Part shown: positions 1 through 64,000 of the stretch, piece by piece
Numbering within the stretch: the first letter of the stretch is position 1
How the letters are laid out: each line of letters starts with the position of its first letter
Origin: Thermogymnomonas acidicola JCM 13583
Lineage (GTDB): Archaea; Thermoplasmatota; Thermoplasmata; Thermoplasmatales; Thermoplasmataceae
NCBI RefSeq assembly: GCF_001316105.1
Contig: NZ_BBCP01000007.1
Coordinates: forward strand, 1 to 64,000
Reading direction: 5' to 3'
Length of the DNA stretch: 64,000 nucleotides
Program-made: the position numbers and the translations under genes
The notes under the pieces: model-generated
What the model was told of the DNA's origin: nothing
Databases searched by the model: none
The model's input: the letters and a program-made list of their open reading frames with translations, nothing else

Positions 1-2
1 GA

Positions 3-227
3 GATTCCCAAAGGATCCAGCTCTATTTCTATAATGTTAAATTCCAGAACAAAATGCCCAGCAACGCAAATCCAATTAATCTTCAGACAAGGTTGGTTAT
101 ACCGGAAGGTGTGGATTTGGTCTTGCAAAATGTTACGATAGTTTACAATGGAGAGCTTGGGAAGTTCATAAAGGAATACAGTGCTCCTAGTGTTTTTCTG
201 GTTAGAGTATATGGCATAGCATCATGA
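3..227 (+). CDS. Partial unknown protein, C-terminal 74 residues
   Basis: An open frame enters from the left edge and ends at TGA 225-227. The translated tail alternates hydrophobic and polar residues (for example LVIPEGVDLVLQNVTIVYNG), as in a beta-rich domain, and shows no motif I recognise. Its AT-rich codons resemble the island genes that follow rather than the GC-rich chromosome after 5910. It converges on the helicase-nuclease gene that ends at 736, with the structured noncoding element between them. The start lies outside the window, so length and family cannot be judged. Confidence 0.5.
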   Translation, partial: DSQRIQLYFYNVKFQNKMPSNANPINLQTRLVIPEGVDLVLQNVTIVYNGELGKFIKEYSAPSVFLVRVYGIAS

Positions 228-531
228 TTTCATATTTGTTTAATTCCGCACTAAGCGAAGCGGCATTGTGCGGTCAAGCATCCCCTTAAGCCATTCAAGC
301 CCCCTCCCTGAATTGCACTCCGCAGGAGAGAATAATGTGCCCGAAGCGAGCCGGAAGCCTGCGGAGCAGGACCGAGTGGTGTAAGCGTTAGCGGTGGGTG
401 GTGTGGAACACCAAGCGAAGCGAAGGTGTGTAGCACCACACATACACCACGAGTGGCGAGCACAGGACACCACCCCGGATGAGCGTAGCGAAGAAGGGGG
501 GGCTCTTTCGGAGAAAGAGTGCGAGCCGTAA

Positions 532-584
532 ATCAAAAGAGGGGGGGTGGATTGCGAAGCAAGACGGGGGGGGTGAATTTTGAT
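532..584. repeat. Stem-loop module copy 1
   Basis: Stem ATCAAAA (532-538) pairs with TTTTGAT (578-584). The loop carries a G tract followed by TGG, then TTGC-GAA-GCAA (553-561), which can fold on itself, then a second G tract followed by TGAA. The loop matches copy 2 (656-712) almost base for base while the outer stem differs. Confidence 0.6.
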
Positions 585-655
585 TGGAGGCGAAGCATGG
601 GGGGGGTCCTGTGCTCGGCGTGCAGGCGAGCGGAGGGCACATAGTAAATAGCGGA

Positions 656-712
656 GGCTCAAAGAGGGGGGGTGGCTGAGCGAAGCGAAGTCGGGGGGGG
701 TGAATTTGAGCC
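656..712. repeat. Stem-loop module copy 2
   Basis: Stem GGCTCAAA (656-663) pairs with TTTGAGCC (705-712). The loop repeats the order of copy 1: GAG plus G tract plus TGG, a GCGAAGC core (680-686), CG plus G tract plus TGAA. The stem bases differ from copy 1 but remain complementary, so pairing rather than sequence appears conserved between the copies. Confidence 0.6.
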
Positions 713-735
713 GGAGCTGTTCAAGTTCATTTGAA

Positions 736-3315
736 TTATTTGCTATTATGATCTTCGGGGGGGTTGAAAAATTGGATCAACTTTTCAAAACTTTCAAAGT
801 GATATTTGTAAAATTCATCCTCGTTAACTCTGACGTAGATCCATTTGTCTCCCGTAACTCTTTCGGCGTCCTCGCACCACAACTTGGCTCTCTTATCCTT
901 GAACTTTACATCTACATCCTCTTCTCCTTTTGTTTCAGCAATCACGTACTTATCTTCAAGTTTTATGATAAAATCTGGATAATAGTACCTCAGGTTTCCG
1001 CTTGAATCCCTATATTCTATAAAGAATCCTATTTTCTGAGCAAGCTTTGAAAATGCCTTCACATCATCAACCGAGTCCAGAAATCTTGCAAAGTTAACCT
1101 CAAGATCATTATCACAGGGAACGTAATTGAAGATGCATTTATTGGCTTGATAAACCTTCTTTGTCCAGACAAAGGGCTGTGTATCGGATATCTTAATTCT
1201 GTCAAGTATGGTTACTTGACTGTCTGTGAATGCCAGGTCTTTTAAGTTATCCACAAAGACCTTTATCAGTTTCTCCTGTAATTCCGGCTCGCTTATCTGG
1301 AAAAGAACTCTAGGATCCTCTAAGTCAACTTTCTGATCAAAGAGTTTTTTCTCTATGTATTCCTTTACAATTGGATATAGGTCTGCGAACATGTTGGCTA
1401 GGTTAAGCTCCTTGAGGATTCTACCAGTATAATATGCAATAACACTTTTTACATCCTGCGGTACAGGCAGATCCCAATTTCTTTCAACCTGAACTGCACC
1501 GGTGACCATATCAACTGCCTTGTAGGTAGTCTTGAATACCTTGTTTTCCAACCCTATGTTGAGCGGTGGTATTTTGTCCAGTGTATTCTCATCGATTTCA
1601 AATTCTCTAACGATAATTGCTGGCGTAAGTATGGGAATTTCTAAATCGAATTCCTTCTTATCCATATCAACGAATATTGTTGTTACATTGATCTGGTTAC
1701 CAAGATTTGCCGTGCCAAACGTTATGTTTTCATTCCTCTCCAATTCTTCTATAATCTGCATTAAGCCGGGTGGTCCAATTACCTCCAGTATATTCACAAA
1801 ATCTTTTACACTGGCGTTCTCATCTGGAAACATCTTTCTTAGACCTCTTCCAATGACCTGTTCAGGAAGCACATTCCTCTCGGATGTATACGATCTCAAT
1901 CCCACTATTACATTCACGTTTCTTACGTCCCATCCCTCGTTCAGCATCATTGTGCTCACTATGGCCTCGTAGGTATTCTCCTCGCTGTCAACCGTTTGAG
2001 CGAATTTTCTCGCTTCTTCAATATCTGATTTTGCTACCTCTCCTGTACTGTCCGTGTGTATTAACAAAATTTTACCTGAGAGCTGTGGTAGTGTCTCCAG
2101 ATATTTTTTTAACTGATCAGCCTGCTTGTTATCCGGACACTGGAAAAAGAGTATGGGCTTCTTGTTTAGCTTTGCCAGAGCGTCCTTATACTCCTGCCAT
2201 CTCTTAATGCCTGCTTCGATCCAAGCCCTGTAACGTTCAACAACGTTCGTAGATGTTATTTCAGTGGCACTTTGCACTATACCCTTCAATGGCCTTTTCA
2301 CTATATTCATCTCAATTGCTTCCTTTAGCGTAAAATCTACAATCAGCCATGGAAATAGTGCTCCATTCTCGCCACGGGGTGTGGCTGAAAAATCCAGTTC
2401 AGAATTGAAACCTTTGCCGTATTTTGACTCCAAGGATTTGTGAAGGTCTATAAGAATCTGCTTCCATCTTTTTTCATAATTGTATATGTGGTGTGCCTCA
2501 TCCTTTAATATCATTATGTTCGGTATTTTTTCCAAGACCTCTTTTATTCTATTCTCCTGTGCAATATTTGTTCTGTTTACCTCCTTTAAATCCAGAACGT
2601 CATCAACAAATTTATCAGCTTCCTTTTTCCTGTTTGCCTTATCCTGGAGTTGCTGTACATTTGTTAAAAATAGAATAGAGTCAGGGATGTTATTTATTGG
2701 GTCCTCCTTCAAAATGACTTTCAGATCGAATTTATCTGACCATTCTGGTGGAATTAATGGTATCTCATGGAATATTTTCCCATCCTGATAGCCCCCCCTT
2801 TTTAAACGATCGTAAATTACATTCTTTTCTCCAGCTATTAAAAGAAACTTGGAGGTGTAATCGTCGCCATTTTCGAACTTATGGTTAAAGTACTGCCATA
2901 CAATAGATAATGCCATAACATAGGTCTTTCCTGATCCAGTGGCCATTTTAAACCCGTAGAGAGGATAAATATCAACATTAGGATCGAAAAATTGTGGCCC
3001 TTCACCGAACTCTTTAGCGAGATCTAAAAATCTCCTCTTCTTCATGACCTCATAAACATAGATTAGAGTCTCTATGGATTCCCTCTGGGCATACCAGAAC
3101 TCAAATTTCTCATTGTTTATTATATGATCCTCATTGAGAATGATGCCTCCTATGGCGGCGTAAGCTATGCCCAAGAAGCCAAGCACTTCGTATAGTATAT
3201 TGCCTGATTCTAGCATTGAGATAAAATGCAGGAAAAGGCCGTTCCAGATTAAGCTTGAGATAAAGAAGGCTGGCGCCGATATTAAAAATACTATTTTTAG
3301 CGTGTCTTCTTCCAT
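736..3315 (-). CDS. Type III restriction-like DEAD/DEAH helicase with C-terminal PD-(D/E)XK nuclease
   Basis: 859 residues. Walker A MATGSGKT lies near residue 127, preceded by an FWYAQRESIETL segment typical of Res-type helicases. Motif II is KDEAHHIYNY, motif III FSATPRG, motif VI QVIGRGLRKM. Near the C terminus PDFIIKL followed by ETKGEE fits a PD-(D/E)XK nuclease. The order matches Res subunits of type III restriction systems, which translocate on and cleave foreign DNA together with a Mod methylase. No Mod gene is seen beside it. Residues 1-60 are strongly hydrophobic (two possible membrane segments), unlike usual Res N termini, so either membrane tethering or an unnoticed frameshift is possible. 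It is the last gene of the integrase-led operon and starts 4 bases after its upstream neighbour, behind GAGGTAAAGC. Confidence 0.85.
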   Translation of the reverse strand: MEEDTLKIVFLISAPAFFISSLIWNGLFLHFISMLESGNILYEVLGFLGIAYAAIGGIILNEDHIINNEKFEFWYAQRESIETLIYVYEVMKKRRFLDLAKEFGEGPQFFDPNVDIYPLYGFKMATGSGKTYVMALSIVWQYFNHKFENGDDYTSKFLLIAGEKNVIYDRLKRGGYQDGKIFHEIPLIPPEWSDKFDLKVILKEDPINNIPDSILFLTNVQQLQDKANRKKEADKFVDDVLDLKEVNRTNIAQENRIKEVLEKIPNIMILKDEAHHIYNYEKRWKQILIDLHKSLESKYGKGFNSELDFSATPRGENGALFPWLIVDFTLKEAIEMNIVKRPLKGIVQSATEITSTNVVERYRAWIEAGIKRWQEYKDALAKLNKKPILFFQCPDNKQADQLKKYLETLPQLSGKILLIHTDSTGEVAKSDIEEARKFAQTVDSEENTYEAIVSTMMLNEGWDVRNVNVIVGLRSYTSERNVLPEQVIGRGLRKMFPDENASVKDFVNILEVIGPPGLMQIIEELERNENITFGTANLGNQINVTTIFVDMDKKEFDLEIPILTPAIIVREFEIDENTLDKIPPLNIGLENKVFKTTYKAVDMVTGAVQVERNWDLPVPQDVKSVIAYYTGRILKELNLANMFADLYPIVKEYIEKKLFDQKVDLEDPRVLFQISEPELQEKLIKVFVDNLKDLAFTDSQVTILDRIKISDTQPFVWTKKVYQANKCIFNYVPCDNDLEVNFARFLDSVDDVKAFSKLAQKIGFFIEYRDSSGNLRYYYPDFIIKLEDKYVIAETKGEEDVDVKFKDKRAKLWCEDAERVTGDKWIYVRVNEDEFYKYHFESFEKLIQFFNPPEDHNSK

Positions 3316-3318
3316 GCT

Positions 3319-3669
3319 TTACCTCTGAGCCCTGAACCTTCTGTTTGGCGTTATCGTTGCAGATATGGTTGCCTCCTCGCGCCTGAATATGAGGCCGCGC
3401 CTTGTTATGGTCAGATCTATCCTGAAAACAGGATTCGATTCATATTCAACGTAGCTGATGTCCGGATTCCTCTCCATGAACCTCATCACAGAGTCGATCT
3501 GCCTGCGATCCTCAAGTTCGTACTGGTTAACCGTTTTCTCGATAACCGTTTCCTGAAGTCTTTCGAGCGTGCCCTTCTTCTGCGGGTCTGCCATGACATA
3601 CCTTATTACCTGCGGCTCTTCTTCTCTCCCTTTCAAAACAATCCTTTCAGTTCTTTCCATCTTCTTCAT
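3319..3669 (-). CDS. Small charged protein of unknown function
   Basis: About 116 residues, starting at the ATG of MKKMERTERIVLKG; ATG 3687 would add six residues. It is rich in Arg, Glu and Lys, predicted helical in the middle (LERLQETVIEKTVNQYELEDRR) and beta-like toward the end, ending in the basic tail RRFRAQR. No family is recognised. It overlaps the end of the preceding small gene by about 23 bases and is followed 4 bases later by the helicase-nuclease, so it is translated within the same operon. Being directly upstream of a Res-like gene, it may be a partner or regulator of that enzyme, but nothing in its sequence shows this. Confidence 0.55.
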   Translation of the reverse strand: MKKMERTERIVLKGREEEPQVIRYVMADPQKKGTLERLQETVIEKTVNQYELEDRRQIDSVMRFMERNPDISYVEYESNPVFRIDLTITRRGLIFRREEATISATITPNRRFRAQR

Positions 3670-3829
3670 CTCCGTTGAAAAAGGCAAGCCACGTCTGTGT
3701 CTTAGCTATAAATTCGTCTTTTGTAAGCACATTTGGTTCGGAAAGCAGTATTTTAGTTAACGGGTGCTCTGGGAATTTAGCGGCGAATTTTATTTTTACA
3801 TTCGCTATGTCAAAACCTGCCTTTTCCAC
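3647..3829 (-). CDS. Small protein of unknown function
   Basis: Sixty residues from GTG 3829 (VEKAGFDIANVKIKFAAKF), ending DEEDGKN. The frame stays open upstream to the stop of the 3863-4492 gene without an ATG, reading LPIAQYYI before the GTG, so the true start is uncertain. No family is recognised. It sits between a winged-helix protein and another small protein in the same minus-strand operon and overlaps its downstream neighbour. Codon use is like the rest of the AT-rich island. Confidence 0.45.
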   Translation of the reverse strand: MEKAGFDIANVKIKFAAKFPEHPLTKILLSEPNVLTKDEFIAKTQTWLAFFNGDEEDGKN

Positions 3830-3862
3830 GATATAATATTGCGCAATGGGTAATACGTCGAT

Positions 3863-4492
3863 TTAGCGGGGATTACGACGGTTATTGGAAGCATCCATAA
3901 GCCTTAGGAAATCCTCCATGGTAGAGGGATCGACAATGTCTATTTCTTCCCTGTATGAATAACTGCACTCGCAATTGAACGATATGATCAGATGGGTAAA
4001 TATCACATCTATGTGCATGTCATCGCTGATAGGGTATCTGGCGGTCTTTTTCTTAGCGGAATCGATTGATATATCCGATTCCCTCTGGCACTTCTGGCAT
4101 AAAACCTTTCTTCCTGATTCCGCGAATCTGATGACGAAATAGAAATAACCATTCTCAATAAGATTCCAGAAAAGCATAGGATCTCTACCAATCATGTAGG
4201 TATAGATTTCCTCCGGCATTGTCCTGAGCTCTGTCCTTCTTTTGTCCTTATCGTCGCTGAGCCTTTCAACGAATTTCATTTTTGAGAGCATATCTATTCT
4301 CCTGTCAATCCACTCGTGCTTGAGCTGGTTCGAGGAGCGAATCCTGTCCCTGGGAATGCCTGATAATGCTATGTATAGATCGCTTGTGAACGTGTGCTGG
4401 AATTTGCGTTCTCTGTCCTGGATGGCTCTGAGAACAGCTTCCGCTCTCCTGTCCGGAGGATACTTATAATCCACTGGGGTGTCAAAAATCAT
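3863..4492 (-). CDS. Winged-helix-like protein with zinc-binding cysteines
   Basis: 209 residues. Residues about 20-110 are helix-rich and basic (ALSGIPRDRIRSSNQLKHEWIDRRIDMLSKMKFVERL) and resemble a winged-helix DNA-binding domain with a following wing (DDKDKRRTELRTM). Around residue 130 a CQKC pair and later a CEC pair could bind one zinc. The arrangement suggests a transcription regulator of the island, but I do not recognise a named family. It starts 4 bases after the integrase stop, so it is probably translated from the same message, and is followed by two small proteins and the helicase-nuclease. Confidence 0.5.
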   Translation of the reverse strand: MIFDTPVDYKYPPDRRAEAVLRAIQDRERKFQHTFTSDLYIALSGIPRDRIRSSNQLKHEWIDRRIDMLSKMKFVERLSDDKDKRRTELRTMPEEIYTYMIGRDPMLFWNLIENGYFYFVIRFAESGRKVLCQKCQRESDISIDSAKKKTARYPISDDMHIDVIFTHLIISFNCECSYSYREEIDIVDPSTMEDFLRLMDASNNRRNPR

Positions 4493-4496
4493 AGAT

Positions 4497-5788
4497 TTAA
4501 AAAGGCATTTTCATTATAGCCCTTCCGTTGGGCAATACCGCCTGAAATTCGTACCCTTCGCTCAGGAATTTTTCTATTTCATCTACAGGCACGAGCCTCT
4601 GCTTTGATCCGTTGCCTGACATAGCGCCTGCGACCTTATCCCTGAGCAGTTTCTGGAATGCCTCGTTGTCCATCTCTGCAAGGTTCATTCGATCGATCTC
4701 ATCCTGCCTGTAGCCCACTGCAAGTAAAAGCTGTTGCTGAAGGTACAGCTTTGCATCGCTCTCCGATGGCTCTGTTACCCTTGTTTCCAGGTACTTTAAG
4801 CATTTTTTGTATGATTCGCGCATCTCCTCTATCATGTCCGGAGGCAGTCTCTTGTTCGTTGAATACCTTGCTTCGATATCGCCCTTGTGCCCCATTATGA
4901 ACTGCCTCCATGGATGTGATATTAATCCCTTTGATTCTGCTATGTCTAATGCTGTGCTGAAATATGCCCTTAAAACATAGGGTCTCATCTTCAAGCCTGC
5001 GCCGTTGATGGCATCGCGGACGTCCCTTGTGACTAGGGTTGTCCTGAGAAATGCGTTTTTCTTTATTCCACGGACATCAAACTGCAATAATGGAGAATCG
5101 TAGGATAATTCCTCGCCTTGTTTTCTCCTCTCCTCAAGGTATTCCTTGATATATGTTGCCCCTTCTTCTCCTATGAAAGAAAAATACTGGTGCCTTGCCT
5201 TGCTTAACCTGCTCCTAACCATTACCGTAACAGGAATCTTGTCAAATTCTATCTCGTCTGATAACTTCAGCTCCTTGATATCTCCAAGTTTCAATCCGTC
5301 TGTTCCTTCGTAATTGCCAAGTGATTCAGGTCGTAAACCCGAAAATGCCATTAACGCTATGATAACCCTTCCTCGCGATGTTGCTTTTCTCAATATCCTT
5401 GCCAGTTCTTCCTTGCTTGGTACTCTCTCGTTTGCTATTGTAGGCGTTTCGTTCTCTCCGGATATGTTAACGGCTAACTGTAAACGGATACCGTTAAACT
5501 TCAGCCAAGAGAGAATAACCTTCTTGAACCTTGCAATGTATGATCCTGCCTTTCCTTTGCTTTCCATGTCCCTTACAAAATCTGCGAATTCATAGCGGAA
5601 ATCCTTTTCGTTGTTTTTTTTGCCTTTTCAAGTATCTGCTTTGGTGTTGTTTTTGTTAATTCGCAATAGTGACCTAAGTTTCGCAATGCCACTGTTGCCG
5701 TTAGAACGGATTTTGCCCTTAAATTCTCAAACCATCTTCGCACATCTTCATCCAGAAGAAGATCCTGATACTTGGGCTGAATGGTCAT
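4497..5788 (-). CDS. Tyrosine recombinase (integrase), split by a frameshift at A8
   Basis: Site-specific recombinase that would integrate and excise the island. Residues 1-60 (frame from 5788) form the SAM-like core-binding domain (VRRWFENLRAKSVLTATV). The catalytic domain follows in another frame: first Arg in FSGLRPESL, second Arg in YVLRAYFST, His in IMGHKG, and tyrosine nucleophile in ARYSTNKRLPPD. The break lies at a run of eight A (minus strand, 5614-5621); nine would restore KAKKNNEKDFRYEFADFVRD. This is either a consensus error, a mutation, or slippage at an A8 run. The gene abuts the 3' end of tRNA-Ala, the usual target of such enzymes, and heads the operon ending in the Res-like nuclease. 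Confidence 0.85.
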
Positions 5789-5837
5789 GATAGCATAACG
5801 AGTAACAGGATAAAAAGTATTCGATTAATAGATTAAA

Positions 5838-5909
5838 TGGACCGGTCGGGATTTGAACCCGAGGCCTCCTGCTTGCGAAGCAGGCGATCTACCGCTGATC
5901 TACCGGCCC
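5838..5909 (-). tRNA. tRNA-Ala (CGC)
   Basis: A 72-base cloverleaf on the minus strand. Acceptor GGGCCGG pairs with CCGGTCC including the G3-U70 wobble that identifies alanine tRNAs, discriminator A at 5838. Anticodon arm CCTGC-TTCGCAA-GCAGG gives CGC (codon GCG). T arm TCGGG-TTCAAAT-CCCGA. No CCA is encoded. Its 3' end faces the integrase gene and marks the switch from AT-rich island to GC-rich chromosome, so it is the likely attachment site. A second copy of its 3' end was not found within 1-5837. Confidence 0.95.
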
Positions 5910-6176
5910 TCTGGCACCGCGCCCACGACCCGTGGCCTGCCCAGCGATGCAACCGGAGTGCACCTGTACCTGACAGTGGCAGCGGGCGTGCGAACCAGAT
6001 TAGATGTGCTGCCCGGCCCACCGTTACCGGTGCACCTTTTGGTTACGGTATGGACAGTCAAAATATAAACATCTTCCCAGAAGGCGTCAACCGGGTGTCC
6101 GGACTGGCACACCTCCCATGCACTCCAAGTGCGGCCAGGCAGCGGGAATTGCAGAGCTTTATGATAGTGCAGGTCG
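5910..6176. other. Gene-free stretch upstream of tRNA-Ala
   Basis: Between the tRNA 5' end and the dioxygenase gene I find no coding frame. Read on the minus strand, 6061-6070 gives GTTTATATTT, a good archaeal box A, which would start a transcript near 6040 that runs through GC-rich sequence with the hairpin CCAC-GGGTC-GTGG before the tRNA. This could be a long tRNA leader or a small RNA; no known RNA family is recognised. Confidence 0.3.
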
Positions 6177-6985
6177 CTATATTTCCCTGACCTCATCCAG
6201 CTTAACAGTTGTCAGTGATGCGGCATTGAACTCTATCTCGTTTGCCAGGAGGTGGCCCATGAACCTGTTTCCAACAACGCCGCTCAGGAACCTCAGGGGC
6301 ACCAGGCCACCCTCAGGCGATGCTTCCCTCATCCAGGATACGGGTGCACTCCATATCTTGTCCCACTCTCCGTTTATGAGTGCCATCGTCACGAGGCCGA
6401 GGTACCTGTTGGCCACTTCCGGCACTGAACTGTTATCCCTACCGTAAAGGTCAAGCCTGTGTATGATCGAGCCGGTTGCGCAGACGAACAGGTCTGTCTC
6501 CTCAGCCACGGCCCTCACAGCCCGTCCCACATCCCTGTAAGATATCTCCTCTATTTCATCGCACAGGGATAAGGGTATCACGGGGACGTCGGCGTTGGGG
6601 AAAACGTGCATCAGTGGCGACCAGGCGCCGTGGTCCAGGCCCCCCCACTCCTCCGTTGTGGTGCATGGCACCCCCCCGAAGGAGTTTATCTTCCTGGCGA
6701 TAACCTCCGCGAGCTCAGGGTCGCCATGAGGTCTGTACCTGACGGAATAGAACTTGTCAGGGAAGCCGTAGAAGTCATATATCTGCCTGAGCTCCCTCTG
6801 TGCCACCACTGCGACCCCCCCTCCCCCCCCGTTACGAAGTGTGGCGAAAGGACAACGACTGCCCTGGGCTTCACCTTCAGCTGCCTGCCCAGCGACCGCA
6901 GTGCCTCAACGGTCTTGTCATGGCGGACACCTAGGTCGCCGACCAGCGTCGGCGTGTTTGGCATGAAGGCTGCGCATACCAGCAC
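6177..6985 (-). CDS. LigB/DODA-type extradiol aromatic ring-opening dioxygenase
   Basis: Class III extradiol dioxygenases cleave catechol-like rings using iron. The N-terminal frame (GTG 6985) reads MLVCAAFMPNTPTLV and then AVVVLSPHFVT, with His residues in positions typical for metal binding. The second frame carries IYDFYGFPDKFYSVRY, PGDPELAEV-like PHGDPELAEV and GLDHGAWSPLMHVFPNADVP, hallmarks of the DODA subfamily, plus TGSIIHRLDLYG. Total near 270 residues is normal. The frame breaks at two adjoining C runs (6815-6821 and 6823-6831), probably miscounted. The substrate is unknown. A TTATAA element near 7007-7013 on this strand could be its promoter. Confidence 0.8.
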
Positions 6986-7085
6986 AGTTGAGTACCATCA
7001 ATGTGGTTATAACCCTTTTTATAGCGCCCATGCGCGGTTACGTTCCTGCGCAAAAAACATTAGATGCGTTAAACTTATTCTGCCA

Positions 7086-7864
7086 ATGCACCTCCTCGGC
7101 TTCAACATAGTCTCCAGCGGGAGCAAGGGGGGGAACTCCACAATCCTGTGGGATGACAGCGACCTCCTGGTATTCGACATGGGAATCTCCCTTTCCCGCC
7201 TCCAGGGGGGGAGGATGTCCCTCCTGGGCCTCAGGGGCCTCCAGGTGTCGGCATTCATATCACACGAGCACTCAGACCACAGTTCAGGCATAAGGCGCTC
7301 CACAGGCGGGCCAGGGCAGACGTTTACACGAGGCCAAGGACAGCAGAGGCCATAGGCCTCGACGATGCATTTCCGATAAGGGATACGGTGGTGATAGGAA
7401 ACTTCGAGGTCAAGGCAATAAGTGTCTCGCATGACGCCGTGGACCCTGTGGCCTTCAGGGTCAGGTATGGGAGGTACAGGATAGGTATTGTGTCAGACCT
7501 TGGCAGGGTGGACCGGTACCTCATAGATGAGCTCAGGGGGGGCTGTGACATACTCGCATTCGAGTCGAACCACGACGTGGAGATGCTCAGGACAGGGCCC
7601 TATTCACCGCCCCCCCTGAAGGCCAGGATACTCAGCGACCACGGCCACCTGTCAAACGAGCAGGCGGCGGAGGCCATCGCAAGGATAGTGAAGCCTGAGA
7701 CGCATGTTGTCCTAACTCACCTTAGCCAGGAGAACAACAGGCCAGACATAGCATACTCAACGGTTTCGCAGTACCTTGCCAACAGGGATGTCAGGTACGC
7801 CTCACTGGAGTGTGCGTCCCAGGACAGGGGGGGGAGCTCAGTGCTGACGCTGGACGAGTCATGA
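7086..7864 (+). CDS. MBL-fold metallohydrolase (YycJ/WalJ-like)
   Basis: A metallo-beta-lactamase-fold phosphodiesterase or hydrolase. It starts MHLLGFNIVSSGSKGN-like, where the extra Gly comes from a long G run. The metal motif is SHEHSDHSSG, followed in a second frame by VIGNFEVKAISVSHDAVDP, IVSDLGRVD and ILAFESNHDVEML, with HVVLTHLSQENN near the end. These fit the COG1235 group. The frame changes just after HEHSDHSSGI (about 7290) where there is no long homopolymer, so a simple indel is likely. Length near 258 residues is normal for the family. Box A-like TTTTTATAG lies at about 7014-7022. Confidence 0.8.
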
Positions 7865-7891
7865 TTTTATTGCGCAGTGCGATCTGTGCGT

Positions 7892-8780
7892 ATGCCCCGC
7901 ATGGGTTTCATAGGCCTCGGCAAGATGGGCATACACATAGCCTCCAGGATCAACACGAAGTTCCACCTGACCGGAGTGTACAACAGGACGCCTGAGAAGG
8001 CCATAGCCATAGACGGAGAGGCTGTCAGGGTCTTCAGAACGCCCTACGATCTCGCGTACTACTGCGACACCATCTTCGTCATGGTCTCTGACTCACAGGT
8101 GAGTGCCAGGGTGTTCGATGGCCCGGAGGGCATCCTGGGCAACCTCAGGCAGGGGGGGGCAGACTGTGGTCAACATGAGCACTGTCTCTCTGGAGGAAAC
8201 CCTTAGGGAGAGCGAGGCGTGCGCCTCGAGGGGGGGTGCAAGGTACATCGATGCCCCCCCAGTGATAGGCAGCGTGCCACAGGCCAGGGAGGGTACGCTC
8301 ACCATGGTTGCTGGTGGCGACCAGAAGGCATTCGAGGAGGTCAGGGAGGTGTGCTCCACATTCTGCTCCCGCATATTCTACCTGGGCCAGGTAGGAAACG
8401 GAATAAAGGCGAAGCTGGTGAACAACTCAGTGATGGCAATCAACATGGCAGCGGTCTGTGAGGCCCTTGCACTGGCCGAGAGGCTCGGCCTGAGCAGGAG
8501 CGAGATGCTCGATATACTGTCCAGCGGTGGTGCGGATTCAAGGGTGCTGCAGATGAAGAGGCCGTACCTCCTGGGCGAGGCCACGGAGCCGCAGTTCCTG
8601 CTCTCCCACATGCTGAAGGACAGCAGGTATGCCATGGACCTGGCGGCATCGGTGAACTGGCCCATGCCGGTCACATCTGTGTCGTCGCAGATGTACGCCT
8701 CGGCAGCTTCCATTGGCCTCGGCAACCTCGACTTCTCATCCGTCCTGAGGGCCTTCAGGATGCTGGGCGGGAAAATGTAG
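7892..8780 (+). CDS. Beta-hydroxyacid dehydrogenase (3-hydroxyisobutyrate dehydrogenase family)
   Basis: An NAD(P)-dependent dehydrogenase. The N-terminal Rossmann motif MGFIGLGKMG starts two residues after ATG 7892. Later segments are GARYIDAPPVIGSVPQAREGTL (the DAPVSG-like substrate loop with an added Pro), and GNGIKAKLVNNSV, holding the family's catalytic Lys region. The C-terminal helical domain reads to GGKM. The frame is broken at a G8 run (8152-8159). The family includes 3-hydroxyisobutyrate, tartronate semialdehyde and glyoxylate/succinic semialdehyde reductases; the sequence does not decide which. It follows the MBL gene by 28 bases and may be cotranscribed. Confidence 0.85.
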
Positions 8781-8812
8781 GACGGCTTGTGTGCATGCGG
8801 CTGTGGACTAAG

Positions 8813-8820
8813 TTTTATAT
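8813..8820 (+). promoter_or_regulatory. Box A promoter for the prepilin peptidase gene
   Basis: TTTTATAT ends 23 bases before ATG 8844, the spacing of an archaeal TATA box from a start site, implying a leaderless message. Confidence 0.55.
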
Positions 8821-8843
8821 CCTATGCATCGGCTGACCCATGC

Positions 8844-9568
8844 ATGCTCCTCCCCCCCTACCTCCTGGATCTATCTGTAACATTTGCCTTCCTCGCGTGG
8901 GGGAGCGCCTCGGATGTCAGGAGGAGGGCTGTGAACTCCTTCCTCTTCCTGCCTGTGGCCATAGCGGGCCTGGCCTACGGGGCCTACGTGCACGAACCTC
9001 TCTTCTTCCTGGTGCTGTCAGGCATATCTTTCATCCTGGCCTTCGTGAGAACGGACATCCTCCTTTACCCGGCGCTGGCAGCCTCTATGCTTGGCGTTTC
9101 CACGTACTTCGTCACAATTGAGCCACCTACGGCCTGCAGCTCCTCCTCATCTCCATTGTGCTGCTCGCCGGGTACAGGGAAGTGGTCTTCGGCATAGGCG
9201 ACATAAAGGCCATGGTATCAGCCATGATATCGCTCTCAGCCCTCCTTCCACTCACGCCGGTGATGGTGCAGGAGGGGCAGCTGCTCTCCATAGTGCCTTC
9301 AGCGATCATGCTCGTCATCAACGCCGGCCTCTCATCCATCCTCTTCTTCCCGTACCTGGCCATAAGGAACGCGGTGAGAGGAGGGCAGTTCGACTTCGCG
9401 TGGTTCCTTACGGTACCTGACGGTGAAGACCCAAGGAAGTTCAGCGAGAGGGATCTCTCCGGCAGGAGGCTCCGCATCTACAAGGTGCCATTCATAGTGC
9501 CGATACTCATCGGCTCCATTGCCACCGCCCTGTTCGGGGGGGCCTGGCCCGTGTTGCTGGTGAGGTGA
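8844..9568 (+). CDS. Prepilin/preflagellin peptidase, A24 aspartyl protease
   Basis: A membrane protease that removes class III signal peptides from archaellin or pilin precursors. Hydrophobic segments alternate through the protein. The two catalytic aspartates are visible: ASDVRRRAV after the first membrane segment and GIGDIKAM (the GxGD motif) in the second frame. The frame shifts between about 9120 and 9160. Near 240 residues it is a normal length for archaeal FlaK/TadV-like enzymes. No pilin or archaellum genes are in the window, so its substrates are encoded elsewhere. ATG 8844 is preferred because a TATA box sits 24 bases upstream. Confidence 0.8.
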
Positions 9569-9757
9569 TGGCACAGCATCCGGAGAAATGCGACTGCACA
9601 CTCAAATGGGAACACGGTGCTGCTCCTGCACGCTGTAACACCCTGGGTCCATGGACACCACCTTAGCTGCACCGCCACACCGGGCCACACGCGCATCCGA
9701 CCCCCCCATTTTTATAAGGCATGTACCGGTACACAGTGGACGAAGAGCGGCAGGGCA

Positions 9758-10916
9758 GTGGTTGCTGTTGGCACTTTCTCGTTCTTCATGAACTCGCTGG
9801 TCAGGTACTTCATCCCATCGTTACTTCCTGTCATAGAGGAGCTGGACGGCATCTCGATCGTGAAGGCCTCTCTCCTCGTCACTGCATACTGGTCAACGTA
9901 CACTGCCATGCAGATCCCATCGGGCTTCATCTCCGACCGCTTCGGCCAGGCCACCGTTAACAAGGCCTCATTCCTGGCCATGACCGCGCTATTCTCCTGC
10001 TTCCTTGCCCTTCACAGCTTTGCTGGGCTACTGGCGATCCAGCTCCTCCTGGGCGCCTCGTCTTCGCTGGTCTACATCTCCGACGTCTCTCTAATCCAGA
10101 GGGTGTCAGAACCATCCAGGCGGGCGCACGCGTCGGCATATACCAGACCGCCTTTTTTGTGGGCGCATCGGTGGCTGAGATACTCTCCGTCAGGCTCCTG
10201 GGCATATCTTTCAGGGCATCCGTGCTTGCCTTCATGCCTCTCATGCTTGCTGCCTGCATGCTGAACTTTGCCCTCCTCAGTAACCCTGAGAGGAAGGGGG
10301 GGAGGAGCAGGGGGGGCACAGTCAGGAGGGAACTGGCCTACGTTGCGGCCATCAGGTTCGCCTCTGGCTTCACCTACCTCGCTTCTCCTCACTGTTCGCA
10401 GCGTTCATCGTCTTCAGGGGAATAACTTCTGCGGACAGCACCTACAGGTTCGCATGGGTGCCAATTTTCCTGGGCATTGCAGGCTCGCCCCCCCTGGGCG
10501 GTGTGGTATCGCGTGGCATCACAAGGTACAAGTTCACCGTCGCGGTGGCGGCATCCATGGCCCTGGCACTCTCTGTTGTGGCGACTGGCCTGCTCCCCCC
10601 CGGTGCCTGGGCGCTGCTGACGGCTTCCTTGTCTGGCTTCTTCTACGGCCTCTATTCCGGGCCGTCCATGGGCCTGGCCACGGAGGTCTCAGCTGGCGAG
10701 GACGCACTGGCTCTGCCAGCGGTTTCGTGAACTTCAGCTCCCAGCTGGGCGGGAGCGTATCGCCGTTCCTGATCGGGGGCCATGGTTGCGAGCACCCACT
10801 CCTTCAGCATACCGTTCCTCACAGTCGGGACTGTATCCTTGGCCCTGCTCATCGCCGTCTACATTGCCGGTATCTCTGGCAGCCTTGGCAAGACCGGCAC
10901 CCGTGGGGTGACCTGA
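9758..10916 (+). CDS. Major facilitator superfamily transporter
   Basis: About 12 hydrophobic segments spread over several frames. Segment 1 is VVAVGTFSFFMNSLVRYF; the MFS loop 2-3 motif appears as GFISDRFGQATVNKAS (GxLaDrfGrk-like); C-terminal segments include FTVAVAASMALALSVVATGL and LLIAVYIAGISG. Frames change near 10120, 10385 and 10735, at or near G or C runs. A TTTTTATAA element at 9710-9718 is a good promoter, and GTG 9758 is the first in-frame start after it. The substrate cannot be told from the sequence. Confidence 0.75.
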
Positions 10917-10959
10917 GGGGAAAACATTTACAATTGAGTTATAGGATCGATGGGGGGGG

Positions 10960-12230
10960 ATGGTGAACGGCAGGTTCGTTGTGCACAACATATCACAGCT
11001 CGTCACCAACGAAGGGGGGGCCGGATGGGAACCGCTGAGGGGGGGTGCGGCGCAGTCTAGGCTCAGGGTCGTGAAGGGTGCGGCTATCGTGATCGATAAC
11101 GGCAGGATTTCGTCCGTCATTGACGAGGAATCAGTGGGCCGTTACGAGGGTGAGAAGATAGACGCAAGGCAGAGGGTGGTGATGCCGGGCTTCGTTGACC
11201 CCCCACACACACGTAGTCTTCGCAGGCACTAGGGAAGAGGAGTTCTACATGAAGCTGAAGGGGGGGAAGACCTACCTCGAGCTACTGCAGAGCGGTAACG
11301 GTATAAACAGGACCGTAAGGGAGACCAGGGCCGCATCCGAGGAGGAGATATACAGGCAGAGCCTCCAGCGGGTCCAGGACGCTGTGAGGTGTGGCACAAC
11401 GACTCTTGAAATCAAGACGGGCTACGGGCTTGACCTGGAGAGCGAGATGAAGATGCTCAGGGTCATGGACAGGATCGCATCCCTGGGCATAGTCAACGTC
11501 GTCAAGACGTTCCTCGGAATGCACGCTGTGCCCCCCCCTGGGATGACGGAGGATTCGTACACCGCAGAGGTAATGGGCAGGATGCTCGAGAGGTTCTCAG
11601 AAAGGGTGGACTTCGTCGATGCGTTCTGTGACAGGGGGGGGCCTTCTCGCCACAGTCCACAGACCTCTTCTTCGCAGCCTCCTCAAGGAAGGGCCTGAAG
11701 ATGAGGCTCCACGCGGACGAGATAGAGGACATAGGCTGCCTGGACCTCTGCCTGAAGTACAGGCTCCACAGCGTGGACCACCTCCTCGAGACGGGGGGAT
11801 GCGGGCCTGAAAAAGATATTGCAGGGCGGGTCTGTGGCGACACTGCTGCCCATAACGGGCTTCTCCCTGGACAGGATCAGGTTCCCCCCCGACGCCAGGA
11901 AGTTCATAGACGCCGGTATACCGGTTGCCATAGGCACGGACTGCTCACCCGTTTCGTACAACATAAGTATGCCATTCGCCATATACCTGGCGGTGAGGTT
12001 CTGTGGCATGACCGTTGAGGAGGCCATAAACGCCGCTACGGTGAACGCAGCATACTCTGGACGTCCTGGGGGGGAGGAAGGCAACCATAGAGCCGGGCAA
12101 GGACGCTGACATCCTCATACTGAATGTGGACGACTACAGGAAGATACCATACCAGTACTCCTCCAGCCTGGTCGACAGTGTCTTTGTCATGGGAGAGCCC
12201 ATAATGAGGCACGGCTATTTCTCACTGTGA
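10960..12230 (+). CDS. hutI: Imidazolonepropionase, several frame breaks
   Basis: Third step of histidine degradation: hydrolysis of 4-imidazolone-5-propionate to N-formimino-glutamate. An amidohydrolase-fold zinc or iron enzyme. VVMPGFVD is followed, after correcting a C6 run at 11199-11204 to four, by PHTHVVFAGTREEEF, the metal-binding HxH. Further motifs: CGTTTLEIKTGYGLD, TFLGMHAVPP, LHADEIEDIG, IGTDCSPVSY. Frame breaks coincide with runs at 11199-11204, 11634-11641, 11793-11798 and 12068-12074. The next two pathway enzymes' folate partners, ftcD and fchA, lie at 45240-46768; hutH and hutU are not in the window. Confidence 0.88.
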
Positions 12231-12238
12231 TTTATATA
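12231..12238 (+). promoter_or_regulatory. Box A promoter for dph2
   Basis: TTTATATA, an exact archaeal TATA consensus, ends 31 bases before the TTG start at 12270. The predicted start site near 12262 gives a leader of only a few bases. Confidence 0.65.
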
Positions 12239-12269
12239 CCATTATATCGGGGTTAGGCATTCACCCACA

Positions 12270-13292
12270 TTGATAGTAAGTGCAAGCAACGTCCAGGAAG
12301 CGATACAGAGGGCAAAGGACCTTGGAGCATCTAAGGTGCTACTCCAGCTGCCGGACGGCCTGAAGCCCAGGGCCTTCGGAATATTCTCTGAACTTTCAAA
12401 GCACTTCTCCGTGGTGATCAGTTCGCAGTCGTTCTACGGGGGGGCCTGCGATGTGGGGGGGAGCATGGACACCTACTCCAGGGTGGACTGCATAGTGCAG
12501 CTGGGCCACACTGAGATCCCGAACCTTAGGTACCCGAAGCCGATCATTTTCATAGAGCACCTGTACGAAAGGGATGCCAGGATCGAGGCATCCGCCTTCC
12601 AGATCCTCAGGTCAAGGGGGGGGTACTCCACCGTGGGCCTGGCGTTCTCTGTGCAGTACAGGCAGGTCGCAGAGGGCGTGAGGGAGGCCCTGGAGGCCTT
12701 GGGCCTCAGGGTGCTGGTCGGCGGCGTTGACGGGAGGATGAAGTACCCTGGCCAGGTGCTGGGCTGCAACTTCTCGGCCATACACAGCGTCCAGGCCATG
12801 GTGGACAGCATAGTCGTCGTGAGCACAGGCACCTTCCATGCCCTCGGTGCGCAGCTCTCCACGGAAAAGGAGGTCTTCATATACGACGTCTCCGAAGGCA
12901 GCCTCAGGAGCATGAGGGAGGAGGCGGACAGGTTCCTCAGGCAGAGGTTCGCGGCAATATCCAGGGCAGCGGGTGCCAGGAAGGTCTGCATAGTTATCGA
13001 TACAAAGATAGGTCAGTACAGGCCATCACTGGCTGCAGTGGTCGAGAGGCAGGCCAGGGAGAGTGGCAAGGAGGTCGTGACCCTGGCCACCGACGAGGCA
13101 AACCCCCCCAGGGACTACGAGAACCTGATGTGTGATGCCGTTGTCTTCACAGGCTGCCCAAGGGTGCCCATAGACGATGGCGGGAAGTTCAGCATGCCTG
13201 TGCTCACGCCGCAGGAGTTCCAGATGGCCCTGGGGGGGATAAAGAAAGGGCGGTACGTCCTGGACGAGATCGTGGCCGTCGATACTCAGTGA
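12270..13292 (+). CDS. dph2: Diphthamide biosynthesis enzyme Dph2
   Basis: A [4Fe-4S] enzyme that cleaves S-adenosylmethionine to a 3-amino-3-carboxypropyl radical and modifies a histidine of elongation factor 2. The frame is unbroken (340 residues, TTG start). The three cluster cysteines are seen in GGACDVGG, LGCNFSA and FTGCPRVPIDD. The first motif normally reads YGACD; here FYGGACD has an added Gly from a G7 run at 12438-12444. Other parts (LLQLPDGLKP, VQLGHTEIPNLRYP, VSTGTFHALG) fit the family. Its stop overlaps that of the convergent copA gene (TCAGTGA). Confidence 0.92.
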   Translation: MIVSASNVQEAIQRAKDLGASKVLLQLPDGLKPRAFGIFSELSKHFSVVISSQSFYGGACDVGGSMDTYSRVDCIVQLGHTEIPNLRYPKPIIFIEHLYERDARIEASAFQILRSRGGYSTVGLAFSVQYRQVAEGVREALEALGLRVLVGGVDGRMKYPGQVLGCNFSAIHSVQAMVDSIVVVSTGTFHALGAQLSTEKEVFIYDVSEGSLRSMREEADRFLRQRFAAISRAAGARKVCIVIDTKIGQYRPSLAAVVERQARESGKEVVTLATDEANPPRDYENLMCDAVVFTGCPRVPIDDGGKFSMPVLTPQEFQMALGGIKKGRYVLDEIVAVDTQ

Positions 13293-15363
13293 GCGGGAGA
13301 TGCCTTGTAGAGGGGGGGCCTGGGGGGGTGAGCTATCCTCGACCTGAGGCGCAGTGTGTTGAGCACAACCGAGGTGGAGCTCATGCCCATGGCCAGGGCG
13401 GAGAACATGGGCAGGTAACCGTAGACACCGAGGCCCAGCAGCGGGACAAGTGCACCGGCTGCCACTGGCACAAGGATGCTGTTGTATACGATGGCCCAGG
13501 CCAGGTTCTGGCGGACCTTCCTGAGCGTGCTCTCCGCTATATCGAATATCTCCACGATGCCCCCCCTAAGGTCACCGTTCATGATCACGATGTCGCCCAG
13601 TTCAGCCATCGACCTGTCCCTGCCACCGATGACTATGCCGACGTCGGAAACGCTTACTGCCACCGCATCGTTCACGCCGTCGCCAACGAAGGCCACGTAT
13701 TCGCCGGACTGCTGCATCTCCTTTACGATCCTTTCCTTTTCCTCAGGTCCGGCCGAGTGGTGGACGTCCCCTATGCCAAGGTAAGATGCGACCGCTTCAG
13801 CACGGTCACCCCTGTCGCCTGTTACCATGGATATGGATATGCCCCTCTCCCTGAGCATCTGTATGGCCCTGGCAGCGCTCTCCCTGACCCTGTACTCTAT
13901 GCTGAACCTCCCGGCAACCCTTCCGTCGATCTTCAATACAGTGTCCCCGCCTTCCCTGCCGACAAACACATCATGGCCCCTCACCGTTGCACGTGCGCCC
14001 AGGCCAGGCTCTTCCCTGAATGAACTTGCGGGATAGACTCTTGCACCGTTTGACCTGGCAAACCTGCAGAGTGCCCTCGCCACCGGGTGCCGTGAAAGAG
14101 ATTCCACGCTGTAGAGCACATCGAGGCATCCGGAAAGCCATCAGCGATATGGTAAGATGAAACAGTGCCCTCCTCCTCTGTGAGGGTGCCCGTCTTGTCG
14201 AATACCACCCTGGTCACCTTCCTGGCCCTGTCCAGTGCCCCCCCGGGGTTCCTTATGAGTATGCCCCCCCTCCTGTAAGATGCAGATGAGGCTATCAGGA
14301 AGCTGATCGGGCCCGCGAGGCCTATGGCGCACGGGCATGCTATGACGAGGACAGAGACAGCCGCAAGCACCGCATACTGCAGTGCGTAGGCATCAGTGCC
14401 AAGCCTCAGGAACCAGAAGGCAAAGGAGAAGGCGGCCACAGCAAGGATCACCGGCACGAAGACCGAGGAGAAGATGTCCGCGACCCTCTGCATCCTGACC
14501 CTCCCCCCCATGCTTGCCCTCCTGACGGCCTCGTAGACCCTCATCAGGGTGCTGTCCGCAGGCCCCCCCCTCTCAAGCCTGACTGATGCCCCCCCGCCTG
14601 TCAACACGACGGAGCCAGAGAAGACATGGTCGCCCTGTGATAGCGTGACAGGTTCCTGCTCACCAGTTATGTTCGAGGCGTCGACATCCATGCTCCCATC
14701 AACGACCTCCCCCCCGTCCGCGGGCACGGTGTCTCCCCCCCGGGCCAGGATTATAATGTCTCCGGGCACCAGTGTATCCCTGGGCACCTCGACAACTCTC
14801 CCATCAACGATCTTCTTCGCTGTTTCGGGCAACGACTTGATCAGGGCCTCCGCATCCCTCTGGGCCCTTTCCTTGGCCTTCTGCTCCACGTAGCTCCCCC
14901 CCGTCAGTATTAGCGCTATGATCGCTGTGGAGGCATCGAAGTAGACGCCAGAATAGTGGAGGAAGCTGTGGAAGATCGTTACAGCTGTTGAAAAGGCAAA
15001 GGCAGTGGTTGAGCCGAGGGCAACGAGGAGGTCCATGTTGGCCATCCTCGATGATATGGAGGAGTATGCCCCCCCGCGGTAGAACTCTAGGCCGGAGTAG
15101 AACTGTACAGGCGCGGAGAGGGCAAGCAGTACATAGTCCCTGAAATGGAAATGGGTGAGGTATGTTATGGATATCACAGGCACGGCAAGTGCCCAGGCAA
15201 GCACCAGACGCCTCTTGACAGATGCAACCTGCCTCTCCGGGGGGGACGTGAACTGTTCCATGCACCCCCCCTTACTGCAGAAGTAGTACCTCTGCCCGCC
15301 CCTGTCCACGTGTAGCGGCGAATCCTCCGGCACGAACATGCCACAGACAGGGTCCGTGGGCAT
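13286..15363 (-). CDS. copA: Copper-transporting P1B-type ATPase
   Basis: Exports Cu+ (or Ag+) across the membrane. The N terminus has a YHS/TRASH metal-binding domain, DPVCGMFV then YYFCSKGGCMEQF; the second G of GGC comes from a C7 run (15265-15271). The membrane part carries the transport motif CPCAIGLAGP, the phosphorylation site DKTGTLTEEEG, the actuator TGEQEPV, and the hinge GDGVNDAVAVSVSDVG. The frame shifts near 14120. Expected length near 690 residues. The gene follows the small copM-like gene, whose corrected stop lies 3 bases upstream, and is divergent from copT. Confidence 0.9.
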
Positions 15364-15366
15364 GTG

Positions 15367-15518
15367 TCACCTCACGTACTTCAGGGGGGGTTTGCGTCAA
15401 ACTGCTCCTTGCAGTGCCCGCAGCAGAAGTAGTACTTCTTCCCCCCGTACTCGCTCGTGTAAGGGGGGGTGTCCTCACCCACCTTCATGCCGCACACCAC
15501 ATCCTCGTACTTCTTCAT
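15367..15518 (-). CDS. copM: Small YHS/TRASH-domain metallochaperone (CopM-like)
   Basis: About 50 residues: MKKYEDVVCGMKVGEDTP then KKYYFCCGHCKEQFD. The CGM and CCGHC cysteines match the small copper-binding TRASH/YHS proteins encoded with copA and copT in Sulfolobales. As sequenced the frame ends early at a C7 run (minus strand, 15384-15390); with five C it would read DANPLKYVR and stop at 15367, 3 bases before the copA ATG. It probably passes copper to CopA or buffers it. The same domain begins CopA, so the operon carries it twice. Confidence 0.8.
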
Positions 15519-15566
15519 ATGCCGTGCATCACGTGGGGGGGTTACATTACCATGACTCGATCAGAA

Positions 15567-15576
15567 TGTATATTAC
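15567..15576 (+). promoter_or_regulatory. Box A promoter for copT in the copT-copM divergent region
   Basis: TGTATATTAC ends 21 bases before ATG 15598, giving a leaderless copT message. The 79-base gap 15519-15597 must also hold the copM-copA promoter on the other strand, so regulator binding here could control both. Confidence 0.5.
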
Positions 15577-15597
15577 ACACAGTATGATTGTGACACC

Positions 15598-16118
15598 ATG
15601 GTGAGCGATAGGGCAGACATCGAGAGCATGATGATCACACTTCTACAGAGGGACGCACGGATGAGCCTCACTGATCTCTCGGAGAGGCTGGGCGTGACCA
15701 GGGTCACCGCATCGAAGGTCCTCAGGTCTCTACTTGAAAGGGGCGTATTAGGAGGTTTACTGTGATCACCGACATGGACGAGGGCGACATGGTGCTCCTT
15801 AGGACCAGGGATCCAGAGAGCGTTCCAGATTCTTGCGTGGTGGAGCGCCTGGATCTGCTGGGTGAGGAGAGCCTGGTACTGATCAGGCCTGAGTGCCTCA
15901 GGGAGCTGAGCGGCCAGGGCCATCTGGCCATAGAATATGTGAAGAAGAGATACGTGTATTCCTTCTCGCCTGTAAGGGGTGTGAAGTGTGACTACTGCGG
16001 GAAGTTCATAGATGGAAAGCCCATAGAGGTGGAGTTCATGGGCAGGACGCTCTACGCGTGCTGCACGAACTGCGAAAGGGACCTGAGGAGGAGGGTGGAG
16101 GGCGTGGAGGTCAGATGA
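15598..16118 (+). CDS. copT: CopT-like copper-responsive regulator, HTH plus TRASH
   Basis: Residues 1-55 form an Lrp/MarR-like helix-turn-helix (MSLTDLSERLGVTRVTASKVLRSLLERG). After one frame break near 15747 (one missing base, no long run) the second frame continues RRFTVITDMDEGDMVLL and ends with a TRASH zinc/copper-binding domain: KCDYCGKF and then YACCTNCERDL. This HTH-TRASH layout is that of CopT, which in Sulfolobales controls copM-copA in response to copper. Divergent placement next to copM-copA supports that role. Its end overlaps the convergent methylthiotransferase gene by 8 bases. Confidence 0.85.
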
Positions 16119-17336
16119 CCCTCCCGACCAGGTAGGTCTCTGTGCTGTCCACGACCTCTACCTGTGCCTCGCCGTAAAGTGGATACTCTCCGGGCACGAC
16201 GACGGGCCTGTAGGCACTGTCCCTGCCAACCGTGGTGCCCTGCTTCCCCCCCCTCTCTGCGAAGATTATGGCCTCCGTCCTTCCAACCAGAGAAGCCATC
16301 TTCCTGGCCGAGATCTCCCTGTGCAGTTCCGTCAGCGCCCTGCTCCACCTGCCCATCACGTTGGATGGTGGCGTTTTCGACCCGAAGTCCTTCGTGAAGG
16401 GCCTGGGTGAGAACCTCGTTATGTTGATTATCTCCGGCTCTGTCCTCTCTATGAGCCTCACTGTGTTCTCGAAGCTCTCCTCATCGTCGCTGTGGTAGCC
16501 GCATATTATGTCTGTCGAAAGTGTGGAATCAGGGAACCTCTCCCTGAACATCCTGACGATCCTCTCGAAGTCCGAGACCGTGTATTCCCTGTTCATGTCC
16601 CTCAGAACCCTGTCATCGCCGCTCTGCACAGGCAGGTGGAGGAACCTGAAGACCTCGGGTCTGAATAGGTGCGGAACAGTTCCTCCGCAATCTCCCCCCC
16701 GGCGTTCTTGGGCTCCATCATGCCCACGCGGAGCCTGAAGTCCTTCGGTATCCTGAGAATTGCGGCGACCAGTTCGGGGAGCCTGTGGCCGGTATCCTTT
16801 CCGTAGGCGGCCGTGTCCAGGCTGGTCAGCCTTATCTCCCTGATCCCCCCCCTCTCCAGCTGCATCTCCACCTGCTTCACTATCTTCTCCACAGGCCTTG
16901 AGAGGAGCTTTCCCCCCCTGGAGACCCTGGATATGCAGTAGCTGCAGCTCCCGGTGCACCCCCCCTGGTTTATGGGTATCCCCCCCTCAAAGATGGACGC
17001 CTCCCTTATCTCCACGTCGTCAAGGTAACCTGTGTAGAGTGACCTGGCCTCCCTGGGCTTCAAGACTTCAACAGCCCCCCCACCCTCGAGCTGGCCCGCT
17101 GACACTGCGGGGGAGGCATCCTGTGACCTTTACCCTGACCTTACTGCTCAGCTCTTCTATGCGCCTGAGCATCTTCTCCTCCGTGTGCCTTATGACCACA
17201 CACGTGCCTATTACGCCTATATCCGCTTCCTCCGGCCTCTGGACCAGCTCGGCACCCTCTGAGAGCAGCCTGTTCACATAGAGCCCGGTCTCGGCCTGTT
17301 GAGGGTGCAGCCGTAGGATTCCACGTAGATTCGCAT
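16111..17336 (-). CDS. Archaeal tRNA methylthiotransferase (MiaB/CDKAL1 type)
   Basis: A radical SAM enzyme that adds a methylthio group to t6A at tRNA position 37. N-terminal UPF0004 domain: MRIYVESYGCTLNR and later GVIGTCVV and KVTGCLP, supplying three cluster cysteines. The radical SAM motif is CTGSCSYC, preceded by INQGG where a C7 run (16959-16965) adds one Gly. Then REIRLTSLDTAAYG, and a C-terminal TRAM domain ending VVDSTETYLVGRVI. Frame breaks occur near 17320 (a missing base outside a long run), 17105 and 16640. Length near 405 residues fits the archaeal subgroup. Confidence 0.88.
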
Positions 17337-17423
17337 CCTACTGAGGATGCCAAGCACCTTATAAAGTGCCATGGCAGGTGGATGGGGAGCGAAGGTTAGA
17401 TAAGATATAGCGATACATCCAGC

Positions 17424-17963
17424 ATGGAGGGGGGGAGTGAGGTAAAGGAGGACTACCTCGAGGGCTACAGCTGCGACATTGCGCTGAGGTGGGCGAAGCT
17501 GAACCCCCCCTCACTTCTGCCGGTGGACGAGCTTGACAAGGAGATCATATGCCTCTTGAGGTACAACGCGAGGATGTCAAACGCCGAGCTCGCAAAGACG
17601 CTGCGCACCAGCGAGGCAACGGTCAGGAGGAGGATATCGGCCCTGGTGGAGAAGGGCATCATAATAGGTTTCTCCGCCCTGGTGAACCTAAGGGCTGTGG
17701 AGAACAGCATAAAGGTCTATATGAAAATAAGGGTGAGGCAGGAGAATATGGACGAGCTTGCGCGTAAGCTCCTGCTGAACTCAAGCATACTGAGCCTCTA
17801 CAGGACAAGGGAGAACGGAATCCTCATACTCGAGGCCCTCTTCCTGAACATAGAGAGCCTCCAGGAGTTCGAGGACTCCCTCAAGAGGATGGACGGCGTG
17901 GAGGGATTCGAGACCGATATGGTGACCAAGGCCTACAGGAAAAACCCGTGGGTCGGCATATAG
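17424..17963 (+). CDS. Lrp/AsnC-family transcription regulator
   Basis: 179 residues in one frame. An N-terminal extension of about 35 residues precedes the AsnC-type helix-turn-helix LDKEIICLLRYNARMSNAELAKTL with recognition helix SEATVRRRISALVEKG. The C-terminal half (SIKVYMKIRVRQENMDELARKL, LFLNIESLQEFEDSL) has the alternating strands of the ligand-binding/oligomer (RAM) domain. It stands alone on the plus strand, divergent from the methylthiotransferase and convergent with aspartase; its effector is unknown. Confidence 0.85.
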   Translation: MEGGSEVKEDYLEGYSCDIALRWAKLNPPSLLPVDELDKEIICLLRYNARMSNAELAKTLRTSEATVRRRISALVEKGIIIGFSALVNLRAVENSIKVYMKIRVRQENMDELARKLLLNSSILSLYRTRENGILILEALFLNIESLQEFEDSLKRMDGVEGFETDMVTKAYRKNPWVGI

Positions 17964-18058
17964 GGGGGGACCTGAGGAGGCCACTGAGGGGGGGCAACCT
18001 ACATTTTTCTGCGCTCCTGGGCCGGTGGCAGTCCCAGTAACTAAGGCAGGAAAGGATA

Positions 18059-18126
18059 TGCCTCAACATTATGAGGCCCTCTCCGGCCATTAAAAATCAG
18101 GGCTGCTCCGGCATGTCTCCGGAGCA
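18059..18126. terminator. Two hairpins in a convergent gap
   Basis: Between the Lrp gene and aspartase, GCCTCA (18060-18065) pairs with TGAGGC (18072-18077), and TGCTCCGG (18104-18111) pairs with CCGGAGCA (18119-18126) around a 7-base loop. Placement in a convergent gap suggests a role in ending transcription on both strands. Archaeal termination does not generally need hairpins, so this is tentative. The rest of 17964-18149 shows no gene. Confidence 0.3.
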
Positions 18127-18149
18127 CAGGGACAGAAATGATGTGGTGG

Positions 18150-19529
18150 TCACTTTGGGATCCCGCTGCTCATGATCTCGTCGAATTGCTTCTCCGTGAT
18201 CTTCCCAGTTGCCAGTGCGAGCTCCTTTATTGACTTCCCTGTGTGCAGGGATTCCATGACAATCTTGGCCACGCTGTCGTAGCCGAGGTACGGGTTAAGG
18301 AGAGCGGCTGAGCCGAAGCTCTTGGAGAGGTGTTCCTTGCAGGCCTCCCTGTTGGCCTGTATGCCGTCTATGAGCTTTGTGCGGAACATCCTGAGGCCGT
18401 TGCGCATTATGTCCAGGGACCTCGACAGCTCGTAGTCTATGTTAGGCATCATCACGTTAAGTTCCAGCTGCCCCCCCGCCTGAACCGAAAAGTTAACCGC
18501 CTGCTGCGCTCCGATCACAGAGTGGCATATCATGTTCATCGCTTCCGCAATGGAGGGGTTGACCTTGCCAGGCATTATGGAGGAGCCCTGCTGCACAGCG
18601 GGTATCGTTATCTCGTGCAGCCCGGCGCCCGGGCCGGAGTAGAGGAGCCTTATGTCGTTGGATATCTTGTTTATGTCCAGTGCCATGTTAGTGACAGCGT
18701 TCATTAGCCTCGAGAAGTCGGTCATGAACTCCATTATGCCCGGCAGGTTATCGCTCTCCCGGAAGTTGTAGCCAGTTATCCTGGATATCTCTGCCACCAC
18801 GTTGTGCTTGTAGTTCGGGGGGGAAGTGTTTATGCCTGTGCCCACTGCGGTACCACCTATGTTGAGCTCCATCAGGTAGTCTATGGCGCTGTCCAGTTCC
18901 CTCATGTTCTTCTCCATCGTGTAGGCCCATGCCGAGAATTCCAGACCGAGTGTCACTGGCGCTGCGTCCTGCAGGTGCGTCCTGCCCGGCTTCACAACGT
19001 CCTTGAACTCCTGTGCCTTTTTCTTGAACGAATCGATGAGCATCTCCACCTCGTCCCTGAGCCTGTGGGCCTTCTTCACAGCCGTAATCCTCATCATGGT
19101 CGGGAAAGCGTCGTTTGTGGACTGGCTCATGTTCACGTGGTCGTTGGGATGGATGTACTCATACTCGCCCTTCTTCCTTCCGGCTATGGTGAGGGCAAGG
19201 TTCGCTATCACCTCATTTGCATTCATGTTGAACGATGTTCCGGCACCCGCCTGGTATACATCGATCACAAACTGGTCATGGAGCTCGCCTGCCCTGATCC
19301 TCTCGCAGGCCTTCACTATGGCGTCCTTCCTATCCTCGCTCAGGCGGCCGCCCTTCCAGTTCGCGATGGCGGCGGCCTCCTTAATTGTCACCATTGAGAT
19401 TATGTGATCCGCGTCTGCCCTTAGGCCAGAGATGCGGAAATTGTCTACTGCACGTGCGGTGTTGACACCGTAGTAGCAGCTGTCGTCTATCTCCACTTCT
19501 CCCAGAACGTCCCTCTCTATCCTCTTCAT
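18150..19529 (-). CDS. aspA: Aspartate ammonia-lyase
   Basis: 459 residues, unbroken. A homotetrameric fumarase/aspartase-superfamily enzyme, reversibly splitting L-aspartate into fumarate and ammonia. It opens RIERDVLGEVEIDDSCYYGV and contains HDQFVIDVYQAGAGTSFNMN and NEVIANLAL, both closer to aspartases than fumarases, HVNMSQSTNDAFPT, and the superfamily signature GSSIMPGKVNPSIAEAM whose loop holds the catalytic serine. A TTTATACG box on the minus strand around 19548-19555 fits a short-leader promoter. Class II fumarase cannot be fully excluded from sequence alone. Confidence 0.85.
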   Translation of the reverse strand: MKRIERDVLGEVEIDDSCYYGVNTARAVDNFRISGLRADADHIISMVTIKEAAAIANWKGGRLSEDRKDAIVKACERIRAGELHDQFVIDVYQAGAGTSFNMNANEVIANLALTIAGRKKGEYEYIHPNDHVNMSQSTNDAFPTMMRITAVKKAHRLRDEVEMLIDSFKKKAQEFKDVVKPGRTHLQDAAPVTLGLEFSAWAYTMEKNMRELDSAIDYLMELNIGGTAVGTGINTSPPNYKHNVVAEISRITGYNFRESDNLPGIMEFMTDFSRLMNAVTNMALDINKISNDIRLLYSGPGAGLHEITIPAVQQGSSIMPGKVNPSIAEAMNMICHSVIGAQQAVNFSVQAGGQLELNVMMPNIDYELSRSLDIMRNGLRMFRTKLIDGIQANREACKEHLSKSFGSAALLNPYLGYDSVAKIVMESLHTGKSIKELALATGKITEKQFDEIMSSGIPK

Positions 19530-19735
19530 GCACTGTCATAGAATGAACGTATAAATCGATGGCGATTTTCCGGCCCGGGATAGATATTTTCACAACACCA
19601 GCGGCCGTTTCCGGAGGACTGTCTGCGGGCGGAGCTCATTTTTGCACTTTTATTTGAAAAAAATCAAAAAACAGTTAAATAGCAAGGAACAATACGAAGG
19701 ACAGCAAGTGAGCCTTCAAGGAGATTCGGGCTAAC

Positions 19736-19743
19736 AGGTGATC
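19736..19743 (+). promoter_or_regulatory. Strong Shine-Dalgarno site before the oxidoreductase genes
   Basis: AGGTGATC is an eight-base complement of the GATCACCT end of archaeal 16S rRNA, placed just before ATG 19746, and fixes that start. Upstream, TTTTATTT (about 19649-19656) or TTAAATAG (about 19675-19682) can serve as the TATA box, so this message has a real leader, unlike many neighbours. Confidence 0.6.
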
Positions 19744-19745
19744 GA

Positions 19746-21529
19746 ATGAAACCGGATGAGGTTATAATAAGGGTGGGCGGAGCTGCCGGTGATGGTGTCC
19801 AGTCTGCCGGTCTCATACTGGCCAAAACCTTTTCCAGAAGTGGCCTCCACGTGAACACTTACAATTACTATCAGAGCATCATCAGGGGGGGAGGGTACAG
19901 TTGGTACCAGGTCAGGGCCTCAGACAGGAAGGTCAAGTCACAGGGCGATGGTTTAGATATCCTCATTGCACTCAACAAGGACGCGCTTGAGAGACACACA
20001 AACCCCCAACATAAACGAGGGTGGTGCGTCGCCACTCTCCGAGGACGGGATCGCGATCTTCGACGACTCCATCAAGGGGGGGTACAAGCAGGAGAAGGTC
20101 AACTACGTCTCCATGCCGCTTACCTCAATAGCGTCGAAGTACAGCAGGAACGCCCTCATGAAGAACACGGTTGCCATAGGCGCTGCCATGGCATCAATCG
20201 GGATGGACTTTGAGGTCCTCGCCGGAGTGATCCGGGACCAGTTTGGCAACAAGGGGGGAGGTGGCAGAGCAGAACGTGAACGCGGCGAAGGAGGGCTACG
20301 AGTATTACCTGAAGAACTTCAAGAAGCTCAACAAGAAGCTGAAGACCTCGAACAAGAGGTACTACCTGATAAGCGGTGGAGAGGCAGTGGGCCTAGGTGC
20401 GGTGAGCGCAGGCCTGAAAATGTACTTCGGCTACCCCATGACGCCCGCCTCTTCTGCGCTGCACTTCCTCGCATCGCATGCCAAGAAGTTCGGCGTCTTT
20501 GTGAAGATCCCGGAGGACGAGATATCCGCCATAAACATGGCCATAGGCGCCAACTACGCTGGCGTGAGGGCCATGACCGGATCATCTGGCGGTGGTTTCT
20601 CACTGATGGTTGAGGCCCTGGGAATGGCTGGCATGATGGAGGTGCCTCTCGTTGTCTACGAGGCACAGAGGGCAGGCCCATCGACAGGCCTTCCAACAAA
20701 GACAGAGCAGGGCGACCTGAACCTGGTCCTCGGGGGGGCATCACAGGGCGACTTCCCCCAGGATCGTGCTGGCTGCCAGGGACGTGAAGGACGCATATGA
20801 CCTCGCCAGGGAGGCGCTGAACCTGGCTGAGAAATACCAGACGCCGGTCATACTCATGTCAGACCTCTACATAGCTGAGCACTATGAGACAGTGGAGAAC
20901 CTGGACACAAGTGTGCGCATTGAGAGGGGGGGCAAGTACGCCGAGGAGAACACGCCAGACTACAAGAGGTACGCGCTGACCGACGACGGCATATCTCCCA
21001 GGGCAATACCTGGTATGAGTGGCCTCATGCACAATGAGGATTCAGATGAGCACAACGAGTACGGCGACGTGGTGAGCGATGCAGTAACCGATCCGACCCC
21101 CCCGAGGAGGGAACAGATGGAGAAGAGGATGAGGAAGCTGCAGACCTACCTCAAGGAGATACCGCCCACAGAGACCTACAGGTACGAGGACGCGGAGTAC
21201 GCCGTGGTCCAGTGGGGGGGCGGCACCAGAGGTGTCGTTGAAGAGGCGATAGACATACTCAGGGAGAGGGGGGGCATAAAGGTCGGTGCCATAGAGGTCA
21301 ACCACGTATTCCCGCTGAACCCTGACATAGGCGATCTCCTCAGGGGGGGAAAGAAGAAGATAATAGTGGTAGAGAACAACTTCTCTGGCCAGTTCGCAAG
21401 GCTCCTGAGGTCGGAGTTCCTGGTCCAGACGGAGCTCGTAACGAAGTATGACGGAGAGAGCTTCTACCCAGGGCCCTTGCAGATGAGATCGAGAAGAAGA
21501 TAGCCGTCACGGTTACGGTGAAGAGGTGA
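19746..21529 (+). CDS. korA: 2-oxoacid:ferredoxin oxidoreductase, fused gamma-alpha subunit
   Basis: Oxidative decarboxylation of 2-oxoacids (2-oxoglutarate or a range) to acyl-CoA, reducing ferredoxin. Residues 1-180 are the gamma domain (VGGAAGDGVQSAGLILAK, RGGYSWYQVR after removing one Gly). The alpha part follows: GYPMTPASSA, ISAINMAIGANYAGVRAMTGSSGGG, QRAGPSTGLPTKTEQGDL, and a C-terminal domain ending KIAVTVTVKR. The gamma-alpha fusion is the arrangement known from Sulfolobales and Thermoplasmatales. Frame breaks fit C5 at 20003-20007 (four expected), G6 at 20253-20258 (four), C5 at 20755-20759 (four) and C3 at 21474-21476 (four). Confidence 0.9.
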
Positions 21530-21534
21530 TGGTA

Positions 21535-22386
21535 ATGGTCACACTCAACGACTACAAGGGGGGGAGGGTCAGGCCTGACTGGTGCCCTGGCTGCGGCAAC
21601 TTCGCGCAGCTCTCGGCAATCCAGGGCGCGCTTGTCGAGCTGGGCATCGAGCCGAAGGACGCAGTGGTCGTGTCTGGAATAGGCTGCTCCAGCAACCTGC
21701 CGGAGTACGCCAACTGGTACGGCTTCCACGGCATCCATGGAAGGCTGCTGCCCGTTGCCTCTGCCATAAAGTGGGCGAACCCGAAGCTGACGGTCATAGC
21801 TACGGTGGGGACGGTGACGGGTTCTTCGAGGGAACGCAGCACTTCTACCACACAGCGAAGAGGAACGTGGACATAACATACATAGTGTCGGACAACCAGA
21901 TATTCGGCCTCACAACAGGCCAGGCGTCGCCCACGTCGCAGATAGGCATGGTGACGAAGTCCACACCTGACGGCAACGTGGAGAAGCCGGTGAACCCGCT
22001 GACCTTTGCACTGGCCGCAGGCGCGACGTTTGTTGCCAGAGCCTTTTCCGGAGATGCCCTGCACCTGAAGGAGGTCATAAAGAAGGGCATACAGCACAAG
22101 GCTTTGCTTCATAGACGTGATGAGCCCCCCCTGCGTCACATACAACAAGATCAACACCTACGACTTCTTCAGGAAGAGGGTCTACAAGCCGCAGCATGAC
22201 ACATCAAACTTCGAGGAGGCCTACAGGCTCGCCCTGGAGTGGGGGGGTGACAGGATACCAATCGGCATAATATACGAGAACACGGACAAGAGGTACGAGG
22301 AGCTCGATCCGGTGCTCAGCGAGAAGCCGCCCATAGAGAGGGAAGTGAGGCCAATACCGCAGGATGTCCTGGAGGAGTTCCTCTGA
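21535..22386 (+). CDS. korB: 2-oxoacid:ferredoxin oxidoreductase, beta subunit
   Basis: Thiamine-diphosphate-binding partner of the upstream gamma-alpha subunit. It opens MVTLNDYKGGRVRPDWCPGCGNFA, with the CPGCG cluster/TPP motif, then GIGCSSNLPEYANWYGFHGIHGR. The TPP-binding GDGDGFF is reached after restoring one base at 21807-21810. Later: DITYIVSDNQIFGLTTGQASPT and SPCVTYNKINTYDFF, with cluster cysteine. A second break lies at TTT 22103-22105. ATG 21535 follows a GAGGTGAT Shine-Dalgarno site overlapping the korA stop; GTG 21526 is an alternative. Confidence 0.9.
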
Positions 22387-22396
22387 GAGGCTCCCA

Positions 22397-22573
22397 ATGG
22401 ACCTCTCCGGGCTGTCCTCAATGAGCGATGCCGAGCAGGAAGCACTGCTACAGGAGCTGAAGAGGAGGAAGGCTTCTCTGGAGGATGAGGTCAGACGTCT
22501 TCAGGCGGACCTGGAGAGGATAAGGGAGGCCCAGAGGAGGCTCAGGGACGCTCTCAGGCTAGAACAAGGATGA
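22397..22573 (+). CDS. Small coiled-coil protein
   Basis: 58 residues (MDLSGLSSMSDAEQEALLQELKRRK) made almost entirely of heptad-like Glu/Lys/Arg/Leu repeats, so a single long coiled coil is likely. It starts 10 bases after korB and its end overlaps the next small gene, so it is probably cotranscribed with the oxidoreductase. No family is recognised. Confidence 0.55.
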   Translation: MDLSGLSSMSDAEQEALLQELKRRKASLEDEVRRLQADLERIREAQRRLRDALRLEQG

Positions 22574-22767
22574 TGCTGGAGGCCCTTGGCCTCAGTTCCT
22601 CAATTTCCAGGCTGAACCTCGAGATCGTCGATCTGAGGGACACAGTCTTCAGGGAGAGCCTGAGGCTAGTGGGCCTCAGGTCAATGTATGAGAGGAGCCT
22701 TGGGAAAAAAGATGAGGAAGTCAACAGGCTTATAGACTACCTTTTTGAAACATATTTGAAAAAATAG
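22570..22767 (+). CDS. Small helical protein
   Basis: 65 residues (MMLEALGLSSSISRLNLEIVDLRD...), helical and leucine-rich, ending in KK before a TAG. Its ATG overlaps the preceding coiled-coil gene (ATGATG inside the last codons), suggesting coupled translation and perhaps a heterodimer of the two. No family is recognised. Confidence 0.5.
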   Translation: MMLEALGLSSSISRLNLEIVDLRDTVFRESLRLVGLRSMYERSLGKKDEEVNRLIDYLFETYLKK

Positions 22768-22771
22768 GCCT

Positions 22772-23709
22772 TTACGAGGTTGCCGCAGCAACGAGCTGCG
22801 CAGGTATCTCACGCATCTTCACGTGGTTGTACCACCATATCCTCGAGACGAGCTTTGCGTCCTCCCAGAACCTGCCCATGGAGGGCTCCCTGAAGCACTG
22901 GGTGAAGCACTCGTTGCAGTTGTTCTCGTAAGTCTCCCACTTTGGCTTCTTGTTCTGCACCACCTCAACGTGCGTGAAGCACGGGTGCACCCTGCCCATG
23001 TAGTCTGTGTACATGACAACCTCGCCGGCCCTGCACCTGGTCACGGGCTTTCCGTCTATGTAGTCCACAGCCTCCTTGTAGTAGCTCCTCGTGTTGCCGA
23101 ACACGTGCCTGTCATAGTTCTCGTAGGCGTAGAGGAACGCCTGCCTGATCATGTCGTTGGTGACCTGGAAGTCCTGGAAGTAGTATGCACTCTGATCGGG
23201 GAAGCACATGGAGAGCGGGGGGGCGCCCAGCTCGTTGTTTGCAAACTCTGCCATTTCGCCAACCTTGAAGTAGTTGAAGTTGGTGACAAGCATGTTGACG
23301 GTGAGTATCTTTACCTTCTTCCTCGCCTCCTTGATCGTCTTCACCACCGTATCGAATATCTTGAGCCTCTGTAGGCGTTGTGTTCCTCCGGCACGTTGCT
23401 GTCAAGTGATATCGTTATACCGTCGAGGTAAGGGTAGAGCTTGCGCAGGACGTAGGGGGGGTTCGTGCCGTTTGTGGCTATGTGCGTCAGGAAACCGTTC
23501 TCCTTCAGCTTCCTTGCTATGGTCTCGACCGACCTGTTTAGGGTTGGCTCACCGCCAGTGAGGGAAACGATCTTGATGCCGTTGGCCTTCATCTCTGAAA
23601 TGTGCTTGTCTATGAGTTCCTCAGGGAAGAATATCCTGCCCTGCCAGGCGTTGCAGCTCTTGCACCTGAGGTTGCAGAAGTAGTCGATGTTCCAGATCAT
23701 CGTCTTCAT
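22772..23709 (-). CDS. Radical SAM protein with C-terminal cysteine cluster
   Basis: Starts MKTMIWNIDYFCNLRCKSCNAW, with the radical SAM cluster motif CNLRCKSC. Next come VSLTGGEPTLN (SAM-binding GGE), ATNGT, and GITISLDS. The second frame, after a break near 23372, ends with several cysteines (TRCRAGEVVMYTDYMGRVHPCFTH, NNCNECFTQCF) resembling a SPASM-type auxiliary cluster domain. Such enzymes modify peptides or cofactors; the substrate is unknown. Total about 312 residues. It lies head to tail behind the GNAT gene on the same strand. Confidence 0.8.
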
Positions 23710-23736
23710 AACAAGCCATGCAGTAAAAACTGACAT

Positions 23737-24336
23737 TTATTGTTTTTGTTGCCCTTCAACGCCGCCATTGAGTACCTCGGGCATGGTCCAGTACGTCATT
23801 AGGATATCGTCCACATATTCGCCGTCTATTATGAACTGTTTCCTCCTGACGCCCTCCCTCTCGAAGCCTATCTTCTCGTAGAGGCTAATGGCGTTCGTGT
23901 TCGATGAGAACACCTCGAGGTTGAGCTTGAGTATGCCCTGCTTCCTGCACCACTCTATGGCCTCAGTGATCATCCTGGTGCCGAGGCCCCCCCTGTGCCT
24001 GTAGCCGGCCTTTATCGCTATGCCCATGGTCCCCCCCACGTGCCTGTTCTTCCTGTACATGCCCCCCCTCTGCACCGTGAGGACACCAACAATCTCCTTC
24101 CTGTGCTCGCACACAAGGGTCAGGTCATCCGGATTCCTTATCCTCTCCTGCTCACCCCCCCTCTCTGTTAGCAGGTAATACTCGCTGACCAGGTACTTCC
24201 TCTCATCCATAACGCTCTGCATGCAGCTTATTATCCCCCCCCTCGCATCGGAAGGGTTGGCCTGCCTCACTATTATCTCGTCCTCGTTCTGTGCCTTGCT
24301 CTTCCAGAACATCCGGCCACGTATTATTTCATGCAT
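23737..24336 (-). CDS. GNAT-family N-acetyltransferase
   Basis: About 199 residues from ATG 24336. The acetyl-CoA loop is seen as YRHRGLGTRM once one Gly from a C run is removed (RHRGGLGTRM as sequenced), preceded by GTMGIAIKAG and followed by LNLEVFSSNTNAISLYEKIGFEREGVRRK, a standard GNAT C-terminal half. Similarity to RimI/RimJ-like and amino-acid N-acetyltransferases is general; no substrate can be named. It is divergent from the HIT gene, sharing an AT-rich region at 24340-24400. Confidence 0.8.
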   Translation of the reverse strand: MHEIIRGRMFWKSKAQNEDEIIVRQANPSDARGGIISCMQSVMDERKYLVSEYYLLTERGGEQERIRNPDDLTLVCEHRKEIVGVLTVQRGGMYRKNRHVGGTMGIAIKAGYRHRGGLGTRMITEAIEWCRKQGILKLNLEVFSSNTNAISLYEKIGFEREGVRRKQFIIDGEYVDDILMTYWTMPEVLNGGVEGQQKQ

Positions 24337-24449
24337 ATTAGATATACTTTTGCACCCCCCCTCGTCGGTGAAATAAAATTTAAACGCTGTGTTACAATCT
24401 TGACTGGTGGGCCTTCGTGTCCGCCGATCACGGTCAAGAGAGTGGTTGG

Positions 24450-24923
24450 ATGAGCAGCTTCTCCGTGTTCCAGAGGAGTGACTGCGTCTTCTGCAGGATA
24501 TCAAAGGGAGAGCAGGAGCAGCGGTGATCCTGAAGGAGGATGGCGTCGTTGCGTTCATGGACCATGCTCCGTGGAGCCAGGGCATCTCCTGGTGGTCCCG
24601 GAGGCCACTTCGAGAACATATTCGATATAGACATGCTCGCTTTCCTCAAGGTGCAGAGCGTGGCCAAGAAGCTTGCCAGGTCCGCCATGGTGGCCATGGG
24701 TGCCGACGCCGTGAACATAGGGCAGAACAACGGCCCATGTGCCAACCAGGTCGTGATGCATTACCACCTGCACGTGATCCCCAGGTGGTGTGACAGGCAG
24801 CTGCAGTGGGGGGGGAGGAGGAGGGTCATGCTGGAGGAGCTCAGGGAGACGGCGGATAAGATAAGGGAACAGCTCCACAGGGACTGGGGTGACCACGTGG
24901 TGGAGGACATAGTGCTGGAATAG
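24450..24923 (+). CDS. HIT-family nucleotide hydrolase
   Basis: Histidine-triad proteins hydrolyse nucleoside phosphoramidates or dinucleotides. The start reads [23 protein letters not shown], typical of HIT enzymes with a CxxC zinc pair. After a frame break near 24520 it continues [31 protein letters not shown], and the catalytic triad [11 protein letters not shown]. Length near 157 residues is normal. Another break lies near 24595. Confidence 0.85.
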
Positions 24924-25221
24924 GGCAGGCCACACTGTCAGTGCGCCCCCCCAGAGTTCCACGGACCGGCTAGCGCTTCCCTATGGAAATGTTTTTATTT
25001 TCAAGAAAATAACAACCGCTGAGCCAGGGCTTAAAGGCTGGGGTGAGGCCCCCCCATGGGCCTGGATCACCTGGAGTGGGTGCCGGTCTGCCGCACCGGA
25101 CCTGCAGGATGGCGTGGCCCGAGGTCTCCGGGATAACGGAGGTAATGGACATCACAGGGAATGGGAACGCTTCCGGGCCTTCATAGTCCGGGGGGGCTCT
25201 GGACGGTCAGCAGGGTGGTGT

Positions 25222-25831
25222 ATGATGAAGAGTCTTGAGGAGCTCTACAAGAGGGCGCTGGAGCTTAAGAACAAGGGCATGTCCGATAAGGAGATATCTA
25301 CGGAACTCCACCTCTCCGTGAACACGGTCACGTGGTTACTGAGCAAGGAATTCCTGAAGGAGAAGGTCGTACAGGACGTCAAGATCGGGTGGAGGAGCCT
25401 CGGGGGGGTCTATGGGGGGGGTAGGATCGCCCACGTGGCAGAGATAATGGCGGACATAATAGAGGAGGAATCAAGGCTGTCCCAGTTCGAGGTCGACTCT
25501 ATCCTGGGCATAACCATAAACGGCATACCCTTCGCCACCATGGTATCCTACATCATGGACAGGGAGCTCATAGTCTACAGGCCGCACCCGGCAAGGAAGG
25601 AGGGCCTGTTCAGCAGCAACTACGCAGGCGTCAGGGGGCAAGAACATAGTGGTCATTGACGACGTTGCGAGCACCGGCGAGACACTCCGGAGGACTTTCA
25701 AGGACGTGAGGGACGAGGGCGGCAAGGTCGTGCTGGCAGTCCTTCTGGCCTCGAAGCTGCCTGTGGACGAGATAGATGGCGTGAAGATCCGATCCATACT
25801 GAGGACACGCCTGGTGGGCCCGGAAGGATAG
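25222..25831 (+). CDS. gfcR: HTH-phosphoribosyltransferase regulator, GfcR-like
   Basis: Residues 1-45 form a helix-turn-helix ([19 protein letters not shown], then [20 protein letters not shown]). The remainder is a type I phosphoribosyltransferase fold whose PRPP loop reads [15 protein letters not shown], with a frame break just before it near 25640. This layout is that of archaeal orotate-phosphoribosyltransferase-like proteins; in haloarchaea one member, GfcR, activates glycolytic genes. The role here is inferred from the family only. It is followed 9 bases later by lysS. 24924-25221 upstream holds no gene I can support. Confidence 0.75.
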
Positions 25832-25840
25832 GTCGTAGGC

Positions 25841-27375
25841 ATGCACTGGTCGGACGCTCTGGTCAAGGACCTCACGGGAGACCACAGGGTCTCCACGGGT
25901 ATATCGCCATCTGGCCCCCATACACGTCGGGAACATGAGGGAGATCCTCACCGGCGACATGATACACAGGGCGCTGCTGAAGAAGGGCCTGAGGAGCGAC
26001 TTCATATACCTGTGCGATGACATGGACCCCCCTTACGGAAGGTCTATCCCTTCCTTCCCCCCCAGGGCTACCAGGAGCACGTTGGAAAGCCGCTTTTCAA
26101 GATACCGTCACCTGACGGCAACGGTACTTATTCTGAGCACTTCCTGGCACCGTTCATCCACGTGATGGAAGTCCTCGAGGTCGGCGCACGCGTCATAAGG
26201 ACCTCAGGCCTGTACGGCAGCGGGGTCTTCGAGGACGCCATAGACCGGGTCATCAACGCCAGGGAGAAGGTAAGGGCAATACTGGAGGAGGTCTCCGGGA
26301 GGGAGATCGAGGGGGGACTGGTACCCTTACTCTCCCATATGCTCTGCCTGCGGCAAGATAAACACAACGAGGGTAACCGGCTACCAGAGGCCCTATGTCT
26401 ATTACACATGCACATGCGGCCACAGCGGGAGGGCCGATATAAGGAGGGCCGAGGGCAAGATGCCCTGGAGGGTAGAGTGGCCGGCAAAGTGGTACGCCCT
26501 GGGCGTGACCATAGAGCCCTTCGGGAAGGACCACGGGGCAGCGGGCGGCTCCTACGACACTGGCAAGCGCATAGCGGAGGAGGTATTCGGCATAAGGCAC
26601 CCGTCCCACTCATGTACGAGAGGATCCTGCTCAAGGGCAAGGGGGGGGCCATGCACTCATCCACGGGCCTGGCCATCGCAGCATCGGAGATGATCGAGTT
26701 CGCACCGCCCCCCCAGATACTCAGGTTCCTTATAGCCAAGACCAACCCGGCCAGGCACATAGACTTCGACCCGGGCATGGGCCTCCTCTCCCTCATAGAT
26801 GAGTTCGAGAAGTACGAGAACGCCTACTACGGCCTGGACACGCTGAAGGACGAGGACTTCAGGACAATCTACGAGCTTTCGTACATCAGGAATCTCCCAC
26901 ACGGGCCAGACGGCATAAGGTTCAGGCACCTGGTGACGCTTGTCCAGATCTACCAGGACAGGGATAGCCTCATGGCGGCGCTGAGGCGCAGTGGTTACAG
27001 GGAGGGCAGTGGAGACGGCGGCCTGGAGTTCGAGATATCAGTGGTGAAGAACTGGCTTTCAAAATACGCCCCCCGAGCAGGTGAAGTTCACGCTCCTGCC
27101 AGGGGGGGGAGAAGGTGGTCGTGGACGGCGATGAGAAGGCTGTGCTGGAGGCTTTCCTTAGGGCCATACCGGATATAAGGTGGGACGCGGAGGAGATACA
27201 CAACAGGGTCCACGGGATAGCCAAGGGCCTGGGGATAGCCCCCCCTTCAAAGGCATTCGCCTCGTTCTACAGGATACTCATAGGAAAGGATACTGGCCCC
27301 CCCAGGCTGGGCTACTTCCTCTCCAACCTGAGCAGGGAGTTCGTGGAGGAGAGGATAAGGGCCTGCATCACCTGA
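25841..27375 (+). CDS. lysS: Class I lysyl-tRNA synthetase
   Basis: Charges tRNA-Lys. This is the archaeal class I form, not the class II bacterial one: ISPSGPIHVGN gives the HIGH motif, WPAKWYALGVTIEPFGKDHG and GGSYDTGKRIAEEVFG are class I LysRS signatures, and the KMSKS loop reads KGKGGAMHSS (KMSSS-like). A CTCGHSGRADI stretch in another frame fits the family's zinc site. Several frame breaks occur (near 26030, 26310, 26500, 27075). About 505 residues when joined. Its stop overlaps the convergent metG stop (TCACCTGA, 27368-27375). Confidence 0.9.
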
Positions 27376-29495
27376 CTCTTGCCTCTCCACCTATGTCTCC
27401 ATCGAAGACAACAGGCACATCTCCGGCCATGAGCCTCTTTTCCCTGCCGTCCACGGTGGCAACCACGTATTTCTTCCCGCCGTTCTGCAGCCCTTAGGTT
27501 GAACCTGGACAGTTCCTCCACATCTATTGACCCGGACCCGTTATAGTTCAGGTCTCCCAGGGACACTGGCGTGCCTGGCTCCACATCGGAATCCACTGTC
27601 AGGAAGTGCACGCCGTGGCCATCGTCTGCAGCGAGCATCATGCCCTCAGATACCTCGCCCCCCCTTATCTTGCTCTTCTTCAGGTTCCTGACAACTATGA
27701 TCTTCCTGCCCCTGAGCTGCTCGGGCCTGTAGTGGTTCCTCAGGCCCGCAACTATCTGCCTGGCCTCGCCGCCCAGGTCAAGGGATAACAGGTAGAGCCT
27801 GTCCGCGGAAGGGTGATCCCTCACATCCACGACCCTTGCCACCCTCAGGTCCAGGGAGTTCGGGTTCATGGATGACAGGTCGATCTTCCTGAACGGTATC
27901 TCGCCACCGGCTGGCCTGAAGACCGTTGCTTCGCTCACGTCCAGCGAGATCTCCCGGTCCGGGTTTATGATGCCCCAGACCTTCCTGGCGGCATCAGGCA
28001 CCACAGGGTAGAGCATCGCCGTCAGGGCCTGCAGGGCGTAGAGGCAGGTGTGCAGCACCATCCTCCCCCCCCTTTCCCTGTCCTCCTTCAGTAGCCTCCA
28101 GGGCTGGCTCTCGTTCACATAGCCGTTGATGAACTTCGAGAGTGAGAGGAAACTGTTCACCGCCCTCCTGACCTGGATGTGCTCCAGTGCGTCCCTGTAA
28201 TCTGCAAGGCCCCCCCTCTGCACCTCTTCCTTCACCCTCCCGTCCAGGCCGTCCTGAGGCCCCCCCAGGCTTTCGATGGAGTTGTTCCTGCAGAGGGAGA
28301 CGACACGGTGCACCAGGTTGCCGTACTTGTCTATGAGCTCGCTGTTGACCTTCTCCACCAGGTCTTCAGGGACGAAGTCACTATCTGCGCTCTCAGGCAG
28401 CGTCATTGCCATGTAGAACCTCAGGTAGTCCCTGGGCACCGCGCTCAGGGCCTCGTGCACCGTGAAGCCTATGCCCCCCCTGCTCTTGGAAAACTGCTGG
28501 CCCCCTGAACCTCAGGTACTCGTTGGCAGGCACATCGTATGGCAGGTTTATGCCGCCCTTTGCCATCAGCATCGCGGGCCAGATTATTGTGTGGAACGGT
28601 ATGTTGTCCTTGCCGATGAAATAGTACACCCTGGCCTCCGGGTCCATGTAGTACTCCTTCCACAGGTCAGGCTTGCCCCTCCTCTCCGACAGTATCCTCG
28701 CGGCGGAGATGTAGCCTATCAGGGCCTCGAACCACACATAGACCTTCTTGTCCTCGAAGCCCCCCCTGAGCCTCACGGGGGACGCCCCCCCAGTTTATGT
28801 CCCTGGTTATCGGCCTCTCCCTGAGGCCGGATCCTATGAAGTTCCTGGTAAAGGCGAGAACGTTTGGCTTCCAGAAGCCCTTCGAGTCTAGCCACTCCAT
28901 GAGCCTGTCTGCGAACAGGTCCAGGCGGAAGAAGAGGTGCCTGCTCTCCCTGAACTCCGGCGCTGTGCCGCATATGCTACACCTGGGCTCCAGGAGGTCC
29001 TTCGGGTCCAGTGTCCTGCCGCACTCATCGCACTGGTCCCCCCCTGGCGTCCTTGAAGCCGCAGTACGGGCACGTGCCGTGGACGTACCTGTCTGGCAGG
29101 AACCTCTGGTCCACAGGGCAATACGCTGAGACCATAGTGCCCTCTGAGAGGTAGCCCTTCCTCTGGAACTCGTCGAGGAACTCTGCCACTGTGGCATGGT
29201 GCTCCGGGTAGGTCGTTCTGGAGAATATGTCGAACTCTATGCCCAGGGCCCTGAATGTCTCCTCGTGGTCCTGGTGGTAGAAGTCAGCCACCTCCTGGGG
29301 GCTCTTCTTGAGCTTGTCCGCCGTTATCGTTATCGGGGTGCCGTACTCGTCGCTCCCGCTTATGAAGAGGACATCGTCCCCGACCATCCTGTGGTAGCGC
29401 ACGAATATGTCGGCGCCCAGGTAAGCTCCAGCTATGTGGCCCAGGTGCAGTGGGCCGTTTGCGTATGGGAGGGCACAGTTGACAAGGATCTTCAA
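27368..29495 (-). CDS. metG: Methionyl-tRNA synthetase with C-terminal tRNA-binding domain
   Basis: Charges tRNA-Met. Starts at TTG 29495 with KILVNCALPYANGPLHLGH (HIGH motif). Zinc knuckles: CPYCGFKDARGDQCDECG and CSICG. KMSKS loop appears as FSKSRGG. Anticodon-binding helices include SKFINGYVNESQPWRLLKED. The C-terminal EMAP-like OB domain has LDLRVARVVDVRDHPSADRL and KIRGGEVSEGMMLAA, where the extra Gly comes from a C7 run. Frame breaks occur near 29040, 28790, 28500 and 27495. About 705 residues when joined. Confidence 0.92.
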
Positions 29496-29568
29496 GAGAC
29501 ACACCCTGGTGGTGGATGCGTAATCTGGACATAAGGGTGATGCACAATGCACTCAAGAAGGTAAAATA

Positions 29569-30478
29569 GTGCCAACAGATACTCTTCCGATGCCAAAGGG
29601 GGGGACAATTAAGATCAACAACCCGCCACCGCAGCCAATTATAGGGCCGCCGCCGAAGTCGCAGAAGTATAAGGGCGTGAAGCACACGATAATGGTTATG
29701 AGCGGCAAGGGCGGGGGGGTGGGCAAGTCCACTGTGTCCGTGAACCTTGCGGTCACGCTGGCCAACCAGTCCCTGAAAACCGGGCTGATCGATGCTGACA
29801 TAAACGGCCCTGACGACCCGAAGATGCTTGGCGCTGACAACGAGAAGCTCTACGCTCAGGGTGACAAGATACTGCCCGTGAAGACAAGGTACGGTGTTGA
29901 CCTGGTTTCAATGGGCTTCATCCTGCCGACCGAGGACACTGCTGTCATATGGAGGGGGGGTGCACTGAGGCACAAGGCCATACAGCAGTTCCTTGAGGAC
30001 GTGATGTGGGGGGGGAGAGGGACTACGTGATCATCGACATGCCCCCCCGGCACAGGGGGGGACGAGGCCCTCAGCGTATCACAGCTGATCGATGCTGACG
30101 GGGGGGTCGTCATAGTGGTGACACCCCCAGGACATAGCGCTCCTGGACGCGAAAAAGGCCATAAACTTCGCAAACCAGCTCAAGGTGCCTGTCCTTGGCA
30201 TAGTCGAGAACATGAGCGGCTTCATATGCCCTCACTGCGGGCAGACTGTGGATATATTCAAGAGGGGGGGAGGAGGGGGGGAGAAGGCAGCTGAGGCCTA
30301 CGGCGTCCCGTTCCTCGGCCGCATACCACTGGTCGCTGAACTGGTCGAGAAGTCAGACCAGGGGATACCGGCTGTTGTCTACTCTGAGGAGATGAGGAAA
30401 ATATTCGACGAGATAGCGAGGAAGGTCAGGGAGCAGGTGGAGAAGAAGCCTCATTCCGGCACGGATTCCTCAATGTAG
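29569..30478 (+). CDS. Mrp/NBP35-type iron-sulfur carrier ATPase
   Basis: A deviant Walker A ATPase that carries Fe-S clusters to apoproteins. GTG start; a proline-rich leader (NNPPPQPIIGPPP) precedes VMSGKGGGVGKSTVSVNLAV. Family members have GKGGVGKST; the third Gly comes from a G7 run (29713-29719) and would displace both the P-loop glycine and the deviant lysine, so it is probably not real. After a break near 30010-30070 come IIDMPPGTGDEALS-like sequence, VTPQDIALLDAKKAI and NMSGFICPHCG, the CPHC cluster site. The 3' end overlaps the convergent HTH-10 gene by 28 bases. Confidence 0.9.
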
Positions 30479-31068
30479 TTCCTGACAAGTTTCTTCATTA
30501 TCCTCCTCATCTCCTCGGACAGTGTTGGTGTGGATATGTTCATCTGCCTGGCCAGCTCAGTCATCGATACCCTCCTGTCAGGCTCGAAGTACCCCCCCTG
30601 CCTGTAGGCCTCCAGGAGTATCTCCTTCTCCCTCTCCGTGAGGTCCATTGGCTTCTGTACCTCCACAACCCTGGCTCAAGGCCATTATCCGCAAGGATCT
30701 TTATGACGTTCTTCATGTGTGAGTTCGAGCGGAAGAGGAACCTGAACACTATATGGTGCTGCCCCCCCACGCTCTTGCTCGCAGTGACCGCGGCGTCTAT
30801 CCCGGACACTGCCCTGCAGGCGGAGCAGCTGGGGGGCATCCACCATGAGCAGGTCTTTGCCGCTGCTCCACACGTTGGCACCCTTTATCTTGCAGGCCTC
30901 CTCCTTCACCTCATCCATGTGGCCGCGGCAGCTGACAATGTGAAGAGACCTTTCCGAGCCTATCCTGAGCCTCTTCACGGATATGCCAGGGGACACAGAA
31001 TACACTGCGTTCGTGACCTTGCAGTCGCTCCTCTTGACCTCTATGAGGGCCTCAACAAACCTTGTCAT
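30451..31068 (-). CDS. HTH-10 (bacterio-opsin-activator type) regulator
   Basis: The C terminus has LTEREKEILLEAYRQGGYF, VSMTELARQMNISTPTLSEEMRR, the HTH-10 domain common in archaeal regulators; one Gly of QGGYF comes from a C run. The N-terminal 130 residues (TRFVEALIEVKRSDCKVTN, LHIVSCRGHMDEVKEEACK) form a small alpha-beta domain of unknown ligand. Frames change near 30765 and 30675. About 205 residues when joined. ATG 31068 is chosen; GTG 31077 is possible. Confidence 0.75.
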
Positions 31069-31179
31069 TCCCGGCACCGCTGGTTTCCGACAGTTTATAT
31101 GCTCTGGATAACCTAAACCTTTCCCTACAGCTCACATGTTAGCTGATCCGTATATCTGCACCGAGGCGATGGTTGGAAT

Positions 31180-32155
31180 ATGATGTCACCGATGGACACC
31201 TATTATGTCTCTACGCTCTCACTGGTGGCAATCACAGTCGTTTACCTGTTCTTCCTCATCTCCAGGCCCATCCTAAGGGATTCAGGGGCAATCAGGGGGG
31301 GTATCCGCACCGTCTTAGGCTCGCTGTGGCTGCTGGACGGTGCTCTCCAGCTCCAGCCCTTCCTTTCCTTCTTCTTCACAGAGACCGTGAGCGTGCCATC
31401 GTGGCCACCCTTCCTGAGCCACATAGATTCAGGGGCACTCGCCATCTGGAACACTGACCCGATAGTGTTCAACACACTTGCAGGCGGCATACAGGTCATG
31501 CTGGGCCTCACCCTCCTCCTCCGCTCAGAGGGTGGGCTCTTCAGGGCAGCTGCTGTGGGCAGCATAGCATGGTCAGTGGTGGTCTGGGTGTTCGGGGAAA
31601 CGATGCCCATATTCCAGGGCTCATCCATTCTCTCTGGCTCGCCGGGTGCAGCACTGTTATATGGCCTGATGTCTGTGCCGCTGGTCACGCGCGTTAGCCC
31701 CCGGGAAGTTCATCAGGTACTCAATGGTGTCCATATTCGCCATCTCCCTGCTGTGGCAGGCACTACCCGTGGACGGCTTCTGGAGCTGGAAAGGCCTGGC
31801 TGAGAACAACTACATGCTCTACACAGCCTACCAGCCGCACGCGCTCACCTCCCTCATGGCGTTCATGACTTCGCTCGAAGTGGCAGAGCCGGTGGTGGTG
31901 AACTCCATAGTGGTGGCATCACTGGCCGCTGCAGCTGTCCTCTGGGCCCTGAGGCCGAACACTGCAGTTTACTTCACCATTCCCCCCCTAATGATAGCGT
32001 TCTGGGTGCTCTTCCAGGACTTTGGGGGCATGTTCACGGGCTTCGGCACCGACCCGAACATAGCTCTCCCGCTGGCACTCTTCGCAGCGGTATCCGTCAT
32101 GGGGGGCAGGGCGCCTGTATTCGGGAACAGGCAGCAGGCATCCAACGCCGCTTGA
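31180..32155 (+). CDS. Polytopic membrane protein of unknown function
   Basis: About 325 residues when one frame break near 31700 is repaired. At least eight hydrophobic segments can be seen, for example LSLVAITVVYLFFLISRP, GGIQVMLGLTLLLRS, AAAVGSIAWSVVVWVFGE, MVSIFAISLLWQALP, VVVASLAAAAVLWAL and FTIPPLMIAFWVLFQDFG. Loops between them are short and rich in Trp, Gly and Pro. I do not recognise a transporter or enzyme signature. It is transcribed away from the HTH-10 regulator and toward the Hef helicase. Confidence 0.65.
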
Positions 32156-32192
32156 CCCCCCCTCACTTTTTAAATGTGCAGAGCATTTTCCC

Positions 32193-33759
32193 ATGTTGAT
32201 ACCTTCGCTTCTGCAGGGCAAGATAGAGGTCAGGGAGTACCAGGTGAACGTGTTCAGGGAAGCGCTGAGGCAGAACACTCTCATCGTCCTCCCCCCCACA
32301 GGTCTCGGCAAGACCGTCATAGCGGCCATGGTGGCTGCCAGGGTCCTGGAGGAGGGTGGCCGAGTCCTCTTCATGGCACCGACGAGGCCACTTGTCCAGC
32401 AGCATTACAGGTCCCTCTCGCAGCTGCTGGGCCTTTCAGAGAGGGAGTGCTCCTACTTCACAGGTGAGGTGGACACGGGTGACAGGAGGGAGAGGTGGGT
32501 GCTCAGCCGCCTGATAGTATCCACACCCCAGGTCGTCGCCAACGACATCCGCTCCGGGGGGGACGCTGACATCTCCAGGTTCTCCCTCCTCGTCTTCGAC
32601 GAGGCCCACAGGGCCGTCGGCAACTATGCCTATGTTTCAATAGCCTCAAGCTTCCTCGAAGCCAGAAGAAGGCTTGTCCTCGCAATGACCGCCAGTCCCG
32701 GGGGGCGACAGGGAGAAGGTAGAGGAGGTGAAGAGGAACCTCGGCATAGAGAGGGTTATAATCAAGGGAGAGAGTGACCCGGACGTTGCACCGTATGTCA
32801 AGGAGATCGAAGTGGAGACCATCACCGTGGCCCTGCCCTCAAGGGCAAGGCAGATCCTCTACGACATGCGGTCCATTTACAACGACCTCATATCGAAGTA
32901 CAGGGACAACCCGGAACTCTCGAAGACCGCCATAAACAGGAAGGCCCTGGCCGTGAAGATCCAGGAACTTGTGGAGAAGGCGAGGTCTGGCAACAGGGCA
33001 CTCTTCAAGGTCATCCCGTACCTGACGGCCACCATCAGGCTTGACTATGCCATAGAGTACATGGAGAGCCAGGGCCCCGAGATCGCATACGAGTACCTGC
33101 AGTCCCTGGAAGGGAGCGAGGACCCCCCCTCTGTGCAGAGGACCGTGAAGATCCTGCACTCGCTGCCCGGCTACACTGATCTCTTGTTGAACCTCGGGAG
33201 GGTGTGCCGGGAGGGTGTGGAGAACCCGAAGATGGAGGTGGCCCTGAGGCTGTGCGAGCAGAAGATAGCGGAAAACCCCCGCTTCCAGGATAATAGTGTT
33301 CACCCACTTCAGGAAGACCTCGGAGACGCTCACCAGGTACCTGAACGAGCACTCCGCAGCCATAAGGGCCGTGAGGTTCGTGGGGGGCAGTCGAGCAGGG
33401 GGGGTAGCGACGAGGGCATGAGCCAGAGGGAACAGGAAGAGATCATACAGAGGTTCAGGGATGGCGATTTCAATGTCCTGGTGGCCACAAGCGTGGCGGA
33501 GGAAGGGCTCGATATACCCTCAACGGACATGGTCATATTCTACGAGCCAGTGCCAAGCGAGATAAGGTCCATACAGAGACGGGGCAGGACAGGGAGGACA
33601 AGGACGGGGGGGCAGGTGAAGATCCTCCTGTACGAGGGTAGCAGGGACAGGGGGGGCTACTACTTCTCCAGCCTGAGAAAGGAGAGGAGGATGCAGAGGA
33701 ACATGGAGGGGAGCGTGGGGGGGGTGAAGAGGGACCCGAAACTGGACGACTTCAGCTGA
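32193..33759 (+). CDS. Hef/FANCM-like DNA helicase without nuclease domain
   Basis: Superfamily 2 helicase acting on forked or stalled replication structures. Motifs in order: Q-like REYQVNVFREAL, Walker A LPPTGLGKT, MAPTRPLVQQHY, STPQVVANDI, DEAHRAVGNYAY, AMTASPGG, then after a break near 32700 an insert domain of about 200 residues typical of Hef, and VATSVAEEGLDIPSTDMV and QRRGRTGRT. The protein ends LDDFS soon after motif VI, so the XPF-type nuclease and HhH domains of longer Hef proteins are absent. A further break lies near 33290. TTTTTAAA around 32168-32175 can be its promoter. Confidence 0.85.
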
Positions 33760-34721
33760 GCCTTCCACCTATGTAGGATAGCCTGGCTATGAGGGCGTCC
33801 AGCTGTATGTTGTCGCTCCCCCCCCTCCACGATGCGGAACTCCGCCTCACCCAGGGCCATTATGACCTCCGCCTTCTTCCTGGGCTCGATCTGGGAGGAA
33901 CGAACGGCTGAATGGAGGCCCCCCCTGATTATGTCGATCCCGGACATTCCCTGCTGTATTAGCATCCTGTCCAGCTCGTTCCTTGCGTCCTCGAACAGGC
34001 CCTCAAGTGATATCCTGAGGAGCTTCTCGTACTCCTTCCTGCTCGTCTTCCCCCCCACCATCTCGAATATCCTAGACGGGCTCGTGTTGCCGGAGGAGGC
34101 CACAGCCTGGAATATGTTCAGGGCCTTCCTCATGTCACCCTCAGAGGCCTCGTATATGGCTTCAGCAGAATCGTCGGAAAGGTCCACCTTCTCCTGCTCC
34201 GCTATGTACTTGAGGCGCTTCACCACGTCTTCCTTTGATAGGGGCCTGAACCTTAGCACGACTGTCCTCGACTGTATTGGCGGTATGATCTGCGAGGAGT
34301 AGTTGCACGAAAAGATGAACCTCGTCGTCTCTGAATACATCTCCATTGTCCTCCTCAGCGCAGCCTGTGCCTCTGAAGTCAGCTGATCCGCCTCGTCCAT
34401 GAATATTATCTTGAAGCCCAGGCTGTTCGATGGCCTTATCCTGGCGAAGTCCTTAACCTGCTCCCTTATGACATCTATGCCCCCCCTTTCGTTTGAGGCG
34501 TTCAGCTCCAGGAAGCTCATCTTCCAGTCCTCCCCCCCGAAGAGCTCCGCCGCAAGTGCGAGCGCCGCTGAGGTCTTCCCTGTGCCTGCTGGGCCTGCGA
34601 ATATGAGGTGCGGGATCTCCCTGGCCCTGACAAAGGCCTTCAGCTTCTCAACGATCTCGGCCTGCCCGCTTATCTCGTCAAGCGACTTCGGCCTGTACTT
34701 CTCGATCCAGATGTCTATCAT
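33752..34721 (-). CDS. rfcS: Replication factor C small subunit
   Basis: Clamp-loader ATPase that loads PCNA. MIDIWIEKYRPKSLDEISGQ opens the protein; Walker A GPAGTGKTSAAL, Walker B IIFMDEADQLT, AALRRTMEMYSETTRFIFSCNY sensor 1, and the SRC-box equivalent IIPPIQSRT. NASNERGGID has an added Gly compared with the almost invariant NASDERGID; it comes from a C7 run at 34480-34486. The last 25 residues are in a different frame after a C run near 33820, reading LIARLSYIGGRLS. Its stop overlaps the Hef stop (TCAGCTGA). Confidence 0.93.
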
Positions 34722-34813
34722 CGGCGCTCCGGAAAGCATACACTCTTGGCTTAAATTGTTTTTCAGGCAGGCCGCCCGGAGAGAATAAATGTACCGGAAG
34801 GGATACCCGAGAG

Positions 34814-35431
34814 ATGGAACAGAAAAGGATCGCTGTGCTCGCATCAGGCTCCGGCACAAACCTGCAGGCAATAATCGACGCAACGTCCTCGGGGGAGGAT
34901 AAATGGGAGGGTGGTGTGCGTAATCAGCGACAGGAGGGGCGCCTACGCACTGGAGAGGGCGAGGCGCAGTGGCATAGAGGCAATTTACGTGAAGCACGGT
35001 GATGGCTTCGAGAATGCCGTGGACAGGGCTCTGGAGTCACACTCTCCTGACATAGTCGTGCTGGCAGGCTTCATGAGGATACTGCCCGGGTGGCTTGTAT
35101 CGAAGTACGTGATGGTCAACATACACCCTTCCCTCCTGCCCTGCTTCGGCGGCCCCGGGTTCTACGGGCGCAGGGTGCACAGGGCAGTGATAGACAGCGG
35201 GGGGGCCATGTTCTCCGGTTGCACGGTGCACCTGGTCACGCCTGATGTTGACAGGGGGGGCCCATAATATTGCAGAAGGTGGTCGAGGTCTCTCCCGACG
35301 ACACTGAGGAGACGCTGGAGGAAAAGATACACCCCCCCTGGAGCATGAGGCCATAGTGGAGGCCCTGGCGTCCATGTGCTCCATGGGCTACGTTATAAGG
35401 GGGCAACAGGGTCATATTCAGGTCTGGTTGA
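34814..35431 (+). CDS. purN: Phosphoribosylglycinamide formyltransferase
   Basis: Transfers a formyl group from 10-formyl-THF to GAR in purine synthesis. MEQKRIAVLASGSGTNLQAIID starts the protein (GSGTN loop). After a break near 34890: CVISDRRGAYALERARRSGI, VVLAGFMRILPGWLVSKY, MVNIHPSLLP with catalytic Asn-His, and MFSGCTVHLVTPDVDRGP, where the catalytic Asp lies. The tail GYVIRGNRVIFRSG is reached after trimming a G5 run (35399-35403). About 200 residues. purH, another folate-dependent purine enzyme, is at 54672-56171. Confidence 0.88.
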
Positions 35432-36435
35432 CCTGCTGCTCCTCCGCCACGGGCCTCTGCGGCCTCCTGAAGTAGCTCGATAGGTAGAGTATCACGGCCA
35501 CTATGCCCACCACTCCCACTATGAGTATGAAGACCAGGCTATGCTGGAGGCGGCCAGGAGTGAGGAATTGAGCACGTATACTGTGAAGAAGCCGTTGAAG
35601 AACCAGTGCATCGGTATGTCAACGTAGATGCCGAACTTCAGGAAGCCCACAGCTATGGCTATGCCCGCTATGAACACGGGCAGGAACTTGCCCCAGCTCC
35701 ATGCACCGAAGAATATGTGCGCGTAGGCCCAGACAGCGGCTGTGAACACTATCATTGCGTAGTCGGCAGTACCGAACCTGATCCCGTACTTCCTCCGCAC
35801 CGTGCCGGGTGACACGAAGCTCAGGACAACGTCCCTGGCGCTGCCCCCCCTTCCGGAAGCGGCCCTCAGGACGAGGACGAGGGTGAGGATGCCCAGGGGT
35901 ATGATCCTGAACCCTATCTCCTCTGCAAACGGCGCGTATATCAGCGAGAGGAAGCCGAGCAGAGGGTGCTGTGTGAGCTCGTTGCTGATGCTCGATCCGC
36001 CTATGCTCACTCCTGACGAGATCTCCGCCAGGGATACCACGTACACTATGAGGTAAAGGGAGCTGCTCACAAGGGTGAAGTACCCCACAGGCGTATCCAG
36101 GACGCTACTGGCCTGCCTGCGTGACATATATACCATAGCTGCGAAGAGGCACGAATATACCACGAACACCGCGATGGAGACTGCCAGTGCACTGGAGGTT
36201 GGCAGGTAAAACGCCAGCAGGAGCACGAAGATGTAAGGCGATATGGCCGTGGACAGGTGCGGAAACCATGTGGGCTGAAGACAAGGGCAATAGAAGCGAT
36301 GAAGAACGAGAGTGAGATGGCAAGCACTATGTACGCGAGGACGTTCAGGGCACCGATCCTGCCCTGTGGCCTTCCAGGCCCCCCCACGTCCTGCTGGGCC
36401 AGCCCGTGGGCCTCAGGGCCAGATGCTCCCTCCAT
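35418..36435 (-). CDS. CPBP-family intramembrane protease
   Basis: A polytopic glutamic protease of the CAAX/CPBP (Abi) family. The catalytic motifs are FAEEIGFRI (EExxxR), WAYAHIFFGAWSWG with one metal/active-site His, and MHWFFNGFF with the second His and Asn. About nine hydrophobic segments flank them. The N terminus (MEGASGPEAHGLAQQDV) is hydrophilic. Frames change near 36230 and 35540; the corrected C terminus reads AEEQQVNQT and overlaps purN by 14 bases. Substrate unknown. Confidence 0.8.
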
Positions 36436-36739
36436 ATGTTTAAGATGTCTTCGCAGCTATTATTAGTTTTTGGCCCCACCGGATGGCCCATGCGGTTTCT
36501 TGCCCCACCTCAGTTCCCTCAAAAGGCCAGCAACGGGCACGCCCCCGGCTGCAGCCAGGCCCTCACAGGGAAACCCAGGGGGGGCCAGGGTGTATGGGAT
36601 GGAGCCAACCCCCCAGGTGGCCACAGAGTATGCCATTGGAGACCCCCCCTGAAGCCAGATACTGGGAGAGAGGCGATCCTGGTGGTCGCTACGGAGCAGC
36701 TCAGGGCAACCCTTATATTGGCTACACCAATTGTTTCAT
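36436..36739. other. Gene-free stretch between CPBP protease and alpha-mannosidase
   Basis: About 300 bases between divergent genes with no coding frame I can support and several G/C runs. It holds the manA box A (36713-36719) at one end and an AT-rich stretch (36455-36470) that may drive the CPBP gene at the other. No RNA family is recognised in the middle. Confidence 0.4.
36713..36719 (+). promoter_or_regulatory. Box A promoter for the alpha-mannosidase gene
   Basis: TTATATT ends 20 bases before ATG 36740, so transcription should begin at or next to the start codon (leaderless message). Confidence 0.55.
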
Positions 36740-39700
36740 ATGTGGTCGTCAGTTGAATTAAAGGTCTCAAGAAAGATTGACGACATAATATCAATGAGTC
36801 ACACTTATGTAGAAAGGCTGAGCAGCATCACGCTCAACGGGCGGGATGTGGCCATGCCGTTTTCAGTGCCTGCGGACCCGGACACAGTTTTCGATATCCG
36901 CCTCGATGTCTCCCTGCCGGGCCTGGCGGAAGGGGAGGTTTACCTGCTCCTGGTGGATATGAGCGGCATAGGGACAGTTTACACGGACGGCATGAAGAAC
37001 CAGGCCATAGATCCGGGGGGGCACAGGTACGTGGTCCTGAAGGAGAGGCCACACGGGATCTGTGTGAAGGCCACACCCACATCCCTCTTTGGAAGCAACA
37101 TGTGGAGGTTTGCCGTGAACGAAGTCATGATAACAAAGACCCACTGGGAGAAGTTCTCGAGGCTTTGCGCCTGAGGGGGGGCCTCACGAAGTACTTCGCC
37201 CAGAACGGTGACATGGCATCGCTCTCCTCGGTACTTGATGGCCTCTACTCGGTGCACGGCACGCCGAATGTGATGCAGCTGGCCGCCACTCGCCTCATGG
37301 GGGGGCACCTGACGTACAGGAGCTATGAGGAGGTGGTGGACTTCTACTCCAGTCCGGTCAGCCAGTCCGCCATCAGTGACCTGGAGCCGGGCACATACGC
37401 CCTAGCGGCAATAGACGCACCACTGGGGCCCCCCCGGCTGTGAAGCTCAATGCATGCATCTACTTCATTGGCCACTGCCATATAGATGCCGCCTGGCTCT
37501 GGCCCTACAGTGAGACAAGGAGGAAGGTGGAGCGCTCCTTCCTGAACGTGGTCAAGCTCTACAGGGATGGCTATTCTTTCGTCTATGCGCAGAGCTCTGC
37601 CCTTTACTACAGGTGGCTGGAGCTCATGGACAGCGACCTCTTCACGGAGATAGGGAGGCTCGTGAGGAGTGGACTGTGGCTCCCCGTTGGCGGGATGTGG
37701 GTGGAATCGGACACGAACCTGATCCTTGGCGAGTCCCTGGCAAGGCAGTTCCTGTTCGGGCAGAGGTACTTCGAGCAGAGGCTCGGGAGGCGTGCCAGGA
37801 TAGGGTGGCTCCCGGATACCTTCGGCTTCAGCGCCCAGCTCCCGCAGATCATGGGGAAGAGTGGCATAGGGGGCCTTCGTGACCCACAAGCTAAGGTGGA
37901 ACGACACCACAAAGTTCCCTCACAACTTCTTCGTCTGGGTTGGCATCGACGGTTCCCGCATTCCGGCCATGCTGGTGAACGATACTTATAATGGGAGCAT
38001 GGATTACGGTGAGATAGCGAGGGCAGTCTCCGGGGGGGTCAGGGAAAGGGAGGTGCCTTACGCATACCTCTTCGGTCACGGTGACGGTGGAGGGGGGGGT
38101 CCGAGCGTGGAGATGCTCGAGCTCCTCAGGTACGTGCATGAGATAGCGGGAGGCGCTCACACCATCTTCTCAGAGGAAGAGATGCTCTGTGACGTTCTTC
38201 AATCCTCCGGCTCAGCGGAAGAGGTCCATGGGGAACTCTACGTGGAGAACCACAGGGGGGGCACATACACGACCAACAGCAGGGTAAAGAAGATGGTCTC
38301 CAGGCTAGAGGACCTCCTCCTAGCGGCGGATTTTGTGGCATCACTGCAGACCATAGGTGGCCAAAGGGCTGGTGTGGATACACTGAGGGATGATTGGGAA
38401 GCCCTGCTTACCGCCCAGTTCCATGATGTTATACCGGGCTCTGCGAACTATTTCGCATACTCGGAGGCCTTCGCCGACCTCGGAAAATCATTGGACAGGG
38501 TGTCGAAATTCATAGCGGATCAGGTCAGCGATTTCTCCGGTAGGCGTGGCCTGGCAGGTGGTTACATAGTGCTCAACAGGAGCAGGTACGGCATCAGCGC
38601 TGTGCTGGACGCATCGAGCGACCTAATAAACCTCACAGGCGAGGCCCTGGGAGGCACATGGTGATCAATGCCTCCCCCCCACTCTCCCTTACTGTGCTCG
38701 GAAGCATCCAGCGCGCTGAAGATGCTGGGGATCAGGGCCCTGGCTTCACAATCGAGCAGTCCGGCGGTGAAATCCGCGTTGCCACAAGGCAATACGAGTT
38801 CTCACTCCACCAGGATGGCTCGTTCAGCCTGTCAAGGGGGGGTGGAAATGCACTTATACAGAGGGCAAGCACGGAGGTACTGGAGGACCTCCCGGCGAAG
38901 TTCGATGCATGGAACATAGACCACGATACCATCAGCGAGAGGCACACCCTCAAGAGGGTGGACGTCAGGGTATGGGCCGAGCGCAGGGGGGGAAGGATCC
39001 TCACACTGGGGGGGTCCAGGACGGCCTACGAGGACGGTTCAGTGGTAGAGCAGAAGTTCACCCTCGACGCCAGGAGTGAGGTCATAGGCGTGGAGAACAG
39101 CATAAGGCCCGCTGGCAGGGAGAAACTCGTCAAGACATTCCTCCGTTCTGGCATAGGGAGCAGTAAGCTGACATGCGAGGTGCCATTCGGCGTGGTGGAG
39201 CGCGATTTCGGAAACAAGGGCATGGACCCGAGGTTCGAGTTCCCCGCCCTTCGGTTCGTCAACTGGTCCGATGGGTCCTCCGGCTTCTCCATAGTCTCCA
39301 GGGAGATACACGGCTACAGCTTCGTTGGGGGGGCGAACTCGGCATATCGCTTGCAAAGTTCCCTCTCTACCCAACCCGTTCTCCGATGCGGACGGGGTAT
39401 CGAACAAGTTCTACATACTGCCTGACAGTGACTACAGGGAGGTCTACAGGAAGTGCAACTTCGTCCTATACCCACCAATCCTCTGCAGGACATGGGGGGG
39501 TGGAGGTAATGCGGACAACAGCGGGGGGAGATTATGAGTGTGGAGGGCGAAGGGGGGGTTGAAGTCGAATCAGTGAAGCCAGCCGAATCGGGGGGGAAAG
39601 GGATCGTGATAAGGGCCTACTCCCTCGACTCCCCAGCCGCAGTCAGGATAACGGCGCCATGGATCAGGGACATGTCCGAGAGCAATATCACAGAAGACGA

Positions 39701-39785
39701 TGGGCCAGCGATACAGGGAAGTGAGGTGCATTTCAAGAAGTTCGAGATCAAGACGCTATTCGTTCCGTTCCAGGCAGGAACATAG
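36740..39785 (+). CDS. Alpha-mannosidase, glycoside hydrolase family 38
   Basis: Hydrolyses alpha-mannosidic linkages. About 1010 residues across at least six frame segments. An N-terminal beta domain (36740-37430) precedes the catalytic domain: GHCHIDAAWLWPYSETRRK with zinc-binding His-Asp, GGMWVESDTNLILGESLARQ, and GWLPDTFGFSAQLPQIM, whose Asp is the family's nucleophile. AQFHDVIPGSA follows. The C-terminal beta domains run to VPFQAGT. Family members are known in other Thermoplasmatales. No signal peptide is visible, so it probably acts inside the cell. Breaks lie near 37170, 37430, 37880, 38660, 39350 and 39530. Confidence 0.88.
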
Positions 39786-39921
39786 CCTCAGGATCTGTAT
39801 TCCCAGGGCATAATGCCATGGTGCTCCACAGGTTCTTTCCGCTCACCTGCTGTCACCTGTGGCTTCTTGCTGCGAACCAGCCTGGGACAAGAAAACTGGA
39901 GTGATCTCCCGCATCCCAGAG

Positions 39922-40009
39922 TGCAGGGGGGGAGGGATTTGAACCCTCGTATCCCTACGGAACCAGACCCTCAATCTGGCGCCTTTGACCAGTCTCGACA
40001 ACCCCCTGC
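39922..40009 (-). tRNA. tRNA-Leu (GAG), acceptor stem lengthened as sequenced
   Basis: A class II tRNA with long variable arm. Anticodon arm CCAGA-TTGAGGG-TCTGG gives GAG (codon CTC); T arm GAGGG-TTCAAAT-CCCTC. The 5' strand reads GCAGGGGG before TTGTCGAG, eight bases where the acceptor must have seven, and the 3' strand has seven C (39926-39932) where five are expected. Both errors are in G/C runs. With GCAGGGG/CCCCTGC and discriminator A the cloverleaf is normal. The gene lies downstream of the DNA methylase on the same strand. Confidence 0.9.
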
Positions 40010-40041
40010 CCGCTCTGCAGACGGGAATTTTTGATCGCTTA

Positions 40042-41120
40042 TTAATTTTGGTCTCCTGCCCGAGGGCTTCCTGAAAATGAATATGTACTCATGCCTGAAG
40101 ACATAGTAGCACCTGCCATCGCCCTGTACCTCCAGAGGTCACTCTGCCCCCCTCTTTCCCTTGGTCTCGGTGAAGTTCTTGACCACTATGCTCTTGAGGC
40201 TGAACCCGCAGGCCAATGCCCTCTGCATGGCCAGGAATCCGACCGGGTACCACTGTCCCCCCCTGCTGAACTTATCTCCTATAACCAGCGCCATGTGCCC
40301 TCCGGGCCTCAGGACACCAATCGTGTTCTCGAACACCTGGCCAAGTGCCTCAATGAAATCATCAAGGCTCCCAATTCCGGAGAGGTCACCTTCAATGCCG
40401 TTGAACCTTATTATGTCATGGTACGGTGGGTGCAGTACTGCCAGGGAGATCCCACCCTCAGGGACGACGTCGCTGAGCCTGAAGGTCCTGCTATCACCCC
40501 CCCGGAATGTCATGACCGTGGCGCCGAACGGGTTCGGCTCGGACTCTATGGACGATCTGGCGGCTTCAAGAACCTTCCCGTCGATGTCAATACCGATGCC
40601 GTTGCGGCCGAGCCTCTTGCACTCTATGAGTGTCGTGCCACTCCCCACGAAGGGGGGGTCAAGTACCCAGTCCCCCCTTCTTCGTGAACATGAGCATCAG
40701 CTGCCTGGGGATCTGTGGGACGAAGTTACCCCCCCAGTACCAGGCGGAGTGTGAGCCACTCCTGTCACGCCTCTGGAATATCCAGAGGCTGTCGGTGATG
40801 ACCTCGTCGTAGTCCCTCCACCTGGTCAGGTCTATATCGCTTATGCCGTTGCTCTTCTCCTCAAGGAAGGACTCCAGGATCTTTTTCACATAGTGCTTTG
40901 CCCTCTCCTCAGTCCGTGCCTGCAGTGCCTTCTTCATTTCCAGGAGCAGGGCAGGCCTCTTCCTGGGCTTTCCCCCCCGGGCATCGCCTGGCACGTCCAT
41001 TGTTGCCAGGGCACCTTTGATCCTGTCCCTCACGCCCTGCAGGCCGGTGCAGGACATGGCGTCCCTGAGAGCGGACAGGAAAGCCTCGGTGGGGGGGTAG
41101 AAGAGGTCCTCGTCGCCCAT
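40042..41120 (-). CDS. DNA (N4-cytosine or N6-adenine) methyltransferase
   Basis: A SAM-dependent DNA amino-methylase. The N-terminal half (about 150 residues) ends GNFVPQIPRQLMLMFTKKG, normally followed by VLDPFVGSGTT; here the segment crosses a frame break near 40668 and continues GSGTTLIECKRLGRNGIGIDID (motif I). LAVLHPPYHDII is motif IV. KSIVVKNFTETKGKR precedes a second break, after which YYVFRHEYIFIFRKP gives the usual C terminus. The end is uncertain (TAA 40042-40044 in one frame). No restriction enzyme is adjacent, so it is probably an orphan methylase; the target sequence is unknown. Confidence 0.75.
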
Positions 41121-41151
41121 GTCCAGGGATTATGAGTTGTTAAAAATATGT

Positions 41152-42220
41152 TCAGCCCTCACCGGGCGGCCTCAGCCTGTTGAAGTTGAGCGAGCTGCCG
41201 GACTTCACGTAGTTGGTGACCCTCCTCTCGAAGAAGTCTGTCTTCGTCATGTTCATGGACGCGAAGGTGTCCACCCAGGGCATGGGGGTGCTCCTTGACC
41301 TCGGGGTACGGCTCCGGCAGGTCTATGGACCTGCACCTTATGTTGCCCAGGTACTTTATGTACCTGTCTATGAGGGCATCCGTCAGGCCCAGTATCTGGT
41401 TGTGCGTCACGTACTGTCCCCCCCAGGCTATCTCGTGGCTCACCGCCGTGGTGACCATGCCCAGCAGCTCCCTTACCATCCTTTCATCGAACAGCTCCGG
41501 CCTCTCCTCCCTCAGCGTCCTTATGATGTTTGTGAACAGGGCAAGGTGGGTGTTCTCGTCCCTCTGTATCAGCCTTATGAGGCTCACCGTGCCGCCCATC
41601 TTGTCCTGCCTCCCGAGGGCGTAGAAGAACGCAAAGCCGCTGTAGAAGTACACGCCCTCAAGCAGGAAATCTGCCATGCATGACTTGACGAAGTTCTCCT
41701 CCGTGGGGGGGTTGAAGATGAACTCCTCGTAGAGGTCGGTTATGAACTTGTTCCTCCTGAGCAGGTGCTCGTCATCCTTCCACATCGTGTAGACCTCTTC
41801 CCTAGTGAGGGAATCGACAACGGATGTCAGCAGGTAGTCGTAGCTCTGTGCGTGTATGGTTTCGAAGAACGCCTGTGCCTTCAGGCATGCCGTCACCTCC
41901 GGCGCCGTTATGTATGACGCCAGCGCCCCGAGGTTGTCGATCTGTATGCTGTCCAGGAATATCAGGAAGGAAAGGGTCTTCTTGTAGGCCTCCTGTTCAG
42001 CCTCTGTCAGGTTAGGGAACTGCTTCTTGTCGTCTCCCAGGGGGGGCACCTCGTCGGGTATCCAGAAGAAGCCACGCATCTTCTTGTAAAGGGCCTCAGC
42101 CCATGGGTACTTGCAGTGTGCAAACTCAAGGAGGTTGGTCGTGTTGCCCCCTATTAGGCTCTGCTGGGACAGGTCCCTGGAGCCATCGGGGGGGTTGAAG
42201 AGCCTCTTCATCTGCATCAT
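41152..42220 (-). CDS. nrdB: Class I ribonucleotide reductase, small (radical) subunit
   Basis: Provides the radical for deoxynucleotide synthesis. A ferritin-like fold with metal ligands in AFFETIHAQSYDYLL (ExxH and, four residues after His, the expected radical tyrosine), EGVYFYSGFAFFYALG and QRDENTHLALF. The C terminus is reached after trimming a G5 run (41284-41288) to four: HPMPWVDTFASMNMTKTDFFERR, ending LRPPGEG. GAGGTGATC (minus strand, 42224-42232) is a nine-base Shine-Dalgarno that overlaps the nrdA stop and favours ATG 42220 or 42217. Cotranscribed with nrdA. Confidence 0.92.
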
Positions 42221-42230
42221 GTAGATCACC

Positions 42231-44902
42231 TCACGAGCTGCAGGACTCGCATACGGGTGCTGCCTGCGATATCTTCTCCTCCTCAGGCGTGAAGTTCCTG
42301 AAGTAATAGAGGGTCTTGATGCCCAGCTTCCAGGCCGTGTAGTAGAGATCCAGGAACTTCTGCTCGTCCATGTCAGGGGTGGCGTAGAGGTTTATGGACT
42401 GACTCTGGTCTATGTGCTCTGCCTTGCAGCCGCGGCCCTGAGGGACCACATCTGGTCAATCTGGTGGGCGCTCTTGTAGAACCTGAGCGTCTCAGGGGGA
42501 CAGGTCTGGTGCCACCTCCTTTATCAGGAACCCCCCCTTCTTCTCTTCTGTGTAAACGGGTTTGAATATCGGGTCAACGCCTGCGGTGGAACCCGCTATG
42601 ACTGAGGTGGACCCAGTGGGCGCTATTGCGAAGAGGTACCCGTTCCTGATCCCGTGCTTCCTTACGTCCTCGGCAAGCTGCCTCCACCTCTCGTCTGTAT
42701 ACCCCCCCCTGAGCCTGAAGTACTCCCCCTGTCTCCCAGTCGCTGCCCTTGAAGAGTGGGTAGGCCCCCCTCTCCTTGGCAAGCTCCATGCTCGCCTTTA
42801 TGGCGATGTAGTTAATTTCTTCAAAGAGCCAGTCCGCGTAGCGCACGTGCTCCTCCGATTCCCAGTCTATGCCCTTCTTGGCTAGGTGCTGGTGGTAGCC
42901 CGATATACCTATGCCTATGGCCCTGTAGCGCATGTTTGTCCTCACGGCCTGCGGAAGCGGCAGGTGGTTCATCGTTATCACGTTGTCCAGCATCCTCACC
43001 TGCACCGGTATGACCTCCCTGAGCTTCTCCACAGTGTCCGTCCTGCCGAGGTTTATCGACGAAAGGTTGCAGACCACCAGGTCCCCGGGCTGGAACCTGT
43101 ACACGATCTGCCCGTCCTCCTCCTCGCTGCTTATCCTGACGGTGGGGGGGACTGGTTCTGGCATATCTCCGTGCACAGGTTTGATGAATATATCATGCCT
43201 GCGTGCTTGTTGGGGGGGTTCATCCTGTTGACTGTGTCCCTGTTGAATATGAATGGCCCCCCCGGTCTCGTAGAGGCTCTTGAGGATCAGTGCCATCAGG
43301 TCAAGTGCAGGTATCTCCTTCCTCGAAATGCTCTGGTCCCTTATGCACTCCTCGTACCTCCTCTCCCACTCCTCTCCCCCCCAGGAGTCCTCAAGGCCCA
43401 ACCCTTCTTCTGCAGTATCTCGTGGGGGTCGAACAGGTACCAGGTCTCGTTCTTCTCCAGGGACCTGTAGAACCTGTCAGGCACGCATATCCCAGGGAAT
43501 ATGTCGTGTGCCTTCCTCCTCTCGTCACCGTTGTTGGTCTTTATGTCAAGGAAGTCTATGATGTCCTTGTGCCAGATGTCGAGCCATATGCTCACCGCAC
43601 CTGCCCTTTGCCCCCCCAGCTGGTTCACCGATACAGCAGTGTCGTTGTAGAGCCTGACCCAGGGTATCACCCCCCCGCTGCCCGCGTTCTTGTAACCCCC
43701 CCTGATGTCGCTGCCCAGCGCCCTCAGCTTTCCTATGTATACTCCCATGCCGCCACCGTTCTGTGATACCTTGGCGAACGTCGTGAGGCCATCGAAGATC
43801 CCGTTGATCGAGTCGTCAGGGGGGGTGTCCACGAAGCATGAGCTGAGCTGCCCGTTTGGCCTCCTCGCGTTCGCGAAGGTGGGAGTGGCCATCGTTATAG
43901 AGAGGGTCGAGAGGACGTCGTAGAACTTCCTGGCCCATGATATCCTATCCTCTTTCTTTTCAGCCAGGGCCAGGTAGGCGGATATGCCCATGAAGACCTC
44001 CTGCGGGAGCTCCAGAACCTCGTTGTCCACACCCCCCTTATGGCGTACCTGTCGCTAAGGTGCTTTAGCCCCGGGTAGTTGAACAGGAGGTCCCTCTCCG
44101 GCTTTATGTACGACCCAAGGACCCTGAGGCCCTCTTCCCCCCCGTATTCCTCCAGGACTCTCGGGTCGTACCTGCCGATAGATGTGAGGTATCTCACAAG
44201 CTCCGGGAAGTGGCCGTAGACGTTGCCGTCCATGTGCCTGTTCCTCCTGGCCTCCTTGTAGAGGTCATGGAGGAGGAGCCTGGCCGCGACGAACGTCCAG
44301 TTTGGCCTCTCAACGCTCGCCTTCTCGTTTGCAACCCTTATGAGCGTTTCCTGTATGGCCTTGGTGGATATGCCGTCGAAGAAGTGGATCTGCGAGTCAA
44401 GCTCGAGCTCTATGGGGTCTACCCCCCCGGAGAGACCCTCACATGCCTTCTCTATGACCTCCCTGATCTTTGTTATGTCTATGGGCTCCTTCTGCCCTGA
44501 CCTGTTCGTCACGGTCCTGGGCTTCAGCTTGAGCTCCACCTGCACCGAGTTTCCAGAATCCACGCTCACCCTCTTTGGCTGGAGCACGCCTATCCTCTTC
44601 TTCTCCTCCCTTATGATCTCCCTCTGCTTCCTGTAGAGTATGTAGGCCTCTGCCACATCCGCAAAGCTCTCGCCGTTGCTTGAGAACGTCATGAGCGCCT
44701 TCTCCACCATGTCCTGTATCTGTTCGACGTGCGGTGTGCCCTCAACCCTCTCTAGCTCGAGGAGCACGTGGTCTGTCACGTCCTCGGCGTCAGCCCACGT
44801 CCCGTGGCCTGTTGACTGCATCGCCTTGAATATTGCCCTCGTGATCTTTGTCCTGTCAAACGGAACGACTGTACCGTCCCTCTTGATTATTGAATCCTTC
44901 AT
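42231..44902 (-). CDS. nrdA: Class I ribonucleotide reductase, large (catalytic) subunit
   Basis: Reduces ribonucleoside diphosphates. Residues 1-100 form an ATP-cone ([20 protein letters not shown]); residues about 115-215 form a second ([19 protein letters not shown]), so activity control by ATP/dATP is likely. Catalytic core: [50 protein letters not shown] (one extra Gly at the C7 run 43611-43617), and [15 protein letters not shown]. The C-terminal redox pair is VCESCSS. Frames change near 44030, 43390, 42740 and 42460. About 885 residues joined. Confidence 0.92.
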
Positions 44903-44984
44903 CTGTTATCCCTCTCTGCCTCTCTTTCCTACGGGTAAATCATGCCATCTGCATGGCTCCCTTATTTCCTTGTGTGTGACCCTA

Positions 44985-45004
44985 TGATCACATGGATGTG
45001 ATCA
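44985..45004. promoter_or_regulatory. Perfect 9-bp inverted repeat upstream of nrdAB
   Basis: TGATCACAT (44985-44993) and ATGTGATCA (44996-45004) are exact complements around a 2-base spacer, 83-102 bases before the nrdA ATG. Size and symmetry fit a dimeric repressor or activator site. It does not resemble the bacterial NrdR box. A half-site-like GGATCAC follows at 45009-45015. The rest of 45005-45239 up to ftcD shows no gene. Confidence 0.5.
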
Positions 45005-45239
45005 ATATGGATCACCTGCCTCTAGAATATCCGCATAACAGCATTTAATCCTATCCACACGTGAAAAACTACAATGTGCCCTTTTCGTGTGTGCCCTGGC
45101 CCGGCCCTGGGCGTTGGGGGCAGGCCGTGAAGCGGCACACCCAGGCTCGCGAACACAGGTGCCTGTCATGCCCCCCCAGGTCTGCCCCCCCTGTGGCTGC
45201 ACAGGCTAAGGTTTTTTAGCACATAGGGCTCACCGGCTT

Positions 45240-46165
45240 ATGAAGCTCGTGGAGTGCGTGCCCAACTTCAGTGAGGGCAGGGTGAAGGCAAGGGTGGACG
45301 AGATAGCCTCATCAATATCATCCGTGGAAGGCGTCAGGATACTGGATATAGAGATGGACGAGAACCACAACAGGTCTGTGATCACCTTCGTTTGCCCCAT
45401 TGACAGGGCCGTTGAGGCAGCATTCAGGGGGGGGATAAAGAAGGCATCAGAGCTGATCGACCTGGATAGGCACACGGGTGCGCACCCAAGATTCGGGGGG
45501 GCCGCAGACGTTGTGCCTTCGTGCCTCTGAGTGGCGTAACGATGGATGAATGCGTCGCTCTTGCCAGGGAGCTCGGGAAGAGGGTCGGCGAAGAGCTGCA
45601 GATACCCGTGTTCCTCTACGGCGAGGCAGCGATGAGGGAGGAGAGGAGGAGCCTGGAGAACATCAGGTCCCAGGGCTTCCAGTACGAGCAGCTGAAGACT
45701 GCAATAGCGGAGGAGAGGTGGAAGCCTGATTTTGGCCCCTCATCTGTCGGCAAGGCCGGCGCCACTATAATAGGGGGGGCCAGGGACTTCCTCATCGCCT
45801 ACAACGTGAACCTGAACACCTCTAACCTGAACATAGGCAAGAAGATAGCTAAGGCCCTGAGGGCAAGGGACGGTGGCCTGACATTTGTCAAGGCGCTCTC
45901 ATTCTACCTTGAGGACAAGAAGATGGTGCAGATCTCGATGAACCTAACAAACTTCAACAAGACGCCCATATACAGGGCATTCGAGCTCGTGAAGCTGGAG
46001 GCATCAAGGTACGGCGTGAACGTGGTGGAGTCCGAGATAGTCGGCCTCGTCCCGCTTGATGCCCTCCTGGAGAGTGCGAAGTTCTACCTCCAGCTCAACG
46101 GCTTCAAGAACAGCCAGGTGCTGGAAAAGAAGCTCTGGGGGGGTGAGGCCGGTGGAATCACTTGA
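45240..46165 (+). CDS. ftcD: Glutamate formimidoyltransferase
   Basis: Moves the formimino group of N-formimino-L-glutamate to tetrahydrofolate. MKLVECVPNFSEGR is the family's N terminus, followed by DIEMDENHNRSVITFV and LDRHTGAHPRFGGAADVVP. After a break near 45520 the frame continues PLSGVTMDECVALARELG, GKAGATIIGGARDFLIAYNVNL and GLVPLDALLESAKFYL. About 307 residues joined, the normal length for the transferase alone, with cyclodeaminase as a separate gene overlapping its 3' end. Confidence 0.92.
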
Positions 46166-46768
46166 CAGTTTCATGGAGCGCCTGGCCTCACCAAGCCCTG
46201 CACCTGGGGGGGTGGAGCTGCCAGCGCACTGGTGGCCCTGACAGCGGCCTCCCTCATCACCATGGTCTCTAAGATCACAATGGAGAAGAAGGGATACGAG
46301 GACAGGAGGGAGGAGATGGCCCGGATATCCTCCAGGTCCCTGGCGGCATCGGAATCGCTCAGGCACCTCATCGAGGAGGACGAGAGGGCCTTCAACAGGG
46401 TCGTCCAGGCCTGGAAGATGCCGAAGGCAACGGAAGAGGAAAAGGCCAGGAGGGCGCAGGCACTCCGGGAGGCGTCCAGGTACGCCATATCGGTACCGTG
46501 GAAGATCGCCCTCGTCTCCTCCGACATAATGGACATGGCAGCTCAGGTGGCCAGGGACGGGCTCAAGAGCGCGGTTACAGATGCAGGCAGCGCCGCGGAG
46601 TTCGCCCTGTCCGCCGCAAGGGCGGTCCTCCTCAACGTCAGGGTGAACGCGCAGAACCTAAGTGATGGGGGGGAGAGGGAGGACGAGGAGATAAAGACCA
46701 GGCTCTTCCTCGAGGACATGGAGTCGAGGCACAGGAAGGTGATGGAAACAGTGGGCGGGCGCATGTAG
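46152..46768 (+). CDS. fchA: Formimidoyltetrahydrofolate cyclodeaminase
   Basis: Releases ammonia from 5-formimino-THF to give 5,10-methenyl-THF. GTG start inside the ftcD 3' end (14-base overlap). VESLDSFMERLASPSPAPGG then, after trimming a G7 run near 46206 to five, GAASALVALTAASLITMVSK, followed by helical sequence (DDEERAFNRVV-like EEDERAFNRVVQAWKMPK) and TDAGSAAEFALSAARAVLLNVRVN. About 205 residues. With ftcD and hutI it links histidine breakdown to one-carbon folates. Confidence 0.9.
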
Positions 46769-46816
46769 GTTCACCAGGGATCTCAAGTTTTCTATACATT
46801 CCAGGGATACCCAACC

Positions 46817-48141
46817 ATGTCCTCTTCTGTATACTCTGACCCCGGATTCAACCTGGCGTCCATGCTGGCCATGGGAGAGGAGGAGAGGAGAGAGGTTATG
46901 CACGGGGGCCTTTGAAAGGGCCAGGGATGCCAACCCACTGCTGAATGCATTCATAACGCTCCTGGATGAACCAAGGGCCTGTTCAGGGCCGTTCGCATAC
47001 ATACCATATGCCGTCAAGGACATCGTGGACACGGAGGGCATCAGGACAACGGCCGGTTCAAGGGTCCTGGCTGATAACGTGCCAGGTGAGGACGCACAGG
47101 TCGTCAGGAAACTGAAGTCGCTGGGGGCTGCCATGGTTGGAAAGACTAACACGCACGAGTTCGCATTCGGGCCCACCAACGTGAACCCTTGGTACGGGCC
47201 TGCCAGGAACCCCCCCCACGATACGGAGAGGATAAGCGGTGGCAGCAGCGGCGGGTCAGCTGTTGCAGTGGCATCCGGCATGAGCGTGTTCGCCATAGGC
47301 ACCGACACGGGTGGATCAGTGAGGATACCCGCGGCACTGTGCGGGGTGGTCGGTTACAAACCAACCATAGGGTACATAAACACAGGAGGGTGATACCTCT
47401 CTCATACTCCCTGGACCATGTGGGCTTCCTCACAAGGAGCGTACAGGACGCGCAGATCTTGCTGGATGCCCTCCTCGACACCGAAGGGGCTGCCCTGAGG
47501 CTCTTCCCACCAGATAGGAGGTACACGCCAGGCGTGGAGGGCTGCACCCTGGGCGTCCTGGAGGACTATGTGGAAGCATCAGACAGCCACGTGAGGAGGG
47601 CGTTCGAGAGGGCAGTGGAGGCCCTGAGGGCGTCTGGCGCCACGGTGCGCGGGGGGGTAAGGCTACCGCATGTGGACACTCAGGGCCTGTACGGGAGGAT
47701 CAGGGGCGCAGAGGCGGCCCACTTCCACTCACGTTACAGGGACAGGTCCGGCATGTATTCTGGCGAGATCCTTGCCAAACTGGCGCCCGGCATGGAGGAG
47801 AGGGCCACGGAGTACGTGGGGGGGGCACAGATGGAGCGCATCGTGCTGGCAAGGCAGGTTGACAGGCTCATGGACGGCATAGATGCCTTCATATCGCCCA
47901 CAGTCCCTGTGGAGGCACCCCCCCGCATCGGTGAAGCAGGCATGGAGGTCCACTCAAGGCTCAACGCGTTCACGCACATCTTCAACCTCACCGGCCAGCC
48001 GGCCCTCTCAATACCCATAGGTAACGGCGGGGGCCTGCCGGTGGGCCTGCAGGTGGCAGGGAGGAGGGGGGCGGTGACATACCCCTCCTCTCCCTGGGCA
48101 TCTCCATGGAGGGTGCGGTGATGGGAAAAAATGAGAGGTAG
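46817..48141 (+). CDS. Amidase-signature hydrolase
   Basis: Ser-cisSer-Lys amidase. Catalytic Lys in PYAVKDIVDTEGIRTTAGS; glycine-serine loop ISGGSSGGSAVAVASGM; catalytic Ser in GTDTGGSVRIPAALCGVVGYKPT. After breaks near 46905 and 47390 it continues YSLDHVGFLTRSVQDAQIL and AFTHIFNLTGQPALSIPIG. About 440 residues. It resembles GatA, but GatB or GatC genes are absent here, so a free amidase (for example acting on small amides) is as likely. ilvA follows by 16 bases. Confidence 0.82.
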
Positions 48142-48157
48142 TTAGGGATCACGCACC

Positions 48158-49385
48158 ATGGTCTCTTCCGTTCTACCGGGCATTGACCTGATCAGGGAGG
48201 CCCAGGAATTCCTTAAGGGCAGGATAGTCAGGACGCCGATGGTCGGCAGCGCAACGTTCAGCGAACAGTTCGGCTGCAGGATCATGTTCAAGATGGAGAA
48301 CATGCAGAAGACAGGCTCTTTCAAGATCAGGGGGGAGCCCTCTTCAGGATATCCAAGATACCCAGGGAGGAGGCAGGGAAAGGCGTCGTCACCGCGAGCG
48401 CAGGCAACCATGCACAGGGCGTCGCCTACGCGGCCAGGGCCAGCGGAATCAGGGCAAAGATAGTGATGCCGGAATACACCACCCCGGCGAAGGTGTCTGC
48501 GGTGAAGGGCTATGGTGCGAGGTGGTCCTCTACGGCCAGGACTACAGCGAGGCCAGGGCAAAGGCAGGCGAGATAGCGGCAAAGGAGGACATGACCTTCA
48601 TAGAGGCCTTCAACGACCCCTACGTTATAGCTGGCCAGGGCACCATAGGCCTGGAGATGCTCCAGGACTTCCCGGAGATGGACACCGTGCTCGTGCCCGT
48701 TGGCGGTGGCGGCCTGATATCGGGCATAGCCACTGCAGTGAAGTCCCTGAAGCCGGACGTGAGGGTCATAGGCGTCCAGTCGGAGAACGCGGACTCCATG
48801 AAGGTGTCATTAGAAAAGGGAATAATCGTGGAGCACACCACAGGCTTCACCATCGCGGACGGCATAGCGGTGAAGTACCCCGGTGACCTCACCCTGCAGG
48901 TCTGCAGGAAGTATGTCGACGAGATAGTGACAGTGTCGGACGAGACCATAGCCCTGGCGCTGTTCAAGCTGCTCGAGAGGAAGAAGACCCTTGTCGAGCC
49001 CTCGGGCGCAGCGGGCCTCGCTGCGGTCATGGAGGGCAAGGTCGACGTCAGCGGCAGGAACGTTGGCATAGTCCTCTCTGGCGGAAACGCCAACCTCCTC
49101 CTGCTTTCCAAGATAATCTACAAGTCGCTGGAGATAGAGGAGAGGCTGGTGAGAATAGATTTCAAGATCCCAGACAGGCCGGGCACGCTGTGGAGGATAT
49201 CCAACGCGATATCCAGCGTGGGCGGGAACATATACCACGCGGAGGTGGACAACCTGGCCAGGGACACCCCCCCTGTGGGCTACCAGTCTGTGAGGTTCAC
49301 AGTGAACGTCAGGGATTCAGAGCACGCGGCTGCACTCGTGGAGAAGCTGAAGACACTGGGCTTCTCCTTCCAGGTGGTCTCATAG
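48158..49385 (+). CDS. ilvA: Threonine ammonia-lyase with ACT domain
   Basis: PLP enzyme converting threonine (or serine) to a 2-oxoacid and ammonia. The PLP lysine lies in KTGSFKIRG; after two breaks (near 48340 and 48515) come GQGTIGLEMLQDFPEMDTV, PVGGGGLISGIATA (phosphate loop), GIAVKYPGDLT and LVEPSGAAGLAAV, then LSGGNANL. Residues beyond about 330 form an ACT domain (VRIDFKIPDRPGTLWRISNA), which usually senses an amino acid. About 405 residues. Confidence 0.9.
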
Positions 49386-49658
49386 GCGCACTGTGAAGTC
49401 CATGAACTCCTCAGCCTCCACCTCCTCCAACTGGACCCTTGTGACCGATGCCAGCCTTATGGACGTGCGGCAGTAGTCCACAAGTTCCCTGACCCTTTCC
49501 TCAGGGCCCTGCAGGAGAGCCTCGACTGAGCCGTCGGGCATGTTCATCACCCAGCCCCCCCTCACACCAAGCCTCCTGGCCATGTCTGCTGTGGACCTCC
49601 TGAAGTTCACGCCCTGTACCCTGCCGAAAAAACGCACCCTGTAACTCTTCATGCCCAT
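49380..49658 (-). CDS. acyP: Acylphosphatase
   Basis: 92 residues, one frame. Hydrolyses acyl phosphates. SYRVRFFGRVQGVNFRRST carries the phosphate cradle with catalytic Arg, and GWVMNMPDGSVEALLQG has the catalytic Asn. Its start overlaps the GTPase stop (ATGA) and its stop overlaps the convergent ilvA stop (TCATAG). Confidence 0.92.
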   Translation of the reverse strand: MGMKSYRVRFFGRVQGVNFRRSTADMARRLGVRGGWVMNMPDGSVEALLQGPEERVRELVDYCRTSIRLASVTRVQLEEVEAEEFMDFTVRL

Positions 49659-50762
49659 CAGTTCCTGCTTATTATCGTAACGACATCGCCGTCATATACC
49701 TCATGATCCAGGCCCACCCTCTGCTCCCCCCCTATCCTCCTTGACGGGCCTGAGACTATGGCGTACCTGAAGGACGATAGCATCTCCCTGCTTATGTGCC
49801 TGCAGACGTCCTCTATCCTGACCCCCCCCTTCCTCAGCACCAGGGGGCGCTCGTAGTCGATCCTGCCTGACTTATCCCTCAGGTATATCCTGACCAGAGA
49901 CAGGGAAGAGAAGATCCTCTCCTTCAGTTCCTCTATGCCCAGGCCGCTGGCTGCGGAGACGAGCACGTAGTTCTTCACCCCCCCTCGCAGCCTCTCCATA
50001 AGCTCTTCCCTGCTGTGCGGCATGTCCACCTTGTTCACCACTGTGAGCGAGGGCACGTAGACTGCGTTGCCCCTGAGGTATTCCACCAGGTCGTCCTGCG
50101 TGATGTCCTCCCTCAGGAACACCTCCGCGTTGACTATCCTGAACTCCTTCAGTATGTCCCTGATGTCCTCGTCGCTCATCGACAGCTTCCTGGGCCTGTG
50201 TATCCTTATGCCGCCACTGTTCGTCTTCTTCACAGAGATGTTCTTCCTCTCCCTGTCCAGTACAATGCCTGCACTGTACAGTTCTGACCTTATCTTGTCC
50301 AGGCCCTCCACGCTGGTGTCCGTGACCAGGAGGACAAGGTCAGCGTTCCTGACCATGCTGAGGACCTCTCTGCCCCCCCGTCCAGCGCCCCCCTGGAGGC
50401 ATTCTCTATGATGCCGGGAAGGTCCAGTATCTGTATCCTGGCGCCCTTGTATTCCAGGGTACCGGGCACAACACGGAGTGTTGTGAACGCGAAGTTACCT
50501 GTCTCGCTCCTGGAGTTGGTGAGCCTGTTGAGGAGCGTGCTTTTTCCCACGTTGGGGAAGCCCACCAGGGCCACGGTTGCGTCCCCCCCGGACTTCGGTA
50601 TGGCGAAGCCGGTTCCGCCACCCTTCCTGTGGCTCTCGGCTCCATCTGCAGCCTCGCCAGCTTTGCCTTCAGGAGCCCTATGTGCTTCTCCGTCGCCTTG
50701 TTGTACTCCGTCCTCCTGAGCTCCTCCTCTATCTCCCTGATCCTGTCCTCAATGCTCCCCAT
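49658..50762 (-). CDS. DRG-type GTPase with TGS domain
   Basis: Developmentally-regulated-GTP-binding-protein family, a ribosome-linked GTPase of archaea and eukaryotes. N-terminal helices [18 protein letters not shown]1 [16 protein letters not shown]; switch region [12 protein letters not shown]3 [11 protein letters not shown]4 VVNKVDMP; G5 VSAASGLG. The C terminus ([17 protein letters not shown] to [12 protein letters not shown]) is a TGS domain. Breaks near 50575 and 50375 coincide with C runs. About 365 residues. Confidence 0.9.
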
Positions 50763-51329
50763 CCACCCTCACCACGTAGAGGAAGATCGCTTCAAACTCG
50801 AACACCCTTCTCGAGACCTCTGTAAACTCATAACGGTCGAAACGGGAAAAGAGCTCCTCCCTGGGGGCTGAGATCGGAGAGTATGATATAAGCCTGACCC
50901 CCCCCTTCATGAGGTGTTCAGGGAGCCTTTCCAGGAAGCGCCTGACGACCACCAGGCCGTCACTGCCGCCGTTCCACTCCGGGGGGGGTTCCCACTCCTC
51001 TGCCGGCAGGTAAGGGGGGGGTTGAAGAGGACCGTCCTGAACCTCCCGTCTGGGAAGAGGTCTGTGAGGACAAGATCGATGCAGACTCCGTTTAGCTCCG
51101 CGTTCCTCCTTGCGCATTCAATGGCCACTGGGTTTATGTCAGTGGCGGTCACACTGAGGCCCCGGAGAGCGTGGTATATGGAGACCACGCCGGTACCGCA
51201 ACCCACTTCCAGGATAGGCCCCCCCATTACTTCAGGCGCCTGGAGCATCATCTCCGTGTCCTCCGCAGGCTCGTAAACACCGGGGCAGCACCTGTACATC
51301 ACCCCCCCGGACATGGAGTGGATGGTCAT
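50749..51329 (-). CDS. HemK/Mtq2-like protein methyltransferase
   Basis: Class I SAM methylase that modifies a glutamine in release factor. [13 protein letters not shown] is the family's N terminus; motif [33 protein letters not shown]; and the substrate loop FNPPLT, which in the corrected frame should read [10 protein letters not shown]. The second frame gives [19 protein letters not shown]. About 190 residues. Archaeal members work with a Trm112 partner, not seen here. Its stop overlaps the start of the GTPase gene. Confidence 0.85.
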
Positions 51330-51478
51330 CCAGCGGTATATTTATTAATGCTAGATATGTTTGATTTGCGGATCATGCGGCCAGAGAAAACCACACAGTC
51401 ATGGCCATGGGGGGCTCAAGCAGTCATGTTAAAGCGTGATGCAGGCATTCAGGTACTCCCTGGGAGGCGGGGATCGCC

Positions 51479-53792
51479 TTGAAGTGTGCCATAATAACCG
51501 AGAAGGCCGATGTTGCAAGGAGGATATCGTTCTTCCTCTCCGAAGGTAAGGCGAAGTCAAAGCGCTCGAAGGGCCACAACTACATAGAGTTCGAGAAGGA
51601 CGGGAACACCTACGTCGTCGTACCGCTGAGCGGCCACATAGTGGAGATAAACTTCCCGCCATCCATGAAGGACTGGAAGTCCGTGGATTTGAGGAAGCTG
51701 GTGGAGAGCGAGACGGTAATCGAGGTAAAGAACAGGTCCGCCTACAGCACCCTGAAAGACATAGCCGCTGATGCAGACCAGATAATCATAGCAACGGACT
51801 ACGACAGGGAGGGGGAGCTCATAGGCATGGAGGCCCTCAACATAGTCCTAGAGGAGAGGCAGCGGAGGCATCTGGGCATGCCTGACATAAAGAGGGCCAA
51901 GTTCAGCGCCCTCACGAGGCAGGAGGTCACGGAGGCCTTCAGCAACCTTATAGACGTGAACAAGGCAATGGCGGACTCTGCCGAGGCCAGGGAGGTCATA
52001 GACCTCCTGTGGGGGGGTGCGGTGCTCACGAGGTTCTTCTCCAACGCCACTGGGCGATGGGGGGGCAGGGACTTCCTCTCAATCGGCAGGGTGCAGACGC
52101 CCACCCTGGCCCTGATAGTGAAGAGGGAGAGGGAGATCCTGTCCTTCGTGCCGGAGAAGTTCTGGAGAGTGTTTGTATCATTCGATAAGGGCGGTACCTT
52201 CAGGGCGGAGCACGTGGAGGGGGGGAACATAAAGGATCACAGGAGGGTGGAGGAGATCCTCTCCAAGGTGAGGGGGGGGAAGGACGGCAGAGTCAGGTCA
52301 TTCGAGAGGTGGGAGGAGCCCATAAGGAGGCCGGCACCCTTCAACACCAACGAGTTCCTGAGGGAGGCATCCAGGATAGGCATATCACCTGCAAACGCCA
52401 TGAGGATAGCGGAATCGCTCTACAACAGGGGCTACATAAGCTACCCGAGGACGGACAACACCGTGTACAACCGGTCTCTCCCCCCCTCAGGAAGATAGTG
52501 GAATCGCTGGCTGAGACACAGTTCAGCAGGGAGGCTAACATGGTGCTCTCCCTGGACAGCGTGAGGCCCTCCAGGGGCAGGACGGAGGCAACAGACCACC
52601 CCCCCCATATACCCGGCCTCCGCGGCTAAGAAGGGCGAGCTGACAGGGGACTATGCGAAGATATACGAGCTCGTTGTGAGGCGCTTCCTGGCCACACTTT
52701 ACACAGACGGCACCAGGGAGGTCAGGGAGGCCACAATCGAGGTCTCGGGCGAGGAGTTCAGGGCGAGGGGGGGTGTCAGGGTGACGGAGCTGGGTGGCTC
52801 TCCATATATACTTACCACAGGCAGGCAGAGGCCTTCCTGCCTGACCTGCACAGTGGCGAGGAGGTGAAGGCCATAGACTGGTACGAGGAGGAGGACGAGA
52901 CGAAGCCCCCCCGCCCAGGTACGACATGTCCTCCCTACTGAGGAAGATGGAGGAACTTAACCTTGGCACCAAGAGCACCAGGCACGACATCATAGAGAAG
53001 CTGCAGAAGCGGGGCTTCATAGAGGGGGGGAACCCCGTGAGGCCCACGCCCCTGGGCATGTCACTCATCGACTCGATACTTACTGTTGAATCGAAGATCT
53101 CGGAGCCGGAGATGACCGCGGAACTGGAAGTGGACATGGACAGGATAGCAGAGAACAAGGTGGACAAGGAGAGTGTGGTGAACCAGTCCAGGAAGATGCT
53201 CAGCTCCGTGCTCGAGGACTTCAGGGAGAAGGAGGACATAATAAACGGAAAGATAAAGGAGGCAGAGAACAGCGGTGAGACCGTCGGCCTCTGCCCCGTG
53301 CATTCAAGGGAGGTCATTGCGATCAAGAAGAGGGACCACTACGAGATCAGGTGCACCGTGGAAGGGTGCCCTATCAATTACAGGCTCTATGCCAGGGGCT
53401 CGATCAAGAAGACGGACGAGAGGTGCAGCGCCTGCTCGAAACCTCTCATAAAGGTCATAAGGAAGGGCCAGTCCCCCCCGGAGCTCAGGTGCATAGACCC
53501 TGCGTGTGCGTTCAACGTGGAACGCTCCAGGATGGGGGGGAAGTGCCCGTCGGACGGCGGTGACCTTGTGGTGAGGCAGTCGAGGAACGGAAAGAGGTTC
53601 CTGAGCTGCTCCAACTACCGAAGTGCACCGTCAGCTACCCCCCTTCCGCAGATGGGCACCGTGGAGCCCACAGGGCAGGTGTGCCAGTACTGCGGTGCAC
53701 CAATCCTCCTCTCCATCCGGGGGGGCAGGAGGAGGTGGAGGTTCTGCCCCCCCAAGATGGATTGCCAGTTCAACAGGAGGAGGGGGGGGATG
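51479..53792 (+). CDS. topA: DNA topoisomerase I, type IA
   Basis: Relaxes negatively supercoiled DNA. Toprim motifs MKCAIITEKADVAR and IIIATDYDREGELIG; ARE(V)IDLLWGGAVLTRFFS and RWGGRDFLSIGRVQTPTLAL each carry one extra Gly at G7 runs; active-site tyrosine in RGYISYPRTDNTVY; TDHPPIYPAS is recovered after breaks at C runs near 52480-52486 and 52599-52606. Three C-terminal zinc-finger modules follow (CTVEGC, CSACSKPL, CQYCGAPIL). TTG start; the corrected end FNRRRG overlaps the next start as ATGA. Confidence 0.92.
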
Positions 53793-54671
53793 AGGAACCG
53801 GCTTCCTGAGATATTCACTATGGCCATATTCGTGGCTTCGTCGCTGTTCGCAGTGTACCTTGCAGAGGCACTGATAGAGATAAGCCCTGGCATAAAGAGC
53901 ACAAGCTCGACTAGTGGCATATCAATAGTGTTCGTCTACATCGCTGTTGCCATAGCCTTCACATTCGTGATACTCTTCGTGGCCAGGCGGCGCAGGATCA
54001 GCATCCTCAGGTACGTCTTCTACGTCCTGATAGCGTATGTTACCTTCTTCGTCTCCTCGATCCTGGCTGCCATCGTTTCCGTGAACATCGTCGAGTACTA
54101 TGTGATAACCTTTGCCATACCTGTTGTGATCCTGGTTTTCCTGCTGGTGAGCAATGAGTGGTACGTCATAGACCTAGCGGGCTTCTTCCTCTCCGCAGGC
54201 GTCTCGGCGGTGTGGGGGAGTGGAGATTGGCATCTGGGCCGCTGTGGTCTTCCTGGTCGCCTTTGCCATCTACGACTACATAGCGGTCTACAAGACCAAG
54301 CACATGGTGAGCCTGGCCAGGGTTGCAGTGGACGAATCGATACCGCTGCTCTTCGTATCTCCGTCGCGGAGGAACTTCACCATGAGGGACCTGACCTTCG
54401 ACAACAGGGGGGGGAGCAGGAGGTGCTCATGCTGGGCTTCGGGGGGGACGTAGCGCTGCCAAGCATACTCGTTGTCTCTTCCGCCGTTTACGGCATCTCC
54501 CACCCACTTCCGTTCATAGGGCTGCCACTGGCCGGTGCACTTGCAGGCATGGCGTTCCTCTTCTTCTTCAACAAGAACAGGCCAGCGCCCGGCCTGCCAT
54601 ACATAAACACGGGCGCCATCCTCGGTTTCCTCATAGCCTTCTTCATGTACTTTCCCCCCCTGAGGCCGTGA
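53789..54671 (+). CDS. Presenilin/signal-peptide-peptidase homolog
   Basis: Intramembrane aspartyl protease of family A22. Nine or so hydrophobic segments. Catalytic Asp 1 in AIYDYIAVYKTKHM (YD motif); catalytic Asp 2 in MLGFGDVALPSI after trimming a G run (MLGFGGDV as sequenced), the GxGD motif. The third motif, normally PAL, appears as GLPYINTGAI preceded by Pro (PGLP). The start overlaps the topA stop. Frames change near 54215 and 54415. About 290 residues, normal for archaeal homologs. Confidence 0.85.
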
Positions 54672-56171
54672 TCAGTGCAGGAATACCCTCTTACCGGTGA
54701 AGTAGAGCGATATCCCACCCTTCTCCGCAGCCTCCATGACTTCTCTGTCCCTTATTGAGCCACCGGGCTCTATTATGGCGGAAACCCCCCCGTGCTGCGC
54801 AGCGATCTCTATGCTGTCCTGGAACGGGAAGAAGGCATCGGATGCCATGACCGCCCCCCCCGGGCCCTCTCCCCCCCTGCCTTTGAAAGCGCGATCCTCA
54901 CGGCCTCCACCCTTGACGTCTGCCCCCCCTGCCCTATTGCCACAGTGCACCGTCCTTGGCCAGCACCACAGCGTTGCTCCTGCAGTGGGCAACAACCCTC
55001 CAGGCGAATAGCAGGTCACTGACCGTCCCCCCCTGGTCTGCCTCTGGCCCAGCAACACGCTCCAGCCTTTGAGGCTCCACATCCATTGCATCCTGGACAA
55101 GGAAGCCGTGCATCACCGACCTCACACGCACCCCGCTCTCCCTCTCTACGCTGCACCTGAGAACCCGGAGGTTCTTCTTCCTGGATAGCAGCCTCAGTGC
55201 CTCCTCCGTATATGATGGGGGGGCCACAAGCACCTCCATGAAGAGTTCGGACATGGCCCTGGCGGCATCCACATCAACCTCCCTGTTGAGAGCCACTATT
55301 GAGCCGTACGCGCTCTCCCGGTCCGCATCCAGCGCCCTGAGGAATGCATCCTTCAGGTTGCCTGCGGTTGCGGCACCGCAGGGAGTGCCGTGCTTCACGA
55401 TGACGGCCGCAGGCTCCTGGAACTCGGCCACGGCGGAGAGAGCGGCATCAGCGTCCATGATATTGTTGTAGGAGAGCTCCTTACCCTGTAGCTGCTCTGC
55501 ACCGGGTATGCCCCTGCCCGACCCGTCATGGTAGAGGTACCCCCCCTCTGGTGTGGGTTCTCCCCCCCGTACCTCAGGGCCTGCCTGAGCCTGGACGATA
55601 CCAGCAGGAAGTCCCTGTTGCCCGTGCCAAGGGCCCTGTCAAGCGATTCCCTGATCAGTATGTCGTAGGAGGCTGTGATGGAGAAGGCCTTCACCGCCAT
55701 TTCCGCCCTTGTGCTGTAAGGTATCTCTCCCCCCCCTCCTTATATTCCCTTGCCACCCTCTCGTAGTCCGCCGGGTCGCAGACCACGGTTACCCTCTGGA
55801 AGTTCTTGGCGGCAGCTTATGAGTGCAACGCCGCCGATGTCTATGTTCTCCACCATGTCCTTGAGGTCAGCATCTGCGTACTTCTGGAAGGGGTACAGGT
55901 TCACCACCACCATGTCGAAGAGGAAGTCATCCCCCCCGCCCCCCCTGGACAGGATCGCGCTGAAGACGTCAGGGTGCAGGGTCTTCACGCGGCCATCCGC
56001 CCTCGTCGAGAAGCCGGTGATCTCCGAGAGCTCGATAGCGTCTATGCCGTTTTCGCTGAGGAAGGACCAGGTGCCGCCTGTTGCGTATACCCTGGCACCC
56101 CCCCTCTCCGTGAACTGCCTTATGAACTTATCGAGGCCACTCTTGTCGTAGGTGCTGGCCAGTATATTCAT
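54672..56171 (-). CDS. purH: Bifunctional AICAR transformylase/IMP cyclohydrolase
   Basis: Last two steps of IMP synthesis. N-terminal cyclohydrolase: [67 protein letters not shown]-terminal transformylase: LRYGENPHQR in a corrected frame, [29 protein letters not shown] with the catalytic Lys-His, [11 protein letters not shown] and [12 protein letters not shown]. Frame breaks near 55820, 55735, 55560, 54945 and 54880 at C runs. About 490 residues joined. Its stop directly abuts that of the presenilin homolog. Confidence 0.9.
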
Positions 56172-56249
56172 GGGTGTGAATGCCGACCGGGCTTAAAACA
56201 CTATCAAGCGGGCCCGGGCAACTTTTATCAGAACCGGTTCACATGCCGC

Positions 56250-57076
56250 ATGGCCATGTCCCGGTGGTACAGGTCATCAGCGTTCATCGCTGTAGTTGTG
56301 ATAGTTGCAGTCATAGGCGGCACAACGGCATACTGCGGCATCTGGCCACCTGTCTCCGTTGTCGAATCGGGGGGGAGCATGCAGCACGGCAGCTACTGGA
56401 TGCCCGGCGTCATAAACACTGGCGACATGGTCTTTGTGAAGAGGACCCCGGATCCGTATTCATCCGTCGTCACGTATGTGGTGGGCAGGGAGGAGGGCAT
56501 AAGGACCTACGGTGAGTACGGCGATGTCATACTCTACAGGGCACCCAGCGGCGAGGTCATAATCCACAGGGCCATGTTCCTGCTCGAATGGCACAATGGC
56601 ACTCCATACGTGGTTGGCTACCACGGACAGAGCTGGCTTGTGGTTACCGATAATTACGTCCTCATAAAGGATGTTGGTTACTCCCACAGGAACTTCTACT
56701 TCCCCCCCCTGGCACCGGTCAGGAACGAGACGGGCTTCATAACCATGGGTGACCACAACTTTGCGGTATCTCCGGTCTACAATGCAACCCTGGACGCATA
56801 CGACGCAGCGGACCAGTCGCCCCCCCGCCGGCCGGCTTCGGCTTCCCGCCGGTGAAGGCATCCGATGTTGTGGGCATAGCGTTTGGCCAGATACCGTGGT
56901 TTGGGCTCATCAAGCTCAACCTGATGAGGCTACAGGGGGGGGACTGGCCATACTACAACGAGGTGCCAAAGGGCTCTTACAGGGACCTGGGGGGGATATC
57001 CCTTGCCGCCATAGTGGTGGCTCTGGTCTTCCCCCCCTACAGGGGTGTGGCCAGGAGGGTCAGGAAGGGCCACTGA
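56250..57076 (+). CDS. Type I signal peptidase, archaeal/ER type
   Basis: Removes signal peptides outside the membrane. An N-terminal membrane anchor (SSAFIAVVVIVAVIGGTTAY), then SVVESGGSMQHG with the catalytic Ser (SGSMxP-like, one added Gly) and VIIHRAMFLLEW with the His that replaces the bacterial Lys. FITMGDHN is the conserved GDN-like box. A C-terminal membrane segment (LAAIVVALVFPPYRG) closes the protein. A break lies near 56822. TTTTATCA at 56224-56231 suggests a leaderless message. Confidence 0.85.
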
Positions 57077-58022
57077 AGTGCGGCGGGCCAGCCACCCTGA
57101 GGACCTCCACGCCGCTGCACATGGGCTCAAGCGCAGACACGAGTTCGGGCACATCCCCCCCCTTCCTGGCGGGCACGAAGACATTCGTACCGCCCGTAAC
57201 TATGTAAGTGCACCACACCTCTCTCCTCAGCTCCCTTACCCTGGACATCAGGGCCCTCATGCCGTCCGTGATGACGTGTACGCCAGACGCTTCGACTAGC
57301 CTGTGGTACTCATCTGTGTCGCCCATCGCGAGCTCGAAGATCCCCCCCTCTATGTCCCTTGAGGCGGCCAGTTCCCTCAGCGTTCTGCCCTTTTCCCTGG
57401 TGCTCTCGACCCTCTTCTGATAGCCGCTGTTCCGCACAACGCTGCTGTGAATGGCGTCCGAAGGGTTCCTCTTCTCGCTGAACCTGCAGGCAATTATCCT
57501 GTACTGTGAGAAGTCCCGGGCGTCCAGGAGCCTCTCCGTCCGCAGGCCTTTGTCCGGATCTGTTATGGTGAGGCCGCCAAACAGGCTCCTGCCCACGCTC
57601 TCAGATATCATCCTGAGGTCGTCCTCCATTTCAGCGAGGGAGAGACTTCCGCCTGATGCTGAAGATAGGCAGAGGCCGAATGCCGCAGCGGCACCGTCTG
57701 AGCTGCCGCTGATCACGTTCACGTTTTCCGATTCGAACGATACCCTTTCCGCACCATCTATGTACTTGGCATACCTGTCTATGAGCCTGAACGGTGAACG
57801 GGGGGATGACGCGTCTATTTCGGCACCGTTGACCGTGCCGCGCCTGGGTGAGGCGTAGAAAAGCCTCGTCCTGACCATTGTCCTGCCGTCATCCGATGTG
57901 TATGCTATGCCGGCTGAGAGGTGCAGCGGGCGCCTCCTCATCGGGTCGGAGATGCCGCCCAGGAGTATTATCCCGATGGTCGGGTAAGCAACGGCCCAGT
58001 TGGCCTGCCCTTTGGGATCCAT
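57060..58022 (-). CDS. Mevalonate 3-kinase (Thermoplasma-type)
   Basis: GHMP-fold kinase phosphorylating mevalonate at the 3-hydroxyl in the variant isoprenoid pathway of Thermoplasmatales. It resembles the T. acidophilum enzyme closely as I recall it: AVAYPTIGIILLGGI, LHLSAGIAYTS, VISGSSDGAAAAFG (the modified phosphate loop), SESVGRSLFGGLTIT, KRNPSDAIHSSVVR and YIVTGGTNVFVPA. The paralogous diphosphomevalonate decarboxylases have different loops, so they are less likely. One frame; DIEGGIFELA has a probable added Gly. ATG 58022 is chosen. Confidence 0.85.
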   Translation of the reverse strand: MDPKGQANWAVAYPTIGIILLGGISDPMRRRPLHLSAGIAYTSDDGRTMVRTRLFYASPRRGTVNGAEIDASSPRSPFRLIDRYAKYIDGAERVSFESENVNVISGSSDGAAAAFGLCLSSASGGSLSLAEMEDDLRMISESVGRSLFGGLTITDPDKGLRTERLLDARDFSQYRIIACRFSEKRNPSDAIHSSVVRNSGYQKRVESTREKGRTLRELAASRDIEGGIFELAMGDTDEYHRLVEASGVHVITDGMRALMSRVRELRREVWCTYIVTGGTNVFVPARKGGDVPELVSALEPMCSGVEVLRVAGPPHFSGPS

Positions 58023-58110
58023 CCTCCCCCCCGTTATCTGCATGCTCTATTAAAATGTGGCCGGATGGGAACGTAAAATAACTGGCTCGGGTTACCGAGC
58101 TTGGTCTCCC

Positions 58111-59462
58111 ATGAACCACAGCGATGAGGTTGAAATGCTCAGCTACCTGGGCATAGGTAGCGTTGACGATCTCTTCTCCGACATTCCCCCCCAGAAGGTC
58201 AGGAAAAGCGGCATCGATTTACCTGACGGGATCAGCGAGCTCGAACTGACAGCGCTGGCCGAGTCCGTGGCGTCCATGAACAGGAAATACCGTTACAGCT
58301 TCCTGGGCTGCGGCGTCTATGACCGCTTCGTCCCGGCCGTTGTGGACACCGTCATCTCCAGGGGGCGAGTTCCTCACCTCTTACACCCCCCCGTACCAGC
58401 CAGAGGTGTCACAGGGCACGCTTCAGGCCCTTTTCGAGTACCAGAGCCTGATGAGCCAGCTCATGGCCATGGACGTCACGAACTCCTCCATGTATGACGG
58501 CTTCACGGCCCTGGGTGAGGCGGTGAGGATGGCATTCAGGATCAACGGAAGGCACCAGGTGCTGCTCCCTGAGAACATATACACGAGGAAGCTGGGCGTG
58601 ATAAGGAACTACACCATCGGCCTCGGTATGAAGGAGGCCTTCTACAGGGTCGACCGCTCCACAGGATCCCTGGACATCGAGGACCTGAAGGGTAAGGTGG
58701 GTAGCGATACCTGTGCGGTGGTGGTGGAGAACCCCAACTCCTTCGGAATCCTGGACCTGAGGTGAGGCACGTGAGGGAGGTGATAGGGGGGGACGCCGTG
58801 CTGATAGCCTACGTCGATCCTGTGTCCCTGGGCATTGTTGTGCCTCCCGGGGGGGAGTACGGGGGGGCGGACATAGCGGTGGCCGAAGGTCAGCAGCTGG
58901 GCATGAGGCCCAACTTCGGCGGCCCGTTCCTTGGCATCATGTCCTTCAGGGAGGAGTACGTGAGGAAGTCCCCGGGGGGGAGGATAATAGGCGAGAGCGT
59001 GGACAGCAGCGGGCGGCGCGCTTTCGTCATGACTCTGCAGACCCGCGAGCAGCACATAAGGCGCCAGAGGGCCATGAGCAACATATGCACGAACCAGGCA
59101 CTGATGGCACTTGCGGCCAGCGTTTACCTTGCAACGCTTGGGCCGAGGGCCTCAGGGCCGTTGCCTCCAGGACGGTGGAGATGTCATCCCGCCTGATCTC
59201 AAGCCTCTCCTCCCTGCACGGCATCTCTGCCGGGCCGTTCAGGGGGGGAACATACTTCTCTGACGTGCCAGTCAAGGTGCCATACAGCCGCGAGGAGCTC
59301 AGGAGAAGGCTCGAGAGTGCCGGTATCGCCGGTGGGATACCGCTCCCCTCGGTCATACAGCCACTTGCAGCGGAGTTCCCGGACACATACTTCTTCTCGG
59401 TCACGGAGAAGACAACGGATCAGGCCATAGCTGCACTGGCACAGGCGCTGGGGGTGGAGTAG
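58111..59462 (+). CDS. gcvPA: Glycine dehydrogenase (decarboxylating), subunit 1
   Basis: One half of the PLP P-protein of the glycine cleavage system. Starts [21 protein letters not shown], contains [34 protein letters not shown] (frame corrected at the run near 58390), [34 protein letters not shown] and [22 protein letters not shown]. Frame breaks near 58370, 58765 and 59150. About 445 residues. The subunit 2 gene follows at once. Confidence 0.92.
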
Positions 59463-60908
59463 GTGCAGTACAGGCAGGCGAGGTACGATGAACCGCTGCT
59501 TTCTGAGATATCGTCTGGAAACGACTACCACCATGTTGAGTCCGGTGCTGCCATACCGGAATCCCTGAGGAGGAAGTCCCTTGACATTCCGTCTGTGGCG
59601 GAATACGATGTTGTCAGGCACTACACACGCCTCTCGCAGATGAACTATGCCGTTGACATAGGCATGTACCCTCTCGGCTCCTGCACAATGAAGCTGAACC
59701 CCCCCAAGTTTGCTGACCGGATATCCTCCATGCCGGAGTTCAGCACTGTGCACCCCCCCCTGGCCCCCCCTGAGGAGAGTGTGCAGGCAACCTCAGGGTT
59801 ATGTACGAGCTGCAGGAGTTCCTGAAGAAGATCTCCGACATGGACGCGGTATCGCTGCAGCCGCTGGCAGGGGGGGCACATGGAGAGTACACCGGGATAC
59901 TGATCGCCAGGAAGTACCATGAGGTGCACGGTGAGCTGGAGAGGCGCAGGGAGGTCATCATACCGGATTCGGCGCACGGCACGAACCCCCCCGCCTCTGC
60001 TGCCATGGCCGGGTTCGATGTGGTTGAGATACCCTCTTCCCCCCCGGATGGCATGGTGGACATGGGTGCCCTGAGGGCCGCGCTGTCAGACAGGACCGCC
60101 CTCTTCATGATAACGAACCCGAACACGCTGCATATTCGAGGACCGCATACTGGAGATAGCGGATCTGGTCCACTCCGCCGGTGCCCTCCTCTACTACGAC
60201 GGCGCGAACTTCAACGCCATCCTGGGCAAAACCTCTCCTGGCCTCATGGGCTTCGACATAGTGCACTTCAACCTCCACAAGACATTCGCCACGCCCCCAC
60301 GGGGGGGTGGCGGGCCGGGCTCAGGGCCTGTGGGCGTCAGGGGGGGCGAGCTCAGGGACTACCTGCCTGTGCCCGTTGTCGAGTACGATGGAAAGGCCTA
60401 CCACCTGAACTACGACCTCAGGCACACCATCGGGGGGGCGGTATCGTCCTACTACGGCTCATTCCTCATGCACCTGAGGGCCTGGGCGTACATACTCTAC
60501 CACGGTGGCAACGGGCTCACAAGGAACACCGAGAGGGCAGTGCTCAACACCAACTACCTCGCGAAGAGGCTCTCCGGGGGGGCTTACAGGATACCGTACA
60601 AGCCTCTGAAGAAGCATGAGGTCGTGGTGTCCAGCGACAGCACTGGAAGGCGTGCCCAGGACATCGCCAAGTACATCCTGGACAATGGCATGCACCCGCC
60701 AACTGTGTACTTCCCGCTCATAGTGCACGAGGCCCTCATGATAGAGCCCACCGAGACTGTGAGCAAGGCCGACCTTGACAGGTACGCTGACATAATGCTG
60801 GAGGCCGCCAGGGAGGATCCGGAGGGACTGAAGAGGATGCCACTGAACACCGCGGTGGGCAGGATAGACGAGGTGAGGGCAGCCAGGGAGCCGAAGCTAA
60901 GGTGGTGA
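59463..60908 (+). CDS. gcvPB: Glycine dehydrogenase (decarboxylating), subunit 2
   Basis: PLP-binding half of the P-protein; with subunit 1 it decarboxylates glycine and loads the lipoyl H-protein. [56 protein letters not shown]-like sequence, [19 protein letters not shown] with the PLP lysine, and GVGPVGV-like GSGPVGVRG. Breaks near 59795, 60140 and 60298. GTG start directly after the subunit 1 stop. GcvT and GcvH are not in the window. Confidence 0.92.
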
Positions 60909-62014
60909 GATCAGCGCTGCCAGGAGGGCAGCCCTGAGTGGCATTTCGTCCACGCTCACCACCTCGCTCTCCGCGTGGGCGCCTGAGCCACGGCACCCAT
61001 GCCGTCCAGCACGGGCTTCCCCCATCGCGGAGCAGAAGTTGCCGTCACTGCCACCCCCCGACCGCACACTCCTGAAGGTCAATGCCAAGGGTCCTGGCAG
61101 CCCTCCTGGCCTCCTCGAAGAGCTCCACGGTGGCCCTTGTCCTCTCCATGGGCGGCCTGTTTATGCCGCCCGACACCTCAATGGTGGCTCCCGGGTTGTG
61201 CGGTCGCATGGACCTGATCTGCCCGTCGACCCTCTCTGCCTCGCTTAGTGTCCATACCCTCACATCGACCTGCACCTGGGCCCAGTCAGCGATCACGTTG
61301 CTCCTGGTGCCCCCCCCACTGGCCACGTTGACGCTCACCGTGGTGCCCCCCCTGGCAGTGTCCGAGAGGCTATGGAGGAAGAGAACTGCCCTGGCCATCT
61401 CATCTATGGCGTTCACGCCCTTCTCAGGCTCGAGGCCTGCGTGAGCGGCCCTGCCCCCCCTGAATGTAACAGTGTAGTCTCCGACTCCTTTCCTGGATGT
61501 CTTTATCTTTCCGTCCTGGCTCGGCTCCATCACGAAGACCCTGCTGCTCCTGGAAGCAAGATCCTCTATGATCGGCCTCGATTCCGTGCTACCTACCTCC
61601 TCATCGCCGGTGAAGAGGGATACGAAGCTACCACCGTGCTCCGCCGCGAACTGCATGGCGTACAGGCACTGTACCATGCCGGCCTTCATATCGAAGACCC
61701 CCCCCGGCCCGTAAGCGAACCTACCGTCCGTCCTGAACGGCCTTTTCCCGATGGTGCCCTTCGGCCATACGGTGTCGTAGTGGTTCAGCAAAAGGTCTTT
61801 CCCATCCCCGCATAAAACTGCGTTTCCAGAGTTCCCCCAGCCTTATGATCCTGGCGCTTATGCCTGTCAGCCTCTCCACAGTATCTGCAAGCCACTCCGC
61901 AAACCCGTCCAGGAGGTCCTTGTCTGTGGAAGGCGTCTCCATGCTGACCATTGTGGACAGGAGGGAGAGCATCTCCTCCCTCTTCCCGGCCATCCACTCC
62001 CTGACGCCCTCCAT
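60897..62014 (-). CDS. M20 metallopeptidase / N-acyl-L-amino-acid deacylase
   Basis: Zinc-dependent amidohydrolase of the ArgE/DapE/CPG2 family. LNHYDTVWPKGT and GPGGVFDMKAGM (one added Gly at a C8 run, 61698-61705) hold metal-binding His and Asp, SLFTGDEEVGSTESR the catalytic Glu pair, and AGLEPEKGVNAIDEMARAV lies in the dimer domain. C terminus: GGSDGNFCSAMG and GSGAHAESEVV with the last metal His. Breaks near 61800 and 61050. It starts right after the racemase stop (overlap-level spacing), so the product is likely the deacylase of N-acylamino acids. Confidence 0.85.
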
Positions 62015-62015
62015 G

Positions 62016-63131
62016 TCACCCCCCCCACCGTTATGTAGCCGTAGTCCACGCTCATCCTCCTCAGGTACTGCATATCCACAGTTACGCCTATCCCCCCCGG
62101 TCCTGCGTTGGGCCTGATCCTTCCGTCCTCCATGCTGAAGGGGTTCAGGACAATGTCCCTCTCGAAGTACTTGTCGTTGGGCGATGTATCTCCGGGGTAA
62201 TCAACGTCCCTGAGCGATGCGAACGCGACGTTGAAGGCCCTGCCAATTCCGGTCTCCAGCATGCCACCGACCCAGCAGTGCGCCCTGTTCTCCCTCACTA
62301 TCCTGACCACCTCAAGCGAGGGCCCGAAGCCGCCAAGCCTCCCGGGCTTTATGTTTATGACATCGGCAGCCCCCGACCTCAAAGGCCTTCCTGGCCTTGT
62401 CAGGGGGGGAGGTAATGGACTCGTCAAGGCAGATGGGTGTGGAGATCTCCTTCCGCAGCTTCGCATGGTCGATTATGTCCTCATGGTCGAGGGGGGGCTG
62501 CTCAATGTACACGAGATTGTACCTGTCAAGCGATCTCAGTACATCCAGGTCCTTGAGTGTGTAGTCGTTGTTGGCGTCAGCGCTCAGCACTATGTCCGGG
62601 AAGCGGTCGCGCACTGGCCCGAGGATCTGGTGCTCCATGCCCCCCTCTTTATCTTCAGCTTGACCCTCCTGTAGCCCCCCCTCTGCACCGCCGCCTCCAC
62701 GGCCTTCAGGAGGTTCTCAGGCCTGTCGATGCCTATTGATATGCCCACGTCTGCGTAGCCCTTGCTCTCCCCCCCTATGTACTGGTGCATGGGCCTGCCC
62801 TCAGCCTTTGCGTGGTAGTCCCACAGGAGCATCTCGAGCGCAGCCTTCGCCATGTTGTGGCCCTTTATGGCCTGTGCCCTTGCGGTGAACTCATCCGGTG
62901 TAGGGAGGCCAGAAATCATGGGGGGCCAGGAACTTCCTTATCACGTGCATTGCGGTATCGTTGTCCTCGTAACTGTAGAGGGGGGGCCTCACTGGTGACG
63001 CACTCCGAGAAGGCCCTGATGCCTTCATTTTCCAGTGTGAACACGTAGCCGACCCTCTCATCCTCAGTGCCGAAGCTGGTTGTGAACGGGGACTTGAAGG
63101 GGAGCCTGACCTTGTAGAACTCGAGCCTCAC
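62016..63131 (-). CDS. Enolase-superfamily N-succinylamino-acid racemase / OSBS-like
   Basis: Residues 1-60: MRLEFYKVRLPFKSPFTTSFG, typical of the MenC/NSAR group. Barrel catalytic residues: YRRVKLKIK (KxK), LSADANNDYT (Asp), YIEQPPLDHED (Glu), LDESITS (Asp/Glu) and INIKPGRLGG (Lys). The group includes o-succinylbenzoate synthase and N-succinylamino-acid racemase. No other menaquinone genes are near, while an M20 deacylase (downstream) and a COG3375-type acyltransferase (divergent) are, which favours the racemase. Breaks near 62925, 62645 and 62375. Confidence 0.85.
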
Positions 63132-63189
63132 GTATGAAAAACGATTGGGTGTGCATAACCTTTCGCATATGCGGTGCGGAGGTTAGATA

Positions 63190-64000
63190 ATGCTCCTGGT
63201 GATAACCCCCCCTCACTTTATGCGGGAGACCGTTAAGAGGATCACCGATCCTGATGAGATATGGAAGATCGTGCCTGTGATAAGGTCAGCATGGGGCATG
63301 GAGGACATGTCCAGCCTGGTCAAGGACGTGGTGGCGGCCATGCGTTTCCACGGCGGCATAGTGCTCGGCGCTTACGACGGAGACAGGATGGTGGGCATGC
63401 ACTTCAGCTTCCCGGGGGGGTACAGGAAGGGGGGGAGGGTGTACCTCTACTCCCACATGACAGGTGTGGTGGATGAGAGGAAGTACTCCGGCATAGGCTA
63501 CGCCCTGAAGATGGAACAGGCCAGGATCGCCAGGGAGATGGGCTACAGCCTCATCGCATGGACTTTCGACCCTGCGATGTCCCTGAACGCGTACTTCAAC
63601 CTCCACAAGCTCGGGGCCATTGCAAGGACATACCTGCCCAACTTCTACGGAACCATGGAGGACAGGATAAACAGGGGAATGAAGACAGACAGGCTCGTGG
63701 CAGAATGGTACATAGGCGGGGGGCAAGAATTTCGGAGCGTGGTTACACCATAGAGAACATGGAGGACGGCAGGCCTGCAAGGAAACCGGTCACCGGGGGG
63801 GGAGAGGACACCATCGGCCTGGCAATACCCACAGACTTCGCTGCCCTCAAGGAGAGGGACAGGACGGAGGCGGTTGCCTGGCGCCAGTACATCGGCAGCA
63901 CACTCTCCAGCCTCTTCAACCAGGGCTACGTCGCAGTGGACTTCGGCAAAGAGCCAGTGACACACTACATACTAACGAAGACGGATGAGTTAGGGGGGGA
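63190..64000 (+). CDS. GNAT-fold acyltransferase, COG3375-like, 3' end cut off
   Basis: ITDPDEIWKIVPVIRSAWGMED opens the conserved region; GIVLGAYDGDRMVGMHFSFPG, YLYSHMTGVVDERKYSGIGYALKMEQ (acyl-CoA loop) and LIAWTFDPAMSLNAYFNLHKLGA are hallmarks of this acyltransferase group. At a G6 run near 63718 the frame shifts and continues ARISERGYTIENMEDGRPAR to the window edge. In Geobacillus a member of this group N-succinylates D-amino acids in a pathway with the racemase and deacylase encoded beside it. It is divergent from the racemase with a 58-base shared promoter gap. Confidence 0.78.

Follow-up and report, generated by a model that had tools for sequence, protein, structure and literature searches.

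Large structured RNAs such as GOLLD, ROOL and similar molecules are found in mobile elements and phages. They are noncoding, consist of many helices and have no clear function. Another group is formed by folded single-stranded DNA recombination sites, including the integron attC site, a single short imperfect palindrome recombined by IntI. Among small motifs, the d(GCGNAGC) hairpin is of a very stable type.

The element described here resembles GOLLD and ROOL in being long, multi-helix, noncoding and located on mobile DNA. Unlike them, it is archaeal, has no Rfam match and comes without evidence of transcription. With attC and other folded single-stranded sites it shares the folding of one strand, repeated sites that border exchangeable cargo and a tyrosine recombinase on the same element. 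On the contrary, its roughly 440 nt hold many helices, the integrase has its att site at tRNA-Ala, kilobases away, and the cargo occupies two slots around one element rather than a cassette array. An integron attC site was rejected given this length, the 13 or more helices and the att core at tRNA-Ala.

In terms of known classes, a covariance-model search of Rfam 15 returned no family above the gathering threshold (best chance match E 9.8), and the first-pass annotation of this DNA had likewise recognised no class. No paper describing the element was found in literature searches, and viral contigs and phage records gave no match. Near-matches of its module in bacteria (Piscirickettsia, Bradyrhizobium plasmids) have no covarying outer stem and were taken as chance. 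No Rep (HUH), which a rolling-circle plasmid origin would call for, is present among the scanned neighbour genes, and no relaxase or Rep protein that would use the element was found. Since neither the architecture nor a partner is known, we judge the class to be new, absent from Rfam and undescribed in the literature found. If the element were a conversion origin or a transfer site, it would fall under a known kind.

Results

A noncoding locus rich in small hairpins

The window is the whole stretch of 64,000 nt (1-64000) from the source genome (G000). The element, of about 440-450 nt, lies close to its left end, between the 3' ends of two ORFs. The features of this end are as follows.

3-227, + strand: ORF, open at the contig start, its 3' end facing the element
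241-717, + strand: structured element, family A copy, core only, without the 5' extension P0/H0 of its relatives; homologs in 30 of 117 genomes, fold z-scores -4.8/-5.2
736-3315, - strand: cargo, type III restriction enzyme Res subunit (ResIII, RE_endonuc; Pfam PF04851, PADLOC REase_III)
3319-3687, - strand: small backbone ORF beside the integrase, with 72-76% identical homologs in L031, L034 and L035
3863-4492, - strand: small backbone ORF beside the integrase, with a 54% homolog in L035
4497-5788, - strand: tyrosine integrase, in two pieces (71 + 356 aa) owing to a frameshift close to a T8 run; PF00589 at its cut-off, 441 aa intact in relatives
5837-5909, - strand: attachment site, where tRNA-Ala(CGC) (5838-5909) ends with the att core ATGGACCGGTCGGGATTTG

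The gap was expected to be convergent and noncoding, and the first ORF and the restriction gene indeed meet tail-to-tail around the element. A protein-coding reading was rejected. No conserved protein frame, which would have refuted a structured element, runs through the region, as frames are not kept among homologs. Furthermore, 165 of 235 indel runs among 28 copies are not multiples of three, as expected of noncoding DNA.

Five exact GCGAAGC heptamers had been claimed and are found at 255, 415, 554, 590 and 680, against a mean of 0.1 (maximum 2) in 300 dinucleotide shuffles. Comparison of homologs corrects the motif to GCGNAGC, with N free. Hairpins with GNA triloops number five on the + strand (0.14 in shuffles, maximum 2), whereas the remainder of the window has about 0.1 over the same length. 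Perfect hairpins with loops of 3 or 4 bases also number five on this strand, and every one has a GNA triloop; the - strand of the element has no perfect GNA-triloop hairpin. These triloops are of the d(GCGNAGC) type.

The fold z-score of the element is -4.8 as RNA and -5.2 as DNA, and none of 100 shuffles folds as well. The - strand as RNA is also low, at -7.0, so energy alone cannot name the folded strand.

Helices, covariation and strand

The element has at least 13 helices. All stems of the first-pass annotation are present at their coordinates, including a perfect 12-bp helix (457-468/606-617), and so are the two modules at 532-584 and 656-712. The main parts, all on the + strand, are listed below.

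246-273: 5' hairpin CCGCAC/GTGCGG, 97% of cells paired
281-310: C-tract region with the potential to pair with GAGGGG in the modules (inference from family comparison); CCCCTC in families A-E, and RNAalifold pairs the region with module 2
318-328: hairpin CTCC-GCA-GGAG with a GNA triloop, double changes in three of four pairs
335-642: long-range helix ATGTGCCC (335-342)/GGGCACAT (635-642), with covariation, including the double compensatory form ATATGCTC/GAGCATAT in L110
358-370: hairpin CCTGC-GGA-GCAGG, a U-A to C-G double change in the window; GTCTTGC/GCAAGAC in others
376-450: helix GTGGTGTA/TACACCAC around GGTGT-GNA-ACACC hairpins, 98% of cells paired
457-617: 12-bp long-range helix CGAGCACAGGAC/GTCCTGTGCTCG, matched in families B, C, D and E by analogous helices of 16-18 bp whose sequences differ
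503-519: hairpin CTCTTTC-GGA-GAAAGAG, with length and pair changes among copies
532-584: G-module 1, stem ATCAAAA/TTTTGAT, GAG(n), inner hairpin TTGC-GAA-GCAA, G(n)TGAA; match of covariance model R1 at 528-587 (E 5.4e-8), with covariation
656-712: G-module 2, stem GGCTCAAA/TTTGAGCC and the inner motif of module 1; match of model R1 at 653-714 (E 4.8e-8)

Pairing between CCCCTC and GAGGGG is possible in every family, an inference that was not tested separately. The long-range helix is retained in the deletion derivative L110/L144, where two double changes turn ATGTGCCC/GGGCACAT into ATATGCTC/GAGCATAT.

Covariation, which had been proposed as a test, is far above background. For the module model R1 there are 28 double-change cells against 7.1 in shuffles (0 of 500 reached it), with a covariation score of 0.48 against 0.14, and the signal collapses once partners are slid. 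For the whole element (alignment A2, structure fixed), 95% of cells pair and 15 pairs show double changes, compared with 3.6 in shuffles and 3-9 with slid partners. The outer stems of the two modules, although different, both pair as first described, and R1 matches both modules. Conservation of pairing over sequence is also confirmed, the outer stem being replaced between families by another complementary sequence.

As for the strand, the consensus fold of the 28 copies reaches -98 kcal/mol on the + strand and -75 on the - strand. G-U cells (134) far outnumber A-C cells (17) on the + strand, which marks it as the folded one; about half of the G-U cells stem from three constant G-U positions. 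Comparison of the aligned sequences thus demonstrates a conserved fold of one strand, while it does not tell whether RNA or DNA is the molecule that folds.

Homologs and families

The homologs predicted for the element exist, by BLAST and by covariance model. With the window copy as query, BLAST finds them in 18 of 61 relatives, the identity being 77-85%. A homolog as query extends this to 30 of 117 Thermoplasmatales genomes, with one to four copies each and about 40 in total. Model R1 matches in 31 of the 117, including family B, and in no genome outside Thermoplasmatales in a sample of 390 from the phylum. Named records with copies are Thermoplasmatales (I-plasma, E-plasma, ASS_A1 and many acid-drainage MAGs), plus one MAG labelled Micrarchaeota. 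The latter contig (L048, JAJZLT010000026.1) carries a shortened element with a right flank 92% identical to that of the window; it is either a transfer between phyla or a case of misbinning.

The motif kept between families is GAGGGG, a hairpin or 2-3 nt, and GGGGTGAA, flanked by interchangeable complementary stems. We define the pPO1-like structured element class by this module motif together with compensatory outer-stem change between families. The window meets the motif twice, at 528-587 and 653-714 (E about 5e-8). In G072, the stem GCAAGAAAA/TTTTCTTGC encloses the same motif. By eye, families A-E have in common a T-rich palindrome, TCGCA, stem P0, the CCCCTC C-tract, hairpins, one or more modules and a long-range helix. 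The element extends further 5' in relatives, with stem P0 and the T-rich palindrome H0, both missing in the window; L031 and L035 also lack this 5' part.

One further family, represented by L228, which lacks the module, was found by fold energy in integrase loci that gave no match. Other structured windows in such loci (L222, L223) look coding by eye and were set aside. In L200 and L201 (G078:C27, G029:C132), a family B/C element lies just upstream of an ORF with an IS630-type-transposase-like start, again by eye.

At the left edge of family A (L024, L037, L228), the T-rich palindrome TACCTTTT-AAAAGGTA beside GGCGAAAA resembles a leftward archaeal promoter (BRE/TATA) with an operator. On the right, a half-palindrome related to it, TACCAAAAGGTAT, stands before the antitoxin-like ORF. 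Judging from these resemblances, both edges of the element may hold outward-facing promoters.

Plasmid order and cargo

The copies are not dispersed at random but sit in integrative plasmids, where the order is attL, left cargo, element, restriction-modification cargo, Orc1/Cdc6, serine resolvase, HerA-like ATPase, tyrosine integrase and tRNA-Ala. Between element and integrase, order and orientation are constant, with restriction-modification or other cargo coming first. In at least 20 islands, relatives of the window integrase are encoded to the right of the element and on the strand opposite to it, and 22 of 40 family A loci have the Orc1/Cdc6 gene. Of the large ORFs on the right, the nearest one points toward the element in 33 of 34 loci. 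The att core ATGGACCGGTCGGGATTTG sits at tRNA-Ala on the right; in about 16 loci its copy, which continues into ATTAATGTTTTAAG(G/C)GAATAC, lies to the left of the element at a distance of 0.5-6.4 kb. At some integrase loci, no element could be detected.

That the element belongs to a mobile island is confirmed by the frameshifted tyrosine integrase beside a tRNA-Ala attachment site in the window. Orc1/Cdc6 is absent between element and integrase here. With Cdc6, resolvase and HerA lost and the integrase frameshifted, the window holds a decayed plasmid of the integrative Orc1/Cdc6 family, with the restriction gene as cargo, and not a complete member. The integrase frame is broken at 5573-5615, near the T8 run, which could be either real decay or an assembly error.

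Several copies share one flank, up to 100% to the edge of the element, and have an unrelated flank on the other side (L028/L029, L023/L033, window/L048). Identity between such copies changes inside the element or at its edge, so that the cargo on its two sides varies independently. In the window and L048, nothing is shared on the left.

Family B sits in a larger integrated element, no shorter than 11.5 kb, whose copies in G108, G011 and G094 are 99.9% identical, as they are over 8.1 kb in G010. Such identity across three genera, and in part a fourth, points to very recent transfer. The loci concerned (L205, L206, L207 and L210, in G108, G011, G010 and G094) have integrase, HerA-like ATPase, acetyltransferase-like and transporter-like genes, and the integrated element is interrupted in G010.

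A tail-to-tail toxin-antitoxin pair lies directly 3' of the element in L134, L137, L139, L029 and others. It consists of a 57-aa RelB-like ORF (+) and a RelE/ParE-like toxin (-), often decayed, whose stop codons meet. The antitoxin-like half, ORF57, was considered as a partner of the element, which it adjoins in 23 of 40 loci. It also occurs without an intact element, and is therefore cargo rather than an essential partner.

The related element of pPO1

A search of a plasmid collection gave a single, weak match, on pPO1, an autonomous circular plasmid of Picrophilus oshimae. This element is intergenic, on the minus strand of NC_016049.1 (complement of about 3715-4090). One module has the inner GAGGGGTGGATTGCGAAGCAAGACGGGGTGAA within stem GTAAAAAAA/TTTTTTTAC and a second has GAGGGGGTAGGGGGTGAA within ATGCACGAA/TTCGTGCAT. 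A P0 hairpin, C-tracts and a 16-bp long-range helix (CGTGAGCAGACGACAC/GTGTCGTCTGCTCACG) are also present. These parts are shared with family A, including an identical inner module (GAGGGGTGGATTGCGAAGCAAGACGGGGTGAA). It differs from family A in that every stem is of other sequence, the plasmid is autonomous and there is no tyrosine integrase. The gene order in pPO1 (element, Cdc6, resolvase, HerA) is that of the integrative plasmids minus the integrase, and its Cdc6 is 45% identical over 341 residues to that of L034.

The paper on pPO1 remarks only on unusual G+C and a possible secondary DNA structure in the region of the element (PMC3177234). The GC-deviant intergenic regions received no Tn5 insertion, and qPCR efficiency was 1.58 compared with 1.95 (PMC3177234); by sequence, the 1.58 primers lie inside the element. 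Single-stranded plasmid DNA was not detected and no Rep homolog is reported (PMC3177234). An AT-rich repeat region, IG1, is located upstream of cdc6 (PMC3177234).

Inflated G and C runs in the source assembly

The G-tracts of the modules are real, as first described, while their lengths of G7/G8 in the window are artefactual, being G4 in nearly all homologs. Runs of G are bimodal in the source assembly (789 of length 3, 67 of 4, 23 of 5, 14 of 6, 110 of 7 and 24 of 8), as are runs of C; runs of A and T are not. GGGGGGG occurs more than 8,000 times in the genome if overlapping occurrences on both strands are included. Given this pattern and the G4 tracts of homologs, we attribute the long tracts to assembly-wide inflation of G/C runs and reject a biological cause. 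The low completeness (50.5%) may share this cause. The inflated runs will break genes and mislead users of this genome.

Discussion

Our preferred reading, held with even confidence, is that of a conserved cis-acting backbone element of integrative Orc1/Cdc6-type Thermoplasmatales plasmids, working as a folded + strand, with DNA slightly favoured. The role in cis is inferred from the fixed anatomy, with attL on the left, the element, opposite-strand cargo, Cdc6, resolvase, HerA, integrase and attR at tRNA-Ala, and from the same order in pPO1. Against it, some integrase loci lack a detectable element, and no relaxase or Rep protein was found that could act on it. In the proposed mechanism, the + strand would turn single-stranded during plasmid replication, excision or transfer, a step that we infer. 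It would then fold into nested helices, GNA mini-hairpins and the two G-tract modules. The folded modules might be recognised by a plasmid or host protein, or by the C-tract region of the same strand.

The preference for DNA is also an inference. It rests on the triloops, which are nearly always GNA closed by C and G and are confined to the + strand; on the backbone position; on copies without the 5' part; on the lack of a recognised common promoter; and on the pPO1 data, namely the stable DNA structure suspected by its authors, the missing Tn5 insertions and the qPCR value of 1.58 (PMC3177234). The GNRA-type tetraloops in the module-1 hairpin speak against DNA, the tolerance of G-U fits RNA equally, and the pPO1 authors detected no single-stranded plasmid DNA (PMC3177234). 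The element could instead be the gene of a large structured noncoding RNA, transcribed from the + strand and acting on copy number, on neighbouring toxin-antitoxin or restriction genes, or on rival elements. We see this as a real possibility that falls short of an even chance. G-U pairs kept on one strand, covariation, the GNRA tetraloops, a tandem G-A motif (GCGAGCC/GGCGAGC) and an optional peripheral domain, as in large RNAs, would suit it. It has to contend with the missing Rfam match, with the 5' part absent from L031, L035 and the window, and with loops that are mostly GNA triloops, not the tetraloops usual in RNA. No promoter common to all copies was seen by eye at the 5' end, and no common terminator was recognised.

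The exchange of flanks raises another reading, in which the element is merely portable homology, a hinge at which flanking defence modules are swapped by homologous recombination between copies, the fold being secondary. The copy pairs sharing only one flank, and same-orientation copies within one genome, agree with it. The same one-sided sharing is expected if the element is a conserved backbone between two cargo slots, and a hinge leaves unexplained both the compensatory changes and the shared architecture of pPO1 and families B-E with unrelated sequence, which makes it unlikely. A replication origin would also be a conserved, hairpin-rich noncoding region of a plasmid. We consider it very unlikely here, as the expected place of an Orc1/Cdc6 origin is upstream of cdc6, and in pPO1 the AT-rich IG1 occupies that place (PMC3177234). 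The element is GC-rich and on the far side of cdc6, 1-6.5 kb off with cargo between. A lagging-strand or conversion origin is not excluded.

In the most far-reaching reading, the element would belong to a new class of large devices made of one folded strand, either DNA or RNA, with paired G-tract modules, on integrative and autonomous plasmids of an archaeal order. It would control how these plasmids are maintained or moved, and thereby how defence systems spread, a proposal to which we give even odds of being right or wrong. The element provides a noncoding hallmark for a family of plasmids by which restriction-modification and other cargo passes between acidophilic archaea.
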